Of a DNA stretch of 64,000 nt, positions 1-64,000 are shown one piece after another. The notes below the pieces were generated by a model. It had not been told where the DNA came from. It ran no database searches and saw nothing but the letters and a program-made list of their open reading frames with translations. This stretch comes from Herminiimonas sp. (lineage in GTDB: Bacteria > Pseudomonadota > Gammaproteobacteria > Burkholderiales > Burkholderiaceae_D): the NCBI GenBank assembly GCA_028292665.1, contig JAQGLW010000113.1, positions 1 through 64,000 on the forward strand, in the 5' to 3' direction. Numbering within the stretch: the stretch's first letter is position 1; each line of letters starts with the position of its first letter. Made by a program: the position numbers and the translations under genes.

Positions 1-937
1 CGGCCAGGTCCACGTCCGTGAAACTGATGGTGCCGGTAGCCGTGCTGCTGGCTGCGTCTTCCACCACCGCGCCGCTTTGCGCGGCGCTGGTGATGCTTAC
101 CACGTCATTGGTGCCGGTGATGGTGACGACGACATCCTGGGCGGCTAATTTTCCAGTGCTGTCTTTAATCGTAACCGTAAAACTTTCCGTTACAGTCTGG
201 CCGGCCGCAAGCGCCTGGACATCCGTATCCGCGTTGCTGATCTGGTAGGTCCAGGTGACGACACCCGCCCCATCGCCTGTCGCCGGATTCGTCACGGTTG
301 CCGCCAACGTGCCGCCAAGCGGATTTCCGGAGCCGGCGGATACCGAGACGGTATGACTCTCGCTTAAGTCGACATCAAAGAAGCTGATGGTTCCGGAATC
401 GGTCAAGATAGATGGCCCTGCATCCTCCGTTACCGATCCGCTGCCATCGGCTGTTGCGATGACCGGCGCATGAAAATCGATCGCTACGTCATTGACCCGG
501 ACGTCCAGCTTTTCCATCATCGATACGGTCAGCGTCGTCCCATTTCCGAAGTTAAACGTGAAATCGCTCGCACTGCCATTGGATACTTCTCCAGTGTTGG
601 CATTTGTCTTCACCGTTGCCAGATGCTGTACATAGCGGGCGATTTCATGCTGGACGGTCCCGCTCAGCCATTCTGTGCCGGTCAACCGAAGCTGAATCGT
701 ATCGATGCCGGATCCGCCGGTATAGAGGTCCGTCGCCCCCGTGTTTTCCGAGAGCCTGTAGATCAGCGTGTCATTCCCCGAATCACCATTCAACCTGTCA
801 TTGCCACTCCCACCGTCAAGTGTGTCGCTTCCCGAGCCCCCGTTAAGACTGTCGTTACCTGCCCCTCCATTCAGCGTATCGGCTCCCGATCCGCCATTCA
901 GGTTGTCATCTCCGCTTGTTGCAGTATTGGTGGCCAT
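1..937 (-). CDS. N-terminal part of a giant RTX/VCBS-repeat adhesin (runs off the window)
   Basis: An open frame runs without a stop from an ATG at 937 to the window edge, 312 codons. An AAAGGA ribosome-binding site lies about 10 nt upstream. Residues about 8-57 are glycine/aspartate-rich nonapeptides of the RTX type (GGSGADTLN, GGAGNDSLN, GGSGSDTLD), which bind calcium. From about residue 165 there are VCBS/cadherin-like repeats: the block 'DAGPSILTDSGTISFFDVDLSE' type (VTEDA...GTISFxDVDL) begins a second copy near position 60 of the window. No signal peptide is visible, which fits type I secretion through a C-terminal signal lying outside the window. The likely role is a surface or biofilm adhesin. 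Such genes are often several kilobases long, and the rest should lie to the left. The LuxR-type regulator gene follows upstream on the same strand. Confidence 0.8.
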   Translation of the reverse strand, partial: MATNTATSGDDNLNGGSGADTLNGGAGNDSLNGGSGSDTLDGGSGNDRLNGDSGNDTLIYRLSENTGATDLYTGGSGIDTIQLRLTGTEWLSGTVQHEIARYVQHLATVKTNANTGEVSNGSASDFTFNFGNGTTLTVSMMEKLDVRVNDVAIDFHAPVIATADGSGSVTEDAGPSILTDSGTISFFDVDLSESHTVSVSAGSGNPLGGTLAATVTNPATGDGAGVVTWTYQISNADTDVQALAAGQTVTESFTVTIKDSTGKLAAQDVVVTITGTNDVVSITSAAQSGAVVEDAASSTATGTISFTDVDLA

Positions 938-1216
938 TGTTTTTCTTTTCCTTTGAATGTTGAAGTGGCAGTTGTGCTGACGAATTGGATATTCCTGCGC
1001 TGGCAAGCCGGCTCTTCACCAAAATAATGAATTACGAGGAAAGGAACTACTGGACTGTGGTGCACCTGTACTTCGGTACAGGACGCCCTGCCAAAAGCGA
1101 TGGGCGGCTAAAACGAAATGGCAGTGTATGCATTTATGCAACGGCTTGCGTTGAACAGCGAATCAACAAGCAGACAAGGCCTTGGCCTTCCTTGCTTTAT
1201 TCTTGCCAGATGCCTA

Positions 1217-1948
1217 TCAGACGTCGAAACGCATGGATTCCGCATCGTGCACATGAATATCCGCCGCCATCGGTAAAGGAGAGGCATGATTTGCAGACGG
1301 TTCGTACTCGACTGAGGACGGCCCCATCATCTGCAAGGCCAAATTCAAGCGGTCGCTGATGCCGAGTTTGCGAAATATCTCGGTTAGATGCGACTTTACG
1401 GTGCGCTCGGTAATCGTTAGCCGTCGCGCGATCTGCTTGTTATTTTCACCGTTCGCGATCAATACTGCGATTTCTCGTTCGCGTTGCGTCAGATACGAGA
1501 GGTTTTTGATCCTGGTGGGACCAGTCCAGGTGCGGTGCAGCGAGTGCGCTCTGGTTTCACCCAGCAAGCGCGGCAAAAGCGCTCGGCGGATCCATAATTC
1601 TCCGCGATCGACGGCGGCAACTATCCGTTCCAGATGCCGGGGATCCATATCGATTCGGCTGCAACCCGATACCCCTGCGTTGAACAGGCTCAGTTCCACC
1701 TCATCGGACGGCTCTGCGCATAACACAATGATTTTGGCTGCTGAATGGATGAGCTTCAATCGGCCTATGCCGCGCGTTCCGGTTAACCCTGGAAGACCCA
1801 AGTCCACAATCAAAATTTTTGGCTTCAGGCGAGCATAGCCGGCCATCAGAGAATCAGTTTCTGCAACTGACAACACCGGGGAAAAATTTTGGAGTCCAAG
1901 TTTGCACCAGACGAACGTCTCATGAGATGCAGTTGCAACCAGAATCAT
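1217..1948 (-). CDS. LuxR/NarL-family response regulator with an eroded receiver domain
   Basis: A 243-residue protein with an N-terminal receiver-like fold and a C-terminal GerE/LuxR helix-turn-helix (about residues 160-225; the signature LTQREREIAVLIANG...NKQIARRL...TVKSHL is clear). I place the start at the ATG at 1948 because a GGGGGA Shine-Dalgarno sits 5 nt before it; an in-frame ATG at 1966 is possible but lacks such a site. The candidate phosphoacceptor Asp49 (ILIVDLGLPG) is present. The acidic pair that normally opens the domain is replaced (MILVATASHE) and the conserved lysine region reads AGVSGCSR without a lysine. Phosphorylation may therefore be lost or altered. No cognate kinase gene is adjacent. 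Lying just upstream of the RTX adhesin gene on the same strand, it may regulate it; that is inference. Confidence 0.8.
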   Translation of the reverse strand: MILVATASHETFVWCKLGLQNFSPVLSVAETDSLMAGYARLKPKILIVDLGLPGLTGTRGIGRLKLIHSAAKIIVLCAEPSDEVELSLFNAGVSGCSRIDMDPRHLERIVAAVDRGELWIRRALLPRLLGETRAHSLHRTWTGPTRIKNLSYLTQREREIAVLIANGENNKQIARRLTITERTVKSHLTEIFRKLGISDRLNLALQMMGPSSVEYEPSANHASPLPMAADIHVHDAESMRFDV

Positions 1949-2976
1949 GAATCCCCCAATGTTCACGCAGTGTCGCTTCTTCTATTTTTTCTGATTTGTC
2001 ACAACAGTTTTCAATGCTTAAGCTCATTCCGGTGCGGTCTGTTCATGTCCAACATGAATTTCGCCACGGCGGATGCCGAACTTGTAGTAGCGAAGAATAA
2101 AGGCTTCAAGTCCCCTGCTAACTTCGTACAACAGCAAAGAAAATCCAGCGTATTCCTACAGCACAGACAGACTTTGATTTTAAGCAATGTCCAGGTTGAC
2201 TCACGGAAAAGAAATAAGGTCAGGAATTGGCGGTCGGCTTATTGATTTTATTGATTTGAAGCACGCTTTTTGTTGAACTTTGACCATATGGCATACCGTC
2301 GGGCTGCGATTGCATGAGGCTGTTGTTCCAGACCGCACGCAGAATGACATCCTTGTGGCATGCCAACAAGACGGGGCACTGCAGCGCAACTCGAGGTTTG
2401 CGAAGCGCTGGAGAAGGTGAAAGACGAAACCAAGCGCGGGAATATCAATTTGACCAGTCTGGTTCGTGAAGTGGCAATGGGCCGATTCACCCCAAATTCA
2501 CCCACACAAAAGAAAACGGGTTCCCTAAGGATCATCAATATCATCTTCAAGAAAATATGAAAAAGCTGTTCTGCATCGTTGCCTTTGTTCTCGGCATCAG
2601 CCCCTTCGCATGAGCGCAAATCCCGTTCGACTCCGTAGTGCGTGCACTGTTAATCCGGATGTGGCAACGCGTGATCTTGATCAACCACGGATGAACTTCA
2701 GTGATGAGCGCGACAGCGTCTGTGACAGAGAAAACTTATGTTCATGTAATTCAAACCGGTGTGCCCCCGGACCGAAAGGATATGTGCACACGGGATTAGT
2801 CGGCCAGTACCCGGTTTGCAAACCCCGACAGCCGACGGCGAACCCTCTCCGTGCACCGGCACCTATAACTTGAAAAATCGAGCCATGCAATGTGCTCTAC
2901 CGCACAGAACCGCATATTTCACATCAGTATTATTCCCTTAGCGAATCTTGTTATGTAAATTACCGCCAAAGGGACT
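1949..2976. other. Gene-poor 1-kb stretch, probably decayed DNA
   Basis: No frame here shows a convincing full-length protein. One short frame (2360-2560, +) encodes a 66-residue lysine-rich peptide I do not recognise. A signal-peptide-like start (MKKLFCIVAFVLGISPFA) opens at 2557 and hits a stop at 2611. Beyond that stop the same frame reads AQIPFD, as if a secreted protein's mature part followed, but more stops come soon after. This looks like a pseudogene remnant in front of the tpsB gene. The promoter for tpsB probably lies near the right end, but I see no strong -35/-10 pair. Confidence 0.45.
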
Positions 2977-4644
2977 ATGTCAAATTCTAAATTTTTATCG
3001 CTCGCGCTGCTGGCGTTGAGCCATGGTGTCTTTGCCCAGCAGCCTCCGAGCTCCGGCAGCCAGATGCAGCAGATCCCACCGGCTCCGGTCCCGCAAAAAG
3101 CGGCTCCCAAAATTCAGATCGAGCAAGGCAGCGTGCCCGCCATCCCGGCCATCGACAATATAAAAATCACTGTCAACAGCTTGAACGTGACGGGCGCGCA
3201 AGTCTATTCAGAAACGGATCTGCTTGCGCTCACCGGCTTCAAGCCAGGAAGCGAACTGACGCTTGCCGACCTGCGCGGCATGGCTTCGAAAATAGCCGAT
3301 TATTATCACCGAAACGGGTACTTCGTGACCCAGGCCTACCTGCCTGCACAGGATATCAAGGGCGGCGCCGTAACAATCGCCGTGATTGAGGGCCGATATG
3401 GCAAGGTCGCTCTCCAAAACCAGACGAATCTGTCCGATGATCTGGCGAACAGCCTTCTTGACGGACTGAATAGCGGCGACCTGGTCGCTTCTGCTCCGCT
3501 CGAGAGCCGTCTTTTGCTGCTCTCGGACCTTCCCGGTGTAAAAGTCAAATCGACCCTGGTGCCAGGCGCTTCCGTTGGAACATCCGACCTGATCGTTGAT
3601 GTCACCCCCGGGAAGCGTGTCTCCGGGAGCATCGATGCCGACAACGCCGGCAACCGTTACACGGGTGAGTACCGCGTCGGCGCAACCGTGAACCTCAACA
3701 ACCCGACAGGCCACGGTGACGTCGCTTCGCTGCGCGTACTGACTTCCGGCCCGGGTTTGAGCTATGCCCGCGCCTCCTATCAGATGCAATTCGGCAAGGC
3801 GACGGCAGGTGTCGCCTACAGTTACCTGAGATATTCGCTGGGCCGCGAGTTCGAAAGCCTGGGTGCGAACGGCACAGCACAGATCGCCAGCATCTATGGC
3901 AGCTATCCCCTGATCCGCTCGCGCAACACCAACCTTTACGCCCATCTCGCCTTTGATGCCAAGACCTTCCAGGACAAGGTGGACTCGACATCGTCAGTTA
4001 CCGACAAGAAGGGCCATGCATTGACGGCGAGTCTGGTCGGCGACCACCGGGATAGTTTTGGCGGAGGCGGGGTAAGCGGATATTCATTGGGTTGGACAAC
4101 CGGCAACATCGACATACAAACGCCCGCAGTGCGGTCCTTCGACGCACAGACGGCACAGAGCAACGGCAATTACAACAAACTCGGATTCAGTGCGATGCGG
4201 CTGCAGAATGTGACTGAAAGCATCTCGCTTTACGGATCCATCAACGGACAATTCGCTTCAAAAAATCTCGACGTGTCGGAAAAGATGGAATTGGGCGGCA
4301 TGTATGGAGTGCGGGCCTATCCGGAAGGCGAAGCCTACGCGGATCAAGGTTACTTGATGACCCTGGAAGCCAGGATGCTGCTACCGAAGTTTTCGGAACA
4401 AATGGCAGGTCAAATGCAATTAATCGCTTTCGTCGACAGCGGCACCGTGACAACGAACAAGAATCCCTGGACTGCCGGCTCCAACAGCAGAACCCTGAGC
4501 GGTGCGGGCGTAGGACTCAACTGGACGGACCCCGGAAATTTTGCGGTGAGAGCCTATTACGCCCGCAAGCTGGGCAATGAAGTGGCGACATCGGCTCCAG
4601 ACGCTTCGGGTCGATTCTGGATACAGGCCGTGAAATATTTTTGA
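2977..4644 (+). CDS. TpsB-type outer-membrane transporter (ShlB/FhaC/HecB family)
   Basis: A 555-residue protein of the two-partner secretion family, an Omp85-like barrel that moves a TpsA exoprotein across the outer membrane. Residues 1-20 form a signal peptide ending VFA/QQ. A proline/glutamine-rich linker follows, then a POTRA domain (about residues 60-140: ITVNSLNVTG...LTGFKPGSELTLADLRGMASKIADYYHRNGYFV). The barrel domain begins around residue 210 (GSIDADNAGNRYTGEYRVGA). The conserved barrel-loop motif, usually VRGY/F, appears as VRAYPEGEAYADQG near residue 446, so the key arginine is kept. The protein ends with an aromatic residue (VKYF), as outer-membrane barrels do. It lies 61 bp upstream of the tpsA gene on the same strand, the usual TPS operon order. 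Confidence 0.92.
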   Translation: MSNSKFLSLALLALSHGVFAQQPPSSGSQMQQIPPAPVPQKAAPKIQIEQGSVPAIPAIDNIKITVNSLNVTGAQVYSETDLLALTGFKPGSELTLADLRGMASKIADYYHRNGYFVTQAYLPAQDIKGGAVTIAVIEGRYGKVALQNQTNLSDDLANSLLDGLNSGDLVASAPLESRLLLLSDLPGVKVKSTLVPGASVGTSDLIVDVTPGKRVSGSIDADNAGNRYTGEYRVGATVNLNNPTGHGDVASLRVLTSGPGLSYARASYQMQFGKATAGVAYSYLRYSLGREFESLGANGTAQIASIYGSYPLIRSRNTNLYAHLAFDAKTFQDKVDSTSSVTDKKGHALTASLVGDHRDSFGGGGVSGYSLGWTTGNIDIQTPAVRSFDAQTAQSNGNYNKLGFSAMRLQNVTESISLYGSINGQFASKNLDVSEKMELGGMYGVRAYPEGEAYADQGYLMTLEARMLLPKFSEQMAGQMQLIAFVDSGTVTTNKNPWTAGSNSRTLSGAGVGLNWTDPGNFAVRAYYARKLGNEVATSAPDASGRFWIQAVKYF

Positions 4645-4705
4645 GCATGACGAATCCGCACGGATACCGATTTGCCAGGCACTTGAAGAACAATGGAGTA
4701 ATAAA

Positions 4706-7543
4706 ATGAACAGTATCTATAGATCGATCTGGAACGACAAGACCGGCACTTTTACAGCCGTTTCCGAGAACGCCAAAGCGTCCGGAAAACAATCCTCGTA
4801 CTGTACGAGGTCTGCGGGTATCGTGTTCCGCTTTGCGCTGAAAGCCCTGGCCGTATCCGTGATGCTGGCATTCGGCGCCAGCGCCTTCGCTCTGCCGGCC
4901 GGCGGCGTCGTAACGGCGGGCGGCGCGACCATAAACAGCGGCGCGAGCACAACGACCATCAACCAGTCGACACAGAACGCGGTCATCAACTGGCAGAGCT
5001 TCAACATCGCGCAGGGACAGACCGTCCAGTTCGTGCAGCCCAACGCCGGTTCGGTGGCGCTCAACCGGGTGGTCGGCGCCAATCCGTCCAGCATCCTCGG
5101 CACCCTTTCCGCCAACGGCAAGGTCTTTCTGGTCAATCCCAACGGCATCCTGTTCGGCCAGGGCGCTTCCGTCAATGTCGGCGGTCTCGTTGCGTCGACA
5201 ATGAACATCACGGACAGTAACTTCATGGCGGCCAACTACACGTTTGCCGGTGCCGGCCCTGGCGCAGTTCTCAACCAGGGCACCATCAACGCCGACGGCG
5301 GTTACGTGGCGCTGCTGGGAGCGAACGTCAGCAATCAGGGCGTAATTTCTGCCAACATGGGCACCGTGGCGCTGGCGGCCGGCAATGCAGTGACGCTCGA
5401 TGTTGCGGGCGACGGATTGCTCAATGTCACAGTCAACCAAGGGGCCGTGAACGCGCTGGTGGATAACGGTGGTCTGATTCGGGCCAACGGCGGTCAGGTT
5501 CTGATGACTGCCATGGCGGCCGGGAACCTGCTCAAGACGGTGGTGAACAACACCGGCATGATCGAGGCGCAGACTCTCGACAACCGCAACGGCACGATCA
5601 AGCTGCTGGGCGACATGCAAAGCGGCACCGTCAACGTGGGCGGAACACTCGACGCCAGTGCGCCGGGCGGCGGCAACGGCGGCTTCATTGAAACCTCGGC
5701 AGCGCATGTAACAGTGCAGCCCAGCGCCCGCATCACCACTGCCGCAGCGCAGGGTCTGACCGGCAACTGGTTGATCGATCCGGTCGACTACACGATCGCT
5801 GCAACGGCTGGTGATATCACCGGCGCGCAACTCAGCGCCAACCTTGCCGGCACCAACGTGACGATCCTGAGCTCCTCGGGAGCTGCTGGTGTCAGAGGCG
5901 ACATCAACGTCAACGATGCCGTCAACTGGTCCGCCAACAAGCTCACCCTGAACGCCCAGAACAACATTAACATCAACACCGCCATGACAGGCACGGGCAC
6001 AGCCAGCCTGTCTCTGCAATACGGCCAGGCTGCCGTAGTTTCAGGCAACACGAGCACGTACAACGTACTGGCGCCGGTGAATCTTCCGTCCGGCAATAAT
6101 TTCAGCACCCAGCTGGGCTCGAATGGCGCCCCGACCAACTATACCGTCATCAACAGTCTTGGCGCAGCGGGCAGCATGTCCGGCACCGACCTCCAGGGGA
6201 TGAGCGGCAATCTGGCGGGGCACTACGCGTTGGGCAGCAACATCGATGCCAACCCGACCAGTAGCTGGAACGCGGGCGCAGGCTTTGCCCCGGTAGGTCA
6301 GGTTGCGACCCCCTTCACTGGCAACTTCGACGGGCTGGGGCACACCATCAACAATCTGGTGATCGCGCGGCCTCTTACCGACAACGTGGGCTTATTCGGC
6401 TTCGTCACCAGTAGCGGCGGGGCCATGTTGAAAAACGTGACACTGGCGGGCGGGAGCGTTACCGGCGGCAGCTACGTCGGTACGTTGGCTGGGCACATCA
6501 CTGGCGACATTGTGAACAGCCATACCACCCAAGCGGTGACGGCAAACGGCGCTCCCGACAGTTACGCCGGCGGCCTGGTGGGATGGAGCACAGGCAACCT
6601 TTCCTATAACTCGGCAACAGGCGCTGTGACAGGCAGTGGCAGCTACGTTGGCGGGCTGGCGGGCTGGGTCACCGGCAACATCATCTGCTGCTCCGCCACG
6701 GGACCAGTGACGGGCGGCGGCAGCTACGTTGGCGGCTTGGTGGGCTGGATCACCGGCAACATCAGCCGGAGCTACGCCACCGGGAACGTAAACACTCCCG
6801 CCCTCTATGTCGGCGGATTGGCAGGCTGGATCACCGGCAACACCAGCAACAGCTACGCCCAAGGGAACGTGGCGAGTGCCGGCGGCAATGTCGGTGGGCT
6901 GGTGGGATGGAATGATGGGAACATCAGCAACACCTACTCTACGGGAACAGTGTCGGGCGCCGTCCCCGTCGGCGGGCTGGTGGGGTTCATGAACGGTGGC
7001 ACCGTCAGCAACAGCTTCTGGGACCTGACAACCTCTACGCAAGGTCTCAGCGCGGGCGGCGCGGGCGCCAAGGGAATGCCCACCTTCGACATGAAACAGC
7101 AGATCAATTTCACTACTGCCACACCGGCCAACACGCCATTGACCCCGGCCTGGGACTTCACCAATATCTGGGTCATGACGAACGGGCTGATGTATCCCAC
7201 GCTGCAAGCTTGTTTGGCGGTGTTGGCGGCGACCCCTGTTACTGCCCCTGCCGTCACAGCGCCCGCCATTACAGCGCCCCCTGTCACAGTGCCCGCCGTT
7301 GCAGCGGCCTCCGTCACAGCGCCTTATGACGTAGCACCCTCCGCCCCGGTGTGGTCCGAGTTGCTATTCACGGCGCCGGTCATTGCTCTGGCGGTAGAGT
7401 CGGCCGAGATGCCCAATGTAGCGGTGGTTGAGGAAGCTGCCAACGTAACGACCGATACCGCTTCGGCAGCTCCGCGCCCAGCCGAGACGCCGCCGAAGGT
7501 TTATGTGGCGCCCAAGCGTCAGCGCAAACAAGACCGCGGCTAA
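4706..7543 (+). CDS. TpsA exoprotein with haemagglutination domain and GLUG repeats
   Basis: A 945-residue secreted partner of the upstream TpsB. It opens with an extended signal peptide (ESPR: MNSIYRSIWNDKTGTF) and a hydrophobic core, with cleavage expected near Ala62 (AFA/LPAGG). The filamentous-haemagglutinin N-terminal TPS domain follows, with the diagnostic NPNGI motif at about residues 143-147 and repeated beta-helix sequence to about residue 330. Residues about 590-760 carry seven GLUG-type repeats of about 27 residues (GGLVGW, GGLAGW, GTLAGH). The tail is a low-complexity PAVTAP/PAITAP segment and a basic terminus, PKRQRKQDRG. At 945 residues it is short for a TpsA, many of which exceed 2000. 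The likely role is adhesion or biofilm; the substrate is unknown. The ribosome-binding site is weak. Confidence 0.9.
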   Translation: MNSIYRSIWNDKTGTFTAVSENAKASGKQSSYCTRSAGIVFRFALKALAVSVMLAFGASAFALPAGGVVTAGGATINSGASTTTINQSTQNAVINWQSFNIAQGQTVQFVQPNAGSVALNRVVGANPSSILGTLSANGKVFLVNPNGILFGQGASVNVGGLVASTMNITDSNFMAANYTFAGAGPGAVLNQGTINADGGYVALLGANVSNQGVISANMGTVALAAGNAVTLDVAGDGLLNVTVNQGAVNALVDNGGLIRANGGQVLMTAMAAGNLLKTVVNNTGMIEAQTLDNRNGTIKLLGDMQSGTVNVGGTLDASAPGGGNGGFIETSAAHVTVQPSARITTAAAQGLTGNWLIDPVDYTIAATAGDITGAQLSANLAGTNVTILSSSGAAGVRGDINVNDAVNWSANKLTLNAQNNININTAMTGTGTASLSLQYGQAAVVSGNTSTYNVLAPVNLPSGNNFSTQLGSNGAPTNYTVINSLGAAGSMSGTDLQGMSGNLAGHYALGSNIDANPTSSWNAGAGFAPVGQVATPFTGNFDGLGHTINNLVIARPLTDNVGLFGFVTSSGGAMLKNVTLAGGSVTGGSYVGTLAGHITGDIVNSHTTQAVTANGAPDSYAGGLVGWSTGNLSYNSATGAVTGSGSYVGGLAGWVTGNIICCSATGPVTGGGSYVGGLVGWITGNISRSYATGNVNTPALYVGGLAGWITGNTSNSYAQGNVASAGGNVGGLVGWNDGNISNTYSTGTVSGAVPVGGLVGFMNGGTVSNSFWDLTTSTQGLSAGGAGAKGMPTFDMKQQINFTTATPANTPLTPAWDFTNIWVMTNGLMYPTLQACLAVLAATPVTAPAVTAPAITAPPVTVPAVAAASVTAPYDVAPSAPVWSELLFTAPVIALAVESAEMPNVAVVEEAANVTTDTASAAPRPAETPPKVYVAPKRQRKQDRG

Positions 7544-7719
7544 GAATAAGAACCGCAAGCAGCCCGGGTGAATGGTAAACACTCGCATGCCAAGCCTGCT
7601 TTCGGTTACTTCAGGAGGAGCACATTCGGCGATGCGGGCGGAGAAGCCAAGGAAATTTGGAGACCGATCACTCCGCATGGTGATCAGCGGGCTCTATTTT
7701 CTACAAACTGAATAATCAT

Positions 7720-8628
7720 ATGACTACAAACAGGAAAAAGATCTGTCTGCGTTTTTTGGGGGCGTTGCACTTCGCAAAGCATCCGGACAACATGCTCTTG
7801 AGCGCGGAAATCATGATCAAGATCGTTGGCATCAGCTTGCTGGCTTCATGTCTTGTCAGCAATCAAGCGTACGCAGCGGACGATGCTGCGCAATCGAATA
7901 ACCCAAACCGCCCATTGTCCGGGCATGAAGATGCAGCCCTTCCATCTACTATTGCGACGAACACCGCATTGACCGCTCTGCCAAAACGAGCGCACTTCGC
8001 ACAAGAGAATGCATCGGAGGACGCACATCACGTAGCCGACTGGATTGTCGATTCAGGCGATAATCGCCAATTGCCATTTTTGGTTGTCGACAAAAAAAAT
8101 GCCAAGGCTTTTGTATTCGATGCCACTGGGCGGATAAAAGGCGCTGCTTCTGTCCTGCTCGGCTCGGCCAAGGGAGATTATTCCGTTCCAGGTATTGGGC
8201 AAAGGAAGTTATCGACCATCCATCCCGATGAACGAACCACTCCCGCAGGGCGCTTTGTCGCCAATCTAGACCGCAATCTTCATGGCAAGGAGATTCTCTG
8301 GATAGATTATGACGCGGCCATTTCCCTGCATCGTGTAATTACCGGCAACCCCAAGGAGCGGCGCGCTGAACGGTTGGCCTCACCCACAACCGAGGATAAC
8401 CGTATTTCCTACGGCTGCATTAATGTGCCCGTCAAGTTCTATGAACATGTCGTGAGCCCGACTTTCAAGAAAGCGAACGGAATCGTCTACGTACTTCCCG
8501 AGATACGATCACCGCGCGAAACATTCGGATCCTACGACGTTGATGAGCATGCGCGGCAACAGATATCACGTGCGCCGATACCGGCACAAGGTAACTTGCC
8601 AGCCGGCAGCACGATCAAGTTACGCTAG
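7720..8628 (+). CDS. L,D-transpeptidase (YkuD family), secreted
   Basis: A 302-residue protein with the YkuD catalytic signature: His204 in ISLHRV and Cys233 in SYGCINV, numbered from the ATG at 7720. These enzymes cross-link peptidoglycan or attach proteins to it in the periplasm through a cysteine thioester. The N-terminus contains a hydrophobic signal segment (MIKIVGISLLASCLVSNQAYA) starting at residue 32, so ATGs at 7792 or 7813 are plausible alternative starts; none has a strong Shine-Dalgarno. Residues about 40-110 are a low-complexity linker. The gene follows tpsA on the same strand after 176 bp. Cell-wall anchoring of the TPS product is possible but unproven. The TAG stop overlaps the left end of a palindromic repeat. 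Confidence 0.85.
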   Translation: MTTNRKKICLRFLGALHFAKHPDNMLLSAEIMIKIVGISLLASCLVSNQAYAADDAAQSNNPNRPLSGHEDAALPSTIATNTALTALPKRAHFAQENASEDAHHVADWIVDSGDNRQLPFLVVDKKNAKAFVFDATGRIKGAASVLLGSAKGDYSVPGIGQRKLSTIHPDERTTPAGRFVANLDRNLHGKEILWIDYDAAISLHRVITGNPKERRAERLASPTTEDNRISYGCINVPVKFYEHVVSPTFKKANGIVYVLPEIRSPRETFGSYDVDEHARQQISRAPIPAQGNLPAGSTIKLR

Positions 8629-8786
8629 AGCGGCTTTCGTATCAGTGTGGGGTGATGTGGGTTGGTTTGGAGTGCAGGGCAAGGCGCGAGGAGCGTAGTG
8701 TGGCCAGCCACACAAGCGACGAACAACGCCGCCATGCGCCCCAAAGCGGCCCACAGCGCCCATACACTGATACGAAAGCCGCTCTA
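8626..8786. repeat. 161-bp palindromic MITE-like element with 23-bp perfect terminal inverted repeats
   Basis: The ends 8626-8648 and 8764-8786 are perfect inverted repeats of 23 bp (TAGAGCGGCTTTCGTATCAG...). The interior is also an imperfect palindrome: about 60 bp on each side can pair across a central GTGTGGCCAGCCACAC. The whole unit could fold into one long hairpin. It contains no gene. Its left end supplies the stop codon of the transpeptidase gene. It may be a non-autonomous transposon, a REP-like repeat, or a terminator. I found no second copy in the window. Confidence 0.75.
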
Positions 8787-8931
8787 ATGACCATGCTCTA
8801 CGCAAAGCGGGGTACCGACACAGTTCATGCAAAGAACCGATGCGCGACAGTTTTTAAAGTGCAATGAAATAAACGAACAGTGGAGCGGCCTGGATTCAAG
8901 GCGCTGTTAAGGCACGGAAGCAGAAAACAGA

Positions 8932-8963
8932 AAGGGGTCACGATCCGAAAATCGTAACCCCTT
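8932..8963 (-). terminator. Rho-independent terminator of tRNA-Arg
   Basis: A 13-bp stem (8932-8944 with 8951-8963, one mismatch) with a 6-nt loop lies just past the 3' end of the minus-strand tRNA-Arg. It is followed on that strand by a T-rich tract (CTGTTTTCTG). Confidence 0.75.
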
Positions 8964-8971
8964 GATATTAC

Positions 8972-9048
8972 TGGTGCGGCTGGCAGGAATCGAACCCACG
9001 ACCCCTTGGTTCGTAGCCAAGTACTCTATCCAGCTGAGCTACAGCCGC
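8972..9048 (-). tRNA. tRNA-Arg (anticodon ACG)
   Basis: The minus strand folds into a standard cloverleaf: acceptor GCGGCTG, D-arm AGCTCAGCTGGATAGAGT, anticodon stem CTTGG/CCAAG around the loop CTACGAA (anticodon ACG, read as Ile-modified arginine CGN), T-arm GTGGGTTCGAATCC, and an encoded CCA end. The gene is 77 nt including CCA. Its 3' end faces the MITE-like element. Confidence 0.96.
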
Positions 9049-9362
9049 GTAAAACGAAATTATAGCATCACTTCAACTCATTTTGGAAGTGGTGGATTTT
9101 CCGAGTTGTTTCAGATGCGGTTGCACTTCTCGCAACAGGCGTTGGTTTCAAGATAACGGATGCATTTCATGGAATGGTCGCAGATAACGACATGCGATCA
9201 GGGATAGCGACACTTGATGAACAGGCCGATGCCGTCCGGCCGGCTCACAGGCCGGATTCCAAAACGAATGCCGCCGCAACGCTTTTTGTAAATCATGTAA
9301 AGCCGCCGGAGTCATCGGGATAACGACTCCGGCCTGCTGATCACGGCCGCACCGGCAAAGCC
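9049..9362. other. Intergenic stretch with a hairpin after the GH2 gene
   Basis: No gene is seen. A hairpin with a 9-bp perfect stem (9305-9313 with 9325-9333, GCCGGAGTC/GACTCCGGC) lies 30 bp beyond the stop of the minus-strand GH2 gene and may end its transcript. The tRNA-Arg promoter should lie near 9060-9100 but is not obvious. Confidence 0.5.
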
Positions 9363-11159
9363 TTACATTGATGCATTGGCGGCCGTCGGCGCATCGTTTT
9401 TGATATTGCGTGTCGCAGCCGAAATCTTCTCAAGAGGAATTTTCGGCGTGCGATCCGCATACAGCAATCCGTTCGCTTCCTGAAAAGTATCGGCGAACTG
9501 CGTGTAGCAATATCCACTGAAAATGGTGGTGTTGTTGACGACTTCCAGCAGCTTTTGGTAATTCTCGAACAGCTCGTTGTCGTCGGATGCCTTCGAATAG
9601 CCCCAATCCTTGCTGGCGCCGGGCGCTGGATTTTTAGTGTAGGCGATTCCACCGAATTCAGTCAGCATGATCGGCTGACCCCGATGCGGATAGCCGTCCA
9701 GGGTCAGGATGCGCCCGCCGGGACGCCGCCGGTCGAACAGTTCTTGCGTCTGTGTGGCGGACCCGTAGCGGGACAGAAGGCCCGCAGGGTCGCAATCGTA
9801 ATCGTGGATGCCGAGGATGTCGGTAGCCGATGCTTCCCAGCCGTCGTTGCCGATCACCGGACGGGTCGAATCCAGCGTGCGCGTCATGTGGTAGAGCGCC
9901 TCCACTGCATTGCGGTGCGCCTGGGTCGACGTCAGGTTAGGCACGCCCCACGACTCGTTGAACGGCACCCAGACGATCACGCACGGATGGCTGTAGTCGC
10001 GATCGATCACCTCGATCCATTCCCGCACCAGGCGCGTGACGGCTTGCGGGCTGAAGCGGTAAGCCGAGGGCATTTCTTCCCACACCAGCAGGCCGAGTTT
10101 GTCGGCCCAGTACAGATAGCGCGGGTCCTCGATCTTCTGATGCTTTCTGACGCCGTTGAAGCCCATTGCCTTGGCCAGTTCCACATCCTTTTTCAATGCA
10201 TCGTCGGACGGCGCGGTCAGCAGGGTATCGGGCCAATATCCCTGGTCCAGCACCAGCCTGAGTTGATAGGGCCGGCCGTTGAGCATGAAGCGGTCGCGAT
10301 TCACATTCACCGAACGCAACGCGGTATAGGAGCGGACCTGGTCCAGTACCCGTTCGCCCTGCCGCAATGTGATTTGCGCGTCGAGCAGCGTCGGCCGTTC
10401 CGGGCTCCATAGCAGTTCGTTGCGGGAGTCGTCGATGCCCGGGTCGGACAATGCGATCTTGCGATGCGTTTCGCCGCCGATGATCTTGTAGACGTCGTCC
10501 GCCAGTATTTTGTCGCCATGCGATATCCTGACCTCGACGGTCAGATCATCTTTCAGGTCGCCGTTGATGAACGTTTCGCAACCGATTTCAAATCCGTCGA
10601 AATGCGGCGTCCAGCGCAGCTTTTGAATATACGTGCCGGGCACGCGCTCCAGCCATACCGTCTGCCAGATGCCGGTGGTGCGCGGATACCAGATCGAATG
10701 CGGCTCCAGTTGCCAATCCTGCTTGCCGCGCGGCTTGGCCAGGTCGTGCGGATCGTCTTCCGCGCAGACTGTCACGGTCTGCCGCCCGGACGCATTCAAT
10801 GCGTGGGTGATATCCGCTGAAAACGGCGTATGCCCTCCTTCGTGCTCCGTCACCAGAAAACCGTTGATCCAGACCTGCGCGCGATAGTCGACTGCGCCGA
10901 AATGCAGCACGACGCGTTCTCCGAGAGCCTTGATTTCGAAGTCCCGTTCATACCAGCAGACACGGTGGAAACCGCGATCGCCTATGCCGCTGGTTTCGGA
11001 TTCCGGCGGATAAGGCACCAGGATTTGATTGGACCAATTGATAGGATCGGACGGATTTTTGTATTCGTTATTGTTGTCGAAGGTAAACTTCCACAAACCA
11101 TTCAGCGATTGCCAGTGTTCGCGCACCAGCTGCGGACGCGGATATACAGTTTCAGCCAT
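9363..11159 (-). CDS. Glycoside hydrolase family 2 protein (beta-glucuronidase/beta-galactosidase-like)
   Basis: A 598-residue protein from the ATG at 11159, chosen because GGGAG lies just upstream; an in-frame GTG at 11192 lacks one. The order of domains is GH2: a sugar-binding jelly roll (about 10-180), an immunoglobulin-like domain (about 190-285), and a TIM barrel. The barrel has the acid/base motif VPFNESWG (Glu402) and the nucleophile motif LTEFGG (Glu501). No signal peptide is seen, so the enzyme is probably cytoplasmic. The sugar cannot be decided from sequence. The GH1-RmlD fusion gene lies upstream on the same strand, about 220 bp away, which suggests a shared carbohydrate role. Confidence 0.88.
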
Positions 11160-11318
11160 GGGGCTCCCTTGTTTATTAAGCGGATATGCCACTTGGAGTA
11201 CAACTATTCCGGGCTGTTCCCAACAGCATGAAAAAGATTGGGAGAAAAAATCGGGAGATAAGGCGGACCAGATAGCGATGGGAATAAAAGGATGTTGGCA
11301 AAAGACCGGAATGCGGCA

Positions 11319-11354
11319 GCCGGCATGTCAAAATTTTATCCATGACACGCCGGC
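11319..11354 (-). terminator. Possible terminator hairpin after the GH1-RmlD gene
   Basis: An 11-bp stem with one mismatch (11319-11329 with 11344-11354, GCCGGCATGTC/GACACGCCGGC) lies 25 bp beyond the stop of the minus-strand fusion gene. There is a short T run (GGTCTTTTGCC) downstream on that strand, but not directly at the stem, so the call is weak. Confidence 0.4.
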
Positions 11355-11378
11355 CGCCGTTCGCTGCCGCACGATGCT

Positions 11379-13595
11379 TCAGCCAACCGCGATCGCAGAG
11401 GTGTCGCCTGTTTCCCAGGCGATAGTGGTTTCCCGCACAAAGCGCTGGATTGCATTGTCGAGATGGGGCAGGATCACGCCGCGTTCGCTCGACAGAGCGG
11501 TGACGCGCCTGTCGCTGTCGCTGGTTTTTAACAGCGAGCCGATATTTACACCGGCTTCCAGCGCCACCCGCGAAGCCAATTCATGCCACGAAATCGTCCC
11601 TTGGTTGGCAAGATGCCAAATCCCTGTTTCGCCATCGATCAGCAGATCGAGTACCGCATGCGCCAGGTCGGGCACGTAAGTCGGCGACACCAGCATCGCA
11701 TCGCTTGCCCGGACTTCACGCCCGGCTGAAAGATCGCGCAACACCGCATGCACGAAGCTGTAGCGATCCCATGGACCGAAAAATGCGCTGGTTCTGACGG
11801 CAAGGGCCTGCGGACAAGCTTCGAGGACGCGCCGCTCGGCCTCCGCCTTGCTGTTGCCATATACACAGACGGGTGACACCGCATCGCTTTCGACATATGC
11901 CCGCCCCAATTGACCGTCGAATACCAGATCCGAAGAAAAAGTAATGAACGGAATATCAAGCCTGGCGCAGGCACGCGCCAGTATTTCAGCGCCGGCGGCG
12001 TTCTCGCGGTAGCACCGCTCCGCATTGCGCGATGCTTCCGCGACCCGCACATAACCGGCGGTATTGATGACCGCCCAAGGGCGCCGGCGCACAAGCGCGG
12101 CTTCGACCGATGCGGCATCGGCAATATCCATGTCGGCCCGGCTTAACAGGTCATGATCAAGTCCGCGGATGTCGCAAACACGCGAAAACGCCTGGCCGAG
12201 CGTGCCGCTTGCCCCGGTAATGGCCAGCCGGCGCGGCGCTCCGACCAGCCGTGCGATTCCGCTGCGGCGGGCCGGCCGATAAAACCGTCCGTCGCGCCGC
12301 CACCAGCCGGCGCGGTCAAGCACCGGATGATCGAACTCGCCGGCCGACGCCAGCGCAGCTGCGGCGGCGGCCAGCACGGTTGGCCGCAACGACTTGCAGC
12401 GCGCATCAAAAACACCGGTTTCATAAAAGCCGTTTTTCTGGACCAGCAGCGTGTTCCAGTCGACCGCGCCAAGCATCGACCATATCGTGACGGCGCGTAT
12501 GTCGGCGCCTTCGGACTTCAGCTTGTTGGCGGCGCTCCATACTTCCATCAGCCACCGCAGCTGTTCGTCGCGGCTAGAGCCATGGTGCGCTTCCGTCACC
12601 GCAAGCGGCAGCCGATAACGTTCCCACGCTTCGCGCAAACGCGCCAGCGGCCCGGTTTCTCCATGCGGCATCTCTACCCGTACCGCCTCGGCATCGGCGT
12701 AATCGGCGTAATCGTTGCCGCAATGATGGTGCTCCGGATAGTGATGCAGTTGATGATCGAGAAAGCGTTCGCTGGTCAGGTAATGATTGATGCCGACGAT
12801 ATCGGGAGGACACGGCTGCTGAACGAAAAAATCCAATTCATTCTCATCGATACCCGCGTCGAGAAAAATCCGATGCCATGAATGGGAACGGTCGATGCGC
12901 CCGCATAAAAGATCGAAGCTCAGCCAGCGCCGTTCATTTTCATGATCGGCCTGATATTGCAGCGGAGGCGTGCTGAATGTTTTTCCGAGATCTTCGGTTT
13001 GCACCAATCGAGCGCCCGGTGTGACTCGCCGAATCGCACGCATGGACAGCACTACTGCACGGCACTGATTGATCAGCGCGCGCAGGAAGGTGGACATATT
13101 CCGACCATGCGGATACCAGTGGCCGTAAAGTCCGCTGAAACGGGCGGTTGTAAGCGGTTCGTTAACCGGCGTAAACATTTCAATCCACGGATAGCGTGCC
13201 GCAACGCGTTCAGCATGGGCTGCCAGCAACGCCGGAAATGCCGGATCCAGCAGATTGGTATAGTGCGGTCCGCTTCCATGATGAATCAGGCCGGCGATCG
13301 GTTTGATGCCAAGTTCCCGCAGCCGCCCCAAACGTTCATCATGCCAGCGCCAATCGGTTTTATCGGGATCATCCGGCGATACTGTTTCCCAAATGACCGG
13401 ATAGCGCAGCGTACGTATGCCCAATGCAGCTATCCTGCCAAGATCGTCGGCTCGGTCGAAATGACCAGTTTCAACAACCTGGTTACGAAAAAGATCGCCG
13501 ACACGCGCCACAGTGCATTCAAGTCCTCCCCAGAGTTCGATTCTCGATTTTTCAGACGCAGTCGGAAAATGGTTCATGGATGTGTGTGTATTCAT
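11379..13595 (-). CDS. GH1 glycosidase fused to an RmlD-like sugar-nucleotide reductase
   Basis: A 738-residue two-domain protein. Residues about 20-415 resemble a family 1 glycoside hydrolase: acid/base motif TPVNEP (Glu146) and a nucleophile-like Glu335 in LAVTEAHHGS, where GH1 enzymes usually have TENG. Residues about 455-735 are an extended short-chain reductase like RmlD (dTDP-4-dehydrorhamnose reductase), with the NAD(P) motif GASGTLG (461-467), SSDLVFDG (554-561) and the catalytic Tyr579/Lys583 pair in VYGNSKAE. No signal peptide is present, so it is probably cytosolic. The joint suggests glycoside processing coupled to sugar-nucleotide reduction, but the substrate is unknown. A second ATG at 13577 is possible. 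The GH2 gene lies downstream on the same strand. Confidence 0.85.
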   Translation of the reverse strand: MNTHTSMNHFPTASEKSRIELWGGLECTVARVGDLFRNQVVETGHFDRADDLGRIAALGIRTLRYPVIWETVSPDDPDKTDWRWHDERLGRLRELGIKPIAGLIHHGSGPHYTNLLDPAFPALLAAHAERVAARYPWIEMFTPVNEPLTTARFSGLYGHWYPHGRNMSTFLRALINQCRAVVLSMRAIRRVTPGARLVQTEDLGKTFSTPPLQYQADHENERRWLSFDLLCGRIDRSHSWHRIFLDAGIDENELDFFVQQPCPPDIVGINHYLTSERFLDHQLHHYPEHHHCGNDYADYADAEAVRVEMPHGETGPLARLREAWERYRLPLAVTEAHHGSSRDEQLRWLMEVWSAANKLKSEGADIRAVTIWSMLGAVDWNTLLVQKNGFYETGVFDARCKSLRPTVLAAAAAALASAGEFDHPVLDRAGWWRRDGRFYRPARRSGIARLVGAPRRLAITGASGTLGQAFSRVCDIRGLDHDLLSRADMDIADAASVEAALVRRRPWAVINTAGYVRVAEASRNAERCYRENAAGAEILARACARLDIPFITFSSDLVFDGQLGRAYVESDAVSPVCVYGNSKAEAERRVLEACPQALAVRTSAFFGPWDRYSFVHAVLRDLSAGREVRASDAMLVSPTYVPDLAHAVLDLLIDGETGIWHLANQGTISWHELASRVALEAGVNIGSLLKTSDSDRRVTALSSERGVILPHLDNAIQRFVRETTIAWETGDTSAIAVG

Positions 13596-14110
13596 ATGAA
13601 GAATTCAATTCAGAAGGTTATTGTTCAAATGCACGTATAAACATGAAGAGTCAGAAAAACGATTGAGTAAAAATTGGTTGAAGCGTGTAAAAAAGGGATA
13701 CCGTTTGCTCTCGGCCAAGTCTCTACAATGGAGAACGGACGGCAGTTGAAATAGAACGGCAGTCATGTGTACAAGGGTAGAAACATAATTGCGTTCAACT
13801 GAGGCAAGAATGCCAGCCTGATAAGGCAAAAATTGTTCCCGTATTCCCGATATCGAAAGTCGTTGCCGACTAATCTGAAGAGCTTCATTGCACAAAATAA
13901 TTCAACCTGATAAACCATACGGAAACGAATCCGCGATGCCTTGCTCGATGCCAATTGTCTTGCGCGTGAACACAGGATGGTATTGTTGTGTTTTTCTGAT
14001 ATTTTCCATTGCGAATAATCAATGGCAGGCGGCAAGGCAGCTTGAAATGCATGTTCAGGCACGTATCAAGCATTGGCAAAAGCAATTTCCCGACACTCTG
14101 ATTGACGGTG
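13596..14110. other. AT-richer intergenic region, no gene recognised
   Basis: About 515 bp between divergently transcribed genes (the fusion gene on minus, arfB on plus). It is visibly richer in A/T than the flanking genes. Overlapping short frames exist on both strands, but none shows a recognisable domain or a good ribosome-binding site. It must contain both promoters. Confidence 0.5.
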
Positions 14111-14515
14111 ATGAATAAAGTAATAGCGATTCCCGCAAGCGAAATCGAGATGACTGCGATTCGTGCGCAGGGACCGGGCGGCCAGAATGTCAATAAAGTG
14201 TCCACTGCTGTCCACCTGCGCTTCGACATCGCCGCGTCCTCGCTTCCGGCGATCTGCAAGGAACGGCTGATGCAATTGAACGACCAGCGCATCACCAGGG
14301 ATGGCGTCATCGTGATCAAGGCACAGCAAGGCCGCAGCCTGGAAAAGAATCGGGAAGAAGCGTTGCGGAGGCTGCAGGAACTGATTGCAAGCGTGACGAT
14401 ATCGCCTAAAAAACGCAGACCGACGAAACCGACTCGCAGCTCTCAGCTAAAGCGTCTCGATAGCAAAAGCACGCGAGGAAAAGTGAAGGCAATGCGCGGA
14501 AAAATTATCGATTGA
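14111..14515 (+). CDS. arfB: Peptidyl-tRNA hydrolase ArfB (YaeJ)
   Basis: A 134-residue release-factor-like protein that rescues stalled ribosomes by hydrolysing peptidyl-tRNA in the ribosomal A-site. The catalytic GGQ motif is at residues 23-25 (RAQGPGGQNVNKVSTAV). The C-terminal tail is long and basic (KKRRPTKPTRSS...KAMRGKIID), which in ArfB enters the empty mRNA channel. I choose the ATG at 14111; an upstream in-frame TTG at 14102 is less likely. The length matches the family (about 135-140). It converges with the DUF1501 gene, with only 14 bp between their stops. Confidence 0.93.
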   Translation: MNKVIAIPASEIEMTAIRAQGPGGQNVNKVSTAVHLRFDIAASSLPAICKERLMQLNDQRITRDGVIVIKAQQGRSLEKNREEALRRLQELIASVTISPKKRRPTKPTRSSQLKRLDSKSTRGKVKAMRGKIID

Positions 14516-14529
14516 TCGACCCGGCTTTT

Positions 14530-15705
14530 TCAGGTCCACAGTAAATCGAGCGTCGGGAATTTCGCGCCGAGCACGGCGGTTGAATTGAGGCCCCAGCATT
14601 TTTCCAGCAGAGTCGCATAGACACTCCGAAAATCGACGGCGTAAGCCATATTGCCCGAATCATCGAGTTGCGCCGGATCGGACACGGCGCCCAGCAGTCC
14701 GCCCTTCACCCGTCCGCCCATTACAAAATGCGGTGCGACGGTGCCGTGATCCGTGCCGCCGGACAGATTTTCTTTCGGGCGCCGGCCGAATTCGGCATAG
14801 GTCATCACGACAGTCGAATCCCAGCGGTTCAGTTCCAGCATGGCGGATCGCAATGCGGTCAATCCGTTTGCCAGCTGTTTGAGCAGCTCCGCATGAATCC
14901 CGGATTGATTCTGATGCGTATCGAATCCGCCGATCGATAATCTCAGTACCGCCACACGCTGTCCTGTTTGCTCGCCGCCGGCAACCACCTGGGCTGCGGT
15001 CTTGATCACATCGCCGAAGCCGCCTTTCGGGAATTCGGTCTTCAATTCAATCCGGCCCTGCTTCGGCCTCAAGCCCTCCGCTGCTTTTACAATATCGGAT
15101 TCGACCTTCAGCATATGTCCCAAAGCCGCATTGCCCTGCGCATTGGCCGGCATTGCGAGACGGGCATTGTTCAGGAACTGCTCGGTATTGGATAAAGCAA
15201 TCGCGCGCGAACCGCCGGCGAGCGGCCCGAGCTCCTGGCTGCCGATGATCACGCCGTCAGCGCTATAGGCTGCGGGCGTAGGGCGGGATGCAAAAGCGCG
15301 CGTCAGCCAACCCTGGTGCAGATATTGATCCGATTTCGATGCGGTGTCCCAGATTTCGATCGAGCGGAAATGCGACAGGTTCGGCTGCGGATAACCCAAT
15401 CCCTGTACGATTGCCAGTTCCCTGTTTTGCCACAGCGCCATCAACGGCTGCAGGCTTGGATGCAGGCCGGCATTCTGATCGAGCTGCAATACCGCTTCGC
15501 GTTTGACTGCAATGCGCGGACGCAGATTGTAATAGGCCGGACTTGCATAAGGCACGACCGTATTCAGGCCGTCGTTGCCGCCTTTCAGCTCTATCAGTAT
15601 CAGCAGATTTTGATAGCCGGCGCCATTCTGCGCCAGCGACAGGCGCGGTGCGAGCAGCGCTGTACCGATGCCGCCGGAGAACAGGAAAAAATCGCGACGC
15701 TTCAT
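14530..15705 (-). CDS. DUF1501 family secreted protein
   Basis: A 391-residue protein of the DUF1501 family, related to the sulfatase/alkaline phosphatase-like fold. The N-terminus (MKRRDFFLFSGGIGTALLAPRLSLA) has two arginines before a hydrophobic run, resembling a Tat-type signal. Further family marks are the LKGGNDGLNTVVPY segment (about 37-52) and the C-terminal TYAEFGRRPKENLSGGTDHG block. The biochemical function is not known. The gene lies 36 bp downstream of a DUF1800 gene on the same strand; the two families are commonly paired, so the products probably act together in the cell envelope. Confidence 0.88.
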   Translation of the reverse strand: MKRRDFFLFSGGIGTALLAPRLSLAQNGAGYQNLLILIELKGGNDGLNTVVPYASPAYYNLRPRIAVKREAVLQLDQNAGLHPSLQPLMALWQNRELAIVQGLGYPQPNLSHFRSIEIWDTASKSDQYLHQGWLTRAFASRPTPAAYSADGVIIGSQELGPLAGGSRAIALSNTEQFLNNARLAMPANAQGNAALGHMLKVESDIVKAAEGLRPKQGRIELKTEFPKGGFGDVIKTAAQVVAGGEQTGQRVAVLRLSIGGFDTHQNQSGIHAELLKQLANGLTALRSAMLELNRWDSTVVMTYAEFGRRPKENLSGGTDHGTVAPHFVMGGRVKGGLLGAVSDPAQLDDSGNMAYAVDFRSVYATLLEKCWGLNSTAVLGAKFPTLDLLWT

Positions 15706-15741
15706 GATTTACCTCCTACCTTCCATTAACGGCATGCCGAA

Positions 15742-17304
15742 TCATTTCAACTGATACACCGGATCCATCAACAGCGTGCGCAAATACGCCGCTCCCGTCA
15801 AATCCGCACGGATCGGCGCGGTCGGCTCCAGCGGCAGAACCGCCTTTTGTATCGCCAGCCGCTGCGTGACATCGGGCGCCGTGCCGGCAGTTGCCCCAAA
15901 CTGCCCAAGCCATGCATCCGGATCAAACGAAATCATCGACGCCGCGTTGGCGAACTGAATGCGCCCTGCGCGACCCAGCGCCTGCCGGCCTTTCACCTTG
16001 CCCGATTCATTCATCTGTTCGCGCGCCGACTTCATTGTTTCGACGGCAGGCATGCCGGCCATTGAGATCAGATTCACATCTTTCTTCCGATCCGCCTCCG
16101 TCGCACGGAACAGCCGCTCCAATATGGATTTTCTGGCGAGTAAAGTCGTGCTGTTGATCCAGTCCTCACCGCCGGGCCAGCCTTTCACATTGGGCGGACT
16201 GAAAAGGTTCTGGCCGAGTTGTGCGACTGCAAAAGTGAACGGCAGCGGATCGTCATAGTTGAACTGAAACTGCTTCAATGCGCCGACCATCATCTCGACC
16301 GGCGACTTGACCAGCGTTGCGCGATTTTTTGCATCCCAGAAGGCGCGCGATAAAAACAGTTCGTGCAATGCAACCTTGATTTCATAATGGCTGTCATGAA
16401 AACGCCGCGCAATATGCGCCACTTCGTCTGCATCGGGATTCGGCGATACGAATTCGCGCCATAGCTTGGTCACGATGTATTCCGCACACGCCGGTTGCGC
16501 CAGCAGAATATCGAGGGCCGCATCGCCTTCGAAATTGCCGCTTCGTCCCAGCACGGTCTTCATGCCATCATCATGGATGAATGGCCGCCATCTGAATTCG
16601 CCGGTATCGGGCTCGATGCTCCAGCCGGTGAAAGCGCGCGCCGCTTCCTTGATGTCCTGCTCGGCATAGTGCCCTTCTCCCAGCGTGAAAAGCTCCATTA
16701 CTTCACGAGCGAAATTTTCGTTCGGCGCACCTTTCCGGTTGCCGGCATTGTCGAGGTAAATCAGCATCGCCGGATCTTTCGATGCCGCGTGCAGCATCGC
16801 GCCGAAATTGCCGAGCGCGTGCCGGCGCAACAGCATATTCTGCCGATACATCAGCTGCGAATATTTGACTTTTTGCTGACTGGAGACAAAGTGATTGTGC
16901 CAGAACAAGGTCATTCGTTCGGTCAGCGGCGATGGCGTCGCCAGCATCTCGCGCAACCACCAGCCGCGCAAATCGAAGCCCTGCCTTATTTCCTTTTCAA
17001 GATGCGCTTTTCTTTCTTCGTCGCTCTTGTCCTTGAATTGCCTGTACGGAACGAACGGTTGTTCTACCCAGGAAGGCGCCGGCGTGACCGGTTGTGCAAC
17101 CGCTTGCTCCAGCAATTTATCGACGGCCTGTTGCCGAGTCAATCCTTCATAGGAAGATACTTCGGATGGAGACGGAGCAAAGCCGGTGCGCGTTAGAAGA
17201 AATCGCGCGTCATCGGCATCGAGCGGCTGCGCCTGCAGCGCTGCAGCCATGATGCACAGGGCGATTCCCGCAATTGTTCGAAGAACCGCTTGTGGCGCAG
17301 CCAT
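15742..17304 (-). CDS. DUF1800 family secreted protein
   Basis: A 520-residue protein of the DUF1800 family, function unknown. The N-terminus contains a cleavable-looking signal peptide (LRTIAGIALCIMAAALQA/QP). Family marks include LLTRTGFAPSPSEV, MTLFWHNHFVSSQQKV, NFAREVMELFTLGEGHY, and NVKGWPGGEDWINS. It is the middle gene of a three-gene minus-strand cluster: a small secreted protein upstream (9 bp gap) and DUF1501 downstream (36 bp gap). The tight spacing suggests one operon. Confidence 0.88.
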   Translation of the reverse strand: MAAPQAVLRTIAGIALCIMAAALQAQPLDADDARFLLTRTGFAPSPSEVSSYEGLTRQQAVDKLLEQAVAQPVTPAPSWVEQPFVPYRQFKDKSDEERKAHLEKEIRQGFDLRGWWLREMLATPSPLTERMTLFWHNHFVSSQQKVKYSQLMYRQNMLLRRHALGNFGAMLHAASKDPAMLIYLDNAGNRKGAPNENFAREVMELFTLGEGHYAEQDIKEAARAFTGWSIEPDTGEFRWRPFIHDDGMKTVLGRSGNFEGDAALDILLAQPACAEYIVTKLWREFVSPNPDADEVAHIARRFHDSHYEIKVALHELFLSRAFWDAKNRATLVKSPVEMMVGALKQFQFNYDDPLPFTFAVAQLGQNLFSPPNVKGWPGGEDWINSTTLLARKSILERLFRATEADRKKDVNLISMAGMPAVETMKSAREQMNESGKVKGRQALGRAGRIQFANAASMISFDPDAWLGQFGATAGTAPDVTQRLAIQKAVLPLEPTAPIRADLTGAAYLRTLLMDPVYQLK

Positions 17305-17313
17305 GGACAGGAA

Positions 17314-17640
17314 TCAAGGCTTGACGTAAATGTCGTGGCCGGCTTCATTGATTTGCCGGCGCAACGCGCGTCGTTCTTCCGGAGACATCCGGCCGGGTTT
17401 TCTCGAACCATCCGGACCGGCGTTGGGGTTGCCGTTGTCCGGCTGTCTTCCCTGGTCGAATTGACGATACTGTTGCTGCCGCCCGCCTTGGGACTCGCCC
17501 TGATCCATCGCCCTTTGCTGTTGACGAGCCGCATGCGCGGCGTCGCGGTCTCCCCGATTCTGGCCGGGATTGGCAAATGCGCTCACCATGCTTATCATCA
17601 ACAGGAGAGATATACTGATTTTTTTAAACAGCATATTCAT
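17314..17640 (-). CDS. Small secreted Gln/Arg/Gly-rich protein
   Basis: A 108-residue protein I do not recognise. Residues 1-23 form a signal peptide (MNMLFKKISISLLLMISMVSAFA). The mature part is hydrophilic and low in complexity, rich in Gln, Arg, Gly and Asp (ARQQQRAMDQGESQGGRQQQ). It ends in a more conserved-looking segment, MSPEERRALRRQINEAGHDIY. The gene overlaps nothing and ends 9 bp before the DUF1800 gene, so it is probably the first gene of that operon. Short proteins with a 'SPEERRxLRRQIxxAGxxIY' end are seen in Burkholderiales; that is a memory, not a search result. Confidence 0.75.
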   Translation of the reverse strand: MNMLFKKISISLLLMISMVSAFANPGQNRGDRDAAHAARQQQRAMDQGESQGGRQQQYRQFDQGRQPDNGNPNAGPDGSRKPGRMSPEERRALRRQINEAGHDIYVKP

Positions 17641-17728
17641 AACAATTTTCTTTCGTGATGCCTGAACGCAGTTAAGCTCTAGCGATAAATCAAAGTGTAG
17701 GCCGCTTTATCCAATGCCATAACGGGAA

Positions 17729-17757
17729 TTGAGTAAAGTTTGTAACACTTTGTAATG
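17729..17757 (+). promoter_or_regulatory. Candidate OmpR autoregulatory site and promoter
   Basis: The heptamer TTTGTAA occurs twice (17739-17745 and 17749-17755), 10 bp apart. This is the spacing of tandem OmpR-binding sites, and the core TGTAA resembles known OmpR boxes. The repeats lie within a weak promoter: TTGAGT at 17729-17734 and TGTAAT at 17751-17756, 16 bp apart. It is 51 bp upstream of ompR. Inferred only from the pattern. Confidence 0.45.
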
Positions 17758-17807
17758 CCTCATGCAATAGTTGTTCCGACCGGTGTTTCTGAAGTTACCA
17801 TAGCGAC

Positions 17808-18563
17808 ATGAATATGACAAATCCAGCTACTCATCCAGATAATACCCACCAAGCAAAAATCCTGGTGGTCGACGACGATATCCGACTGCGGGATCTGCTG
17901 CGCCGCTATCTGGCCGAACAGGGATTCAACGTGGTCACCGCCGAAAACGCCCAGGCGATGAACAAGCTCTGGCTGCGCGAGCGTTACGATCTGCTGGTGC
18001 TCGACCTGATGCTGCCGGGCGAAGACGGCCTGTCGATCTGCCGCAGATTGCGCGGCGCCGGCGATCAAACGCCGATCATCATGCTCACCGCGAAGGGTGA
18101 AGATGTCGATCGCATCGTCGGCCTCGAGATGGGCGCGGACGATTATCTGCCCAAACCTTTCAATCCGCGCGAACTGCTCGCCCGCATCAGCGCAGTCTTG
18201 CGCCGCATCGCCCCCGAAGAAGCGCCCGGCGCGCCATCGGAAACGCCGCAATCATTCACGTTCGGCGACTTCGTATTCGATCTCGGCACGCGGACGCTCA
18301 AAAAGAACGGCGAGACGGTGCCGCTCACCACCGGTGAATTTTCGGTATTGAAAGTGTTCGCCCGCCATGCGCGTCAGCCGCTCTCGCGCGAAAAACTGAT
18401 GGAACTGGCCCGCGGCCGCGAATACGAAGTGTTCGACCGCAGCCTTGATGTGCAGATTTCCCGTCTGCGCAAGCTGATCGAACCCGATCCGTCCAATCCG
18501 CTCTACATTCAAACGGTATGGGGCCTGGGCTACGTCTTCATACCCGAAGGCCAGCCACGCTGA
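17808..18563 (+). CDS. ompR: OmpR-type response regulator
   Basis: A 251-residue DNA-binding response regulator. The receiver domain (about residues 17-125) has the acidic pair VVDDD, the phosphoacceptor Asp66 (LLVLDLMLPGEDG), Thr/Lys switch residues and Lys116 (YLPKPFNP). The winged-helix effector domain (about 150-245) contains the TTGEFSVLKVFARHARQPLSREKL and SRLRKLIEPDPSNPLYIQTVWGLGYVF signatures. The next gene, 28 bp downstream, is an EnvZ-like kinase, so this is an osmolarity/porin-type two-component pair. The gene is divergent from the DUF1800 operon. A tandem repeat in the shared upstream region may be its own binding site. Confidence 0.93.
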   Translation: MNMTNPATHPDNTHQAKILVVDDDIRLRDLLRRYLAEQGFNVVTAENAQAMNKLWLRERYDLLVLDLMLPGEDGLSICRRLRGAGDQTPIIMLTAKGEDVDRIVGLEMGADDYLPKPFNPRELLARISAVLRRIAPEEAPGAPSETPQSFTFGDFVFDLGTRTLKKNGETVPLTTGEFSVLKVFARHARQPLSREKLMELARGREYEVFDRSLDVQISRLRKLIEPDPSNPLYIQTVWGLGYVFIPEGQPR

Positions 18564-18591
18564 CCGGCTTTTAACCGAACGGCTCAAACGA

Positions 18592-19956
18592 ATGCTCATC
18601 GCCCAAAACCGGCTTGCATGGCTGAAAAGCGGCCTGTTGTGGCGGACCTTCTTCCTGCTCGCCTTCCTGATCGCTGCAAGCATGGCCGCCTGGGTCGCGA
18701 GTTTCCGCATGGTCGAGCGTGCGCCGCGCGCGAACCAGATAGCGGCGCAGGTCATTTCAATCGTCACGATCACGCGTGCGGCGCTGACGCATTCGGCGCC
18801 CGACTCGCGCCGCGAGCTGCTGTTCGATCTGGCGAGCAATGAGGGCATCCGCGTCTATCCGCGCGAAGAGACTGACGTCGTCAAGCCCCCGCCCGATACC
18901 GAGCTGATGCAGGCCATTCAGGCCAATGTCAGAGAAAAGCTTGGCGAGGACACGACATTCGCCGGAAGAGTCAACGATATTGCGGGCTTCTGGGTCAGCT
19001 TCAAGATCGAAGACGATGAATACTGGCTGATGCTCGAGCGCGAACGGGTCGAGCGCACTTCCGGCATTCAATGGCTGGGCTGGGCCACGATCACGCTGCT
19101 GCTGTCGCTGCTCGGCGCGGTATTCATCTCTCGTCTGATCAACCAGCCCCTGGCACGCCTTACCGCGGCCACTCGCTCCATTGCAAAAGGCCAGCAGCCG
19201 GAACCGCTGCCCGAAAAAGGCCCGACCGAAATCAAGGAAGCCAACCGCAGTTTCAATCAAATGGTGCAGGACCTGAATCAGGTGGAATCCGATCGCGCCG
19301 TCATCCTCGCCGGCATCTCGCACGATTTGCGCACGCCGATCTCGCGGATGCTGCTGGAAGTTGAATTGGCAAATTTACCGGACGATGCAAGACAAGGGAT
19401 GCAATCGGATCTCGCGCAGATGGACGCGATCATCGGGCAGTTCCTCGACTATGCAAAACCGACCGACAGCGCCAGCTTTACGCCGATCGATCTGAGCGGC
19501 CTGCTCTCCGATGCCGCGCGCGAAGCGACACGCCTGCCGGATGTGCATATGAACGCGAATATCGAGCCGGGAATCGAAGTCATGGGCAACACAACGGACC
19601 TCAAGCGGGTGATCAACAACCTGATCGAGAACGCGCGCCGGTATGGCAAAACAATGGGGACGGAGTTCGCCGACATCGACATCAACTGCCGCATGGAAGC
19701 CGATGAGGCGATCATCGATATCATCGACCATGGAACCGGTGTACCCGAAAGCGAAATGGAACAATTGCTGATGCCCTTCACCCGCATGGACATCGCGCGC
19801 GGACAAGCCAATGGTGCGGGATTGGGATTGGCCATCGTGGACCGCGTGGTGATGCGGCACGGCGGGAAATTGCGCTTGTCCAATCGCGGCGGCGGCGGGC
19901 TGGCGGTGCGGATTCTGATGATGAGTGTGAAAAGCAGTCACGCCGCGGCCGCATAG
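18592..19956 (+). CDS. envZ: EnvZ-type sensor histidine kinase
   Basis: A 454-residue inner-membrane kinase, partner of the upstream OmpR. Transmembrane segment 1 is about residues 17-38, the periplasmic sensor domain runs to about 158, and transmembrane segment 2 is about 160-180. A HAMP domain follows (RLINQPLARLTAATRSIAKG). The dimerisation/phosphoacceptor motif is SHDLRTP with His244. The ATPase domain has N-box NNLIENARRYG, G1 DHGTGVPE and G2 GAGLGLAIVDRVV. All catalytic motifs are intact. The ynfA gene starts 12 bp downstream of the stop and could be co-transcribed. Confidence 0.92.
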   Translation: MLIAQNRLAWLKSGLLWRTFFLLAFLIAASMAAWVASFRMVERAPRANQIAAQVISIVTITRAALTHSAPDSRRELLFDLASNEGIRVYPREETDVVKPPPDTELMQAIQANVREKLGEDTTFAGRVNDIAGFWVSFKIEDDEYWLMLERERVERTSGIQWLGWATITLLLSLLGAVFISRLINQPLARLTAATRSIAKGQQPEPLPEKGPTEIKEANRSFNQMVQDLNQVESDRAVILAGISHDLRTPISRMLLEVELANLPDDARQGMQSDLAQMDAIIGQFLDYAKPTDSASFTPIDLSGLLSDAAREATRLPDVHMNANIEPGIEVMGNTTDLKRVINNLIENARRYGKTMGTEFADIDINCRMEADEAIIDIIDHGTGVPESEMEQLLMPFTRMDIARGQANGAGLGLAIVDRVVMRHGGKLRLSNRGGGGLAVRILMMSVKSSHAAAA

Positions 19957-19968
19957 GACTCATGAATC

Positions 19969-20301
19969 ATGTTTGCAGCTAAAACATTTGCTCTTTTCAT
20001 CGTCACAGCCCTTGCCGAAATCATCGGCTGTTACCTGCCCTATTTCTGGCTCAGGCATGGCGGCACCGCCTGGCTGCTGGTGCCCGCCGCGCTGTCCCTG
20101 GCGCTGTTTGCCTGGTTGCTTACCCTTCATCCGGCGGCGGCAGGTCGTGTTTATGCCGCTTACGGCGGGGTGTACGTTGCGGTTGCTCTCGGCTGGCTCT
20201 GGGCCGTCGATGGCGTCCGCCCTTCATTCTGGGATGTGATCGGCGTCGCCGTGACGCTGGCCGGGATGGGAATCATCATGTTTTCGCCGCGTGCCGGCTA
20301 A
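19969..20301 (+). CDS. ynfA: YnfA/UPF0060 family inner-membrane protein
   Basis: A 110-residue, very hydrophobic protein with four predicted transmembrane segments. It matches the YnfA/UPF0060 family throughout ([53 protein letters not shown]). The family is related to small multidrug-resistance transporters; substrate here unknown. The gene begins 12 bp after envZ and ends at a pair of strong hairpins. Confidence 0.93.
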
Positions 20302-20327
20302 TGTAAAAAGATCTGCGCCTGAAATAC

Positions 20328-20367
20328 AAAAGCCGTCCATGCCCCGGTATCCGGCAGGAACGGCTTT
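20328..20367. terminator. Terminator hairpin after ynfA
   Basis: An outer stem of 8 bp (20329-20336 AAAGCCGT with 20360-20367 ACGGCTTT) encloses an inner GCC/GGC pairing. A and T runs on the two flanks allow termination from either strand. It sits between convergent genes ynfA (+) and the DUF3501 gene (-). Confidence 0.7.
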
Positions 20368-20398
20368 CATCCGTCACAGTATCAATTCACGCCGCTGG

Positions 20399-20450
20399 AT
20401 TCCGTCCGCCTCGCCTGCGGTGCGCGCACTGCCGGCGAGGCGGACGGAAT
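20399..20450. repeat. 17-bp perfect inverted repeat (second intergenic hairpin)
   Basis: The arms 20399-20415 and 20434-20450 are perfectly complementary (ATTCCGTCCGCCTCGCC and its reverse complement) with an 18-nt loop. It lies 11 bp past the stop of the minus-strand DUF3501 gene. It has no T-run on either side, so it may be a REP-like repeat or an RNA-stabilising hairpin instead of a terminator. Confidence 0.7.
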
Positions 20451-20460
20451 GACGTTATGC

Positions 20461-21042
20461 TCAGGTTAAATCTCTGAGCAGCGATGCCAGAGTTTCCTGC
20501 GGCAACTCTTCCAGATGCGACGGATAATTCGGATGGTCGCAGCCGATCATCATCTGCGCGCCACCCTTGAGCGCATCCTTCATCGCCTGCGTGAGTTCGA
20601 AGCGCACGAAATGAACGGCTGATGTCTTTTCGGCGTTCTCGCGCTCCAGGTCTTCATCGGCGATCGCATAGACGCGGTCCCTGCCTTCGACCTGAACGAA
20701 CAAGCGGTCTTCGATACCGATCAATTTGGCCAGCGCGGCCTTGCGTTCGACTTCGTCCGCATATTCGATCAGCATCGTCGCCTTGAAGTTGCTGCCGTCC
20801 GGCACCAGCGGGTTGTATGCGTCGAGCTCGGACTGGATTCCCTCTTCCTCGAAAATTTTTTCGATGCGCAGCATTTCCTGCACTTGGTAGCGCAGCGTCA
20901 TTTCGTCTTCAAACAGCAACGACACATGATTGCCGAGCTGGACGGTGCGGATTTTCTTGTGCTGGATGACTTCGGCGCGCAACGCGGAACGCGCCTTCGC
21001 ATAGGCTTCCAGCGTCAGCAGGCTATCGCGGGTAATCGGCAT
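20461..21042 (-). CDS. DUF3501 family protein
   Basis: A 193-residue protein of the DUF3501 family, function unknown. It starts MPITRDSLLTLEAYAKARSA and has the family segment HVSLLFEDEMTLRYQVQEMLRIEKIFE (about 38-64) and a C-terminal block around GCDHPNY. No signal peptide or membrane segment. It is the last gene of a four-gene minus-strand cluster: rubrerythrin, FeS oxidoreductase, EncFtn-like protein, then this one. The gap to the EncFtn-like gene is 12 bp, so it is almost surely co-transcribed. The context suggests a part in iron handling or peroxide defence. Confidence 0.85.
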   Translation of the reverse strand: MPITRDSLLTLEAYAKARSALRAEVIQHKKIRTVQLGNHVSLLFEDEMTLRYQVQEMLRIEKIFEEEGIQSELDAYNPLVPDGSNFKATMLIEYADEVERKAALAKLIGIEDRLFVQVEGRDRVYAIADEDLERENAEKTSAVHFVRFELTQAMKDALKGGAQMMIGCDHPNYPSHLEELPQETLASLLRDLT

Positions 21043-21054
21043 GATGATTCCTTT

Positions 21055-21357
21055 TCAGTCCTCGGGATGATGATCGCCGGCAATCGGGCCTTCCTTGAAC
21101 AGCGAGTCGCGCAATTCATGATCCATCTTCGGATCACGGCGGCGGATCCATTCCAGCACCATCGCCGCATGCTCTTTTTCCTCGTCGCGATTGTGTGCGA
21201 GAATTCTTTTCAGCTCGGGATCGGTGCAGGCATCGACACGCTGGTTGTACCAGTCCACCGCTTCCAGCTCCTCCATCAGCGACGTGATCGCACGATGCAT
21301 GTCCTTCGTCTGCTCGGACAATTTTTCGATCGGTTCGTGGTAGCCTTCACTTGCCAT
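21055..21357 (-). CDS. Encapsulated-ferritin-like protein (EncFtn family)
   Basis: A 100-residue protein close to the encapsulated ferritin of Rhodospirillum rubrum. The core blocks MEELEAVDWYNQRVDACTD and HNRDEEKEHAAMVLEWIRR are characteristic. By alignment from memory with R. rubrum EncFtn, the ferroxidase residues Glu32, Glu62 and His65 correspond to Glu30, Glu60 and His63 here, with Trp36/Tyr37 beside them. Such proteins form decamers whose di-iron sites lie between subunits and oxidise Fe(II). The C-terminus is short (GPIAGDHHPED) with no obvious cargo-loading peptide, and no encapsulin shell gene is in the window. It sits between the FeS oxidoreductase and DUF3501 genes. Confidence 0.88.
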   Translation of the reverse strand: MASEGYHEPIEKLSEQTKDMHRAITSLMEELEAVDWYNQRVDACTDPELKRILAHNRDEEKEHAAMVLEWIRRRDPKMDHELRDSLFKEGPIAGDHHPED

Positions 21358-21376
21358 ATTGTGTTCCTTTCAAAGA

Positions 21377-22714
21377 TCAAAGATCGTAAGCTTTTCGCAA
21401 TAGCGCCAGCGGATGCGCCATTTCGGTCTCTTTCAGCCCCGCTTCCGCCATGCCCTGCTCTATGTGGTGTCCTGCGAGCTGGCAATCCGACGAAATATAA
21501 TCCGGCGCATTGTTGGCCATCGCCTTGAATACCGGCTTTCCGATTTTCATTGCAGTGGCGTGAAATTCCTTTTTCACGCCGAACGTGCCGGCATGGCCGG
21601 AGCAGCGTTCGACGATATTGAGCGTCGTATCGGGCACCAGCTGCAGTGTCTCGGCGGTTTTCCTGCCGACGTTCTGCACGCGCGAATGGCACGGAATGTG
21701 ATACGACACATTGCCCAGCGACTGCTTGAAATCGGTCTTCAACAGCCCGTCGCGGTTACGCGAAATGAAGTATTCGAACGGGTCCCACATCGCATCCTTC
21801 ACCAGCTGCGTATCGGCGTCGTCCGGAAACATCAACGGCAGTTCCTGCTTGTACATCAGCGTGCAAGAGGGAATCGGCGTCAATATCGCATAGCCTTCTT
21901 TTGCCAGCTTCGCCAGATGCGGCATGTTGATGTTCTTTTTTTCTTCGACACCGGCCAGGTCGCCCTGTTCCAGCTTCGGCATGCCGCAGCAGACTTCCTT
22001 TTCGACCAGTATGTACGGAATTTCATTGTGGTCGAGGATCGCCAGCAAGTCATGTCCGATACCCGGTTCGTTGTAGTTCACATAGCAGGTCGAATACACG
22101 GCGACCTTGCCTGGCGTGAGCTTGCCGTCGTTGACAGGATAGGATTTCGATTTTGCCGCACCGGAGCGAAATTTTCTGTTTGCGAATTCCGGCAGCCATG
22201 CATCCTTGGCCACGCCGATCGCACTCTCCAGCATGCCGCGTGCGGCTTTGGTCTTGTTTACCGCATTGACGGTTTGCGTGACGATCGGAATGCCGGCAAA
22301 TTTGCCGAGCGCATCCGTATTGGATAAAAACTTGTCGCGGAAGACGACTTCGCCCTTGTTGAACTTGACCGCCTTGGCGCGCAGCATCAGGTGCGGAAAA
22401 TCGACATTCCATGGATGCGGCGGCGTATACGGGCACTTGGTCATGTAGCAGACGTCGCACAGATAGCATTGATCGACGACTTTCCGGTAGTCTTTCTTGT
22501 CGACGCCGTCGACTTCCATCGTCGGCGATTCATCGACCAGGTCGAACAATGTTGGAAACGAACCGCACAACGATACGCAGCGGCGGCAACCGTGGCAGAT
22601 ATCGAAGACGCGCTCCATCTCCTTGTTGAGCGAATCTTCATTGTAGAAATCGTCGCTTTTCCAGTCGAGCGGATGCCGGGTGGGAGCTTCGAGATTGCCT
22701 TCGCGATTGGACAT
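21377..22714 (-). CDS. FeS oxidoreductase (GlpC/heterodisulfide reductase-like, two 4Fe-4S motifs)
   Basis: A 445-residue protein with an N-terminal ferredoxin-like region and two C-terminal cysteine-rich (CCG-type) domains. The first cluster motif is canonical: C40-x2-C43-x2-C46-x3-C50. The second, C83-x2-C86-x2-C89-x4-C94-P, has one extra residue before the last Cys. The CCG domains show VEKEVCCGMPKLEQGDL (around 240) and VERCSGHAGTFG (around 370). The family passes electrons between a quinone or flavin partner and FeS centres; GlpC is an example. There is no flavin dehydrogenase gene beside it. Its place between rubrerythrin and the EncFtn-like gene suggests it supplies electrons for peroxide reduction or iron release. 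Confidence 0.85.
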   Translation of the reverse strand: MSNREGNLEAPTRHPLDWKSDDFYNEDSLNKEMERVFDICHGCRRCVSLCGSFPTLFDLVDESPTMEVDGVDKKDYRKVVDQCYLCDVCYMTKCPYTPPHPWNVDFPHLMLRAKAVKFNKGEVVFRDKFLSNTDALGKFAGIPIVTQTVNAVNKTKAARGMLESAIGVAKDAWLPEFANRKFRSGAAKSKSYPVNDGKLTPGKVAVYSTCYVNYNEPGIGHDLLAILDHNEIPYILVEKEVCCGMPKLEQGDLAGVEEKKNINMPHLAKLAKEGYAILTPIPSCTLMYKQELPLMFPDDADTQLVKDAMWDPFEYFISRNRDGLLKTDFKQSLGNVSYHIPCHSRVQNVGRKTAETLQLVPDTTLNIVERCSGHAGTFGVKKEFHATAMKIGKPVFKAMANNAPDYISSDCQLAGHHIEQGMAEAGLKETEMAHPLALLRKAYDL

Positions 22715-22741
22715 GGGGATTCTCGTTTTGCAAAGTAAAGA

Positions 22742-22885
22742 ATTCCCTCCTCCTTGCTGAAGGAGGGCTGGGAAGGGAGCGGCGAGGTCAAGTCAGCGAC
22801 AACACCAAGCGGCCGCCGCACCCTCATCCCGGCCTTCCCCTGTCTCTGGACCGCCTTTATGGCGGCGGGGGGAAGGAGCGGCCAG
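22742..22885. repeat. Intergenic hairpin-rich repeat, degenerate
   Basis: This 144-bp part of the gap between the rubrerythrin and FeS genes is full of short inverted repeats, for example CCCTCCTCCTTGCTGAAGGAGGG. It includes the string CCCTCATCCCGGCC followed by TTCCCC, which also starts the perfect hairpin at 50337. It looks like a decayed copy of that dispersed element. It may lower expression of the downstream genes. Confidence 0.5.
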
Positions 22886-22898
22886 GCGGCTGCGCAGC

Positions 22899-23321
22899 TT
22901 AATCTACAAGTGCGTCGAGCGCCTTCTGATAACGATTGGCGTGCGAACGCTCCGCCTTTGCCAGCGTCTCGAACCAGTCTGCGATTTCATCAAATCCTTC
23001 TTCGCGCGCTGCCTTGGCCATGCCCGGGTACATGTCGGTGTACTCATGCGTCTCGCCGGCAACGGCCGCTTGCAGATTCTGGCGCGAAGAACCGATCGGC
23101 AAACCGGTGGCAGGATCGCCTACGGTTTCCAGATATTCGAGATGGCCGTGCGCATGGCCGGTCTCGCCTTCTGCAGTCGAGCGGAACAACGCTGCGACAT
23201 CGTTCTGGCCTTCGATATCGGCTTTGTTCGCGAAGTACAGATAACGGCGGTTTGCCTGCGATTCGCCGGCGAATGCGGCCTTCAGATTGGCTTCGGTTTT
23301 CGAGCCTTTGAGATTTGCCAT
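22899..23321 (-). CDS. Rubrerythrin without a rubredoxin domain
   Basis: A 140-residue ferritin-like di-iron protein of the rubrerythrin family, which reduces hydrogen peroxide. I place the start at the ATG at 23321, with AAGGAG just upstream; a longer frame to 23360 has no such site. Iron-ligand candidates are Glu20 (FAGESQANRRY), Glu53 and His56 (EGETGHAHGH), Glu90/Glu94 (AGETHEYTDMY) and Glu124/His127 (AERSHANRY). The usual C-terminal rubredoxin-like domain (CxxC pairs) is absent; the protein stops after DALVD. Electrons must therefore come from another protein, possibly the FeS oxidoreductase encoded next. First gene of the minus-strand cluster. Confidence 0.92.
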   Translation of the reverse strand: MANLKGSKTEANLKAAFAGESQANRRYLYFANKADIEGQNDVAALFRSTAEGETGHAHGHLEYLETVGDPATGLPIGSSRQNLQAAVAGETHEYTDMYPGMAKAAREEGFDEIADWFETLAKAERSHANRYQKALDALVD

Positions 23322-23705
23322 GAGGTTCTCCTTGATGGTATTAACTACGATGAAATACATTGAAACCGAACGCCCATGGAAGAATGCAAACGAGCGCTTT
23401 GAATGAGCTCAATGAGCGTCAATTCAGATTTCCCGTACATTGTGTGCTTGTTGGAAGGAAAGCTCAAATTGACAATATCAATCCCTCTCATTGCTAAATA
23501 TAATGAAAGGGACGATTCAGAGAGAATATTGCTATTGATAACTTCAGTGATGTAAACGTCTACTTGAATAATACGCGCACCCTACCATATGGACTTGACA
23601 TATCCGAAATGCATTGACAATAGGCATGAAGATGCTCTGTCTGCAAGAATGATCACATTACCGGCATCCGGCATTGGAAACAATGCAATTTGAAAAGGAA
23701 TCCTC
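23322..23705. other. Divergent promoter region between rubrerythrin and yqhD
   Basis: No gene is seen in 384 bp. A possible plus-strand promoter for yqhD is TTGACA at 23595-23600 with CAATAG at 23618-23623 (17 bp apart). The -35 is perfect but the -10 is weak. The region around 23430-23520 is A/T-rich, with an exact TATAAT at about 23499. I could not pick out a clear Fur or OxyR site. Confidence 0.4.
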
Positions 23706-24863
23706 ATGCTGAACTTCGATTTTTACAATCCGACCCATATCTTGTTCGGCAAAGGCCGTATTGCCGACCTGTCCAGGGTGGTTCCGGCCGATGCCCGCGT
23801 GCTGGTGTTATACGGCGGCGGAAGCATCAAGAGCAACGGCGTGCTGGACGAAGTCCGGCAAGCGTTGAGCGGACACGCGGTGCAGGAATTTTCCGGAATC
23901 GAGCCTAACCCGAGCTACGAAACGCTGATGCGGGCAGTCGAACTGGTCCGCAACGAAAAACTGGATTTTCTGCTCGCGGTAGGCGGCGGTTCGGTAATCG
24001 ACGGCACCAAGTTTGTCGCGGCGGCAGCAGACTTCGAAGGCGATCCATGGTCGATACTGGAAAAGCGCGGCGCCAATGTCGTCCGCGCCCTGCCCTTCGG
24101 TTCCATCCTTACCTTGCCGGCTACCGGTTCCGAAATGAACAACGGTTCGGTAGTCACGCGCAAATCGCTGAAGGCGAAGATGGCATTTTCCAGCGTCCAT
24201 GTATTTCCGAAGTTCTCCATTCTCGATCCGGCCAAGACCTTCACCCTGCCTGTGCGGCAGATCGGCAACGGCGTGGTGGATGCGTATGCACACGTAATGG
24301 AGCAATACATGACCTATCCGGTCAATTCCCCGGTGCAGGATCGGTTTGCCGAAGGAATATTGCAGACGCTGATCGAGGAAGGACCGAAGGCGCTTGCCGA
24401 TCCGGACGATTACGACGTGCGCGCCAATGTGATGTGGTGCGCGACACTGGCTTTGAACGGCCTCATCGGCGCCGGTGTGCCGCAGGATTGGGCCACCCAC
24501 ATGGTGGGACATGAACTGACCGCGCTGTATGGTCTCGACCATGCCCAAACTCTCGCGATCGTTCTGCCGAGCATGCTGCAGGTGCGCAAGGAATCCAAAC
24601 GGGCCAAGCTGCTGCAGTATGCGGAGCGGGTCTGGGGTCTCAAAGACGGCGATGAAGAATCGCGAATCGACGGCGCGATTGAAAAGACCCGGAATTTCTT
24701 CGAGCAGATGGGTGTGAAAACGCGCCTGACCGACTACGCTCTCGGCGCGGAAAACATCGATGCCGTTCTGTCGCAATTGAAATCGCATCGGATGGTTACG
24801 CTCGGTGAACGGCGCGACGTTACGCTGGCGGTCAGCCGCCAAGTGCTGGAACTAAGTATTTAG
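23706..24863 (+). CDS. yqhD: NADPH-dependent aldehyde reductase YqhD (metal-containing alcohol dehydrogenase)
   Basis: A 385-residue iron/zinc-type alcohol dehydrogenase very similar throughout to E. coli YqhD, which reduces short-chain aldehydes with NADPH and protects against lipid-peroxide products. The cofactor-binding segment is LLAVGGGSVIDGTKF (about 89-103) with YGGGSIK at 36-42. Metal ligands, by alignment with E. coli D194/H198/H267/H281, are Asp192, His196, His265 and His279 (NGVVDAYAH, WATHMVGHE, YGLDHAQT). The length matches (387 in E. coli). AAGGA precedes the ATG. It is divergent from the rubrerythrin operon, which fits an oxidative-stress neighbourhood. Confidence 0.94.
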   Translation: MLNFDFYNPTHILFGKGRIADLSRVVPADARVLVLYGGGSIKSNGVLDEVRQALSGHAVQEFSGIEPNPSYETLMRAVELVRNEKLDFLLAVGGGSVIDGTKFVAAAADFEGDPWSILEKRGANVVRALPFGSILTLPATGSEMNNGSVVTRKSLKAKMAFSSVHVFPKFSILDPAKTFTLPVRQIGNGVVDAYAHVMEQYMTYPVNSPVQDRFAEGILQTLIEEGPKALADPDDYDVRANVMWCATLALNGLIGAGVPQDWATHMVGHELTALYGLDHAQTLAIVLPSMLQVRKESKRAKLLQYAERVWGLKDGDEESRIDGAIEKTRNFFEQMGVKTRLTDYALGAENIDAVLSQLKSHRMVTLGERRDVTLAVSRQVLELSI

Positions 24864-24919
24864 AACCGATCCGATTCCCGGCAGGTCGAACAGGAGAATC
24901 TTTTCCTAGGAGACGAACC

Positions 24920-25363
24920 ATGCAGACCACCTGGATTCTCGTTGCGGACAGCACGCGCGCAAGGATTTTCGAAACACAGAATACCGAACACGACCTTCGG
25001 GAAATAGAAGACATTGCAAATCCGCAAGGACGTGCCGGAACGCATGATCTTGAAACCGACTCGCTGGGGCGCTTCTATGGAAAAGGAGAACGGCAGCAGG
25101 CGCATACCGCTCCGCCTCATGTCAGTCCGGTCGAACACGAAATCGAATTGTTTACAAAATCGCTGGCCGATTATCTGGACAAGGCGCGAACCGAGCATCG
25201 CTACGATAAATTATGCCTGATTGCGCCGCCCAAATTTTTAGGACGGATGCATCAGAAACTAAGCAAGGAAGCGCAAAAGCTGGTGGAAGAAGAAATAGCG
25301 AAGGATATTTCCTGGTTCGGCGCAAAAGACGTTGAAGCTTATCTCGAGGGCAAGAAGCACTGA
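24920..25363 (+). CDS. Host attachment family protein
   Basis: A 147-residue protein of the 'protein required for attachment to host cells' family (AtsE-like). Typical features are the start TTWILVADSTRARIFET, the central acidic/His-rich linker, and the C-terminal KLCLIAPPKFLGRMHQKL segment. No signal peptide. The fold is related to release-factor/Pelota-like domains, and the name comes from a plant-attachment phenotype; the molecular role is not known. AGGAG precedes the ATG. It lies 56 bp downstream of yqhD on the same strand. Confidence 0.88.
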   Translation: MQTTWILVADSTRARIFETQNTEHDLREIEDIANPQGRAGTHDLETDSLGRFYGKGERQQAHTAPPHVSPVEHEIELFTKSLADYLDKARTEHRYDKLCLIAPPKFLGRMHQKLSKEAQKLVEEEIAKDISWFGAKDVEAYLEGKKH

Positions 25364-25436
25364 ACACCCGCTTCCGGGAATCGGCCGGCACGGAAACGTA
25401 CCGGTCGGCCTGTCGTACCGAAAATTTTGATGCGTG

Positions 25437-25464
25437 CGGCAAGGCAGGCAGGATCGCCTTGCCG
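25437..25464. terminator. Hairpin between convergent genes
   Basis: A 9-bp perfect stem (25437-25445 CGGCAAGGC with 25456-25464 GCCTTGCCG) lies between the plus-strand attachment gene and the minus-strand ispF. It has no clear T-run, so its terminator role is only probable. Confidence 0.45.
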
Positions 25465-25471
25465 ATCCTGA

Positions 25472-25963
25472 TCATGAACGATAAACAAGCACTGCCGCCT
25501 CTGCCGCGATTCCCTCTTCCCGTCCCAGATAGCCGAGCTTTTCATTGGTCTTGGCTTTGATGTTGACTTGTCCCGGTTCTATTTTCAGATCCGCCGCGAC
25601 ATTGGAAACCATCTGCGCAATATGCGGCGCCATCTTCGGCGCCTGAGCAATGATGGTCGCATCGATATTGGCGACCGCATAGCCTGCCGCGGAAATGCGG
25701 TTAACCGCTTCGCGCAGCAACAGGCGCGAATCGGCGCCGGAAAATTCCGCATCGGTGTCCGGAAAATGACGGCCGATATCGCCCAGCCCGGCAGCGCCGA
25801 ACAGCGCATCGGTAATTGCATGCAGCAATACATCGGCATCGGAATGACCGAGCAGGCCGGTTGCATGCGGGATCGTCACACCGCCGATAATGAGCTTGCG
25901 GCCGGGCACCAGCGCATGGCAGTCGTATCCCTGGCCTATCCGGAACGGCGGAAGATTATTCAT
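25472..25963 (-). CDS. ispF: 2-C-methyl-D-erythritol 2,4-cyclodiphosphate synthase
   Basis: A 163-residue enzyme of the MEP isoprenoid pathway. It makes the cyclodiphosphate from CDP-methylerythritol 2-phosphate as a trimer with zinc. Metal ligands are Asp14 and His16 (GQGYDCHAL) and His48 ([10 protein letters not shown]). The conserved C-terminal motif is [22 protein letters not shown]. The length is typical (about 158). The ATG overlaps the ispD stop by 4 bp, so the two are translationally coupled, as in many bacteria. Confidence 0.97.
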
Positions 25964-26658
25964 TCGATTCCTTTCAAATACAGTTCGGCCAGCGCGACAT
26001 CGTGCGGCAAGGTTACCTTGAAGTTGCGCGGACTGCCTTCGACCAGCTTCGGCTGCAGTCCAAGCGCCTCGATGGCGCCGGCTTCATCGGTGACTTGAGC
26101 GCTGTGTTCAAGTGCGCGGCGCAGCAATCCGTAACGGAACATTTGCGGCGTCTGCGCCGCCCATAATCCGTCGCGCGGCACCGTGGCCTGAACGCGATGA
26201 TCGGTTCCGCCGCGTTTAAGCGTATCGACGATCGGCATCGCCAGCAATCCGCCGACTGCATCGTCGCACAGCGACTGCACCAGCTTGTCGATCAAGGCTG
26301 CGGTCAATCCGGGGCGTGCGGCATCATGCACCAGCACCCAATCGCCGTCGTCGACCTGCTCCCGCATCGCATGCAGGCCGTTCAGCACCGATTGATGACG
26401 GGTCGCGCCGCCGTTATGCAGGACGGTCATCCGGCCGGCCAGGTGCGGCGCTGCTGCCAAAATTCCGCCGATATAGCCGTCTTCGGCGCCGACCACGGCA
26501 AAAGTATGCGTAATCGTCTGCGATGCAGCGAACGTATCGAGCACATGCCGCAGCATCGGTTTGCCGGCGAGAGGCACGTATTGCTTGGGGCAATCGGCCT
26601 CCATGCGGGCGCCGATGCCGGCGGCGGGAATAAGAGCGAAGTAGCGTGGCGGCGTCAT
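25960..26658 (-). CDS. ispD: 2-C-methyl-D-erythritol 4-phosphate cytidylyltransferase
   Basis: A 232-residue enzyme of the MEP pathway that joins CTP to methylerythritol 4-phosphate. The nucleotide-binding loop is [20 protein letters not shown] (residues 8-27), and further family motifs are VHDAARPGL (about 108) and [11 protein letters not shown] (about 168). Its stop overlaps the ispF start by 4 bp. It is divergent from mfd, with 169 bp between. The ribosome-binding site is weak. Confidence 0.97.
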
Positions 26659-26827
26659 TTTGCGTTGATAAGGGAATTTTGCCGGCGGCCGGACACCGTA
26701 ATGATATCTTTTGCCGGCCGGCTTCAGGAAAGGGGTTGGTTTATAATCTCATCATAATTTTTCACTGTCAAATCAAGCCTGCGAGGGCCGCGGTTGACCC
26801 ATATGACATTTCAGATGTCGTTACTCG

Positions 26828-29800
26828 ATGTCATTTGACCTAAAAAAATCCCTTCCCAAACCCGGCACCCGTTTCGTCCTGCCAGCGGTACATGGCTCCG
26901 CGGATGCCTATGTTCTGGCGCAGGCGGCGATCGAACTGAAGGCGCAGCAACGCATGCTGGCCGTCGTCGCCGCCGACGCAAGCGATGCGCAACGGCTGCT
27001 GTCCGAGATTCCATGGTTCGGCAGCAACGAACAAACCGAGTTGCGCTGCCATCTGCTGCCCGACTGGGAAACATTGCCGTATGACGCATTCTCGCCGCAT
27101 CAGGACCTGGTATCCGAGCGGCTGGCGACGCTGTATGAAATCCAGAACGGCCAATGCGATGTGCTGATCGTGCCGGCTACCACCGCACTGGTGCGCATGG
27201 CGCCGCCATCGTTTCTGGCCGCGTACACTTTTTTCTTCAAACAGGGCGAAACGCTGGACGAAGCGAAGCTGAAATCGCAGCTGACGCTGGCCGGCTATAC
27301 TCATGTGACGCAAGTGATGTCGCCGGGCGAATATTCGGTGCGCGGCGGCTTGATCGATCTGTTCCCGATGGGTTCCGCCCTGCCCTACCGTCTGGACCTG
27401 TTCGGCAATGCGATTGAAACCATTCGCACGTTCGACGCCGATACCCAGCGTTCGCTTTACCCGGTCAAGGAAGTGCGTTTGCTGCCGGGCCGCGAGTTCC
27501 CGATGGATGAAGCGGCGCGCACGGCTTTCCGCAGCCGCTGGCGCGAAGTGTTCGAGGGCGATCCGTCCAGGTCGACGATCTACAAGGATATCGGCCACGG
27601 CATTGCGTCTGCCGGCATTGAATATTATCTGCCGCTTTTTTTCGAACGCACCGCTACCTTGTTCGAATACCTGCCGGCAGATGCGATGCTGGCTCTGATC
27701 GGCAATATCGATGACGCGATCAAACGGTTCTGGAGCGATACCCAGTCGCGCTATAAATTCCTGAAAGCAGATCGCGAACGGCCGTTGCTGGCGCCGGAGA
27801 CGCTGTTTCTGACCGATGAAGACTTCTTCACGCTGACCAAGCCGTATGGACGGTGGGTCCTCCGGCGTGACGATAGCGCATCCGAATTATCCGCGCCGCT
27901 GCCCAATATTGCAGTCAATCGGCGCGTCGACGATCCGCTGGCCAATCTCAGGTCGTATTTGCTGCAAACCGACAAGCGGGTGATGATCTGCGCCGAATCC
28001 AACGGCCGCCGTGAAACGCTGCAGCAATACTTCAACGAATACAATCTGGCTCTTGCGCCATGCGACGGCTTCACCGATTTTGCGACCGCATCGGCGAAGC
28101 TGATGCTGGGCGTCGCTCCGCTGCAAGCCGGCTTCGAGCTTGGCGCCGGATTGGGAAATATTGCATTCGTCACCGAAACCGAGCTGTATGCCGGCTCGGG
28201 CCGCCGCGTCGGCAAGAAAAAGCAGGAAGGCGTCACCCAGGTCGAATCGATGGTGCGCGACCTGTCCGAACTCAAAATCGGCGATCCGGTCGTGCATGCC
28301 AATCACGGCATCGGCCGCTACATGGGATTGACCAGCATGGATCTGGGTGAAGGAGAAACCGAGTTCCTGCACCTGGAATACGCGAAAGACACCAAGCTGT
28401 ATGTGCCGGTATCGCAACTGCATGTGATCTCGCGCTATTCAGGCGCCTCGCCCGACGACGCGCCGCTCCATGCGCTGGGCTCCGGCCAATGGGAAAAAGC
28501 CAAGCGGCGCGCTGCCCGGCAGGTGCGCGATACCGCCGCGGAACTGCTTGATTTATACGCACGGCGAGCGCTGAGGCAAGGCCATTCATTCCAGTATTCT
28601 GCGCATGACTACGAAGCGTTTGCAGAAAGTTTCGGCTTTGAGGAAACGCCCGATCAGGCGGCGGCGATCAATGCCGTGATCAAGGACATGACCGGCGGCA
28701 AGCCGATGGACCGGCTGATTTGCGGCGACGTCGGCTTCGGCAAAACCGAAGTCGCATTGCGCGCCGCGTTTGTCGCGGTGCTGGGCGGCAAACAGGTCGC
28801 GATTCTCGCTCCGACCACGCTGCTGGCTGAACAGCACGCACAGACTTTCGCCGATCGCTTTGCCGACTGGCCGGTCAAAATTGCCGAGCTGTCGCGCTTC
28901 CGTTCGGGCAAGGAAATTACGCAGGCGATCAAGGGAATGGCCGACGGTACGCTGGATATCGTGATCGGCACACACAAGCTGCTGTCGGGCGATGTAAAAT
29001 TTTCGAGGCTCGGCCTGGTCATCATCGACGAGGAACACCGCTTCGGCGTGCGCCAGAAAGAAGCGCTGAAAGCGTTGCGTGCGGAAGTCGATGTATTGAC
29101 GCTGACCGCAACGCCGATTCCGCGCACGCTCGGCATGGCGCTCGAAGGCCTGCGCGATTTCTCGATCATCGCAACCGCGCCGCAAAAACGCCTGGCGATC
29201 AAAACCTTCGTCCGCAGCGAAGGCGAATCGGTCATTCGCGAAGCCTGCCTGCGCGAATTGAAGCGCGGCGGCCAGGTCTATTTTCTGCATAACGAAGTCG
29301 AGACCATCGAAAACCGCAAGGCGATGCTGGAAACCTTGCTGCCCGAGGCGCGCATCGCGGTCGCCCACGGCCAGATGCATGAGCGCGACCTGGAAAAAGT
29401 CATGCGCGACTTCGTTGCGCAGCGATTCAATGTCCTGCTGTGCACGACGATTATCGAGACCGGTATCGACGTGCCGACCGCCAACACGATCGTGATGCAC
29501 CGCGCCGATAAATTCGGCCTGGCGCAGTTGCACCAGTTGCGCGGCCGTGTCGGCCGCTCGCATCATCAAGCGTATGCCTACCTGCTGGTGCACGATATGC
29601 ACAGCTTGAGCAAATTGGCGCAACGCAGGCTCGATGCCATCCAGCAGATGGAAGAACTGGGCAGCGGCTTTTACCTGGCGATGCACGACCTTGAGATACG
29701 GGGCGCAGGCGAAGTGCTGGGTGAAAATCAATCCGGCGAAATGCATGAGATCGGCTTCCAGCTTTATTCCGACATGCTGAATGAAGCAGTGCGTTCATTA

Positions 29801-30274
29801 AAGAACGGCAAGGAACCCGATCCGGCCGCGCCGCTGTCAACCACCACTGAAATCAACCTGCATGTTCCGGCGCTGCTGCCGAACGATTTTTGCGGCGACG
29901 TGCATGAACGATTGTCGCTCTACAAGCGCCTGGCCAATTGCAGCACGCAGGAAGCGATTGACGATTTGCAGGAGGAATTGATCGACCGTTTCGGCAAGCT
30001 GCCGGATCCTGCCAAAGCGCTGGTCGAAACCCATCGCCTGAGAGTCGCCGCCAAGCCGGTCGGCATTGTTAAAATCGATGCGCATGGCGAATCCGCCGTG
30101 CTGCAATTCCTGCCCGATCCGCCAATCGACGCACTGCGCATTATCGAACTGATTCAGAAAAACCGGCATATCAGGCTGAACGGCCCGGACAAGCTGCGCA
30201 TCACTGCCAACATGCCTGATCTCGCAGCACGCGTATCGCAAGTGAAGGCGACGATCCGTGCGCTGGTGGCATAG
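26828..30274 (+). CDS. mfd: Transcription-repair coupling factor
   Basis: An 1148-residue motor protein that removes RNA polymerase stalled at DNA damage and recruits UvrA. The domains in order are: UvrB-homology region (about 1-340), RNA-polymerase-interacting domain (VHANHGIGRYMGL, about 490), helicase core and C-terminal TRCF domain. Walker A is GDVGFGKTEVALRAA (about 633-647) and the DEEH box (IIDEEHRFGVRQKE) lies near 733. The C-terminal helicase motifs ITTTIIETGIDVPTANT-type and QLHQLRGRVGRS are present. The length is normal. A TATAAT at 26742-26747 could serve as -10. Confidence 0.97.
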   Translation: MSFDLKKSLPKPGTRFVLPAVHGSADAYVLAQAAIELKAQQRMLAVVAADASDAQRLLSEIPWFGSNEQTELRCHLLPDWETLPYDAFSPHQDLVSERLATLYEIQNGQCDVLIVPATTALVRMAPPSFLAAYTFFFKQGETLDEAKLKSQLTLAGYTHVTQVMSPGEYSVRGGLIDLFPMGSALPYRLDLFGNAIETIRTFDADTQRSLYPVKEVRLLPGREFPMDEAARTAFRSRWREVFEGDPSRSTIYKDIGHGIASAGIEYYLPLFFERTATLFEYLPADAMLALIGNIDDAIKRFWSDTQSRYKFLKADRERPLLAPETLFLTDEDFFTLTKPYGRWVLRRDDSASELSAPLPNIAVNRRVDDPLANLRSYLLQTDKRVMICAESNGRRETLQQYFNEYNLALAPCDGFTDFATASAKLMLGVAPLQAGFELGAGLGNIAFVTETELYAGSGRRVGKKKQEGVTQVESMVRDLSELKIGDPVVHANHGIGRYMGLTSMDLGEGETEFLHLEYAKDTKLYVPVSQLHVISRYSGASPDDAPLHALGSGQWEKAKRRAARQVRDTAAELLDLYARRALRQGHSFQYSAHDYEAFAESFGFEETPDQAAAINAVIKDMTGGKPMDRLICGDVGFGKTEVALRAAFVAVLGGKQVAILAPTTLLAEQHAQTFADRFADWPVKIAELSRFRSGKEITQAIKGMADGTLDIVIGTHKLLSGDVKFSRLGLVIIDEEHRFGVRQKEALKALRAEVDVLTLTATPIPRTLGMALEGLRDFSIIATAPQKRLAIKTFVRSEGESVIREACLRELKRGGQVYFLHNEVETIENRKAMLETLLPEARIAVAHGQMHERDLEKVMRDFVAQRFNVLLCTTIIETGIDVPTANTIVMHRADKFGLAQLHQLRGRVGRSHHQAYAYLLVHDMHSLSKLAQRRLDAIQQMEELGSGFYLAMHDLEIRGAGEVLGENQSGEMHEIGFQLYSDMLNEAVRSLKNGKEPDPAAPLSTTTEINLHVPALLPNDFCGDVHERLSLYKRLANCSTQEAIDDLQEELIDRFGKLPDPAKALVETHRLRVAAKPVGIVKIDAHGESAVLQFLPDPPIDALRIIELIQKNRHIRLNGPDKLRITANMPDLAARVSQVKATIRALVA

Positions 30275-30373
30275 AGAAGTAAAACAGAAAGCATTGTCCG
30301 GGGCGCCGGATATTTTCTTTCGATTTTATGATTTTATAACCGGTAATAAACACTTCGTTCACACGACACGACA

Positions 30374-31216
30374 ATGAATCTGATTTTGCAAGGCCTGGCG
30401 ACCGACCGCCCCACCATCGATCGCATCGCCGCGCTGGCCGATGCGCAACGTATCATTCCGATCCATGCGAATGCCTATCGCTGTGAAAGCGTTGTGTATT
30501 CCGATGCGTTGAAAACGCAGGTCGATGCCGCATGCCTTGCCGCCGGACTGGATTACACCTTCATTGCACCCGGACGAAAACTGTCCGATTTCAGGCTGGT
30601 CGCGATGGACATGGACTCTACGTTGATCACAATCGAATGCATTGACGAGATCGCCGACATGCAGGGCCTGAAGCCGCAGGTTGCCGAAATCACCGAAGCG
30701 GCGATGCGCGGCGAAATCGAATTCCGTGAAAGCCTGACGCGGCGCGTATCGCTGTTGAAAGGGCTGGATGCCGCCGCCTTGCAGCGTGTCTACGATGAGC
30801 GGCTGCGGCTGTCGCCCGGCGCGGAAAAAATGCTGGCCGCAGTGAAGGCGGCAGGTCTGAAAACCTTGCTGGTGTCCGGAGGATTTACCTATTTCACCGA
30901 CCGGATGAAAGCGCGGCTCGGGCTCGATTACACGCACTCGAACGTTCTGGAAATCATCGACGGCAAGCTGACCGGACGAGTGACGGGCGGCATTGTCGAT
31001 GCGGATGAAAAACAGCATATGGTACAGCGCGTCTGCGGCGAATTGGGTATTCCGTGCAGCCAGGCAATTGTCATGGGCGACGGTGCGAACGATCTCAAGA
31101 TGATGCGCATTTCAGGTTTGTCGGTGGCCTTTCGCGCCAAACCGATTGTGCGGGCGCAAGCCGATGCAGCCTTGAATTTTGTAGGATTGGACGGCATCTT
31201 GACGTTGCTTGAATAG
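30374..31216 (+). CDS. serB: Phosphoserine phosphatase
   Basis: A 280-residue haloacid dehalogenase-type enzyme that makes serine from phosphoserine. The catalytic motif MDMDSTLI has the nucleophile Asp79 and acid/base Asp81. The substrate loop is IECIDEIADMQG, motif II is LLVSGGFTYF, and motif III/IV are KQHMVQRVCGELGI and VMGDGANDLKMM. A short N-terminal region (about 1-70) resembles the regulatory part of SerB. It lies 100 bp downstream of mfd on the same strand. The ribosome-binding site is not clear. Confidence 0.96.
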   Translation: MNLILQGLATDRPTIDRIAALADAQRIIPIHANAYRCESVVYSDALKTQVDAACLAAGLDYTFIAPGRKLSDFRLVAMDMDSTLITIECIDEIADMQGLKPQVAEITEAAMRGEIEFRESLTRRVSLLKGLDAAALQRVYDERLRLSPGAEKMLAAVKAAGLKTLLVSGGFTYFTDRMKARLGLDYTHSNVLEIIDGKLTGRVTGGIVDADEKQHMVQRVCGELGIPCSQAIVMGDGANDLKMMRISGLSVAFRAKPIVRAQADAALNFVGLDGILTLLE

Positions 31217-31282
31217 CAGCTACCCCGGCGCAACACTGGTTAACCGGGCGGTTTCCGGACCGTCTTATAAAAAGGAATCGGA

Positions 31283-31645
31283 ATGGCACAAGAAATCGTT
31301 TTCGACAGCCAGTTGCAATCGCGCAAGAATCTCGCCTGGTGGCTTTATATTTTTCATGCAGCCAGCCTCGTGCTGTCGATGGGCGCGTTTTCCTGGATTC
31401 CGCTCATCATCAGCTATGTCAAACGGGGGGATGCAGCCGGCACTTTCGTCTACAGCCATCACAACTGGCAAATCCGGTCGTTCTGGTGGTATCTGTTCTG
31501 GGTAGTAGTTGGGGGCGTGCTGTTCATCACAATCATCGGTATCCCGCTCGCATGGCTGGTCTGGGCCGGGGCATGGATATGGAAAGCCTACCGTCTGATC
31601 AAGGGCTTTCTGGACCTTAACGACAACAAACCGATGCCAATGTGA
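31283..31645 (+). CDS. DUF4870-like inner-membrane protein
   Basis: A 120-residue membrane protein with about three hydrophobic segments (about 18-50, 70-105). The HHNWQIRSFWW segment between them fits the DUF4870/Tic20-like family, which has unknown function. AAGGAATCGG precedes the ATG. It is 67 bp downstream of serB. Confidence 0.75.
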   Translation: MAQEIVFDSQLQSRKNLAWWLYIFHAASLVLSMGAFSWIPLIISYVKRGDAAGTFVYSHHNWQIRSFWWYLFWVVVGGVLFITIIGIPLAWLVWAGAWIWKAYRLIKGFLDLNDNKPMPM

Positions 31646-31939
31646 TAATCAACTACCGGGAAACCGTTTAACTCGCATATAATCAATATCATTTAGGCAA
31701 TAATCATCCGGACTGTGATGAATGTTGAGACAGTGGCGGCGAGGATTGCCTTTTAATGGTGTTGATTGCGTCTGATCTCAATAAGCATTGTCAGAATACG
31801 GCTCTCATTTACAACGTCCGAACAGGACTTAATGAGCCGCTGTGCCGGTTAAATTCTTGCCTCAACAGCCACATGATTATTGAAATTGCCGGGTCGATCG
31901 GCCGTGCATTCCATGCCCGGGCTACTGCAAGGAATCGTT
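31646..31939. other. Intergenic region with a likely promoter for the GGDEF/EAL operon
   Basis: A perfect TATAAT lies at 31678-31683 on the plus strand (CGCATATAATCAAT), but no good -35 is found 16-18 bp before it. No gene is recognised up to the small frame starting at 31940. Confidence 0.4.
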
Positions 31940-32218
31940 ATGAAACCAAGCACTTTTTCTTATGGGCCCGACAATCGCCGGTCAGCCGATGAATTTCCCG
32001 ATTGCGACGCCGAACAAACTCTCGTCATCGTTCCCGCTGCGCCGGAATACATCGACCAGCCGTCGTCCATACTGCCAGAACCGGCCGAAGCCTGTCCCCG
32101 GCCCGAATTGATTGGCTGCCCCGCTTTTTCCTTCCATGGAGAAATTCCTCAGCATGCAGGCGATGCCTGCGGCCTGCACAAGCAGAGCATGACGTTGACC
32201 GCATTTTCCGAGGCTTGA
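31940..32218 (+). CDS. Small hypothetical protein in front of the GGDEF/EAL gene
   Basis: A 92-residue frame with a good Shine-Dalgarno (AAGGA, 7 nt before the ATG at 31940). It ends 3 bp before the GTG start of the next gene, so the two could be translationally coupled. I do not recognise the protein. It is acidic, proline-rich and has four cysteines (DCDAEQ, EACPRPELIGCPAFSF, GDACGLHK). No signal peptide or membrane segment. Its reality rests on the ribosome-binding site and spacing only. Confidence 0.5.
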   Translation: MKPSTFSYGPDNRRSADEFPDCDAEQTLVIVPAAPEYIDQPSSILPEPAEACPRPELIGCPAFSFHGEIPQHAGDACGLHKQSMTLTAFSEA

Positions 32219-32221
32219 CGC

Positions 32222-34975
32222 GTGTCCGCCAAACATATTCTTTTATTGCGGCAGCTGAAACGGCTCGGCATCGGCAACAATGGGCAACCTCCCAATGCCG
32301 AGCAATGGTCGCAATTTCTCGACCGGGTGAATCGCGCCTATACGGAAGCGGATCAGGAGCGTTATGTCATAGAGCGTTCGCAGGAAATCTCCTCGGGCGA
32401 AATGCGGGACTTGCACAATCGTCTTGAAGAAGCGCAGCGTATTGCAGGCTTGGGACACTGGTCGTTCAACAAGGTGGGGCAGAAAGGATTATGGTCGCAG
32501 GAATGCTTTCGCATTGTCGGGCTGCCGCCTTCCGCTCCGGAGCTGAACTACAGGGAATTATCGAAACAGGTTCATAAAGACGATCGTGTTTACCTGAAAG
32601 ACCGGGTTGATGCGGCACTGCATGACGGCAGGGATTTCGAAATCGAATTCCGCCTGCTCGTGCCGAACGGAGAAACCTGCTGGGTGCGCGTGATAGGGCA
32701 ACCGGTCAAGGATGGCGACGGTGCGGTACAGCGGCTGCACGGTACCATCATGGACGTTACTCGTCGCAAGCTGGTGGAATTGCGGCAATCGATGGAACAC
32801 ACGGTTACGCGCCTGCTGGCCGAATCCGATTCGCCTGCCGAAGTCATGCCCGAAATTATCCAGACCATCAGCGAAACCCTCGGCTGGGTCTGCGGTGCGA
32901 TGTGGACAGTGGACAAGCAGGAAGCTGCGCTCAAGCGCCACGCCACATGGTCCGTTCCGCATCCGAAAATCGAGGAATTTTTCCGCCTGTCCAGGCAGTC
33001 GATGCGCATCTCGACCTGTGCCGGACTGGTCGGCCGTACCTTGCAGCTCGGCGAGCCGGTGTGGATTCCGGATGTAACGGAGGATATCCATTTTCCGCGT
33101 GCAGCCGCAGCGCGGAAAGCGGGTTTGCGGGCCGCGTTTGCATTTCCGATCGAAGCCGGCGGAGAAATTCTCGGCGTGATGGAATTGTTCGCCAGACAGG
33201 CCCAGCAAGCGGATCAGGAAATGCTGCGCAGCGCCCATTTTATCGGTCGCCATATCGGACAGTTCTTTCAGCGCGAACAGGCGGAAGCCGCTTTGAGGGA
33301 AAGCGAAGCGCATTTCCGCGCATTGGTGGAACAGGCGTCCGACAGCTTTTACGTGCATGATTTCGATGGCCGGTTCATCGACGTCAACCAGCGCGGCTGC
33401 GACTGTCTTGGCTATACCAGAAATGAATTGCTGGACATGAGCCTGGCCGATATCGACGTCGATTTGTCGATCAAGAAACTGAAAGGGCTGCTGGGTCCGA
33501 TCACGACCAGAACACCGATTGCGCTGGAAAGCCGGCACCGGCACAAGGACGGCACGGTATTTCCGGTCGAGATCAGGATCGGACCGATCGAGATCGATGG
33601 ACACCAGTATCTGCTGTCGCTGGTGCGGGATGTCACCGAACGCAAGGAATTGCAGGATCACATTCAGCATCTGGCTTACCACGATCCGTTGACCGATCTG
33701 CCGAATCGAGCCATGTTCAATCGCCACCTGAGCCACGCGATGATCCAGGCGCGGCGTTATTACAAGGGATTGGCAGTCCTGTTCATCGACCTCGACCGCT
33801 TCAAGAATATCAACGATACCCTCGGACATGACGCCGGCGACCGGCTGCTGCAGGAAATGGCGCGGCGCCTGATGGCATCATTGCGTAGCGGCGACCTGGT
33901 GGCGCGTCTCGGCGGCGACGAATTTGTGGTGCTGCTTGAAGAAATCTCGGACCTGGGGCAGGTCAGCCAGGTCGCACGGCAGATTCTCACTGCGCTGGTG
34001 AAGGAATATCCTCTCGACGGCCAGATGATTCACATCACGGCAAGCATCGGCATCAGCACTTTTCCGGAAGACGGCAGAGATGAATTTTCATTGATGAAGC
34101 ATGCCGACGTCGCGATGTATCGCGCCAAGGAAGGCGGAAAAAACAATTTCCAGTTTTATTCCGCGCACATGGATTTGCACTCGGCGGCGCAGCTGGCTCT
34201 GGAGTCCAGCCTGCGGCGCGCGCTTGAGCGCAACGAGCTGATTTTGCATTACCAGGCCAAGGTTGACGCGCAAACCGGGCGCATCACCGGCGTTGAGGTA
34301 CTGGCGCGCTGGCAACACCCTGATCTGGGGTTGATGCATCCCGAGCATTTCATTCCGCTGGCGGAAGAAACAGGATTGATCGTTCCGCTTACCAAATGGG
34401 TGCTCAAGGAAGCCTGCAGCCAAAACTGCGCGTGGCAACTGCAAGGATTGCCGCCCTTGCATATCGCGGTGAATTTATCGGCACGCCAGTTCGGCGATGA
34501 AAATCTGCTCGGCGACGTGGCAAGCACGCTGCGCGAAGTCGGCATGGATCCGACGCTGCTCGAGCTTGAAATCACCGAGAGCATGATGATGCACAATACC
34601 GACAAGACAATTCAGATTCTGGCCGGTCTCAAGGCAATGGGCATTCGCATTGCGATTGACGATTTCGGCATCGGCTATTCGTCGCTATCGCATCTCAAGC
34701 AGTTTCCGATCGACATTATCAAGATTGACCGCTCATTCATCACCGACATACCGGGCGATCAGGCCGACGAAGCGATCACCGATGCCATCATCGCAATGGG
34801 CAAAAGCCTGAAGATCATCGTGGTTGCGGAAGGCGTGGAAGCGCTGGAGCAACTGCAATTCCTGCGCAGCCGCGGCTGCGACGAAATCCAGGGATACTTC
34901 TTCAGCAGGCCGATCCCGGCACATGACTTTACCAGGCTGCTGCGCAAAAATCAGGCGGCTTTGCTGGTGCAGTGA
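32222..34975 (+). CDS. PAS-GAF-PAS-GGDEF-EAL cyclic-di-GMP signalling protein
   Basis: A 917-residue cytoplasmic sensor that could make or break cyclic di-GMP. It starts at a GTG. Domains in order are a PAS_3-type domain (about 65-185), a GAF domain (about 190-345), a second PAS (about 360-480), GGDEF (about 485-650) and EAL (about 665-910). The synthase motif is intact (RLGGDEFVVLLEE, GGDEF at 564-568), and an I-site RSGD lies exactly five residues before it (555-558). The EAL motif is EVL (Glu692), and DDFGIGYSSLSHL and AEGVE are present, so phosphodiesterase activity is plausible. No transmembrane segment. Which activity dominates is unknown. Confidence 0.92.
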   Translation: MSAKHILLLRQLKRLGIGNNGQPPNAEQWSQFLDRVNRAYTEADQERYVIERSQEISSGEMRDLHNRLEEAQRIAGLGHWSFNKVGQKGLWSQECFRIVGLPPSAPELNYRELSKQVHKDDRVYLKDRVDAALHDGRDFEIEFRLLVPNGETCWVRVIGQPVKDGDGAVQRLHGTIMDVTRRKLVELRQSMEHTVTRLLAESDSPAEVMPEIIQTISETLGWVCGAMWTVDKQEAALKRHATWSVPHPKIEEFFRLSRQSMRISTCAGLVGRTLQLGEPVWIPDVTEDIHFPRAAAARKAGLRAAFAFPIEAGGEILGVMELFARQAQQADQEMLRSAHFIGRHIGQFFQREQAEAALRESEAHFRALVEQASDSFYVHDFDGRFIDVNQRGCDCLGYTRNELLDMSLADIDVDLSIKKLKGLLGPITTRTPIALESRHRHKDGTVFPVEIRIGPIEIDGHQYLLSLVRDVTERKELQDHIQHLAYHDPLTDLPNRAMFNRHLSHAMIQARRYYKGLAVLFIDLDRFKNINDTLGHDAGDRLLQEMARRLMASLRSGDLVARLGGDEFVVLLEEISDLGQVSQVARQILTALVKEYPLDGQMIHITASIGISTFPEDGRDEFSLMKHADVAMYRAKEGGKNNFQFYSAHMDLHSAAQLALESSLRRALERNELILHYQAKVDAQTGRITGVEVLARWQHPDLGLMHPEHFIPLAEETGLIVPLTKWVLKEACSQNCAWQLQGLPPLHIAVNLSARQFGDENLLGDVASTLREVGMDPTLLELEITESMMMHNTDKTIQILAGLKAMGIRIAIDDFGIGYSSLSHLKQFPIDIIKIDRSFITDIPGDQADEAITDAIIAMGKSLKIIVVAEGVEALEQLQFLRSRGCDEIQGYFFSRPIPAHDFTRLLRKNQAALLVQ

Positions 34976-34991
34976 AACTGCCGTCACCGCT

Positions 34992-36158
34992 CTAAAGCAC
35001 TGCCAGCGCCTGCTCGATATCGGCGATCAGGTCCAGCGGATCTTCCAGGCCTACATTGAAGCGCACCAGCTGGCCTTGCCCGGCCCACCCCTTGCGCATC
35101 GTCTGAATGCGGTAAGGCACGCACAGGCTGTTCGCCCCGCCCCAGCTGAAACCGATCTTGAACAGTTTGAGATTGTCGATAAAGCGGTCGGTCTGCGCTT
35201 CCTGATACCTGTCATCGAATACCACTGAAAACAACCCCCCTGCTCCACTGAAGTCGCGCTTCCATATCTCATGCCCCGGGCAATCGGCAAATGCCGGATG
35301 CAATACGCGGGCGATTTCGGGTCTTGCCTTTAACCATGCCGCGACTTTGCGGGCGCCGGCATCATGCGCATCGAACCGCAATTTCATCGTCGGCAAACCG
35401 CGCAGAACCAGATAGGTATCGTCTGCGCCGACGCCGAAACCCAGCCGCATGTGCGCCAGTTCAATCCGATGGTTCAATTCCTTGTCGCGCGTGATTACCG
35501 CACCCATCAGCACATCCGATCCGCCCGACTGGTATTTGGTCAATGCCTGCATCACGATATCGACCCCGTGATCGAACGCATTGAAGGCGATGCCCGCCGA
35601 CCACGTATTATCGATCGCGACCAATACCCCCTTGTCATGCGCCGCCCGGCATATCGCGGGAATATCCGGCACTTCCATCGAAACGGAGCCGGGCGCCTCG
35701 GTCCAGATCAGCCGCGTGTTCGGCTGAATCATGCCGGCGATGCCCGCACCGATCAACGGATCGTAAAAACGCACGGCAATGCCGAAATCGCGCGCCAGCC
35801 AGCTCCCCAATTCCCGATTGGGGTTGTATACGTTGTCCGGAACCAGCACATCGTCGCCGCTCTTGAGCAATGCGAAATCGACCATCGCAATCGCGGCCAG
35901 TCCACTGGGCGCCAGCAGGCAATGCTTGCCGCTTTCGATATCGGCCAGCCGCGCTTCCAACGTGAAAGTGGTCGGCGTGCCGTGCAAGCCGTAGGTGTAT
36001 GCCGTTTTTTCCTGCCAGTTGCGCGAGCGCATCGCAGCCACGTTGTCGAACAACACGGTAGACGCATGGTGAATCGCGGCGGGGAATGCGGAAAACCCGT
36101 CAGGAGGCGTGTATCCGCTATGGATAAGTGCGGTCCGAAGCGATTTTTTGTTGGTCAT
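34992..36158 (-). CDS. metC: Cystathionine beta-lyase (PLP, Cys/Met metabolism family)
   Basis: A 388-residue PLP enzyme. I choose the ATG at 36158 (MTNKKSLRT), with GGGAGATGCTGCC before it, although the frame stays open to 36362. The PLP-binding lysine is Lys208 in MQALTKYQSGGSD. Other family residues are the YGLHGTPTTFTLE loop, APSGLAAI, and AIDNTWSAGI with the PLP-contacting Asp183. MetC cleaves cystathionine to homocysteine; CsdB-like or other gamma-family functions cannot be excluded, but the sequence style is MetC. It converges with the GGDEF/EAL gene, with only 16 bp between stops. Confidence 0.9.
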   Translation of the reverse strand: MTNKKSLRTALIHSGYTPPDGFSAFPAAIHHASTVLFDNVAAMRSRNWQEKTAYTYGLHGTPTTFTLEARLADIESGKHCLLAPSGLAAIAMVDFALLKSGDDVLVPDNVYNPNRELGSWLARDFGIAVRFYDPLIGAGIAGMIQPNTRLIWTEAPGSVSMEVPDIPAICRAAHDKGVLVAIDNTWSAGIAFNAFDHGVDIVMQALTKYQSGGSDVLMGAVITRDKELNHRIELAHMRLGFGVGADDTYLVLRGLPTMKLRFDAHDAGARKVAAWLKARPEIARVLHPAFADCPGHEIWKRDFSGAGGLFSVVFDDRYQEAQTDRFIDNLKLFKIGFSWGGANSLCVPYRIQTMRKGWAGQGQLVRFNVGLEDPLDLIADIEQALAVL

Positions 36159-36193
36159 GGCAGCATCTCCCGTTATGTCTGGACATAGCCTGT

Positions 36194-36712
36194 TTACTGA
36201 GGGGCACGCAGCGGCGGCCGGGACGGTCTCATGCGCGGCGGCGTTGCTTTCGCAACGCTTGCTTTGGCATCGATCGCTTTCACAATGAACGGCTTGCTGA
36301 CCGATCCGTCGGCAGACGTCCATGTGCCTTCGATGATGTTGCCTGTCCGCTTGCCATCCCATTGCCCGGACACATCCGTGCCATTTTCGGATTCTTCAAG
36401 AAGTACGCTGTCGCCTTCCAGTTCGCCGGCCAGAAGGATTTTTTGAGAGTGGCCGAACACGAAGTATTCGCCTTCAATGCCTTCGTCGAGCCCGGCCTTC
36501 GGGCGCAGATTTACCTGGATTTTCAGATCGCCGAGCGTGCCGCGCAAAACGGCAGGTTCGGCAAGCAATGCCGGCGCTGCGGAAGCCGCTTTGGCGGCCG
36601 TCTCGAACGCAGGCGGTTCGCCAAGCGCGCCGGCAGTTTCATTGCCCGCTGCAAATGCCGCGCCCGACAGCAGCAGAATGCCTAGCGGCAAAACGGACAT
36701 GGCAGCACGCAT
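36194..36712 (-). CDS. Secreted hypothetical protein
   Basis: A 172-residue protein with a signal peptide (MRAAMSVLPLGILLLSGAAFA/AGN). The mature part has an Ala-rich linker and then a beta-rich domain with LRGTLGDLKIQVNLRPK and GQWDGKRTGNIIEGTWTS. I do not recognise a named domain. The end is basic and proline-rich (RMRPSRPPLRAPQ). It lies between rimO (4 bp upstream) and metC on the same strand and is probably co-transcribed with rimO. Confidence 0.7.
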   Translation of the reverse strand: MRAAMSVLPLGILLLSGAAFAAGNETAGALGEPPAFETAAKAASAAPALLAEPAVLRGTLGDLKIQVNLRPKAGLDEGIEGEYFVFGHSQKILLAGELEGDSVLLEESENGTDVSGQWDGKRTGNIIEGTWTSADGSVSKPFIVKAIDAKASVAKATPPRMRPSRPPLRAPQ

Positions 36713-36715
36713 CGC

Positions 36716-38077
36716 TTACGCTTTTGCCCACAAGTCATGCGCATCGGCGGCCGTCACGACGACATCGAAAAACTCGCCGACCACCAGTTTTTTATGAGGC
36801 TCATATGGCTGCTTGACATAGACCACGCCGTCTATTTCAGGTGCATCGGCAGCCGAACGCGCAACGCCTCCGTCGCGATTGACTTCATCGATCAATACAC
36901 GAATGGTTTTACCGACCTTTGCCTGCAATCGTTTTTTCGAAATGCTTTCCTGTAACTGCATCACGCGGCTGCGGCGTTCTTCGCGAACCTCTTCCGGCAC
37001 CGGATTGTCCAGTGCATTCGCAGTCGCGCCTTCCACCGGCGAATACGAGAAACAACCCAGGCGGTCAATTTGCGCTTCCTGCAGAAAATCGAGCAGATAT
37101 TGAAATTCCTGTTCTGTTTCGCCGGGGAAACCGGCGATGAACGTGGAGCGGATCGTGATATCCGGGCACATTGCGCGCCAGGCCTGGATGCGCTCGATAT
37201 TTTTCTCGCCATTGGCGGGACGCTTCATCCGCTTCAGGACATCGGGATGCGCATGCTGCAGCGGCACATCCAGATAAGGCACTACGCTTCCCCCTGACAT
37301 CAATGGAATGATCGCATCGACGTGCGGATACGGATAAACATAGTGCAGGCGCACCCACGCGCCATATTGCGCGGCAAGCTCACCGAGCGCGCCGACCAGC
37401 TGCGTCATATGGGTCTTGACCGGTTTGCCGTTCCAGAAACCCGTGCGGAACTTCACGTCGACGCCATAGGCGCTGGTGTCTTGCGATATGACCAGCAATT
37501 CCTTGACGCCCGCCTTGAACAGGTTTTCCGCTTCCAGCATCACATCGGCGATCGGACGCGAAACCAGATCGCCTCGCATTGACGGGATGATGCAAAAGCT
37601 GCAGCGATGATTGCAGCCTTCGGAAATTTTCAGGTAAGCGTAATGTTTCGGCGTCAGCTTGATGCCTTGCGCCGGCACCAGATCGATAAAGGGCGCATGC
37701 GGCTTGGGCAAATGGGTATGCACCGCATCCATCACTTCGCCCAGCGCATGAGGCCCCGTGACGGCGAGCACCTTGGGATGAACTTTCCGGATGATATCGT
37801 CGCCGGCAACGTCTTTTTTCGCGCCCAGGCAACCGGTGACGATTACCTTGCCGTTTTCACTCAGGGCTTCGCCGATTGCATCGAGCGATTCCTGCACCGC
37901 GGCATCGATGAATCCGCAGGTATTGACGATCACCAGGTCGGCGCCATCATACGATTTGGCGGTCTCGTAACCTTCGGCGCGCAACTGGGTGAGGATTTGC
38001 TCCGAATCGACCAGCGCCTTCGGGCAGCCGAGCGAAACAAAACCGATCTTGGGTGGTGCCTGGGAAACTATGGACAT
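36716..38077 (-). CDS. rimO: Ribosomal protein S12 methylthiotransferase
   Basis: A 453-residue radical-SAM enzyme that adds a methylthio group to Asp88 of ribosomal protein S12. N-terminal cluster cysteines are Cys18, Cys54 and Cys83. The radical-SAM motif is C155-x3-C159-x2-C162 ([10 protein letters not shown]). A TRAM domain ends the protein (about 385-450: [11 protein letters not shown]...). The sequence [13 protein letters not shown] and the [13 protein letters not shown] segment fit RimO rather than MiaB. Length typical (about 440). Confidence 0.96.
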
Positions 38078-38184
38078 AACAAAAAGAGGGTCAAAAGCGA
38101 ATCCGCTATTGTACCCTCTTCGATTGCCGCGCTTAAGCCGGTCTATTATTGTGATTATGGCAGCTTGCTACCCGTTTATTATTT

Positions 38185-38754
38185 CTAGGATTTCTCGCCC
38201 GGTGTCGGTACGAACGGGAAAGTGCCGAACATATTCTTGGTCTGATTTTGCATCTGCTCCTGCATCTGGATGAACAGGCTCTTGCTTTGTTCGATGTAGT
38301 TGCTCATCATGCCTTGCATCATCGGTCCTTGCACGCTCATGAACTGGGCCCACATCTCCGGGCTGAAAGGCTTGCCTTCATACAGGCCCTTCGAGTTTTC
38401 GGTCAGCTTGTTCTGGATATCGATGAAAGCCTGGATATTCTTTTCCAGATACGACCCCATCATGCCCTGCATCGCATGGCCGTAGTAACGGATGATCTGC
38501 GACAACGCGCCGCTGGAAAACATCGGCGAACCGTTCGCCTCTTCTTCCAGGATGATCTGCAGCAGGATGCTGCGTGTCAGATCTTCCTCGGTCTTGGCAT
38601 CGACCACAGTGAATTCCTCGCTGCTCATTACCAGCTGTTTTACATCGCTGAGCGTAATGTACGAACTGGTTTGCGTATCGTACAGACGACGGTTCGGATA
38701 CTTCTTAATCAAGCGCTCAGACATCTTTTTTGCACTATTCATCTGAAATTCCAT
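38185..38754 (-). CDS. phaR: Polyhydroxyalkanoate synthesis repressor PhaR
   Basis: A 189-residue regulator of PHA storage. The N-terminal DNA-binding domain has the family signature KKYPNRRLYDTQTSSYITL (about 17-35). The middle is a PHB-accumulation regulatory domain, and the C-terminus is methionine/glutamine-rich (MMQGMMSNY, QMQEQMQNQ), with a role in binding PHA granules. PhaR represses phasin genes and itself until PHA granules titrate it. It lies 196 bp downstream of phaC on the same strand with its own likely promoter. ATGs at 38742 and 38724 are alternative starts. Confidence 0.95.
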   Translation of the reverse strand: MEFQMNSAKKMSERLIKKYPNRRLYDTQTSSYITLSDVKQLVMSSEEFTVVDAKTEEDLTRSILLQIILEEEANGSPMFSSGALSQIIRYYGHAMQGMMGSYLEKNIQAFIDIQNKLTENSKGLYEGKPFSPEMWAQFMSVQGPMMQGMMSNYIEQSKSLFIQMQEQMQNQTKNMFGTFPFVPTPGEKS

Positions 38755-38795
38755 TTTATTGCGTCGTGACGCATCTCTAAAATTCGAAGGGAAAA

Positions 38796-38829
38796 TGAAC
38801 GTCCGTTCACTTCTGCATATTTCATTATA
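38796..38829 (-). promoter_or_regulatory. phaR promoter -10 and palindromic operator
   Basis: On the minus strand, TATAAT (38829-38824) is followed 14 nt later by the perfect 14-bp palindrome TGAACGGACGTTCA (38809-38796). It lies 42 bp before the phaR start and would overlap the start of the transcript. A near copy lies in front of the acyl-CoA dehydrogenase operon at 54694. Confidence 0.6.
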
Positions 38830-38950
38830 GTGCTGAAAATCAGAGCTTATACAACTATTGGATGCTTTTTAGATATCTATTGCAATACAGCCAGACAGGA
38901 TTGCGCATGGAGGCATTCCGGGCGTTCGCTCCGGCCGGCTTCCGCCTTCG

Positions 38951-40663
38951 TCAATCCGCTTTCACCCTGACGTAGCGCCCTGGAGCCGGTTCGATCGGCT
39001 TGAATTTGGCATTGCCATATTTGCGCGGCGCGCCGACTTCCTGGCCGGCGTGTTTGGCCAGGAAAGCGGCCCACTCGGGCCACCAGCTGCCCGGGTGCTC
39101 GGTCGCCGTGGCCATCCATTCGTCGGCATTGACAGCGGTTTTGGTGTTGGTCCAATAGCTGCGCTTGTTCTTTGCGGGCGAATTGATCACCCCTGCGATA
39201 TGGCCGGATGCGCCGAGCACGAAGCGGTTCAGGCCCGGTTTTTTGGGATTGAGCATGGCGACCGATGTATAAGCGGCAGTCCAGGTTACGATATGGTCTT
39301 CGCGGGAACCGTAGATGAAGGTAGGCGCGCTGATCTTGCGGAGATCGATTTTTTCGCCGGCAACCGTCAGCTTGCCCGGTACTTTGAGATTATCTTCGAG
39401 GTACATGTTGCGCAGGTACCAGCAAAACATCGAGCCGGGTAAATTGGTGCTGTCCGCGTTCCAGTACAACAAATCGAACGGCGGCGGATTTTCCCCTTTC
39501 AGGTAATTCGACTCCACGTAATTCCATATCAGATCATTGGGGCGCAGGCTGGCAAAAGCGGCGGTAAAATCGCGGCCCGACATCAATCCGCCGCGCCCGA
39601 TTTCCTGCTCGCGTTTCAGCACTTGCGCTTCATCGATGAATACATCGAGAACGCCGGTATCGGAAAAATCCAGCAAAGTCGTCAACAGCGTCAAACTGGC
39701 GACCGGTTTCTCGCCGCGCGCGAAGAGCATCGCCAGCGCGATTGCAAGCATGGTGCCGCCAATGCAGAAACCGAGCGCATTGATCTGGTCCTGACCGGAT
39801 ATCTGCTGCACGACGCTGATCGCCTTGATCGTCCCATCCTGAATGTAATCATCCCAGGTGGCGTGGCCCATTGATGCATCCGGATTGAGCCATGACACAA
39901 GGAATACCGTGTGTCCTTGTTCGACCGCATAACGCACGAGCGAATTACTCGGCTGCAAATCAAGGATGTAATATTTGTTGATGCAGGGAGGCAGCAGCAG
40001 CAGCGGGCGCTGGTAGACGGTTTTTGTCAGCGGCTTGTATTGAATCAGCTGGAAAAGTTCGTTTTCGAAGACAACCGCGCCTTCCGTCGTCGCGACATTG
40101 CGGCCGACATCAAAAGCCGATTCGTCGGTTTGAGAGATGCGGCCTTTCTGCATGTCGGCCAGCATGTGGATGACACCCTTCGCCAGGCTTTCGCCCTTGG
40201 TCTCGATAATTTTTTGCTGCGCTTCGGGATTGGTCACTAAAAAATTGGCGGGAGACATCGCATCGACCGTCTGCTGCACGGCGAAACGGATTTTCTGTTT
40301 TACTTTGGGAGGCGCTTGCACTGCATCCGCCATCGACATCAGAAAACGTGCATTGAGCAGGTAAGTCGCCGCATTGAATGCGTAAAGCGAATTTGAATGC
40401 CATGCTGGTGCGTTAAAGCGTTTATCCGCGATCGCCGGCGCTTTCGAAGCCAGCATGTCTTGCCACAAGGCGGACATCTGCTCCATGTAGTCGTTCTGCA
40501 ACCTGGCGATGGCGGCAGGGTCGAGAGTGACGGCCATTTCGCCGGAGCCGGCAGCGGCCGGACCGGCTGCCATCTGCGGCTGAAACCAGGCTTGCCATGC
40601 TTTCGGATCGGAAAGCTGCGACATCCAGGCCGGGGACATTGCTTCAGGAGTAGGCGTATTCAT
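38951..40663 (-). CDS. phaC: Class I poly(3-hydroxyalkanoate) synthase
   Basis: A 570-residue enzyme that polymerises hydroxyacyl-CoA to PHA at the granule surface. The lipase-like box GFCIGG carries the catalytic Cys300. The catalytic Asp lies in GSREDHIVTW and the His in LGASGHIAGVINSP. The PhaC_N domain (about 90-260) includes LLLLPPCINKYYILDL. The length fits class I (Cupriavidus-type, about 590). The usual phaA and phaB are not next to it, so precursors must come from elsewhere. phaR follows on the same strand. Confidence 0.97.
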   Translation of the reverse strand: MNTPTPEAMSPAWMSQLSDPKAWQAWFQPQMAAGPAAAGSGEMAVTLDPAAIARLQNDYMEQMSALWQDMLASKAPAIADKRFNAPAWHSNSLYAFNAATYLLNARFLMSMADAVQAPPKVKQKIRFAVQQTVDAMSPANFLVTNPEAQQKIIETKGESLAKGVIHMLADMQKGRISQTDESAFDVGRNVATTEGAVVFENELFQLIQYKPLTKTVYQRPLLLLPPCINKYYILDLQPSNSLVRYAVEQGHTVFLVSWLNPDASMGHATWDDYIQDGTIKAISVVQQISGQDQINALGFCIGGTMLAIALAMLFARGEKPVASLTLLTTLLDFSDTGVLDVFIDEAQVLKREQEIGRGGLMSGRDFTAAFASLRPNDLIWNYVESNYLKGENPPPFDLLYWNADSTNLPGSMFCWYLRNMYLEDNLKVPGKLTVAGEKIDLRKISAPTFIYGSREDHIVTWTAAYTSVAMLNPKKPGLNRFVLGASGHIAGVINSPAKNKRSYWTNTKTAVNADEWMATATEHPGSWWPEWAAFLAKHAGQEVGAPRKYGNAKFKPIEPAPGRYVRVKAD

Positions 40664-40717
40664 GCTTGTCTCTCTTTTTTGGCGTATCGTTACTGTTTCA
40701 ACAGCAGCCCGGATCCT

Positions 40718-40999
40718 ATGTATATCGTCGTCATCGGATGGATGTATGTCGTGCTCATGATGTCCATTACCGAAGAATCGGCCATTGCCGGCATTATGAC
40801 GTTTTTGATGTACGGCGCGGTGCCTGTAGCGATCATTTTATACCTGTCGGGGACGCGGCAACGCAGACATCGCCGGGCAGCGGCGGAAAAACAGCGAAGG
40901 GATGCTGCGGCACGCTCCGCTTCGGATTCGATTGACGGACAACCGGACATGCCTGCCATGGAATCCCGAACCGAATCCGATACCAAACCGGAGAATTGA
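40718..40999 (+). CDS. Small membrane protein, unknown function
   Basis: A 93-residue protein with two hydrophobic segments (about 1-20 and 24-45), then a basic region (GTRQRRHRRAAAEKQRRDAA) and an acidic C-terminus. I do not recognise a named family. The start is the ATG at 40718; the longer frame reading back into phaC's upstream region is not real. It lies divergent from phaC, with 54 bp between starts, and converges with pgeF. Confidence 0.65.
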   Translation: MYIVVIGWMYVVLMMSITEESAIAGIMTFLMYGAVPVAIILYLSGTRQRRHRRAAAEKQRRDAAARSASDSIDGQPDMPAMESRTESDTKPEN

Positions 41000-41031
41000 G
41001 GTCTAGGATGTTCGCCCAAGAGGCCGCTGCG

Positions 41032-41781
41032 CTATTTGATCCAGATCAATGACGCCATTCGTCCCGTGACCCGATCGCGGCGATAGGAATAAAAACGGCG
41101 CTCATCGACCGTGCAGAATCCGCCGCCGTGAACGCGCTTGACGCCGGCTTGCGCCAGCATGATACGCGCCAGCCTGTAGATATCGGCGAGATATTTTCCC
41201 GGCCGGCCGGCAACGGATTTGAATGCCTCCTCCGATGCGGCATTCGGAACTGCAAACGCGCTCAGCACATCCTCTCCCACTTCAAACCGTTGCGGCCCGA
41301 TGGCGGGCCCCAGCCATGCAGAGATATCGTCTGCGCCCTCATCCTGCATGCGGGCGACCGTGTTTGCCAGCACACCGTTCGCCAAACCGCGCCATCCTGC
41401 ATGCGCCGCGCCCACCACGCGTCCCGATGCATCGCAGAACAGTACAGGCAGACAATCCGCTGTCAGAATCGCGCAGACGACACCGCGTTGCGTCGTGATG
41501 CTTGCATCCGCTTCAGGCGCATTCATCACGCTGGCTGCGTCCACCACCGTTGCGCCATGAATCTGCGACAGCCAGGCCGGCGCTGCCGGCAGCAACGCTT
41601 GCAGCAACGCGCGGTTTTGCAGGACATCGTCCGGCCGGTCGCCCACATGGATGCCGAGATTCAAACCGCCCCCGCCTGCGCCGTCATCATAAGGCCCACG
41701 GCTGACGCCGCCTCGGCGCAACGTCGACAGTGCGCCTATATTGGCAGGCGCATCGGCCCAATCCGGAATAATGACATCCAT
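41032..41781 (-). CDS. pgeF: Peptidoglycan editing factor PgeF (YfiH/DUF152, laccase-domain)
   Basis: A 249-residue protein of the YfiH/multicopper-laccase-like family. PgeF is a cytosolic amidase that removes wrongly built (L-Ser-containing) peptidoglycan precursors; older annotations call it polyphenol oxidase. Family segments are LSQIHGATVV, TADCLPVLFCD, AAHAGWRGLANGV and YRRDRVTGRMA at the end. The catalytic Cys/His triad appears intact. The rluD gene lies 44-60 bp upstream on the same strand, the usual order. Confidence 0.92.
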   Translation of the reverse strand: MDVIIPDWADAPANIGALSTLRRGGVSRGPYDDGAGGGGLNLGIHVGDRPDDVLQNRALLQALLPAAPAWLSQIHGATVVDAASVMNAPEADASITTQRGVVCAILTADCLPVLFCDASGRVVGAAHAGWRGLANGVLANTVARMQDEGADDISAWLGPAIGPQRFEVGEDVLSAFAVPNAASEEAFKSVAGRPGKYLADIYRLARIMLAQAGVKRVHGGGFCTVDERRFYSYRRDRVTGRMASLIWIK

Positions 41782-41825
41782 CGATTCGATATTAATTAAT
41801 GGTAATTAATGGAAACAATTTTTGC

Positions 41826-42842
41826 TCATGGCGGCGCAGCGGTGCCGGCGCGTACAAGCAAGCCGGCGAAATCTTCCGGCAACGGGGCAACCCATTCGAG
41901 CGCATCGCCCGAAACGGGATGGATCAAACCCAAACGGTAAGCGTGCAAAGCCTGACGGGGAAAAACCGAAGCCAGATGCTGCTTTCCATATAACGCATCG
42001 CCCACCAGCGAAAAGCCGATCGACTGCATGTGGACACGGATCTGATGGGTTCGTCCCGTTTCCAGTTGGCAGCGCATCAGGCTCACCGGACGGCCATCGA
42101 GCAAGCCGGTGGCGACGCGCTGGAAATGCGTGACGGCCGGTTTGGCGGTCGCGTTTTCCGATACGGCCATTTTGATGCGGTCGCGCGGATGCCGCCCCAT
42201 CGCGGCGTCAACTTTACCGCTGAGGTGCGGCGAGCCCCATACAAGCGCCAGATACTCGCGCTTGACGCTGCGTGCCTGGAGTTGGCGCACCAGATCGGTG
42301 TGTGCCTCCAGCGTTTTGGCGACGACCATCAATCCGCTGGTATCCTTGTCCAGCCGGTGCACGATTCCCGCGCGCGGCACGCCGGCGATCGACGGCAGAT
42401 AATGCAGCAAGCCGTTCAACAAGGTGCCTGTCCAGTTGCCTGCTGCAGGATGCACAACCAGTCCGGCCGGCTTGTTGACGACAAGAATCGATGCATCCTC
42501 GTAGGCGACGGGCAACGCCATCGGCTCGGGCTTGAAAGCCTGTTCTTCCGGCGCGGCTTGCGGCACTATAACAACTGTCTCGTCGCCCGATACGGTAAGC
42601 TTGGCGCGCGCCGGCTGGCCGTCGACCGTCACATGGCCGGACTCGATCCATTGCTGGATGCGGCTGCGGGAATATTGCGGAACGAGCCTTGAAACCACTT
42701 TGTCCAATCGCTCGCCGCAGGCCTCCTCGGTCAATTTCAGCACTATGGGATTGGCGCCGGACAAGGTATCATCGCTTTCGTCCGCATCGTCGATATCGGT
42801 TTCCGGCAGGGTTTCAGCCAAAATCGGAGTTTGAATTGGCAT
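41826..42842 (-). CDS. rluD: 23S rRNA pseudouridine synthase RluD
   Basis: A 338-residue pseudouridine synthase that modifies U1911, U1915 and U1917 of 23S rRNA. An S4-like RNA-binding domain comes first (ERLDKVVSRLVPQYSRSRIQQWI), then the catalytic domain with the Asp in HRLDKDTSGLMVVAK (Asp165 from this start). The C-terminal RTHQIRVHMQSIG motif is typical. I take the ATG at 42842 (MPIQTP); an ATG at 42857 is equally possible. The gene is divergent from bamD and upstream of pgeF. Confidence 0.94.
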   Translation of the reverse strand: MPIQTPILAETLPETDIDDADESDDTLSGANPIVLKLTEEACGERLDKVVSRLVPQYSRSRIQQWIESGHVTVDGQPARAKLTVSGDETVVIVPQAAPEEQAFKPEPMALPVAYEDASILVVNKPAGLVVHPAAGNWTGTLLNGLLHYLPSIAGVPRAGIVHRLDKDTSGLMVVAKTLEAHTDLVRQLQARSVKREYLALVWGSPHLSGKVDAAMGRHPRDRIKMAVSENATAKPAVTHFQRVATGLLDGRPVSLMRCQLETGRTHQIRVHMQSIGFSLVGDALYGKQHLASVFPRQALHAYRLGLIHPVSGDALEWVAPLPEDFAGLLVRAGTAAPP

Positions 42843-42861
42843 TAGGGCAAGTCCCATCGGA

Positions 42862-42867
42862 TATAAT
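42862..42867 (+). promoter_or_regulatory. Likely -10 box of bamD
   Basis: A perfect TATAAT 35 bp before the bamD start, within the narrow gap between the divergent rluD and bamD genes. No clear -35 at standard spacing. Confidence 0.45.
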
Positions 42868-42901
42868 CATTCATTGTTTAGATGCGTTCCTGCAAAATCT
42901 C

Positions 42902-43702
42902 ATGCAAAAAAATTTATTGAAATTCACCATTCTCGCCTTTGTATTGTCGCTTTCGGCATGCGGCATATTCCAAAGCGAACCGATTGATGAAACCAAAACA
43001 TGGTCGGCCAACAGATTATACGCGGAGGCACGCGACGAATTATCAGGCGGGAATTACGATAAATCGATCGGCTATTTCGAAAAGCTCGAATCGCGTTATC
43101 CGTTCGGCACTTATGCGCAGCAGGCACAGATGGAAATCGCTTATGCGCATTACCGCCAGGGCGATCAGGCGCAGGCCCTGGCTGCGGTGGAACGCTTCAT
43201 CAAGCTGCATCCGAATCATCCGAACGTCGACTACATGTACTATCTGCGCGGCCTGATCACGTTCAACGACAAGGTCAGCCTGTTCGATTTCATATCGCAT
43301 CAGGATCTGAGCGAGCGCGACCCGAAAGCGATACGCGACGCATTCGATTCGTTCAAGCAGCTGGTTGAGCGTTTCCCCAACAGCATTTATGCGAAGGATG
43401 CCGCCGCCCGCCTCGGTTATCTGGTCAATGCGATGGCGCAACACGATGTCCATGTCGCCAACTACTATTATCGGCGCGGCGCTTATCTGGCTGCGGCCAC
43501 CCGCGCCCAGAGCGCCGTCAAGGATTACCGTGACGCACCCGCAATCGAAGAAGCATTGCTTATCATGGTCCGCTCCTACGATGCGCTGGGAATGCCCGAA
43601 CTGCGCGACGATGCGGAGCGCGTATTCAAAAAGAATTTTCCGAATAGCGCTTTATTGAGCGGCGCAGGCAAGAAAACCGGTCCGTGGTGGAAGATCTGGT
43701 AA
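42902..43702 (+). CDS. bamD: Outer-membrane assembly lipoprotein BamD
   Basis: A 266-residue lipoprotein of the BAM complex that folds outer-membrane proteins. The signal sequence ends in the lipobox LSLSAC, with lipidated Cys20. Tetratricopeptide-like helical repeats follow (LYAEARDELSGGNYDKSIGYFEKLE, AQMEIAYAHYRQGDQAQALAAVERFIKLHPNHPNV, YYYRRGAYLAAATRAQSAVKDY). I choose the ATG at 42902; the frame reading back to 42689 overlaps rluD and is not real. It converges with yaaA, 14 bp apart. Confidence 0.96.
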   Translation: MQKNLLKFTILAFVLSLSACGIFQSEPIDETKTWSANRLYAEARDELSGGNYDKSIGYFEKLESRYPFGTYAQQAQMEIAYAHYRQGDQAQALAAVERFIKLHPNHPNVDYMYYLRGLITFNDKVSLFDFISHQDLSERDPKAIRDAFDSFKQLVERFPNSIYAKDAAARLGYLVNAMAQHDVHVANYYYRRGAYLAAATRAQSAVKDYRDAPAIEEALLIMVRSYDALGMPELRDDAERVFKKNFPNSALLSGAGKKTGPWWKIW

Positions 43703-43716
43703 CGGCCGCCGGCTGT

Positions 43717-44493
43717 TCAACCGGCTATTTTCCGGCGGAACAGCCAGTTGCGCTCGTTCGAAGCGTCCGCGTCGAACGCATAGCCTTCACTGTCGAACTT
43801 CTTCAATTTCTCGGCTTGCGTAATGCCTTTCACCGCCGCGTAACGCGCCATCAGGCCGCGGGCACGCTTCGCATGGAATGAAATCACCTTGTATCGCCCG
43901 CCCTTCCAATCCTCGAAGACCGGTGTGATGACGGGCGTACCCAGCAGTTTGGGCCGGACCACCTTGAAATATTCTTCGGACGCCAGGTTGATCAACGCTT
44001 TTGATTTTTGCCCGGTCAATGCTTGATTGAGCGCTTGCGTCACCGCGTCACCCCAGAATGCATACAGATCCTTGCCGCGCGCATTCGGCAGCCTGGTGCC
44101 CATTTCAAGCCGATACGGCTGCATCAGATCGAGCGGACGCAGTACGCCGTACAAGCCGGATAGAATGCGGATATGCGACTGCGCATAGTCGAGCTGCCTG
44201 GCAGTCAATGAAGGGGCATCGAGGCCCTCGTACACGTCGCCGTTGAACGCCAGGACCGCCTGTTTCGCATTTTTGGCAGTGAATTTCGGCGACCATGCGG
44301 CATAGCGCCCGGCATTCAATATCGCCAGCGGATCGGAAATACGCATCAGGCTGCCGATTTCCTCAGACGGCAACCGCTTCAGCATATCGATCAGTTCAGC
44401 CGAGCGCTTGATAAAATCCGGCCGGCTGTGAACATTGGTGGTGGCCGGCGTAGCGTAATCCAGTGTTTTCGCAGGCGATAGAACAATCAGCAT
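43717..44493 (-). CDS. yaaA: YaaA (DUF328/UPF0246), peroxide stress protein
   Basis: A 258-residue protein of the YaaA family, which lowers free iron and limits DNA damage during hydrogen peroxide stress in E. coli. The start [13 protein letters not shown] is the family N-terminus, so I choose the ATG at 44493 over the frame's earlier start at 44529. Other marks are [31 protein letters not shown] and [15 protein letters not shown]. The length fits E. coli YaaA (258). Divergent from the PIN-domain gene. Confidence 0.95.
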
Positions 44494-44528
44494 TTGATTT
44501 GAATACCGTTCAATAAAAATTTTTGACA

Positions 44529-44975
44529 ATGATACCGAAACGCATCGTAATCGACACGAATGTCTGTCTCGACCTATTCGTATTTCGCGATCCGCGCTGG
44601 GCAGGACTGCTTGCCGCGCTCAAGGAAGGCACGGTCGAAGCCGTCACGCGCGACGACTGCCGAACGGAATGGCTGATCGTTCTGGGCTATCCGCACCTGC
44701 CGCTGGACAACGACTCAAGGCCGCAAGCCGCGGCGGAATTCGATGCCCTGATCACCTGTATCGATGCGGCTGCATCCGGGTACGATATCCGCCTGCCGGT
44801 CTGCAGCGATCCGGACGATCAGAAGTTCATGGAACTGGCGCGGGATGCCAACGCCGATGCGCTGATTACCAAAGACAAGGCATTGTTGAAGCTGGCCAGA
44901 AAAACGGCAAAGGCCGGCTTGTTCACCATCATGCCCCCGGATGCATGGGCGCTTTACAATGCACCCTCGCCTTAG
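44529..44975 (+). CDS. PIN-domain protein of the putative-toxin type
   Basis: A 148-residue PIN-domain protein. The acidic ribonuclease residues are visible: Asp near the start ([10 protein letters not shown]), Glu/Asp in the middle ([10 protein letters not shown]), and [11 protein letters not shown] with KDKALL near the end. PIN proteins cut RNA with Mg2+; many are toxins. No antitoxin-like gene is beside it, so a housekeeping or solitary role is likely. I choose the ATG at 44529 over TTG at 44523. Divergent from yaaA, 35 bp between starts. Confidence 0.82.
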
Positions 44976-45069
44976 CGTCCTGATTGCGGAATCGATGGAA
45001 TTGCAGGCAATCGCATCGGAACTCCCGCAAAAAGATAAAATGCAATTTTAGACATACACCGCCCCTGCA

Positions 45070-46275
45070 ATGAACATGCCTATCGATCCCGTCCATTCCG
45101 CCGCGTCAGCGCCAGGCGCCGACTTCACTAAACTTGCGTCAAAGCTGCCGCAGGTCGGCACCACGATTTTCACGGTGATGTCGGCACTGGCGGCAGAGAA
45201 AGGCGCGGTGAATCTCGGTCAGGGATTCCCGGATTTCGATTGCGACCAGGCACTGATCGATTCCGTCACCGGCGCAATGAAGAATGGATTGAACCAATAT
45301 CCGCCAATGGCCGGCATCCCGTCGTTGCGCGAAGCGATCGCCAAAAAAATCCAAAACCTGTACACCCACGCATACGATCCGGCAACTGAAATCACGATTA
45401 CTGCCGGCGCCACGCAAGCGCTCCTGACCGCCGTCATGTGCAGCGTCCATCCAGGCGACGAAGTCATCGTGATCGAACCGGCCTACGACAGCTATGTACC
45501 GGCAATTGAACTGGCAGGCGGCATACCGGTGTTCGTGAAGATGGAAATCAGTCCGCAAGGTTACGCCGTGCCCTGGGCCGGAGTGGCGGCGGCAGTGACG
45601 GCGAAAACGCGGATGATCATGATCAATTCGCCGCACAATCCGACCGGTTCGGTGCTGCGTGCAGCCGATATACAGGCTCTGACGGATATCGTGCGCGGCA
45701 CCGATATCCTGATTTTGTCGGACGAGGTTTACGAGCATATGGTCTATGACGGCGCACGGCATGAGTCGGTGTGCCGCCATCCGGAGCTTGCGGCGCGCTC
45801 GTTTGTCGTATCGAGTTTCGGCAAGACCTATCACGTTACCGGGTGGAAAATCGGCTATGTCGCCGCGCCGGAAGCATTGATGGCCGAGTTCCGCAAGGTC
45901 CATCAGTTCAACGTATTCACCGTCAACACGCCGGTGCAGCATGGCCTTGCCGCCTACATGTCCAATCCCGCGCCATATGTCGAACTGCCTGCGTTTTATC
46001 AGCGCAAGCGCGACCTGTTTCGCGGCCGGCTCGGAAAAACGCGCTTCAGGCTGCTGCCTTCGGACGGCACGTATTTTCAGTGCGTCGACTATTCCGCGAT
46101 TTCGGACATGGCGGAAGCGGATTTCGCCAAGTGGCTGACGGCGGAAATCGGCGTGGCGGCGATTCCGGTTTCCGCGTTCTATCATCAGCCGCGGGAATCC
46201 GGCATCGTGCGCTTTTGTTTCGCGAAGAAGGATCAAACGCTGCAATCGGCACTCGACCGGCTGGCGGCGCTCTGA
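45070..46275 (+). CDS. PLP-dependent aminotransferase (class I/II, YbdL-like)
   Basis: A 401-residue fold-type I aminotransferase. The PLP lysine is Lys252 in SSFGKTYHVTGWKIGY; other residues are NSPHNPTG (186-193) and the ILSDEVYEHMVYDG loop. The sequence resembles E. coli YbdL (methionine aminotransferase) and kynurenine aminotransferases (VNLGQGFPDFDCD). The substrate is probably methionine or an aromatic amino acid. It heads a run of plus-strand genes; the enoyl-CoA hydratase gene starts 55 bp downstream. Confidence 0.9.
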   Translation: MNMPIDPVHSAASAPGADFTKLASKLPQVGTTIFTVMSALAAEKGAVNLGQGFPDFDCDQALIDSVTGAMKNGLNQYPPMAGIPSLREAIAKKIQNLYTHAYDPATEITITAGATQALLTAVMCSVHPGDEVIVIEPAYDSYVPAIELAGGIPVFVKMEISPQGYAVPWAGVAAAVTAKTRMIMINSPHNPTGSVLRAADIQALTDIVRGTDILILSDEVYEHMVYDGARHESVCRHPELAARSFVVSSFGKTYHVTGWKIGYVAAPEALMAEFRKVHQFNVFTVNTPVQHGLAAYMSNPAPYVELPAFYQRKRDLFRGRLGKTRFRLLPSDGTYFQCVDYSAISDMAEADFAKWLTAEIGVAAIPVSAFYHQPRESGIVRFCFAKKDQTLQSALDRLAAL

Positions 46276-46330
46276 AATACCGGAAGCTTATCCATTTATC
46301 CTGCCAATTTTTCCTGACTGATTGCCCGCC

Positions 46331-47110
46331 ATGTCCGCCGAACTCCAAGCCGCCCGCCGTGATGCCACGCTGATTCTGACGCTGTCCAATCCCGGCGCAA
46401 AGAATGCGCTGCATCCCGACATGTATGCCGCCGCAATCGAGACGTTATCGACCGCCGAGCGTGACGACTCCATCCGTGCCGTCGTGCTGACCGGTGCCGG
46501 CAACTTTTTTTGCGCCGGCGGCAATCTGAACCAATTGCTCGAAAACCGCACGAAAGACAAGTCGGTGCAAGCCGATACGATCGACAACCTGCACGGCTGG
46601 ATCGAGGCTATCCGCGATTGTCCGAAGCCGGTCATCGCCGCTGTCGACGGCGCGGCAGCCGGCGCCGGATTTTCGCTGGCTCTGGCGTGCGACATGATCG
46701 TGGCCGGCATGTCCGCCAAATTCGTGATGGCCTATGTCAAGGTCGGCTTGACGCCGGACGGCGGCGCATCGTGGTTCCTGTCGCAGGCGCTGCCGCGCCA
46801 GATAGCGACGGAAATCCTGATCGAAGGCAAACCCGTCCTGGCGCCGCGGCTGCACGAACTCGGCCTCGTCAACAAAGTGGTGCCCGACGGTTCCGCACTG
46901 GATGCCGCATTAGCCTGGGCCGACGAACTGGCGGCGTTATCGCCCAATGCCGTCGAACGCATCAAATCACTGGTGCGCGATGCCCAAGGCAATTCCCTGG
47001 CACAGCATTTCGAGACCGAGAAGCATAACTTCGTCGAAAGCCTGCATCATCGCGATGCGCAGGAAGGCATCAGCGCGTTTCTGGAAAAAAGAAAGCCCCG
47101 CTACAAATGA
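46331..47110 (+). CDS. Enoyl-CoA hydratase/isomerase family protein
   Basis: A 259-residue crotonase-fold enzyme. The oxyanion-hole segments are FFCAGGNLNQL (about 59-69) and AAGAGFSLALACD (about 112-124). The second acidic position reads GLTPDGGASWFL, like enzymes of the PaaG/isomerase group rather than the classic double-glutamate hydratase. It acts on acyl-CoA in fatty- or aromatic-acid breakdown; exact substrate unknown. I choose ATG 46331 over TTG 46322. The stop overlaps the next start by 4 bp. Confidence 0.88.
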   Translation: MSAELQAARRDATLILTLSNPGAKNALHPDMYAAAIETLSTAERDDSIRAVVLTGAGNFFCAGGNLNQLLENRTKDKSVQADTIDNLHGWIEAIRDCPKPVIAAVDGAAAGAGFSLALACDMIVAGMSAKFVMAYVKVGLTPDGGASWFLSQALPRQIATEILIEGKPVLAPRLHELGLVNKVVPDGSALDAALAWADELAALSPNAVERIKSLVRDAQGNSLAQHFETEKHNFVESLHHRDAQEGISAFLEKRKPRYK

Positions 47111-47811
47111 GTTCCCATGCGAGACGCCGCATTTACCTGATGCGGCATGGCAGCGTGACCTATTTCGATGCTGCCGGCAAACCGTATTTACCGGAGTCGG
47201 TCCCGCTGAACGAACAAGGCCGTGCGCAAGCAACCGCTGCCGGCAAAATCTTTGCGCAGGAAAACATCCGGTTCGACCGTCTGATCGTTTCCGGCTTGCC
47301 GCGCACCGTTGAAACCGCATCCCGCGTGCTGGCTGAAACGGGCCAGCAAATTGCGTTCGAGCATTGGCCGGATCTGACAGAGCTGAAAGGCGGGAAGCTT
47401 GCCGCCATTGTGGATACTGATTTAAAAGAGGCATTTACCGGCGCATTCGATGGCGTAGTTCCGGAACACAAGCAGTTTCTGGGTGGAGAAACGATCGGCC
47501 AGTTGATGGATCGCATCCATCCGGCCATTGACCGATTGCGTGCCGATCGATCCTGGGATACCGTTTTACTGGTGTTGCATGGCGGTGTGAATCGCGCAAT
47601 CTTGTCTTATGCGCTCACCGGACAGCGTCTGTTTTTAGGCAACCTGGCGCAGACGGCGGGCTGCATCAATGCGCTGGATGCCGGCGATATTGCCAACGAC
47701 TGGGTGGTGCGTTTCGTTAATTATTCGCCGCTGGCGGGACTGCAAGGCGAATCCCGCAGTACGACGATGGAAACCTTGCTGGACCAGTACAGGAAATCCC
47801 GGAAACTCTGA
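47107..47811 (+). CDS. Histidine phosphatase family protein
   Basis: A 234-residue phosphoglycerate-mutase-like phosphatase. The catalytic RHG motif is at residues 13-15 (IYLMRHGSVTY), with the second Arg in SGLPRTVETAS and the second His in LVLHGGVNRAIL. The substrate is not clear. Its start overlaps the hydratase stop by 4 bp (ATGA), so they are translationally coupled. A 115-bp gap with palindromes separates it from the phosphotransferase gene. Confidence 0.85.
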   Translation: MSSHARRRIYLMRHGSVTYFDAAGKPYLPESVPLNEQGRAQATAAGKIFAQENIRFDRLIVSGLPRTVETASRVLAETGQQIAFEHWPDLTELKGGKLAAIVDTDLKEAFTGAFDGVVPEHKQFLGGETIGQLMDRIHPAIDRLRADRSWDTVLLVLHGGVNRAILSYALTGQRLFLGNLAQTAGCINALDAGDIANDWVVRFVNYSPLAGLQGESRSTTMETLLDQYRKSRKL

Positions 47812-47838
47812 AGCAATGCCGGGCGGTTTCATTGCGAT

Positions 47839-47868
47839 GAAATGCATTTCAAAATAGTACGATCGTAC
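47839..47868. promoter_or_regulatory. Two perfect 12-bp palindromes before the phosphotransferase/ACAD pair
   Basis: GAAATGCATTTC (47839-47850) and GTACGATCGTAC (47857-47868) are each perfect palindromes, 6 bp apart. They lie 59-88 bp before the start of the phosphotransferase gene. The second contains ACGNNCGT, the core also seen in the phaR and 54694 operators, although its outer bases differ. Probably a regulator-binding region. Confidence 0.5.
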
Positions 47869-47926
47869 GATTTCATGATGTAGAATGGACCGCTGATAAT
47901 TCCGCACGCTTCTCGCAGGAGACACG

Positions 47927-48994
47927 ATGTACGAAGAATATATGGGCACCAAGCCGGTTTCCGAGCGCCAGAAATTCGATCTCGGCGCCTTGCAGGAATA
48001 CATGCGCCGGCATGTGGAAGGATTCTCCGGCGACCTGACGATCGAGCAATTCAAAGGCGGCCAGTCCAATCCGACCTTCAAACTGACTGCCGATGGACAG
48101 CGCTATGTGTTGCGCACCAAACCGGGGCCGGCTGCCAGGCTGCTCGCATCCGCGCATGCGATCGACCGCGAATTCCGCGTGATGGATGCACTGAACAAAT
48201 CGGGCTTCCCCGCTGCAAAACAACATGTGCTGTGCATCGATGAATCCATCATCGGCCGCGCATTCTATGTGATGGAATTCGTCGATGGCCGCGTATTGTG
48301 GGACCAGTCCCTGCCCGGCATGACCAATGCGGAGCGCGCCGCATATTATGACGAAATGAACCGCGTCATCGCGCAGCTGCACACGATCGACCATGCAGCG
48401 ATCGGTCTGGCCGGTTACGGCAAGCCCGGCAATTATTTCGCACGCCAGATCGACCGCTGGACCAGGCAGTACAAGGCATCCGAGACGGAGAAAATCGATG
48501 CGATGGACAAGCTGATCGAATGGCTTCCGAACCATATTCCGCCGGGCGACGAGACCAGCATCGTGCATGGCGACTATCGGCTCGACAACATGATTTTCCA
48601 TCCGGCCGAACCGCGCATTCTTGCGGTCCTGGACTGGGAGCTGTCCACACTGGGCCACCCGCTAGCGGATTTTTCCTATCACTGCATGAGCTGGCATATT
48701 CCACAGGGCCAATTCCGCGGCATAGGCGGACTCGATCACAAAGCGCTGGGGATTCCGACCGAAGAAGAATACATCGCGAAGTATTGCGAGCGCACCGGCA
48801 AGACCATCCGCAACGAAGATTTCACTTTTTACCTGGCGTACAACATGTTCCGCATGGCCGGCATCCTGCAGGGCATCATGAAGCGTTATGTCGATGGCAC
48901 CGCGTCGAGCGAACAGGCGCTGAAGTCCGGCCAGGCCGCTCGCCCGATGGCGGAAATGGGATGGCGTTACGCATCGGGCAGGAAAATTCAATAA
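47927..48994 (+). CDS. Aminoglycoside-phosphotransferase-fold protein (ACAD10/11-type)
   Basis: A 355-residue kinase-like protein. The phosphotransferase motif is IVHGDYRLDNMIF (His214, Asp216) and the metal site is VLDWELSTLGHPLAD. The N-terminal Lys/ATP region is FKGGQSNPTFKL. This subfamily is linked to acyl-CoA dehydrogenases (as in human ACAD10/11) and phosphorylates 4-hydroxy fatty acids or acyl-CoAs. An ACAD gene starts 23 bp downstream, supporting that role. GGAGAC lies before the ATG. Confidence 0.9.
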   Translation: MYEEYMGTKPVSERQKFDLGALQEYMRRHVEGFSGDLTIEQFKGGQSNPTFKLTADGQRYVLRTKPGPAARLLASAHAIDREFRVMDALNKSGFPAAKQHVLCIDESIIGRAFYVMEFVDGRVLWDQSLPGMTNAERAAYYDEMNRVIAQLHTIDHAAIGLAGYGKPGNYFARQIDRWTRQYKASETEKIDAMDKLIEWLPNHIPPGDETSIVHGDYRLDNMIFHPAEPRILAVLDWELSTLGHPLADFSYHCMSWHIPQGQFRGIGGLDHKALGIPTEEEYIAKYCERTGKTIRNEDFTFYLAYNMFRMAGILQGIMKRYVDGTASSEQALKSGQAARPMAEMGWRYASGRKIQ

Positions 48995-49017
48995 GGTAAT
49001 TTACTCCAGGAGACGTC

Positions 49018-50280
49018 ATGGAATTCGAATACTCGGACCGCTGCAAGGAATTGCAGGGAAAATTACTCAGGTTCATGGATGAGCATATCTATCCGAACGA
49101 AAAAGCGTACAAGGAGGAAGTCGACCGCAACGGCCGGGAAAAAGGCAATCGCTGGCTGCCGACCTCGATTATCGAGGAATTGAAACCGAAAGCCCGCGAA
49201 CAGGGTTTGTGGAACCTGTTTTTGCCGAAATCGGTGCGTGCGCCGGAAGGTTTGTCGAATCTCGATTACGCGCCGTTGTGCGAAATCATGGGCCGGGTCG
49301 GCTGGGCGCCGGAAGTATTCAATTGCGCTGCGCCCGACACCGGCAATATGGAAACGATCGAGCGCTATGGCACCGAAGAACACAAGCGCCAATGGCTCGA
49401 GCCATTGCTGCGCGGCGAAATCCGTTCGGCGTTCGCAATGACGGAACCGGCGGTCGCATCATCGGACGCCACCAATATCGCCACCCGCATAGAGCGGGAC
49501 GGCGACGACTATCTGATCAACGGCCATAAGTGGTGGATTTCCGGCGCCGGCGATCCGCGCTGCAAGATTTTCATCCTGATGGGCAAGACCGATCCCGACG
49601 CGCCGCGCCATTCGCAGCAGTCGATGATCCTGGTGCCGGCCGCAACCGAAGGCGTCACTATCAGGCGGCCGCTGCCGGTATTCGGCTATGACGATGCGCC
49701 GCACGGCCATTGCGAAATCACCTACGAAAACGTGCGCGTGCCGGCATCCAATCTGCTGCTCGGCGAAGGCCGCGGTTTCGAAATTGCGCAAGGCCGCCTG
49801 GGACCGGGCCGCATCCACCATTGCATGCGCGCCATCGGCGTGGCGGAACGCGCGCTGGCGCTGATGTGCAAGCGCTTGAACGAGCGGGTCGCATTCGGCC
49901 GCAGAATTTCCGAGCAAAGCATCTGGCGCGAGCGCATCGCCGAATCGCGGATCCGGATCGATACCGCACGTTTGCTGACGCTCAAGGCCGCCTACATGAT
50001 GGACACCGTCGGCAACAAGCATGCGAAAGCCGAAATCGCGATGATCAAGGTGCTGGCCCCGAACGTGGCGCAACAGGTTCTCGACTGGTCGATCCAGGCG
50101 CACGGCGCAGCCGGCGTATCGGATGAATTTCCGCTGGCTTACATGTGGGCCGGCAACCGCACGCTGCGCATCGCCGACGGTCCGGATGAAGTGCATCGCA
50201 ACGCGGTCGCCAAACTGGAACTGGCCAAGCATATGTCATTGCCGGGCGGAGAGCCGGATATGCCGGTTACACGTTCATAG
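49018..50280 (+). CDS. Acyl-CoA dehydrogenase (ACAD10/11-like)
   Basis: A 420-residue FAD enzyme of the acyl-CoA dehydrogenase family. It has the N-terminal helical domain, the beta-domain FAD segment ([16 protein letters not shown] and [10 protein letters not shown]), and the C-terminal helical domain ([31 protein letters not shown]). The site where many ACADs have the catalytic Glu reads [12 protein letters not shown], with Asp in that place, as in ACAD10/11. It follows the phosphotransferase gene by 23 bp, so both likely act on 4-hydroxyacyl-CoA. GGAGACGTC precedes the ATG. Confidence 0.93.
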
Positions 50281-50336
50281 GTCAAGCAGAACAGCTTCCT
50301 TTTCCTGCCAAGCTCATGGGAGCCTGACCTTTCCAG

Positions 50337-50381
50337 CCTCATCCCGGCCCTTCCCTGCAATGGGGAAGGGCCGGGATGAGG
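50337..50381. repeat. 19-bp perfect hairpin, dispersed element
   Basis: Arms 50337-50355 and 50363-50381 (CCTCATCCCGGCCCTTCCC and its complement) with a 7-nt loop. It lies 56 bp after the ACAD stop. A related but degenerate string occurs at about 22820. It can work as a terminator, but there is no T-run. Confidence 0.7.
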
Positions 50382-50524
50382 GTAAAGACATCGATCGACG
50401 GCAGGCATATCATGCCCCGGTTTTCAGGCACGCAACCCCGCCTGCGAAGAATTTCAAAATTCTGCATAATCATGCAGCGCATGAAATTTCCCCACCCATA
50501 CAGCATGACACTTCAGAGGAAAAA

Positions 50525-51217
50525 ATGATCGACGTCTATTCCACCGCAACACCGAACGGCCATAAGGTCCACATCATGCTGGAAGAGTGCGGCCTTCCCT
50601 ATCGGATCCATCATATCGACATCGGGGCCGGCGACCAGTTCAAGCCCGAGTTCCTGGCGATTTCGCCGAACAACAAGATTCCCGCGATCGTCGACGCCGA
50701 CGGGCCGGACGGCAAACCGATTTCGTTATTCGAATCCGGTGCGATCCTGGTCTATCTTGCAAGCAAGACCGGCAAGTTTCTTGGCGCCACCGATCGCGAA
50801 AAATTCACGACGCTGCAATGGCTGATGTTCCAGATGGGGGGTGTCGGCCCGATGCTGGGCCAGGCGCATCATTTCCGGAACTACGCGCCGGAAAAAATCG
50901 AGTATGCGATCAACCGCTATACCAATGAAGCCAAACGTCTGTATGGCGTATTGGACAAACAGCTGTCAAAGACCGGCTATCTGGCCGGCGATGACTATAC
51001 GATTGCCGATATCGCGACTTTTCCGTGGACGCGTTCCTGGAAAAATCAGGGTATCGACTGGGCCGAATTTCCGCATGCCAAGCGCTGGTTCGACGAGATC
51101 AGCGCACGTCCGGCAGTCCAACGCGGCGTCGAAGTGCTGGCGAATATGCGCAGGCAACTGATGGATGACAAAGCGAAGGAGACATTGTTCGGCGCTACGC
51201 AATATACGAAGCGTTAA
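50525..51217 (+). CDS. Glutathione S-transferase (YfcG/YghU-like)
   Basis: A 230-residue GST. The start MIDVYSTATPNGHKVHIMLEECGLPY is the N-terminus of Nu-class GSTs such as E. coli YfcG and YghU, which have glutathione disulfide-reductase activity. The glutathione site includes Asn11 and the NNKIPAIVD and SLFESGAILVYLA segments. The frame opens earlier but the ATG at 50525 has AGAGGA before it. It converges with the MaoC gene. Confidence 0.93.
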   Translation: MIDVYSTATPNGHKVHIMLEECGLPYRIHHIDIGAGDQFKPEFLAISPNNKIPAIVDADGPDGKPISLFESGAILVYLASKTGKFLGATDREKFTTLQWLMFQMGGVGPMLGQAHHFRNYAPEKIEYAINRYTNEAKRLYGVLDKQLSKTGYLAGDDYTIADIATFPWTRSWKNQGIDWAEFPHAKRWFDEISARPAVQRGVEVLANMRRQLMDDKAKETLFGATQYTKR

Positions 51218-51231
51218 CCAATGACGATGCG

Positions 51232-51262
51232 GCCGTTCCCCGCGCGATCAGCAGGGAACGGC
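51232..51262. terminator. Hairpin between convergent genes
   Basis: A 9-bp perfect stem (51232-51240 GCCGTTCCC with 51254-51262 GGGAACGGC) and 13-nt loop, between the GST stop (+) and the MaoC stop (-). Probably a bidirectional terminator, though T-runs are missing. Confidence 0.5.
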
Positions 51263-51275
51263 GCCAATGCAACCA

Positions 51276-51731
51276 TCAGGTATAGCGTCGCGTAACGGAT
51301 TCCGCAACACACACGGGCTTGTCGCCGCCTTCGCGTTCCATCGTGACTTGCCACACCATTTGCGCGCCGCCGGATATGTCCTCAATCGACAACAGCGTCA
51401 TTCGTCCGCGTATCCGGCTTCCGACCGGCACAGGAGCCGGGAAGCGCACTTTGTTCAAGCCGTAATTGACGCCCATCCTGACGTCCGGCATATGGATCGA
51501 TTGCCCCATCAACATCGGCAACAGCGCCAGTGTCAAAAAGCCATGCGCGACCGTGCCGCCGTATGGAGATTCCCTGCGGCTGCGCTCCGCATCGAGATGA
51601 ATCCATTGGCGATCGCCGGTCGCATCGGCAAACAGGTTGACGCGCTCCTGGCTGATTTCGATCCAGTCCGAAACGGCCACTTCCTGGCCGACCAATTCCT
51701 TCAGTGCTGCCAGCGATGCAATTTCGCGCAT
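51276..51731 (-). CDS. MaoC-like acyl-CoA hydratase
   Basis: A 151-residue hot-dog-fold enzyme. The (R)-hydratase motif with catalytic Asp and His is FADATGDRQWIHLD (about 35-48), followed by YGGTVAHGFLTLALLPML. It hydrates trans-2-enoyl-CoA. I place the start at the ATG at 51731 (MREIASLAALKEL), with GGAGA before it. It is the last gene of a minus-strand set that also holds another MaoC protein and two ACADs. (R)-hydratases also supply PHA precursors from beta-oxidation. Confidence 0.9.
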   Translation of the reverse strand: MREIASLAALKELVGQEVAVSDWIEISQERVNLFADATGDRQWIHLDAERSRRESPYGGTVAHGFLTLALLPMLMGQSIHMPDVRMGVNYGLNKVRFPAPVPVGSRIRGRMTLLSIEDISGGAQMVWQVTMEREGGDKPVCVAESVTRRYT

Positions 51732-51834
51732 GAGGTCTCCGATGATCGTTGCAAGAGCGGACAGGCGGCATTTTTCCATTCATGCAAAAGACAAATGGAC
51801 AAATGCACCGGACCGGATAAAACCGATTTTATAA

Positions 51835-52290
51835 TCAGCCGGGCCGGCGCAGAAACATGCCCATGCCTTTGATGGTGGCAACCAGTTCCCCATGCTGGTT
51901 TTTGGCTTGCCACACGGTGTGAACCACGCCGCGGTCCGGCTTGCTCTTGGAAGGGTGCGATTCCACTACCGTGGTCGAGACCGTCAACGTATCGCCGGCC
52001 CGTACAGGCTTGAGCCAGCGCACTTCATCGACGCCGGGCGATCCCAGGCCGGCCGCGTCGCACAGATAGCCATCCACCATCATGCGCATCATCAAACCGC
52101 AAGTGTGCCAGCCGCTTGCGATAATGCCGCCGTACATCGATTGCGCCGCCGCATCGCGGTCCACATGGAACGGCTGCGGATCAAACTGCGTGGCAAACGC
52201 GATGATCTCATCTTCAGTAACGGTGCGGGAACCGACTTCAATCGTCTTCCCCACTTCAAAGTCTTCAAAATACCATTTCGGTTGCGCCAA
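51835..52290 (-). CDS. MaoC-family dehydratase
   Basis: A 151-residue hot-dog-fold protein. The catalytic pair is in FATQFDPQPFHVDRDAA, followed by YGGIIASGWHTCGLMMR. It starts at a TTG at 52290; the strong GGAGG site 7 nt upstream decides this. It is similar in size to the downstream MaoC gene but clearly different in sequence. It lies 24 bp from the stop of the upstream ACAD gene, same strand, so it is probably co-transcribed. Confidence 0.9.
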   Translation of the reverse strand: MAQPKWYFEDFEVGKTIEVGSRTVTEDEIIAFATQFDPQPFHVDRDAAAQSMYGGIIASGWHTCGLMMRMMVDGYLCDAAGLGSPGVDEVRWLKPVRAGDTLTVSTTVVESHPSKSKPDRGVVHTVWQAKNQHGELVATIKGMGMFLRRPG

Positions 52291-52314
52291 GATTTTTCCT
52301 CCGTAACGATTGGA

Positions 52315-53457
52315 TTATCGTGCAGTTTTTTTGAAGCCGGGCTGTGCGATGAAGCGCGCCAGATGATGATCGGTATCGCCCAAGGTCAGCTCGATCATCG
52401 TCAGCCGCTTGAAGTGATGTGCCGCCGGCAGTTCGTTGGTCACTCCCATGCCGCCGTGTAATTGCACCGCCTGCTGGCCGACGTACTTCATTGCCTGTCC
52501 GATACGCGCCTTGGCGGCGGACACCGTGCGGCGACGCTCATCCGCATCGGCCGAAGCCATTTTCACTGCGGCCAGCGTCGCCATCGAACGGGCCTGCTCC
52601 AGCTGCATGAACATATCGGCCATCCGGTGCTGCAACGCCTGGAACTTTCCGATCGGCACACCGAACTGCTGACGGGTTTTCATGTATTCGAGGGTAGCGC
52701 CGTTAAGCGCTTCCATCGCACCGACCGCTTCGGCACATAACAGCGTCGCGCCGTAATCGGCAGCAGCATCAAGAATATCCCAGCCTGCGCCGGCCTCCCC
52801 GAGCAAGGCGGATGCAGGCACCGGCACGTTTGCAAATGCAATGTCAGCCGCGCGCTGGCCGTCGATGGTGCGGTAATCGCGGCGCGTCAAGCCGGCGGCA
52901 TCCGCCGGCACCACGAACAATGAAATGCCGTCGGTATCGCGTTGTCCGCCGCCGTTGCGCGCCGACACGATGAGCCTGTCGGCTTGCGCGCCATGGATCA
53001 CCACGGTTTTTGTGCCGCTGATGATGTAGCCGTCGCCGTTCGCCCTGGCGGTCGTTGCAATGTCGGACAGATCGTGACGCGATTGCTTTTCGCCCAGTGC
53101 GCAAGCCAGCTTCAATTCGCCGGCCGCGACCTGTTCCAGCAACGCATCCTGCTTGCCGGCGAGCTTTAAGAATTCGGCGCCCAGCACGGTTGCGAAATAC
53201 GGCTCGACGACAATGCCGCGCCCCAGCTCCTGCATCACGACCAGCATGTCGACCGCAGAACCGTTGAAGCCGCCCTGCGCTTCCGGCACCGGCAACGCGG
53301 TCATGCCGAGTTCCACCAGCGTGGCCCAGGCGTCATCCGACACGCCTTTTTCCGAGTAGACGATCTTCTTGCGATGTTCGAAGGTGTAATCCTTGTCGAC
53401 CCAGCGCCGCAATGCATCCGAGAACTGCTGCTGTTCCTGCGTAAAGTTGAAATCCAT
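52315..53457 (-). CDS. Acyl-CoA dehydrogenase, small type
   Basis: A 380-residue ACAD. The N-terminal domain has MDFNFTQEQQQFSDALRRWV; the FAD domain has GYIISGTKTVVIHGAQADRL; the C-terminal domain has QLHGGMGVTNELPAAHHFKRL, with a Glu after the GG motif. The catalytic base position is hard to assign. It lies 10 bp downstream of another ACAD gene. Such neighbours in steroid/cholesterol and fatty-acid operons often form mixed tetramers in which each chain gives part of the site. Confidence 0.9.
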   Translation of the reverse strand: MDFNFTQEQQQFSDALRRWVDKDYTFEHRKKIVYSEKGVSDDAWATLVELGMTALPVPEAQGGFNGSAVDMLVVMQELGRGIVVEPYFATVLGAEFLKLAGKQDALLEQVAAGELKLACALGEKQSRHDLSDIATTARANGDGYIISGTKTVVIHGAQADRLIVSARNGGGQRDTDGISLFVVPADAAGLTRRDYRTIDGQRAADIAFANVPVPASALLGEAGAGWDILDAAADYGATLLCAEAVGAMEALNGATLEYMKTRQQFGVPIGKFQALQHRMADMFMQLEQARSMATLAAVKMASADADERRRTVSAAKARIGQAMKYVGQQAVQLHGGMGVTNELPAAHHFKRLTMIELTLGDTDHHLARFIAQPGFKKTAR

Positions 53458-53467
53458 GTTGTCGTCC

Positions 53468-54664
53468 TCACAGACCCAGAATCATTTGGGTGATGATGTT
53501 CTTTTGAATCTCGTTGGAACCGCCGTAAATCGAGGTCTTGCGATAGTTGAAATAATACGAAGCAAGCGGCGCCGCATCGTCGTTCTGCGTCACGCTGTGA
53601 TCATGTTCGCCTTCGAGATATGCGGTGTCGAACGGCATGCCGTAAGGACCAATCGCTTCGACCATCAATTCGGTGAGCGTCTGCTGGATTTCAGTGCCCT
53701 TGACCTTCAGCATCGATGCTTCCGGTCCGGGACCGCGCCTGGCGCTGTCCTGTGAAATCACGCGCAGGACAGTGACTTCCAGCGCCATCAATTCGATTTC
53801 GAGATTGGCGACCTTGGCGGAGAACATGGAATCTTCCAGCAAAGGCCTGCCGTTTTTTCTCTGATCGGTTGCAATGCGCTTCAAAAACTGCAATTCGCGC
53901 TTGGCGCGGCCGACAGCGGCGATATTGGTGCGCTCGTGCCCCAGCAGATATTTGGCGTAGGTCCAACCCTTGTTTTCTTCGCCGATCAGGTTCTCGGCCG
54001 GCACTTTTACATTATCGAAAAAGACTTCGTTGACCTCATGCTCTTCGTCCAGCATGATGATCGGACGAACCGTAATGCCGGGCGTGTGCATGTCGATCAG
54101 CAGGAACGAAATACCCTCCTGTTTGCGTGCGCCGGTATCGGTACGCACCAGGCAAAATATCATGTCGGCATGCTGACCCAGCGTGGTCCAGGTCTTCTGG
54201 CCATTGACGATGTAGTGATCGCCCTGGCGCTCGGCGCGTGTCTTCAGCGACGCCAGATCGGATCCGGAACCCGGTTCCGAATATCCCTGGCACCACCAGT
54301 CGTCGCAGTTCAGGATACGCGGCAGGTAATAGCGTTTCTGGGCTTCGTTACCGAACGCCATGATGACCGGCGCCACCATGTTGACGCCGAATGGCAGAAT
54401 CGGCGGCGTGCCCGCGCTGGCACATTCTTCTTCCCATATATGGCGCTGCACCGGAGACCAGCCGGTACCGCCGTATTCCACCGGCCACCCGGTACCGACC
54501 CAGCCCTGCCGGGCAACGATTTTATGCCAGCGAACGTAGTCTTCTTTCGACAGGCGCTTGTGATGTAAAACCTTGTGTTGAAGATCTTTGGGCAGATTCT
54601 CTTTGAGATAGGCGCGTACGGTGTCGCGGAAGGCCAAATCTTCCGCCGTGTAATTCAAATCCAT
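53468..54664 (-). CDS. Acyl-CoA dehydrogenase, FadE-type partner
   Basis: A 398-residue ACAD that heads the minus-strand operon. I choose the ATG at 54664 (MDLNYTAEDLAF), with AGGAGA before it, not the frame's earlier start. The FAD segment is QGYSEPGSGSDLASLKT and QKTWTTLGQHADM. The C-terminal motif is RKTSIYGGSNEIQKNII: the usual catalytic Glu in IYEGT is Gly, as in the non-catalytic partner of mixed-tetramer ACADs. Together with the downstream ACAD gene (10 bp gap) it probably forms a heteromer. Confidence 0.92.
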   Translation of the reverse strand: MDLNYTAEDLAFRDTVRAYLKENLPKDLQHKVLHHKRLSKEDYVRWHKIVARQGWVGTGWPVEYGGTGWSPVQRHIWEEECASAGTPPILPFGVNMVAPVIMAFGNEAQKRYYLPRILNCDDWWCQGYSEPGSGSDLASLKTRAERQGDHYIVNGQKTWTTLGQHADMIFCLVRTDTGARKQEGISFLLIDMHTPGITVRPIIMLDEEHEVNEVFFDNVKVPAENLIGEENKGWTYAKYLLGHERTNIAAVGRAKRELQFLKRIATDQRKNGRPLLEDSMFSAKVANLEIELMALEVTVLRVISQDSARRGPGPEASMLKVKGTEIQQTLTELMVEAIGPYGMPFDTAYLEGEHDHSVTQNDDAAPLASYYFNYRKTSIYGGSNEIQKNIITQMILGL

Positions 54665-54693
54665 GCTGTCTCCTTCTTTTATGCCAGCCAAAA

Positions 54694-54719
54694 AGCACGA
54701 CCGTTCATAATTTATTATA
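54694..54719 (-). promoter_or_regulatory. ACAD-operon promoter -10 and operator
   Basis: On the minus strand TATAAT (54719-54714) is followed 6 nt later by TGAACGGTCGTGCT (54707-54694), 30 bp before the ACAD start. Ten of its first 11 bases match the phaR palindrome TGAACGGACGTTCA. An operator sitting on the transcription start would give repression. Confidence 0.6.
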
Positions 54720-54901
54720 CAGCGGATTTTAAAAGGAAGACGATGTTTACATTGCTTGAGGCAGATGCTTATTTCCGTCGCAAGGCCACTGCTGCCCGCA
54801 ACCCGGCTTCAGCCCCTTCCCGAAACAGGGAACGAGGAGTTGGCACAACTCATCGATGCATGTCAGCCATGAACATGGCCGGCACTATCTCGATGCCGGA
54901 A

Positions 54902-55237
54902 TCAGTCCGGCAAATATAAAGGATTCGGCGCGACATAAGTCATTACTTCCCGATCAAGTACGCCAGGCGGTGCGATCCGGTTTAATTTGAATGATCTCGT
55001 GATCGGGCTATTGAAATCCCAGGCAAATGCTTTGTCGCCCACCACGAATTTAATGATTTCGCCGCCCTGGACGTTCACGTATTTGGTATCGGGCTTGATC
55101 GTCACAGTACGTTGAGCCGCTGATGCAGGCACCGGATTACCAAAAAAATCGACACCATGCATCACAGCACCTGAAGGCAGACTTGCGGTGGACAACATAA
55201 ACGCAAGAGCAATCGAAAAACGTGATTTCAGTTTCAT
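54902..55237 (-). CDS. CzcE-like periplasmic protein
   Basis: A 111-residue secreted protein. The signal peptide is MKLKSRFSIALAFMLSTASLPSGA. The mature part reads MHGVDFFGNPVPASAAQRTVTIKPDTKYVNVQGGEIIKFVVGDKAFAWDF, which resembles the CzcE family, a copper-binding periplasmic protein of Cupriavidus. His26 and similar residues could bind metal. No czc efflux genes lie beside it. GAGGACTG precedes the ATG. The role in metal response is inference. Confidence 0.75.
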   Translation of the reverse strand: MKLKSRFSIALAFMLSTASLPSGAVMHGVDFFGNPVPASAAQRTVTIKPDTKYVNVQGGEIIKFVVGDKAFAWDFNSPITRSFKLNRIAPPGVLDREVMTYVAPNPLYLPD

Positions 55238-55299
55238 GACAGTCCTCGATTAAAAACGATGAATTTATATTGAAGTCATCTCCTGCGTGCCGGGGCTTA

Positions 55300-55629
55300 T
55301 CAATGCAGAAAACCAAGCTGGCTTTGTTCATCATCCCGTTTGACCGGTTTTGGTTTTCCCTCGGCATCGCTAAAACGCAATTTTGCGCGTCTATCTCCCA
55401 TCAAATCCCGTAATTTTCGAATGGTCACGCCTGAAACATCATGCATTCGAATCAAGAGCTTCGCGCCGACCGGTGTTCGTCGATTCCTGATTTTACTTAT
55501 GGCCGACGGCGATACTTCCAGCATGCGTGCCAGTGCTGCATCGCTCCTCAATCCCGTATGTCTGATCAAGGTATCGAGCAGGTAATCGGGGTTGTAACCT
55601 TCTGGCTGTGTCGGTGCCCGTTGAGCCAT
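55300..55629 (-). CDS. Helix-turn-helix regulator, small
   Basis: A 109-residue protein with a lambda-repressor-like HTH (about 15-65): LLDTLIRHTGLRSDAALARMLEVSPSAISKIRNRRTPVGAKLLIRMHDVSG. The C-terminal tail is basic, then acidic. I choose the ATG at 55629; the frame opens at 55653. It lies upstream of the czcE-like gene on the same strand (62 bp), so it could regulate it. The target is unknown. Confidence 0.8.
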   Translation of the reverse strand: MAQRAPTQPEGYNPDYLLDTLIRHTGLRSDAALARMLEVSPSAISKIRNRRTPVGAKLLIRMHDVSGVTIRKLRDLMGDRRAKLRFSDAEGKPKPVKRDDEQSQLGFLH

Positions 55630-55901
55630 TGTTTTCTCAAAGGTAAGCCACAAACTGTGTCGCTCATATGGTAGTTGACACCTTAATCACATTTAAATTC
55701 CCGATACCGGCCGGACTTCGTTCGGGGCAACGCGTCAAGTATTTCGCGGCCAGGCAGATTGCAGGGAGGAAGCATCAAGGGTACACGTCTATTTTCTGCA
55801 TCATGTTATAACCCGGATCGGAAACCAGAATATGCACAGCTGGAAACTGGAAGATATCAAAAGCATTGCAACGGACAGACAGCCGCGCCGGGCGTCAGGC
55901 A

Positions 55902-55963
55902 TAAAAAAGCCCGCGAACCTTGCGGTTGCGGGCTAAATCCATCCTTAGGAGGGTGGAGGAGAC
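55902..55963 (-). ncRNA. Candidate ~62-nt small RNA with CCUCC motifs
   Basis: The minus strand has a promoter (TATAGT at 55975-55970 and TTGCGC at 55998-55993, 17 bp apart) directly followed by a short unit ending in a strong terminator. The predicted transcript starts near 55963. It contains CTCCTCC and CCCTCC, which can pair with ribosome-binding sites, then a terminator hairpin. No frame is present. There is no known family I can name. The start point is estimated as 7 nt after the -10 box. Confidence 0.55.
55903..55934 (-). terminator. Rho-independent terminator of the candidate sRNA
   Basis: On the minus strand AGCCCGC (55934-55928) pairs with GCGGGCT (55914-55908), extended by AACC/GGTT around a 4-nt loop, then TTTTTT (55908-55903). 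A textbook terminator, with no gene in front of it other than the candidate sRNA. Confidence 0.85.
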
Positions 55964-55969
55964 GATTCC

Positions 55970-55998
55970 ACTATAGAACATGGAATGGTGCAGCGCAA
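55970..55998 (-). promoter_or_regulatory. Promoter of the candidate sRNA
   Basis: TTGCGC (55998-55993) and TATAGT (55975-55970) on the minus strand with 17 bp between. The -10 matches consensus at five of six positions, the -35 at three. Confidence 0.5.
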
Positions 55999-56779
55999 TA
56001 CGTAAAAATACGGTATGACTACGATGCAATGAAAAAATCTTCACAAAGCTTTATCGATGCGGACTCGTCTCTTTTCACATGTTCGGGAAGATAGATTGAC
56101 AACCTGTAACGCAATACCCACCTTACATCTATTTGCTGCATGCAAATATTTTCAATGTGCGCTGACTAAATCGTGAAATGCGCGAATATTGGTAAACAAA
56201 GCCAAAAATTGTCAGCTGAAACCAAACGTACAAGCGCTAAAAAGTGTCAGTCGGCGCGATAAAAGATGATGCAATTTCTATCCATCACGCACCGATTCTG
56301 CGCGTCTCCTGCAACTACAAAGCATTTTGAGTATGCGTTCGCTGCTTGAATGTTCTGGTACGGGTCTTGCATTTCTTCACAGACACTTACCAGAATGGTC
56401 GAAATATGGAATTCCTTATCGTAACTATTTGCGTCGCCTTAATCCTTGCAACTGTCAAAGTGCGACGGTCACTTAAATTGCAAGGCTTTTACAAGATTTC
56501 TCACCTCAATGCCCGTTCGACGGCAAGAAGGTGGACCGAGATCAACCGACATCTTTGAAATTGAATTCGCAGCCCAGCCTTCAACGAAGATGTGCTGTTC
56601 ATTGCAGCTAGCCAAGCCATCACGGGGACTTTTCGTATTTTTACCTCGTAGTGCATCTTGCATGCGTACCGGTTAATGAAAGACGCTCCGGCGGCGAAGC
56701 ACAGCATTGTATTTGGATGCACCAAGGAACTCTAACTCTCCCACTTGTCCAATTATCAAAGGGGGACAGGAGGCATGAT
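55999..56779. other. Gene-poor A/T-richer stretch
   Basis: About 780 bp with no confident gene. A frame at 56406-56558 (+) would encode a 50-residue protein with one hydrophobic segment (MEFLIVTICVALILATVKV) and a basic tail, but it has no good ribosome-binding site. Base composition is lower in G/C than the core genes, like the rest of 54.7-57.6 kb. Confidence 0.4.
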
Positions 56780-57007
56780 ATGGATGTGCTATTGAAAGCA
56801 ACCGAGACTCTTTGGCAGCGGTTGCGCGAAATCGCTCTGGATGACGCAACCGTAATGAATGCGTTAATGACGGCAGAGCATGCGTGCTTAAGCAGAGAGC
56901 ATACGGCCGTTGCATTAGCTCTTTCCCTGGCCATGGAAAAGCAGGAACTGCTTAAAAAGAACGGTAATACGAGAACAAGAGAGTTCTCTGAAACTGATAT
57001 TGTTTAA
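56780..57007 (+). CDS. Small hypothetical protein with a strong ribosome-binding site
   Basis: A 75-residue helical protein (MDVLLKATETLWQRLREIALDDATVMNALMTAEHACLSREHTAVALALSLAMEK type). AGGAGG lies 8 nt before the ATG at 56780, much stronger than for any other frame here. I do not recognise it. It has no signal peptide. Opposite in direction to the next small gene. Confidence 0.65.
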   Translation: MDVLLKATETLWQRLREIALDDATVMNALMTAEHACLSREHTAVALALSLAMEKQELLKKNGNTRTREFSETDIV

Positions 57008-57074
57008 TCTGCAGTAATCGCTTCTCCCGCAGGCATACCTTTTTTCTTTCAAATGGCGGCAAGGTATGGCAAGT

Positions 57075-57293
57075 TCATTTGCTGCCTAAAGCGGTGGTTT
57101 GCTGCGATTCTATTTTCTCCATTGCCTTTTCCAGCACAACAATCCTTTCCAATAAAATTCTACGACTGATGGTTTCGACCGCAGGCATAAGAGGCTCGAC
57201 TTCAGCCTCTTTGGCTTCGCTTTTCATTCGTTCAATCTTTATTTTCAGTGCCTTTACGCGACGTCGCTCCATCCATTGCTCTATCCAGTTCAT
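57075..57293 (-). CDS. Small coiled-coil hypothetical protein
   Basis: A 72-residue, charged, helical protein (MNWIEQWMERRRVKALKIKI..., heptad-like Leu/Ile spacing, ending QQTTALGSK). GGAGGAAGTC precedes the ATG, supporting a real gene. No family recognised. It faces the 56780 gene. Confidence 0.6.
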   Translation of the reverse strand: MNWIEQWMERRRVKALKIKIERMKSEAKEAEVEPLMPAVETISRRILLERIVVLEKAMEKIESQQTTALGSK

Positions 57294-57341
57294 GACTTCC
57301 TCCCTGATGTCTGATATGCATTATGTTGTAATTCTACCCGT

Positions 57342-57605
57342 TTGGCGCATGGCATCACATTTCAACTAATCAGAGCCTGCCGCACGTCTCTTTGGCTCCG
57401 ACAACTTGAGGCCGCAGAGAGATATGGCTTACCCGCCGCCTATATCGAAAGTATCGCGCATCTTGATGCCCCAATAATGCCAGTCAATGGGCTCGCCAAT
57501 GTTTTTCATATCACTCCTTCAAGCGATGCCTTCAATGAGTCGGGGCACCAGACAGGCAGGCGAAGGTTTACTGGAGAGAACGCGGGTTTTAAGAGGATAT
57601 TATGA
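57342..57605 (+). pseudogene. Possible remnant of a gamma-glutamylcyclotransferase-like gene
   Basis: The frame contains LEAAERYGLPAAYIESIAHLDA, which resembles the C-terminal helix of gamma-glutamylcyclotransferase (GGCT/AIG2) proteins. The N-terminal part of that family is absent: a stop lies 30 bp upstream. The following 50 residues look random. If correct, only the tail of an old gene is left. Weak evidence. Confidence 0.25.
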
Positions 57606-57625
57606 GATGGGATAAAACGGATGGA

Positions 57626-57718
57626 TGGTGCCCGAGACCGGAATTGAACCGGTACGCCCCTTTTCAGGTAAGCGGCGGATTTTAAGTCCGCTGTGTCTAC
57701 CAATTTCACCACTCGGGC
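57626..57718 (-). tRNA. tRNA-Leu (anticodon UAA)
   Basis: The minus strand gives a class II tRNA with a long variable arm: acceptor GCCCGAG/CTCGGGC, anticodon stem GCGGA/TCCGC around CTTAAAA (anticodon TAA), variable arm, T-arm CCGGTTCAATTCCGG, and an encoded CCA. Last of three tRNA genes in a row. Confidence 0.95.
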
Positions 57719-57778
57719 ATAGTGCGATTTTAAAGCAAGACGCCAATAAAAAAAGCGCCGCGGCGCTTTTTTAAAAAC

Positions 57779-57852
57779 TGGAGGCGGGGGTCGGGATCGA
57801 ACCGGCGTAAACGGCTTTGCAGGCCGCTGCATAACCACTTTGCTACCCCGCC
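57779..57852 (-). tRNA. tRNA-Cys (anticodon GCA)
   Basis: Minus-strand cloverleaf: acceptor GGCGGGG/CCCCGCC, anticodon stem GCGGC/GCCGT around CTGCAAA (anticodon GCA), T-arm GCCGGTTCGATCCCG, encoded CCA. Between tRNA-Gly and tRNA-Leu. Confidence 0.95.
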
Positions 57853-57977
57853 AAGGGTGCGTATTGTAACCGCGAAATCAAAATCGTGCTGCTTCCGAAA
57901 ACTCTGACGGTCGAATACTCCGACACTAATTTTACCAATAAAAAAAGGAAGCCTTGTGAGCTTCCCTTTCTGAATTT

Positions 57978-58053
57978 TGGAGCGGGAGAAGAGTCTCGAA
58001 CTCTCGACCTCAACCTTGGCAAGGTTGCGCTCTACCAACTGAGCTACTCCCGC
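57978..58053 (-). tRNA. tRNA-Gly (anticodon GCC)
   Basis: Minus-strand cloverleaf: acceptor GCGGGAG/CTCCCGC, D-arm AGCTCAGTTGGTAGAGC, anticodon stem CAACC/GGTTG around TTGCCAA (anticodon GCC), T-arm GAGAGTTCGAGACTC, encoded CCA. First of three tRNA genes after pgsA. Confidence 0.95.
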
Positions 58054-58105
58054 ATCGACAGAGAAGCGCCATTATAGATGATCCATACTCTTTGTCAAGC
58101 GCACA

Positions 58106-58690
58106 CTAAGGCAGGTGCCCTGCATTCGCCTTGATCAAAGGCCACGCTTTGCGCAGATAATAAAACATCGACCATACCGTCAGCACCGCAGCCACGCCCA
58201 ATAACCACTGTCCCCAAAAGCGGGTATCAATCATGCCGAACACGGTGCCGTAGTAGAGCAGCATCGGTATCGCGATCATTTGTGCGGTGGTCTTGATTTT
58301 GCCGATTGAACTGACGGCGACCGATTTCGATGCGCCGATTTGCGCCATCCATTCGCGTAGTGCAGAAATCGCGATTTCTCTTCCGATGATAATGAATGCA
58401 ACCATCGCGTTGACCCGATCGAGCTGCACCAACACCAACAGCGCGCCTGCCACCATCAGCTTGTCGGCGACAGGATCGAGAAAAGCGCCGAACGCGGAAG
58501 TTTCATTCCATCGCCGCGCGAGAAAACCATCGAACCAATCGGTGATGGCGGCAATGATGAAAATAGCTGTGGATGCCACGCCTTTTTCGAACGGAGAAAG
58601 CCACGTATCAGGCAGATAAAATACGCCGACCACCAGCGGGATCAGTGCAACGCGCAACCATGTGAGCAAAATCGGAATATTAAATGGCAT
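58106..58690 (-). CDS. pgsA: CDP-diacylglycerol-glycerol-3-phosphate 3-phosphatidyltransferase
   Basis: A 194-residue inner-membrane enzyme that makes phosphatidylglycerol-phosphate. The CDP-alcohol phosphotransferase motif is complete: D-W-F-D-G-F-L-A-R...G-A-F-L-D-P-V-A-D (about 50-75). Several transmembrane segments surround it. The length is normal (about 185). It lies between uvrC and the tRNA genes, typical for betaproteobacteria. Confidence 0.96.
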   Translation of the reverse strand: MPFNIPILLTWLRVALIPLVVGVFYLPDTWLSPFEKGVASTAIFIIAAITDWFDGFLARRWNETSAFGAFLDPVADKLMVAGALLVLVQLDRVNAMVAFIIIGREIAISALREWMAQIGASKSVAVSSIGKIKTTAQMIAIPMLLYYGTVFGMIDTRFWGQWLLGVAAVLTVWSMFYYLRKAWPLIKANAGHLP

Positions 58691-58759
58691 AAATAAGGCT
58701 TTTATTTTTTACGTGCTTGTTCATCTGAATATCGCACGGTTTGCAATTATCTGCTTAAT

Positions 58760-60613
58760 TTAATGCAATTGTTTGTAAATGTCTTCAGCCAATTGCCTTG
58801 AGATGCCTTCGACCGAGGCCAGATCGTCCACACTGGCGTCGACCACGCCGCGCAATCCGCCGAAGCGCGCCAGCAGCTTCTGGCGCCGCTTTGCGCCGAT
58901 GCCTTCGATTTCTTCCAGCCGCGACGTTTGGCGCGCTTTGGCTCGTTTGGCGCGCATCCCCGTGATCGCGAAACGGTGCGCCTCATCGCGAATCTGTGCA
59001 ATCAGCATCAGCGCAGCGGATTCCTTGCCTAACTCTTGCGGAAGACGGGCGTCTGCAAAAATAAGCGTCTCCAATCCGACTTTACGGCCCTCGCCTTTCG
59101 CGACACCGACGATCAGACCGATATCGAGCCCCAGTTCGGTGAATACCTGCCTGGCCATTTCGACCTGTCCCTTGCCGCCGTCGATCAATACGATATCGGG
59201 CATCACGCCGTCCCCATTCGCGACTTTTTCATAGCGGCGCATCAGCACCTGGCGCATTGCCGCATAGTCGTCGCCCGGCGTAATGTCGTTGATGTTGTAG
59301 CGCCGATACTCGCCGTTCTGCATTGCATGATGATGGAACACGACGCAGGATGCCTGGGTCGCTTCGCCCTGGGTATGGCTAATGTCGAAGCACTCGACCC
59401 GCAGCGTGTCGACGTCGGTGATTTCGATGCCAAGCATCTCGACCAGAGCGCGGGTCCTCGATTGCTGCGAACCCTGCTCCGACAGCAAGCGCGCCAATGC
59501 GATTTCCGCCCCCTTGTGCGCCATCTCCAGCCACTGCCGGCGCTGTTCCTGCGGCTGAAACACGAGATTGATGCGATGGCCGCATTGTTCCATCAGTGCC
59601 AGCATCAACTCGGGCTCATTCAATTCGAGGTTCAGAATCAGCATGCCCGGAATAAATTTATCGATGTAATGCTGCGCGAGGAAAGCTTTCAGCACTTCCG
59701 CTTCGATCACCTCGTCTTCAGCAAATGCGCCGTCCACATGCACCGGGAAATACGCACGATCGCCAAGATGCCGCCCGCCCCTTACCATTGCGAGATTGAC
59801 GCAGGCACGACCGCCCTGCACGATCACCGCAATGATATCGATGTCGGCATCGCCGACGGTTTCCATGCTTTGCTGGTGCAGTATGCGCGACAGTGCCGTG
59901 ATCTGATTGCGTACCGCAGCGGCCTGTTCGAACTTCAATTCCGTTGCGAATGCATGCATCTTTGCTTCCAGCGATTCCAGCAATTCGGTCTGTCGTCCCC
60001 GCAAAAACCTGGCCGCATTTTCCACGTCGTTCAAATAGTCTTCGCTGGAAATGAAATTGACGCACGGCGCGCTGCAGCGATGAATCTGATGCAGCAGGCA
60101 AGGCCGCGTGCGATTGGCGAATACCGAATCCTCACAGGTGCGCAATAGAAAAACCTTTTGCAGAATCTGCATCGATTCCTTTACAGCCCACACGCTCGGG
60201 AATGGTCCGAAATACTGATTTTTCTTGTCCACTGCACCGCGGTAGTACGCCATGCGCGGAAATGCCTGTCCGGTGATCTTCAGGTACGGATACGACTTGT
60301 CGTCGCGGAACAGGATGTTGTAGCGCGGCTGCAGCGTCTTGATCAGGTTGTTTTCAAGCAGCAGCGCTTCAGCCTCGCTGCGCGTTACCGTAGTTTCCAT
60401 GCGCGCAATGCGCTCCACCATCATTGCGATGCGCGGACTGGTCAGTGTCTTTTGAAAATAACTGGACACGCGTTTCTTCAGGTCGCGCGCCTTGCCGACG
60501 TACAGCACATTGTTGTCGGCGTCGAAATAGCGATAGACGCCCGGCAAGTGCGGCAGTTTTGCGACGGTTTCTAAAATGGCCGCGCGCGGATCGGAAACAT
60601 CGGGTTCAGACAT
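58760..60613 (-). CDS. uvrC: Excinuclease ABC subunit C
   Basis: A 617-residue nucleotide-excision-repair nuclease. The N-terminal GIY-YIG domain is [29 protein letters not shown] (about 25-55). The UVR (UvrB-binding) segment lies near 210-245, the RNase-H-like 5' nuclease domain follows ([28 protein letters not shown]), and helix-hairpin-helix repeats end the protein ([32 protein letters not shown]). Length typical. Confidence 0.97.
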
Positions 60614-60657
60614 TGCGAAAACGGAAATCCATGCTTAATGTGGCATTCAGAACCATG

Positions 60658-61719
60658 CTAGACAAGCGAGTGCGCCAGCTTCTTTGCGGCCTGATAGCGC
60701 ATATCGTTTTGCAGCGCATCCCAGTCTAATGCAGGCATCTGCGGCACCAGCGACGCAATGCGCGCGGCGGATTCCTTGAATCCCGCATTGGTTGCCGCCT
60801 TCAATCCGGACAGCAACTGATCAGCCTTGTCCGGCGAATTGCAAATCAATACCATGTCGCATCCGGCAGAAAGCGCCGCATGCGCGCCGTCGACAACGCT
60901 GCCGGCAACGCTGGCCCCTTCCATACTGAGATCGTCGCTGAAAATAACCCCTTGGAATCCCATGTCGTTACGTAACATCGACAACCATTTCCTTGAAAAT
61001 CCTGCCGGATCCTTATCCACTTTAGGATAAATTACATGCGCCGGCATTACGCCGGTCAGGCTCATGCCGAGCCAGTCATAGGGTGCTGCGTCTTCCGCCA
61101 GAATTTCTTTCAGGCTGCGTTCATCGACCGGGATTGCGACATGCGAATCCGCCTTGACGAAACCATGCCCCGGAAAATGCTTGCCGCAATTCGACATACC
61201 GGCCAGCGCCAGTCCGTGATTCAGGCTTTTTGCCAGCAATGCGACAACTCGTGCATCGCGATGGAACGCGCGATCGCCGATCACGCCGGACTCGCCGTAA
61301 TCAAGATCGAGCACAGGAGTGAACGACAAATCGACACCGCAGGCACGCAATTCGGCAGCCAGCACAAAACCGACGGCGGTAGCGGCCCTGGCAGCGTCCA
61401 ATACGTCGCGATCCCACAATTGGCCGAGCTTGCGCATCGCAGGCAATCTGGTAAAGCCATCTGTCTTGAATCGTTGCACGCGACCGCCTTCGTGATCGAC
61501 CGCGATCAATACGCCAGGCCGGGCTGCATGGATCGCGTCCGTCAGCGCAGTCAACTGCGCACGATTTTCGTAACTGCGTGCAAAAAGGATGACACCGCCC
61601 GTCAACGGATGCTGAATGCGCCGGATATCGTCGGCGGTCAGCGCCGTGCCGCCCACGTCCAGCATGACGGGTCCCAAATCAGGAGTTGCGTTTTTCATCG
61701 CATTTGCCATTGTTGTCAT
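60658..61719 (-). CDS. nagZ: Beta-N-acetylhexosaminidase NagZ
   Basis: A 353-residue GH3 enzyme that removes GlcNAc from anhydro-muropeptides in peptidoglycan recycling. The catalytic His lies in [16 protein letters not shown] and the nucleophile Asp in [14 protein letters not shown]. Substrate residues RTDGFTRLP-type ([15 protein letters not shown]) are present. Its start overlaps the acpS stop by 4 bp. Length typical (about 340). Confidence 0.96.
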
Positions 61720-62108
61720 TTTTTCTCCACTATCACGAAGGCGACCGCATATTCAGCTTCATCTGTAATAGATACTTGTGCGGTCAATCCATTCTGTTCC
61801 ATAAATTCTTTCAGTACGCCGTTGGTCACTGCAATCGGCTTCCCGCTCGGCGCATTCAGCGTCTGCATCGCACGCCATGTCATTGGCATGTGCATCCCGA
61901 GACCGATGGCTTTGGAAAATGCCTCTTTCGCGGCGAAGCGGGTTGCCAGAAAACGGACGCCGCGCGCTTCGACCTTGGCTTTGCGGTGCTTGTATTTTTC
62001 CAGTTCTTCAGGACCGAGAATCTTTTCGGCGAAGCGGTCGCCGTTGCGGGCAAGCGCGGCCTCGATGCGGGATATCTGGATGATGTCGGTACCGATGCCG
62101 TAAATCAT
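61716..62108 (-). CDS. acpS: Holo-[acyl-carrier-protein] synthase
   Basis: A 130-residue enzyme that attaches phosphopantetheine to acyl carrier protein. Mg2+ residues are the Asp in [13 protein letters not shown] (Asp8) and the Glu in [14 protein letters not shown] choose the ATG at 62108; the frame continues upstream through pdxJ in another reading. The start overlaps the pdxJ stop by 4 bp and its stop overlaps nagZ by 4 bp, so all three are coupled. Confidence 0.97.
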
Positions 62109-62872
62109 TTCTTCAGGGCCGTCAGGCGTGCTGCTGTCATGATTGACTTCATTTCGCGCACGGCATTCTGCCAGCCGGAAAATATTGCCTGTGCGACGAT
62201 GGCATGGCCGATGTTGAGTTCGGCAATTCCGGAAATTGCAGCGATCGCCTGGACATTGGTGTAATGCAAGCCGTGACCCGCATTGACTTTCAGGCCACGC
62301 CTTGCACCTTCCAGCACCCCCTGCCTGACACGCTCCAGTTCTGTCAGCTGCGCAGCTTCGCAATGCGCATCCGCATAACGGCCGGTATGCAATTCAATCA
62401 CCGGTGCGCCCGCTTCGGCAGCTGCCTGGATCTGCGCCACGTCGGCGTCAATGAAAAGGCTTACACGAATGCCTTCCGCCTGCAACTGCCTGACGGCTGC
62501 CTGCACCTGTGAAAAGTATTTGACGACGTCCAGTCCGCCTTCGGTCGTGACTTCTTCGCGGCGCTCGGGCACCAGACAGGCATCTTGCGGTTTGATACGG
62601 CAGGCGAAGTCGATCATTTCCGCTGTGACGGCCGACTCCAGATTCATCCGGGTGAGCAATTGCGGCCGGATTGCCTCGACATCGGCATCCTTGATATGGC
62701 GGCGATCTTCGCGCAGATGCAGCGTGATTGCATCTGCGCCCGCTTCTTCCGCCAACAGGGCCGCCTGTATCGGATCAGGATAAACCGTGCCGCGCGCGTT
62801 GCGCAAAGTGGCTACGTGGTCGATGTTGACGCCTAAATCGATGATCTGGCTATTCGGGTGTAGAAGGCTCAT
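62105..62872 (-). CDS. pdxJ: Pyridoxine 5'-phosphate synthase
   Basis: A 255-residue TIM-barrel enzyme for the last step of vitamin B6 synthesis. Family segments are [17 protein letters not shown] (about 12-28), [15 protein letters not shown] (about 45-59), [18 protein letters not shown] (about 98-115), [10 protein letters not shown] and [12 protein letters not shown]. Length typical (about 243). Between recO and acpS in the order standard for proteobacteria. Confidence 0.97.
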
Positions 62873-62903
62873 GAAAGGGCTGGCATCAGTGCTGGAATGG
62901 TTT

Positions 62904-63809
62904 TTATAACTGCATCAAATCTAGCAGAATCTGCCGCGTATTGAGCGGCGTGCCGCCCAGATGATGCGCGAGCAAAAACCGCATCAGGAATTTACTCTGC
63001 GTTTGCGTCGCGCTGTCGGCATAATTCTCCTGCTCCATGTCGAGCAGCGTCCTGCCTGATACCTGCGGCGACATATCTGCGGGTCGCGCCGGGCGCGGTC
63101 CGCGCTCCGGATCGACTACGTACATATGATCCGGCTCGACTGCCTGTCCGGTCGCGGTACAGATCGTGAAATCGCCGGCAACGCCGGTTTCTTTCAATAA
63201 AGCCAGTTCGAACTTTCGCAATACGATCGGTGCAGGTTCATTGTGTGCAAGCTGATTCAGTGTGGAGACATAGTGATCGAACAGCACCGGATGCGGATCG
63301 TCTCGCGCCAGCAGTTTGACCAGCAATTCGTTCAAATAGAAGCCGCACAAAAGTGCGGATTTTTCCAGTGGCAGCAGGCCGCCGACCCATTCCGCCGCCG
63401 TCAACGTGCGCACTTCGGATTTCCCGCTCCATCCGACAGACAGCGGCTGAAAAGTCTGCAGTACGCCGCGCAGCCTGGAATGCGGCCGCTTGGCGCCCTT
63501 GGCAATCAATGCGATACGGCCGTAATCGCGCGTAAAAACATCGACGATCAGGCTGGTTTCCTTGTAAGGATAACTATGCAGCACGAAGCCGGGCTGACCG
63601 GTAATCCGGCTTTCTTTTTCAGGGGATCTTGTACGTTTGGCAGACAGACTGGAAGCGGGCGTTACGGAAAGAGCATCGTCAAGGCCCGCCTTCCCCTGTT
63701 GCAACGACTGCCCGGCGACCGGACGCGCTGCATCGTTCGGCTCCGCGATTTTCATCGACGGCAAGGAGTCGTTCAATTCCGGCTTGGCATCAGCGGCAAT
63801 GACGTTCAT
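62904..63809 (-). CDS. recO: DNA repair protein RecO with an unusual N-terminal extension
   Basis: A 301-residue recombination mediator that helps load RecA in gap repair. The OB-fold starts at about residue 70 ([49 protein letters not shown]). The C-terminal helical part includes [11 protein letters not shown]. The zinc-finger cysteines are only partly kept. The first ~68 residues are a low-complexity, disordered-looking extension absent from E. coli RecO (242 residues). A later start near the OB-fold cannot be ruled out, but no in-frame ATG sits close to it. Between era and pdxJ. Confidence 0.9.
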
Positions 63810-63820
63810 CGAAAGATTGT

Positions 63821-64000
63821 TTATTCGTACCCGTACGCACGCAGTCCGGCTTCATTATCGGCCCAGCCGGATTTCACCTTCACCCACACTTCAAGATAGA
63901 CCGGGCCGCCGAAAAGCTTTTCCATATCGAGCCTGGCTTGTGTCGAAATATCCTTGAGACGCGCTCCTTTTTGTCCGATAACCATCGATTTATGCGTGTC
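63821..64000 (-). CDS. era: GTPase Era, C-terminal end (runs off the window)
   Basis: Sixty codons end at a TAA at 63821-63823. The translation is the KH domain of Era: [43 protein letters not shown], then [12 protein letters not shown]. Era binds the 3' end of 16S rRNA and is needed for 30S assembly. The stop lies 11 bp before recO on the same strand, the usual order era-recO. Confidence 0.95.

Follow-up and report, generated by a model that had tools for sequence, protein, structure and literature searches.

A predicted multicopy anti-Shine-Dalgarno small RNA in Herminiimonas sp., its candidate link to carbon storage and a putative family of opposing anti-sRNAs

In this study, we propose that a short unit on the minus strand of a Herminiimonas sp. 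contig (JAQGLW010000113.1, positions 1 to 64,000, the whole stretch of DNA analyzed and hereafter called the window) is best read overall as a multicopy anti-Shine-Dalgarno sRNA with a link to carbon storage and with dedicated anti-sRNAs acting against it. Judged by its sequence, the window RNA is very likely a real sRNA gene of a known betaproteobacterial family, and taken alone it is one more copy of that described family. The anti-sRNA family (hereafter sponges), its linkage to the sRNA genes and a PhbF-type promoter box are, as far as we searched, new within the known class of sponge-controlled sRNAs. We consider it quite probable that the window sRNA is both a member of the anti-Shine-Dalgarno family and the partner of a sponge acting in trans.

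The sRNA gene of the window, its family and its candidate targets

A sequence-only reading of the window had described a promoter leading into a unit of ~62 nt that ends in a strong terminator. This arrangement is borne out on the minus strand (TTGCGC, 17 nt, TATAGT, and a final U6), the transcript itself being predicted. The unit and its nearest neighbors are as follows:

55903 to 55964, minus strand: predicted sRNA of ~62 nt, an RF02278-type double-hairpin RNA (RF02278 match at 55901-55964)
55993 to 55998, minus strand: -35 hexamer TTGCGC, read directly (TATTGC invariant in the 7-genus alignment)
55970 to 55975, minus strand: -10 hexamer TATAGT, read directly, with a 17-nt spacer to the -35 (TATA.T invariant in 7/7)
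about 55964, minus strand: predicted transcription start
55955 to 55963, minus strand: 5' seed GUCUCCUCC, predicted to be unpaired and anti-Shine-Dalgarno (fold; conservation in 25 aligned copies)
55937 to 55957, minus strand: hairpin 1 (UCCA..UGGA), containing the second CCUCC (fold; covariation)
55903 to 55934, minus strand: intrinsic terminator, bulged stem plus U6 with the U-run at 55908-55903 (fold; compensatory changes in the stem)
55300 to 55653, minus strand: helix-turn-helix (HTH) protein gene (HTH_3 21.5 bits, below the cut-off of 23)
56651 to 57007, plus strand: reading frame with an unassigned ORF, the nearest protein-like ORF on that side of the sRNA

The two CCUCC stretches that had been noticed in the RNA can both be read in CUCCUCCACCCUCC. 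In the predicted fold, an unpaired 5' end is followed by a small hairpin and then by a strong terminator with a bulge; the first two CCs of the seed are open and its last bases lie inside hairpin 1. The minimum free energy of the fold is -26.2 kcal/mol against a shuffle mean of -14.3 (z -4.95), and a slightly longer piece reaches -28.2 (z -3.54). The description of the surroundings as gene-poor, with no gene between promoter and terminator, is fair, the nearest protein-like ORFs being the last two listed above; an ORF of 111 aa with a TTG start (55759-56094) overlaps the sRNA on the opposite strand. Between 50000 and 62000 a consensus scan finds 5 promoter-like sites versus 8.6 in shuffles, and a simple scan 14 terminator-like sites versus 13.2. 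Neither list contains the promoter or terminator of the sRNA, TTGCGC agreeing with TTGACA at 3/6 positions and the terminator stem being bulged. As these counts are at chance level and the scans miss the unit, the case for an sRNA gene rests on conservation.

The promoter-terminator pair, whose conservation had been put forward as a test, is indeed kept in relatives. When the window unit is aligned with six relatives (7 genera), TATTGC, TATA.T and GTCTCCTCCA are invariant and the hairpin loops vary. Across 25 aligned copies GTCT of the seed is invariant and CCTC nearly so, both partners have changed in 6 of the 11 predicted pairs, and one pair of hairpin 1 has turned from C-G to U-A on both sides in 8/25 copies.

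At gathering scores, Rfam returns only tRNAs in the window; a relaxed search on 201 bases around the unit led to RF02278 (Betaproteobacteria toxic small RNA; 49.6 bits, E 1.9e-9), of which model positions 1-64 of 64 with both hairpins are covered. Two further traits of this family, a UGUCUCCUCC-type unpaired 5' end and an intrinsic terminator, are present, CGUCUCCUCC being unpaired through CUCC. The score is 0.4 bits short of the gathering score of 50. Since two paralogues (on C92 and C190; 90% identical to the window copy over 81-82 nt) score 52.1 bits and 5/6 promoter-type relatives pass the cut-off, we take the window copy to be a diverged member that narrowly misses the cut-off. The next Rfam match is NmsRb with 27.4 bits (cut-off 52), and the suhB/mmgR model reaches only 16.5 bits (E 0.3). 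The alphaproteobacterial cuckoo RNAs (CCUCCUCCC) were considered and rejected, no such model being among the 9 matches listed up to E 5. The covariance-model search for homologues that had been recommended places RF02278 at E<=0.001 in 134/145 family genomes (126 over the cut-off, up to 21 copies per genome) and in 0/14 control genomes. Our own genome holds 12 copies at this threshold, 4 over the cut-off and 8 more at 37-50 bits. A more permissive setting, used on our own genome, matched 11/14 controls, none over the cut-off, which means that weak matches say little. The element would accordingly stand alone as a gene, its product being a trans-acting sRNA of ~62 nt, and belong to a set of about twelve RF02278-type paralogues. 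Family, promoter, terminator and seed conservation can all be read from the DNA, and we hold with high confidence that the window element is a diverged RF02278 member with anti-Shine-Dalgarno action, the repression being attributed to it on the strength of its relatives.

Four other units in the genome (C27:11939, C129:1708, C149:60014 and C147:8205) have a similar terminator and GGUGGAUU, lack UGUCUCC and have a common upstream GTTCATGT-CTGTTAATG; they may form a sub-family that uses a different seed.

The seed GUCUCCUCC is complementary to GGAGGAGAC, and we propose that base pairing of the open 5' end to ribosome binding sites of the GGAGGAGAC type blocks translation, mainly of nutrient-uptake mRNAs. 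In our own genome, GGAGGAGAC stands 3-14 nt before an ATG at 7 places versus 2 for the reversed pattern. Two of the seven are the antisense of sRNA copies, three head transport genes (SBP_bac_1, an NMT1-type binding protein and MFS_1), and the remaining two precede no gene-like ORF (6 and 47 aa). The enrichment is weak evidence because AGGAG is the general Shine-Dalgarno core. Duplexes of the sRNA at the three transport-gene sites reach -20.7 to -23.7 kcal/mol, compared to -9.4 to -11.8 for shuffles. These transporter genes fit the published picture. In the accessible text on double-hairpin RNAs, CU-rich unpaired stretches are predicted to lie over the ribosome binding sites of genes for carbon and amino-acid transport, and growth is slower when NcS27 is overexpressed (PMC5688073). 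For S17S, the accessible text gives direct repression of BP2158, effects on 32 transporter-related genes or operons and hardly any toxicity (PMC11722255). Growth inhibition of E. coli upon overexpression is reported for the RF02278 family. The suggestion that a stand-alone sRNA masks Shine-Dalgarno sites with its CU-rich part is thus supported as the best reading, transcription of the window RNA, its use of Hfq and its repression of targets being presumed by analogy with its relatives.

A second RNA family complementary to the sRNA

The first sponge, a neighbor of the sRNA at C27:18674, came to notice through the similarity of its terminator to the query. It has the layout AAAAAAAUCCAUCUC-GAUA-GAGGUGAGGAGACAAGG followed by a terminator. 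Its AAAUCCAUC and GAGGAGACA are complements of both conserved sRNA parts, the 5' seed (GUCUCC) and the GGAUUU end, and AAAUCC...hairpin...GGAGACA as a whole corresponds to the sRNA head in reverse complement. Relatives were collected by DNA search and a 16-sequence model was then built, which at E<=0.001 gives 88 matches in 60/392 family genomes and 18/44 genera, with up to five per genome. We examined 77 of these, leaving out 11 near-identical ones of genus g28. Five were judged false by eye (L259, L260, L263, L266 and L277, terminators only), which leaves 72 in 16 genera as the set for promoter scores, start codons and box counts. Three sponges lie in our own genome:

L040:10788-10858 (own C27): sponge-type RNA gene, double-hairpin sRNA 47 nt away
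C26:153-222: sponge-type RNA gene
C190:36564-36627: sponge-type RNA gene, double-hairpin sRNA 93 nt away

No credible sponge outside the family was found among 399 genomes of the order searched with the model, the filters of which lose weak matches. Besides our own genome and G027 this search gave three matches in other families (E 1.8e-4 to 6.4e-4), which we rejected as terminators without GGAGAC. A pattern scan of contigs returned 31 stretches, the credible ones being those titled Noviherbaspirillum, Herminiimonas and Oxalobacteraceae and the rest chance-like. Within the openly readable literature searched, the sponge family is apparently undescribed.

The sponges appear to be independent transcription units with a predicted promoter and terminator. 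The sigma-70 promoter upstream has a mean score of 8.23 (shuffles 6.01, reverse strand 4.37), and scores of at least 8 are reached on the sponge strand in 52/72 and on the reverse strand in 7/72, on which grounds we rejected the possibility that the sponge is an sRNA of the opposite strand. Some units deviate: L247 (G015), L220 (G060) and L222 (G078) have two copies or near-copies of the anti-seed, and L226 (G118) has retained promoter and terminator without any anti-seed.

A double-hairpin sRNA lies within 600 nt of 48/77 examined matches and within 200 nt of 46/77, spread over 11 genera (32 genomes). The nearest one is on the same strand downstream (23), on the same strand upstream (17) or convergent (8). 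In this table the weakest 7/65 sRNA rows (<24 bits) and 9 second matches are left out, and sRNA matches overlapping the sponge are skipped. As a genome of 4-5 Mb holds about six sRNAs, we estimate that chance would provide well under one neighbor in 77. At the other 29/77 matches the locus contains no sRNA; 24 of these belong to the 72 true sponges. The locus of the window copy itself holds no sponge; one is found 45 nt downstream of its closest relative, which belongs to G016 (L283). The median number of sRNA copies is 10 where a genome carries a sponge (n=27) versus 4.5 where it does not (n=118), and at the genus level the numbers are 6.75 (n=14) versus 3.0 (n=30; p 0.0015).

The window sRNA and the three sponges of its own genome form predicted duplexes of -32.2, -27.2 and -35.1 kcal/mol. 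Seed complementarity is seen in the 51 linked pairs tested (51 of 58 sRNA rows), with a mean of -28.6 kcal/mol and z < -2 versus shuffles in 50/51. Swapped partners pair almost as well (-27.4; cognate better in 36/51), so that pair-specific coevolution within these 51 pairs is weak. As the members were gathered by similarity, and complementarity was thus partly selected, and as swapped pairs are nearly equal, the pairing energy is no independent proof. We propose that the window sRNA is titrated in trans by the anti-sRNAs on C27, C26 and C190. Such titration probably takes place; the existence of the sponges, their linkage to sibling sRNAs and their complementarity can be read directly. For the family as a whole, action on double-hairpin sRNAs is likely.

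It is unlikely that the sponge is instead a further sRNA with its own mRNA targets, or that it is a short ORF or the leader of an mRNA, GGAGACA being the ribosome binding site. GGAGACA does resemble such a site, a start codon follows 2-12 nt behind it in 10/72, and the A-rich 5' ends could serve Hfq binding; yet the other 62/72 run without such a start codon directly into the terminator, an sRNA within 200 nt on either side in 46/77 fits no leader, and the match extends beyond the seed to the other half of the sRNA head. A sponge that acts on the double-hairpin sRNAs is the reading retained here. The two families would form a natural sRNA/anti-sRNA pair in which gene order and copy number vary over many genera, and which lends itself to a test of sRNA thresholds.

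The PhbF-type box and carbon storage

PhbF of Herbaspirillum binds TG[N]TGC[N]3GCAA, as determined by footprint (PMC3206438, accessible text). The window contains the following related elements:

55986 to 55998, plus strand: TGGTGCAGCGCAA, an exact TG[N]TGC[N]3GCAA match overlapping the -35; putative repressor site
38185 to 38754, minus strand: phaR/phbF homologue, candidate regulator (PHB_acc_N 107.7 bits, PHB_acc 118.3 bits)
38951 to 40663, minus strand: phaC, PHB synthase (PhaC_N 221 bits), showing that the strain has PHB genes

The phaR/phbF homologue is the sole PF07879 match in our own genome and lies 17 kb from the sRNA, next to phaC. Among seven window-type promoters, TGCN3GCAA is present in 6/7 and the full PhbF motif in 3/7, with varying inner bases; the promoter in L012 has TGCN3GCG instead. 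Over the whole window TGCN3GCAA is at chance level (21 versus 23 expected). Upstream of the sponges TGCN3GCA occurs in 30/72, compared to 2/72 in a control stretch 200-290 nt upstream and 8 in the 90 nt downstream, and it ranks first among 64 palindromic triplets, the next having 15. The linked sRNAs have it in 10/51 in the 90 nt upstream and in 8/51 downstream. Given this rarity at the linked sRNAs, the box is a mark of the sponges and of promoters of the window type rather than of the sRNA family at large. Many linked sRNAs have a recurring ATATCTGATATCAC-ACAATAAAGCGGAC-like stretch upstream of the -10 that is absent from the window-type promoter and possibly belongs to another regulator.

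The same box bears on a further explanation of the sponge-like units, namely that they have no function and arose by copying or decay, as inverted duplicates or terminator repeats. An inverted copy would indeed have this appearance, given the self-complementarity of hairpin 1; the terminators of both RNAs are similar, L226 lacks the anti-seed and 5/77 matches were false. Against this, the anti-seed family is kept in 16 genera, and its units have promoters with 17-nt spacing on one strand and the box upstream in the proportion given above, which makes this reading very improbable.

We propose that PHB-sensing PhbF/PhaR binds over the -35 and represses the sRNA promoter, and that PHB accumulation would switch the sRNA on and shut down further uptake. 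Control of the window sRNA by PhbF is somewhat favored, the motif being given by sequence and the control deduced from it. The wider model, in which dedicated anti-sRNA genes oppose the double-hairpin sRNAs, both arms are wired to PhbF/PhaR and stored carbon sets the balance that throttles uptake, has in our view about an even chance of being correct. If functional, the box would provide a physiological signal, carbon storage, for a so-called toxic sRNA, a point left open in the accessible text of the cited literature.

Genomic neighborhood and comparison with known systems

By blastn against 24 loci (L002-L025, picked by RNA match), the window stretch 54001-59000 aligns only at 55887-56016, i.e., promoter and RNA, plus one HTH-gene stretch in L003. 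Conserved gene order was sought in these 24 loci as support for orthology, and no common flanking gene was found except HTH homologues (L003, L016). Either the RNA moves or its neighborhood does. HTH homologues also stand beside double-hairpin sRNAs in L252, L275 and L281, as in L003 and L016 with varying orientation. It is highly improbable that the unit is a cis element of the HTH gene, which lies 250 nt downstream, whether as a leader containing an attenuator or simply as a terminator. Although this gene is on the same strand and has homologues near several other copies, the position of these relative to the RNA is not constant (upstream, downstream or divergent), neighbors vary between copies and genera, similarity to relatives ends at the terminator and the 5' seed is conserved beyond a leader's needs. 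The neighborhood further contains a CzcE-type metal-resistance protein (54902-55237, 89.5 bits) and, on the minus strand, tRNA-Leu, -Cys and -Gly (57626-58098) behind a perfect TTGACA-16-TATAAT promoter.

As a trans-acting sRNA, the window RNA resembles ncS03, ncS05, ncS27/bdhR1 and ncS62 (RF02278) of Burkholderia cenocepacia, which are described in the accessible text as multicopy RNAs of ~62 nt with two hairpins and a CU-rich unpaired 5' end (PMC5688073). Those occur in three to five copies per genome (PMC5688073), whereas there are about twelve here, in addition to the PhbF-type box in the window-type promoter and a sponge family in the genome. S17S of Bordetella pertussis has a closely similar CU-rich 5' end and terminator and represses by pairing at ribosome binding sites (PMC11722255, accessible text). 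S17S arises through cleavage of a longer RNA by RNase E (PMC11722255), whereas our predicted promoter places the start at the seed, and a term search of the accessible text finds no sponge (PMC11722255). NmsR/NgncR_162-163 of Neisseria (RF02877) are likewise CU-rich sibling sRNAs, and they regulate metabolism. They form a tandem pair, and the window RNA matches their model weakly, below its cut-off (see above); the accessible Neisseria text speaks of a sponge only for GcvB (PMC9973317). In the case of Campylobacter CJnc190/CJnc180 the antagonist is a cis-encoded antisense RNA, whereas the sponge is a separate gene with its own predicted promoter.

As far as our searches show, the closest case in function to sponge-controlled double-hairpin sRNAs is that of Caulobacter CrfA, a sponge sRNA that titrates the SisA-D (alphaR8) siblings with their anti-Shine-Dalgarno core in a carbon response (PMC12559287, accessible text). 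CrfA and SisA-D belong to another bacterial class and are likened by function, whereas the sponges described here often lie less than 200 nt from an sRNA and number up to five per genome. By analogy with CrfA-SisA (PMC12559287), the control of anti-Shine-Dalgarno siblings by a sponge in a carbon response may have arisen more than once.
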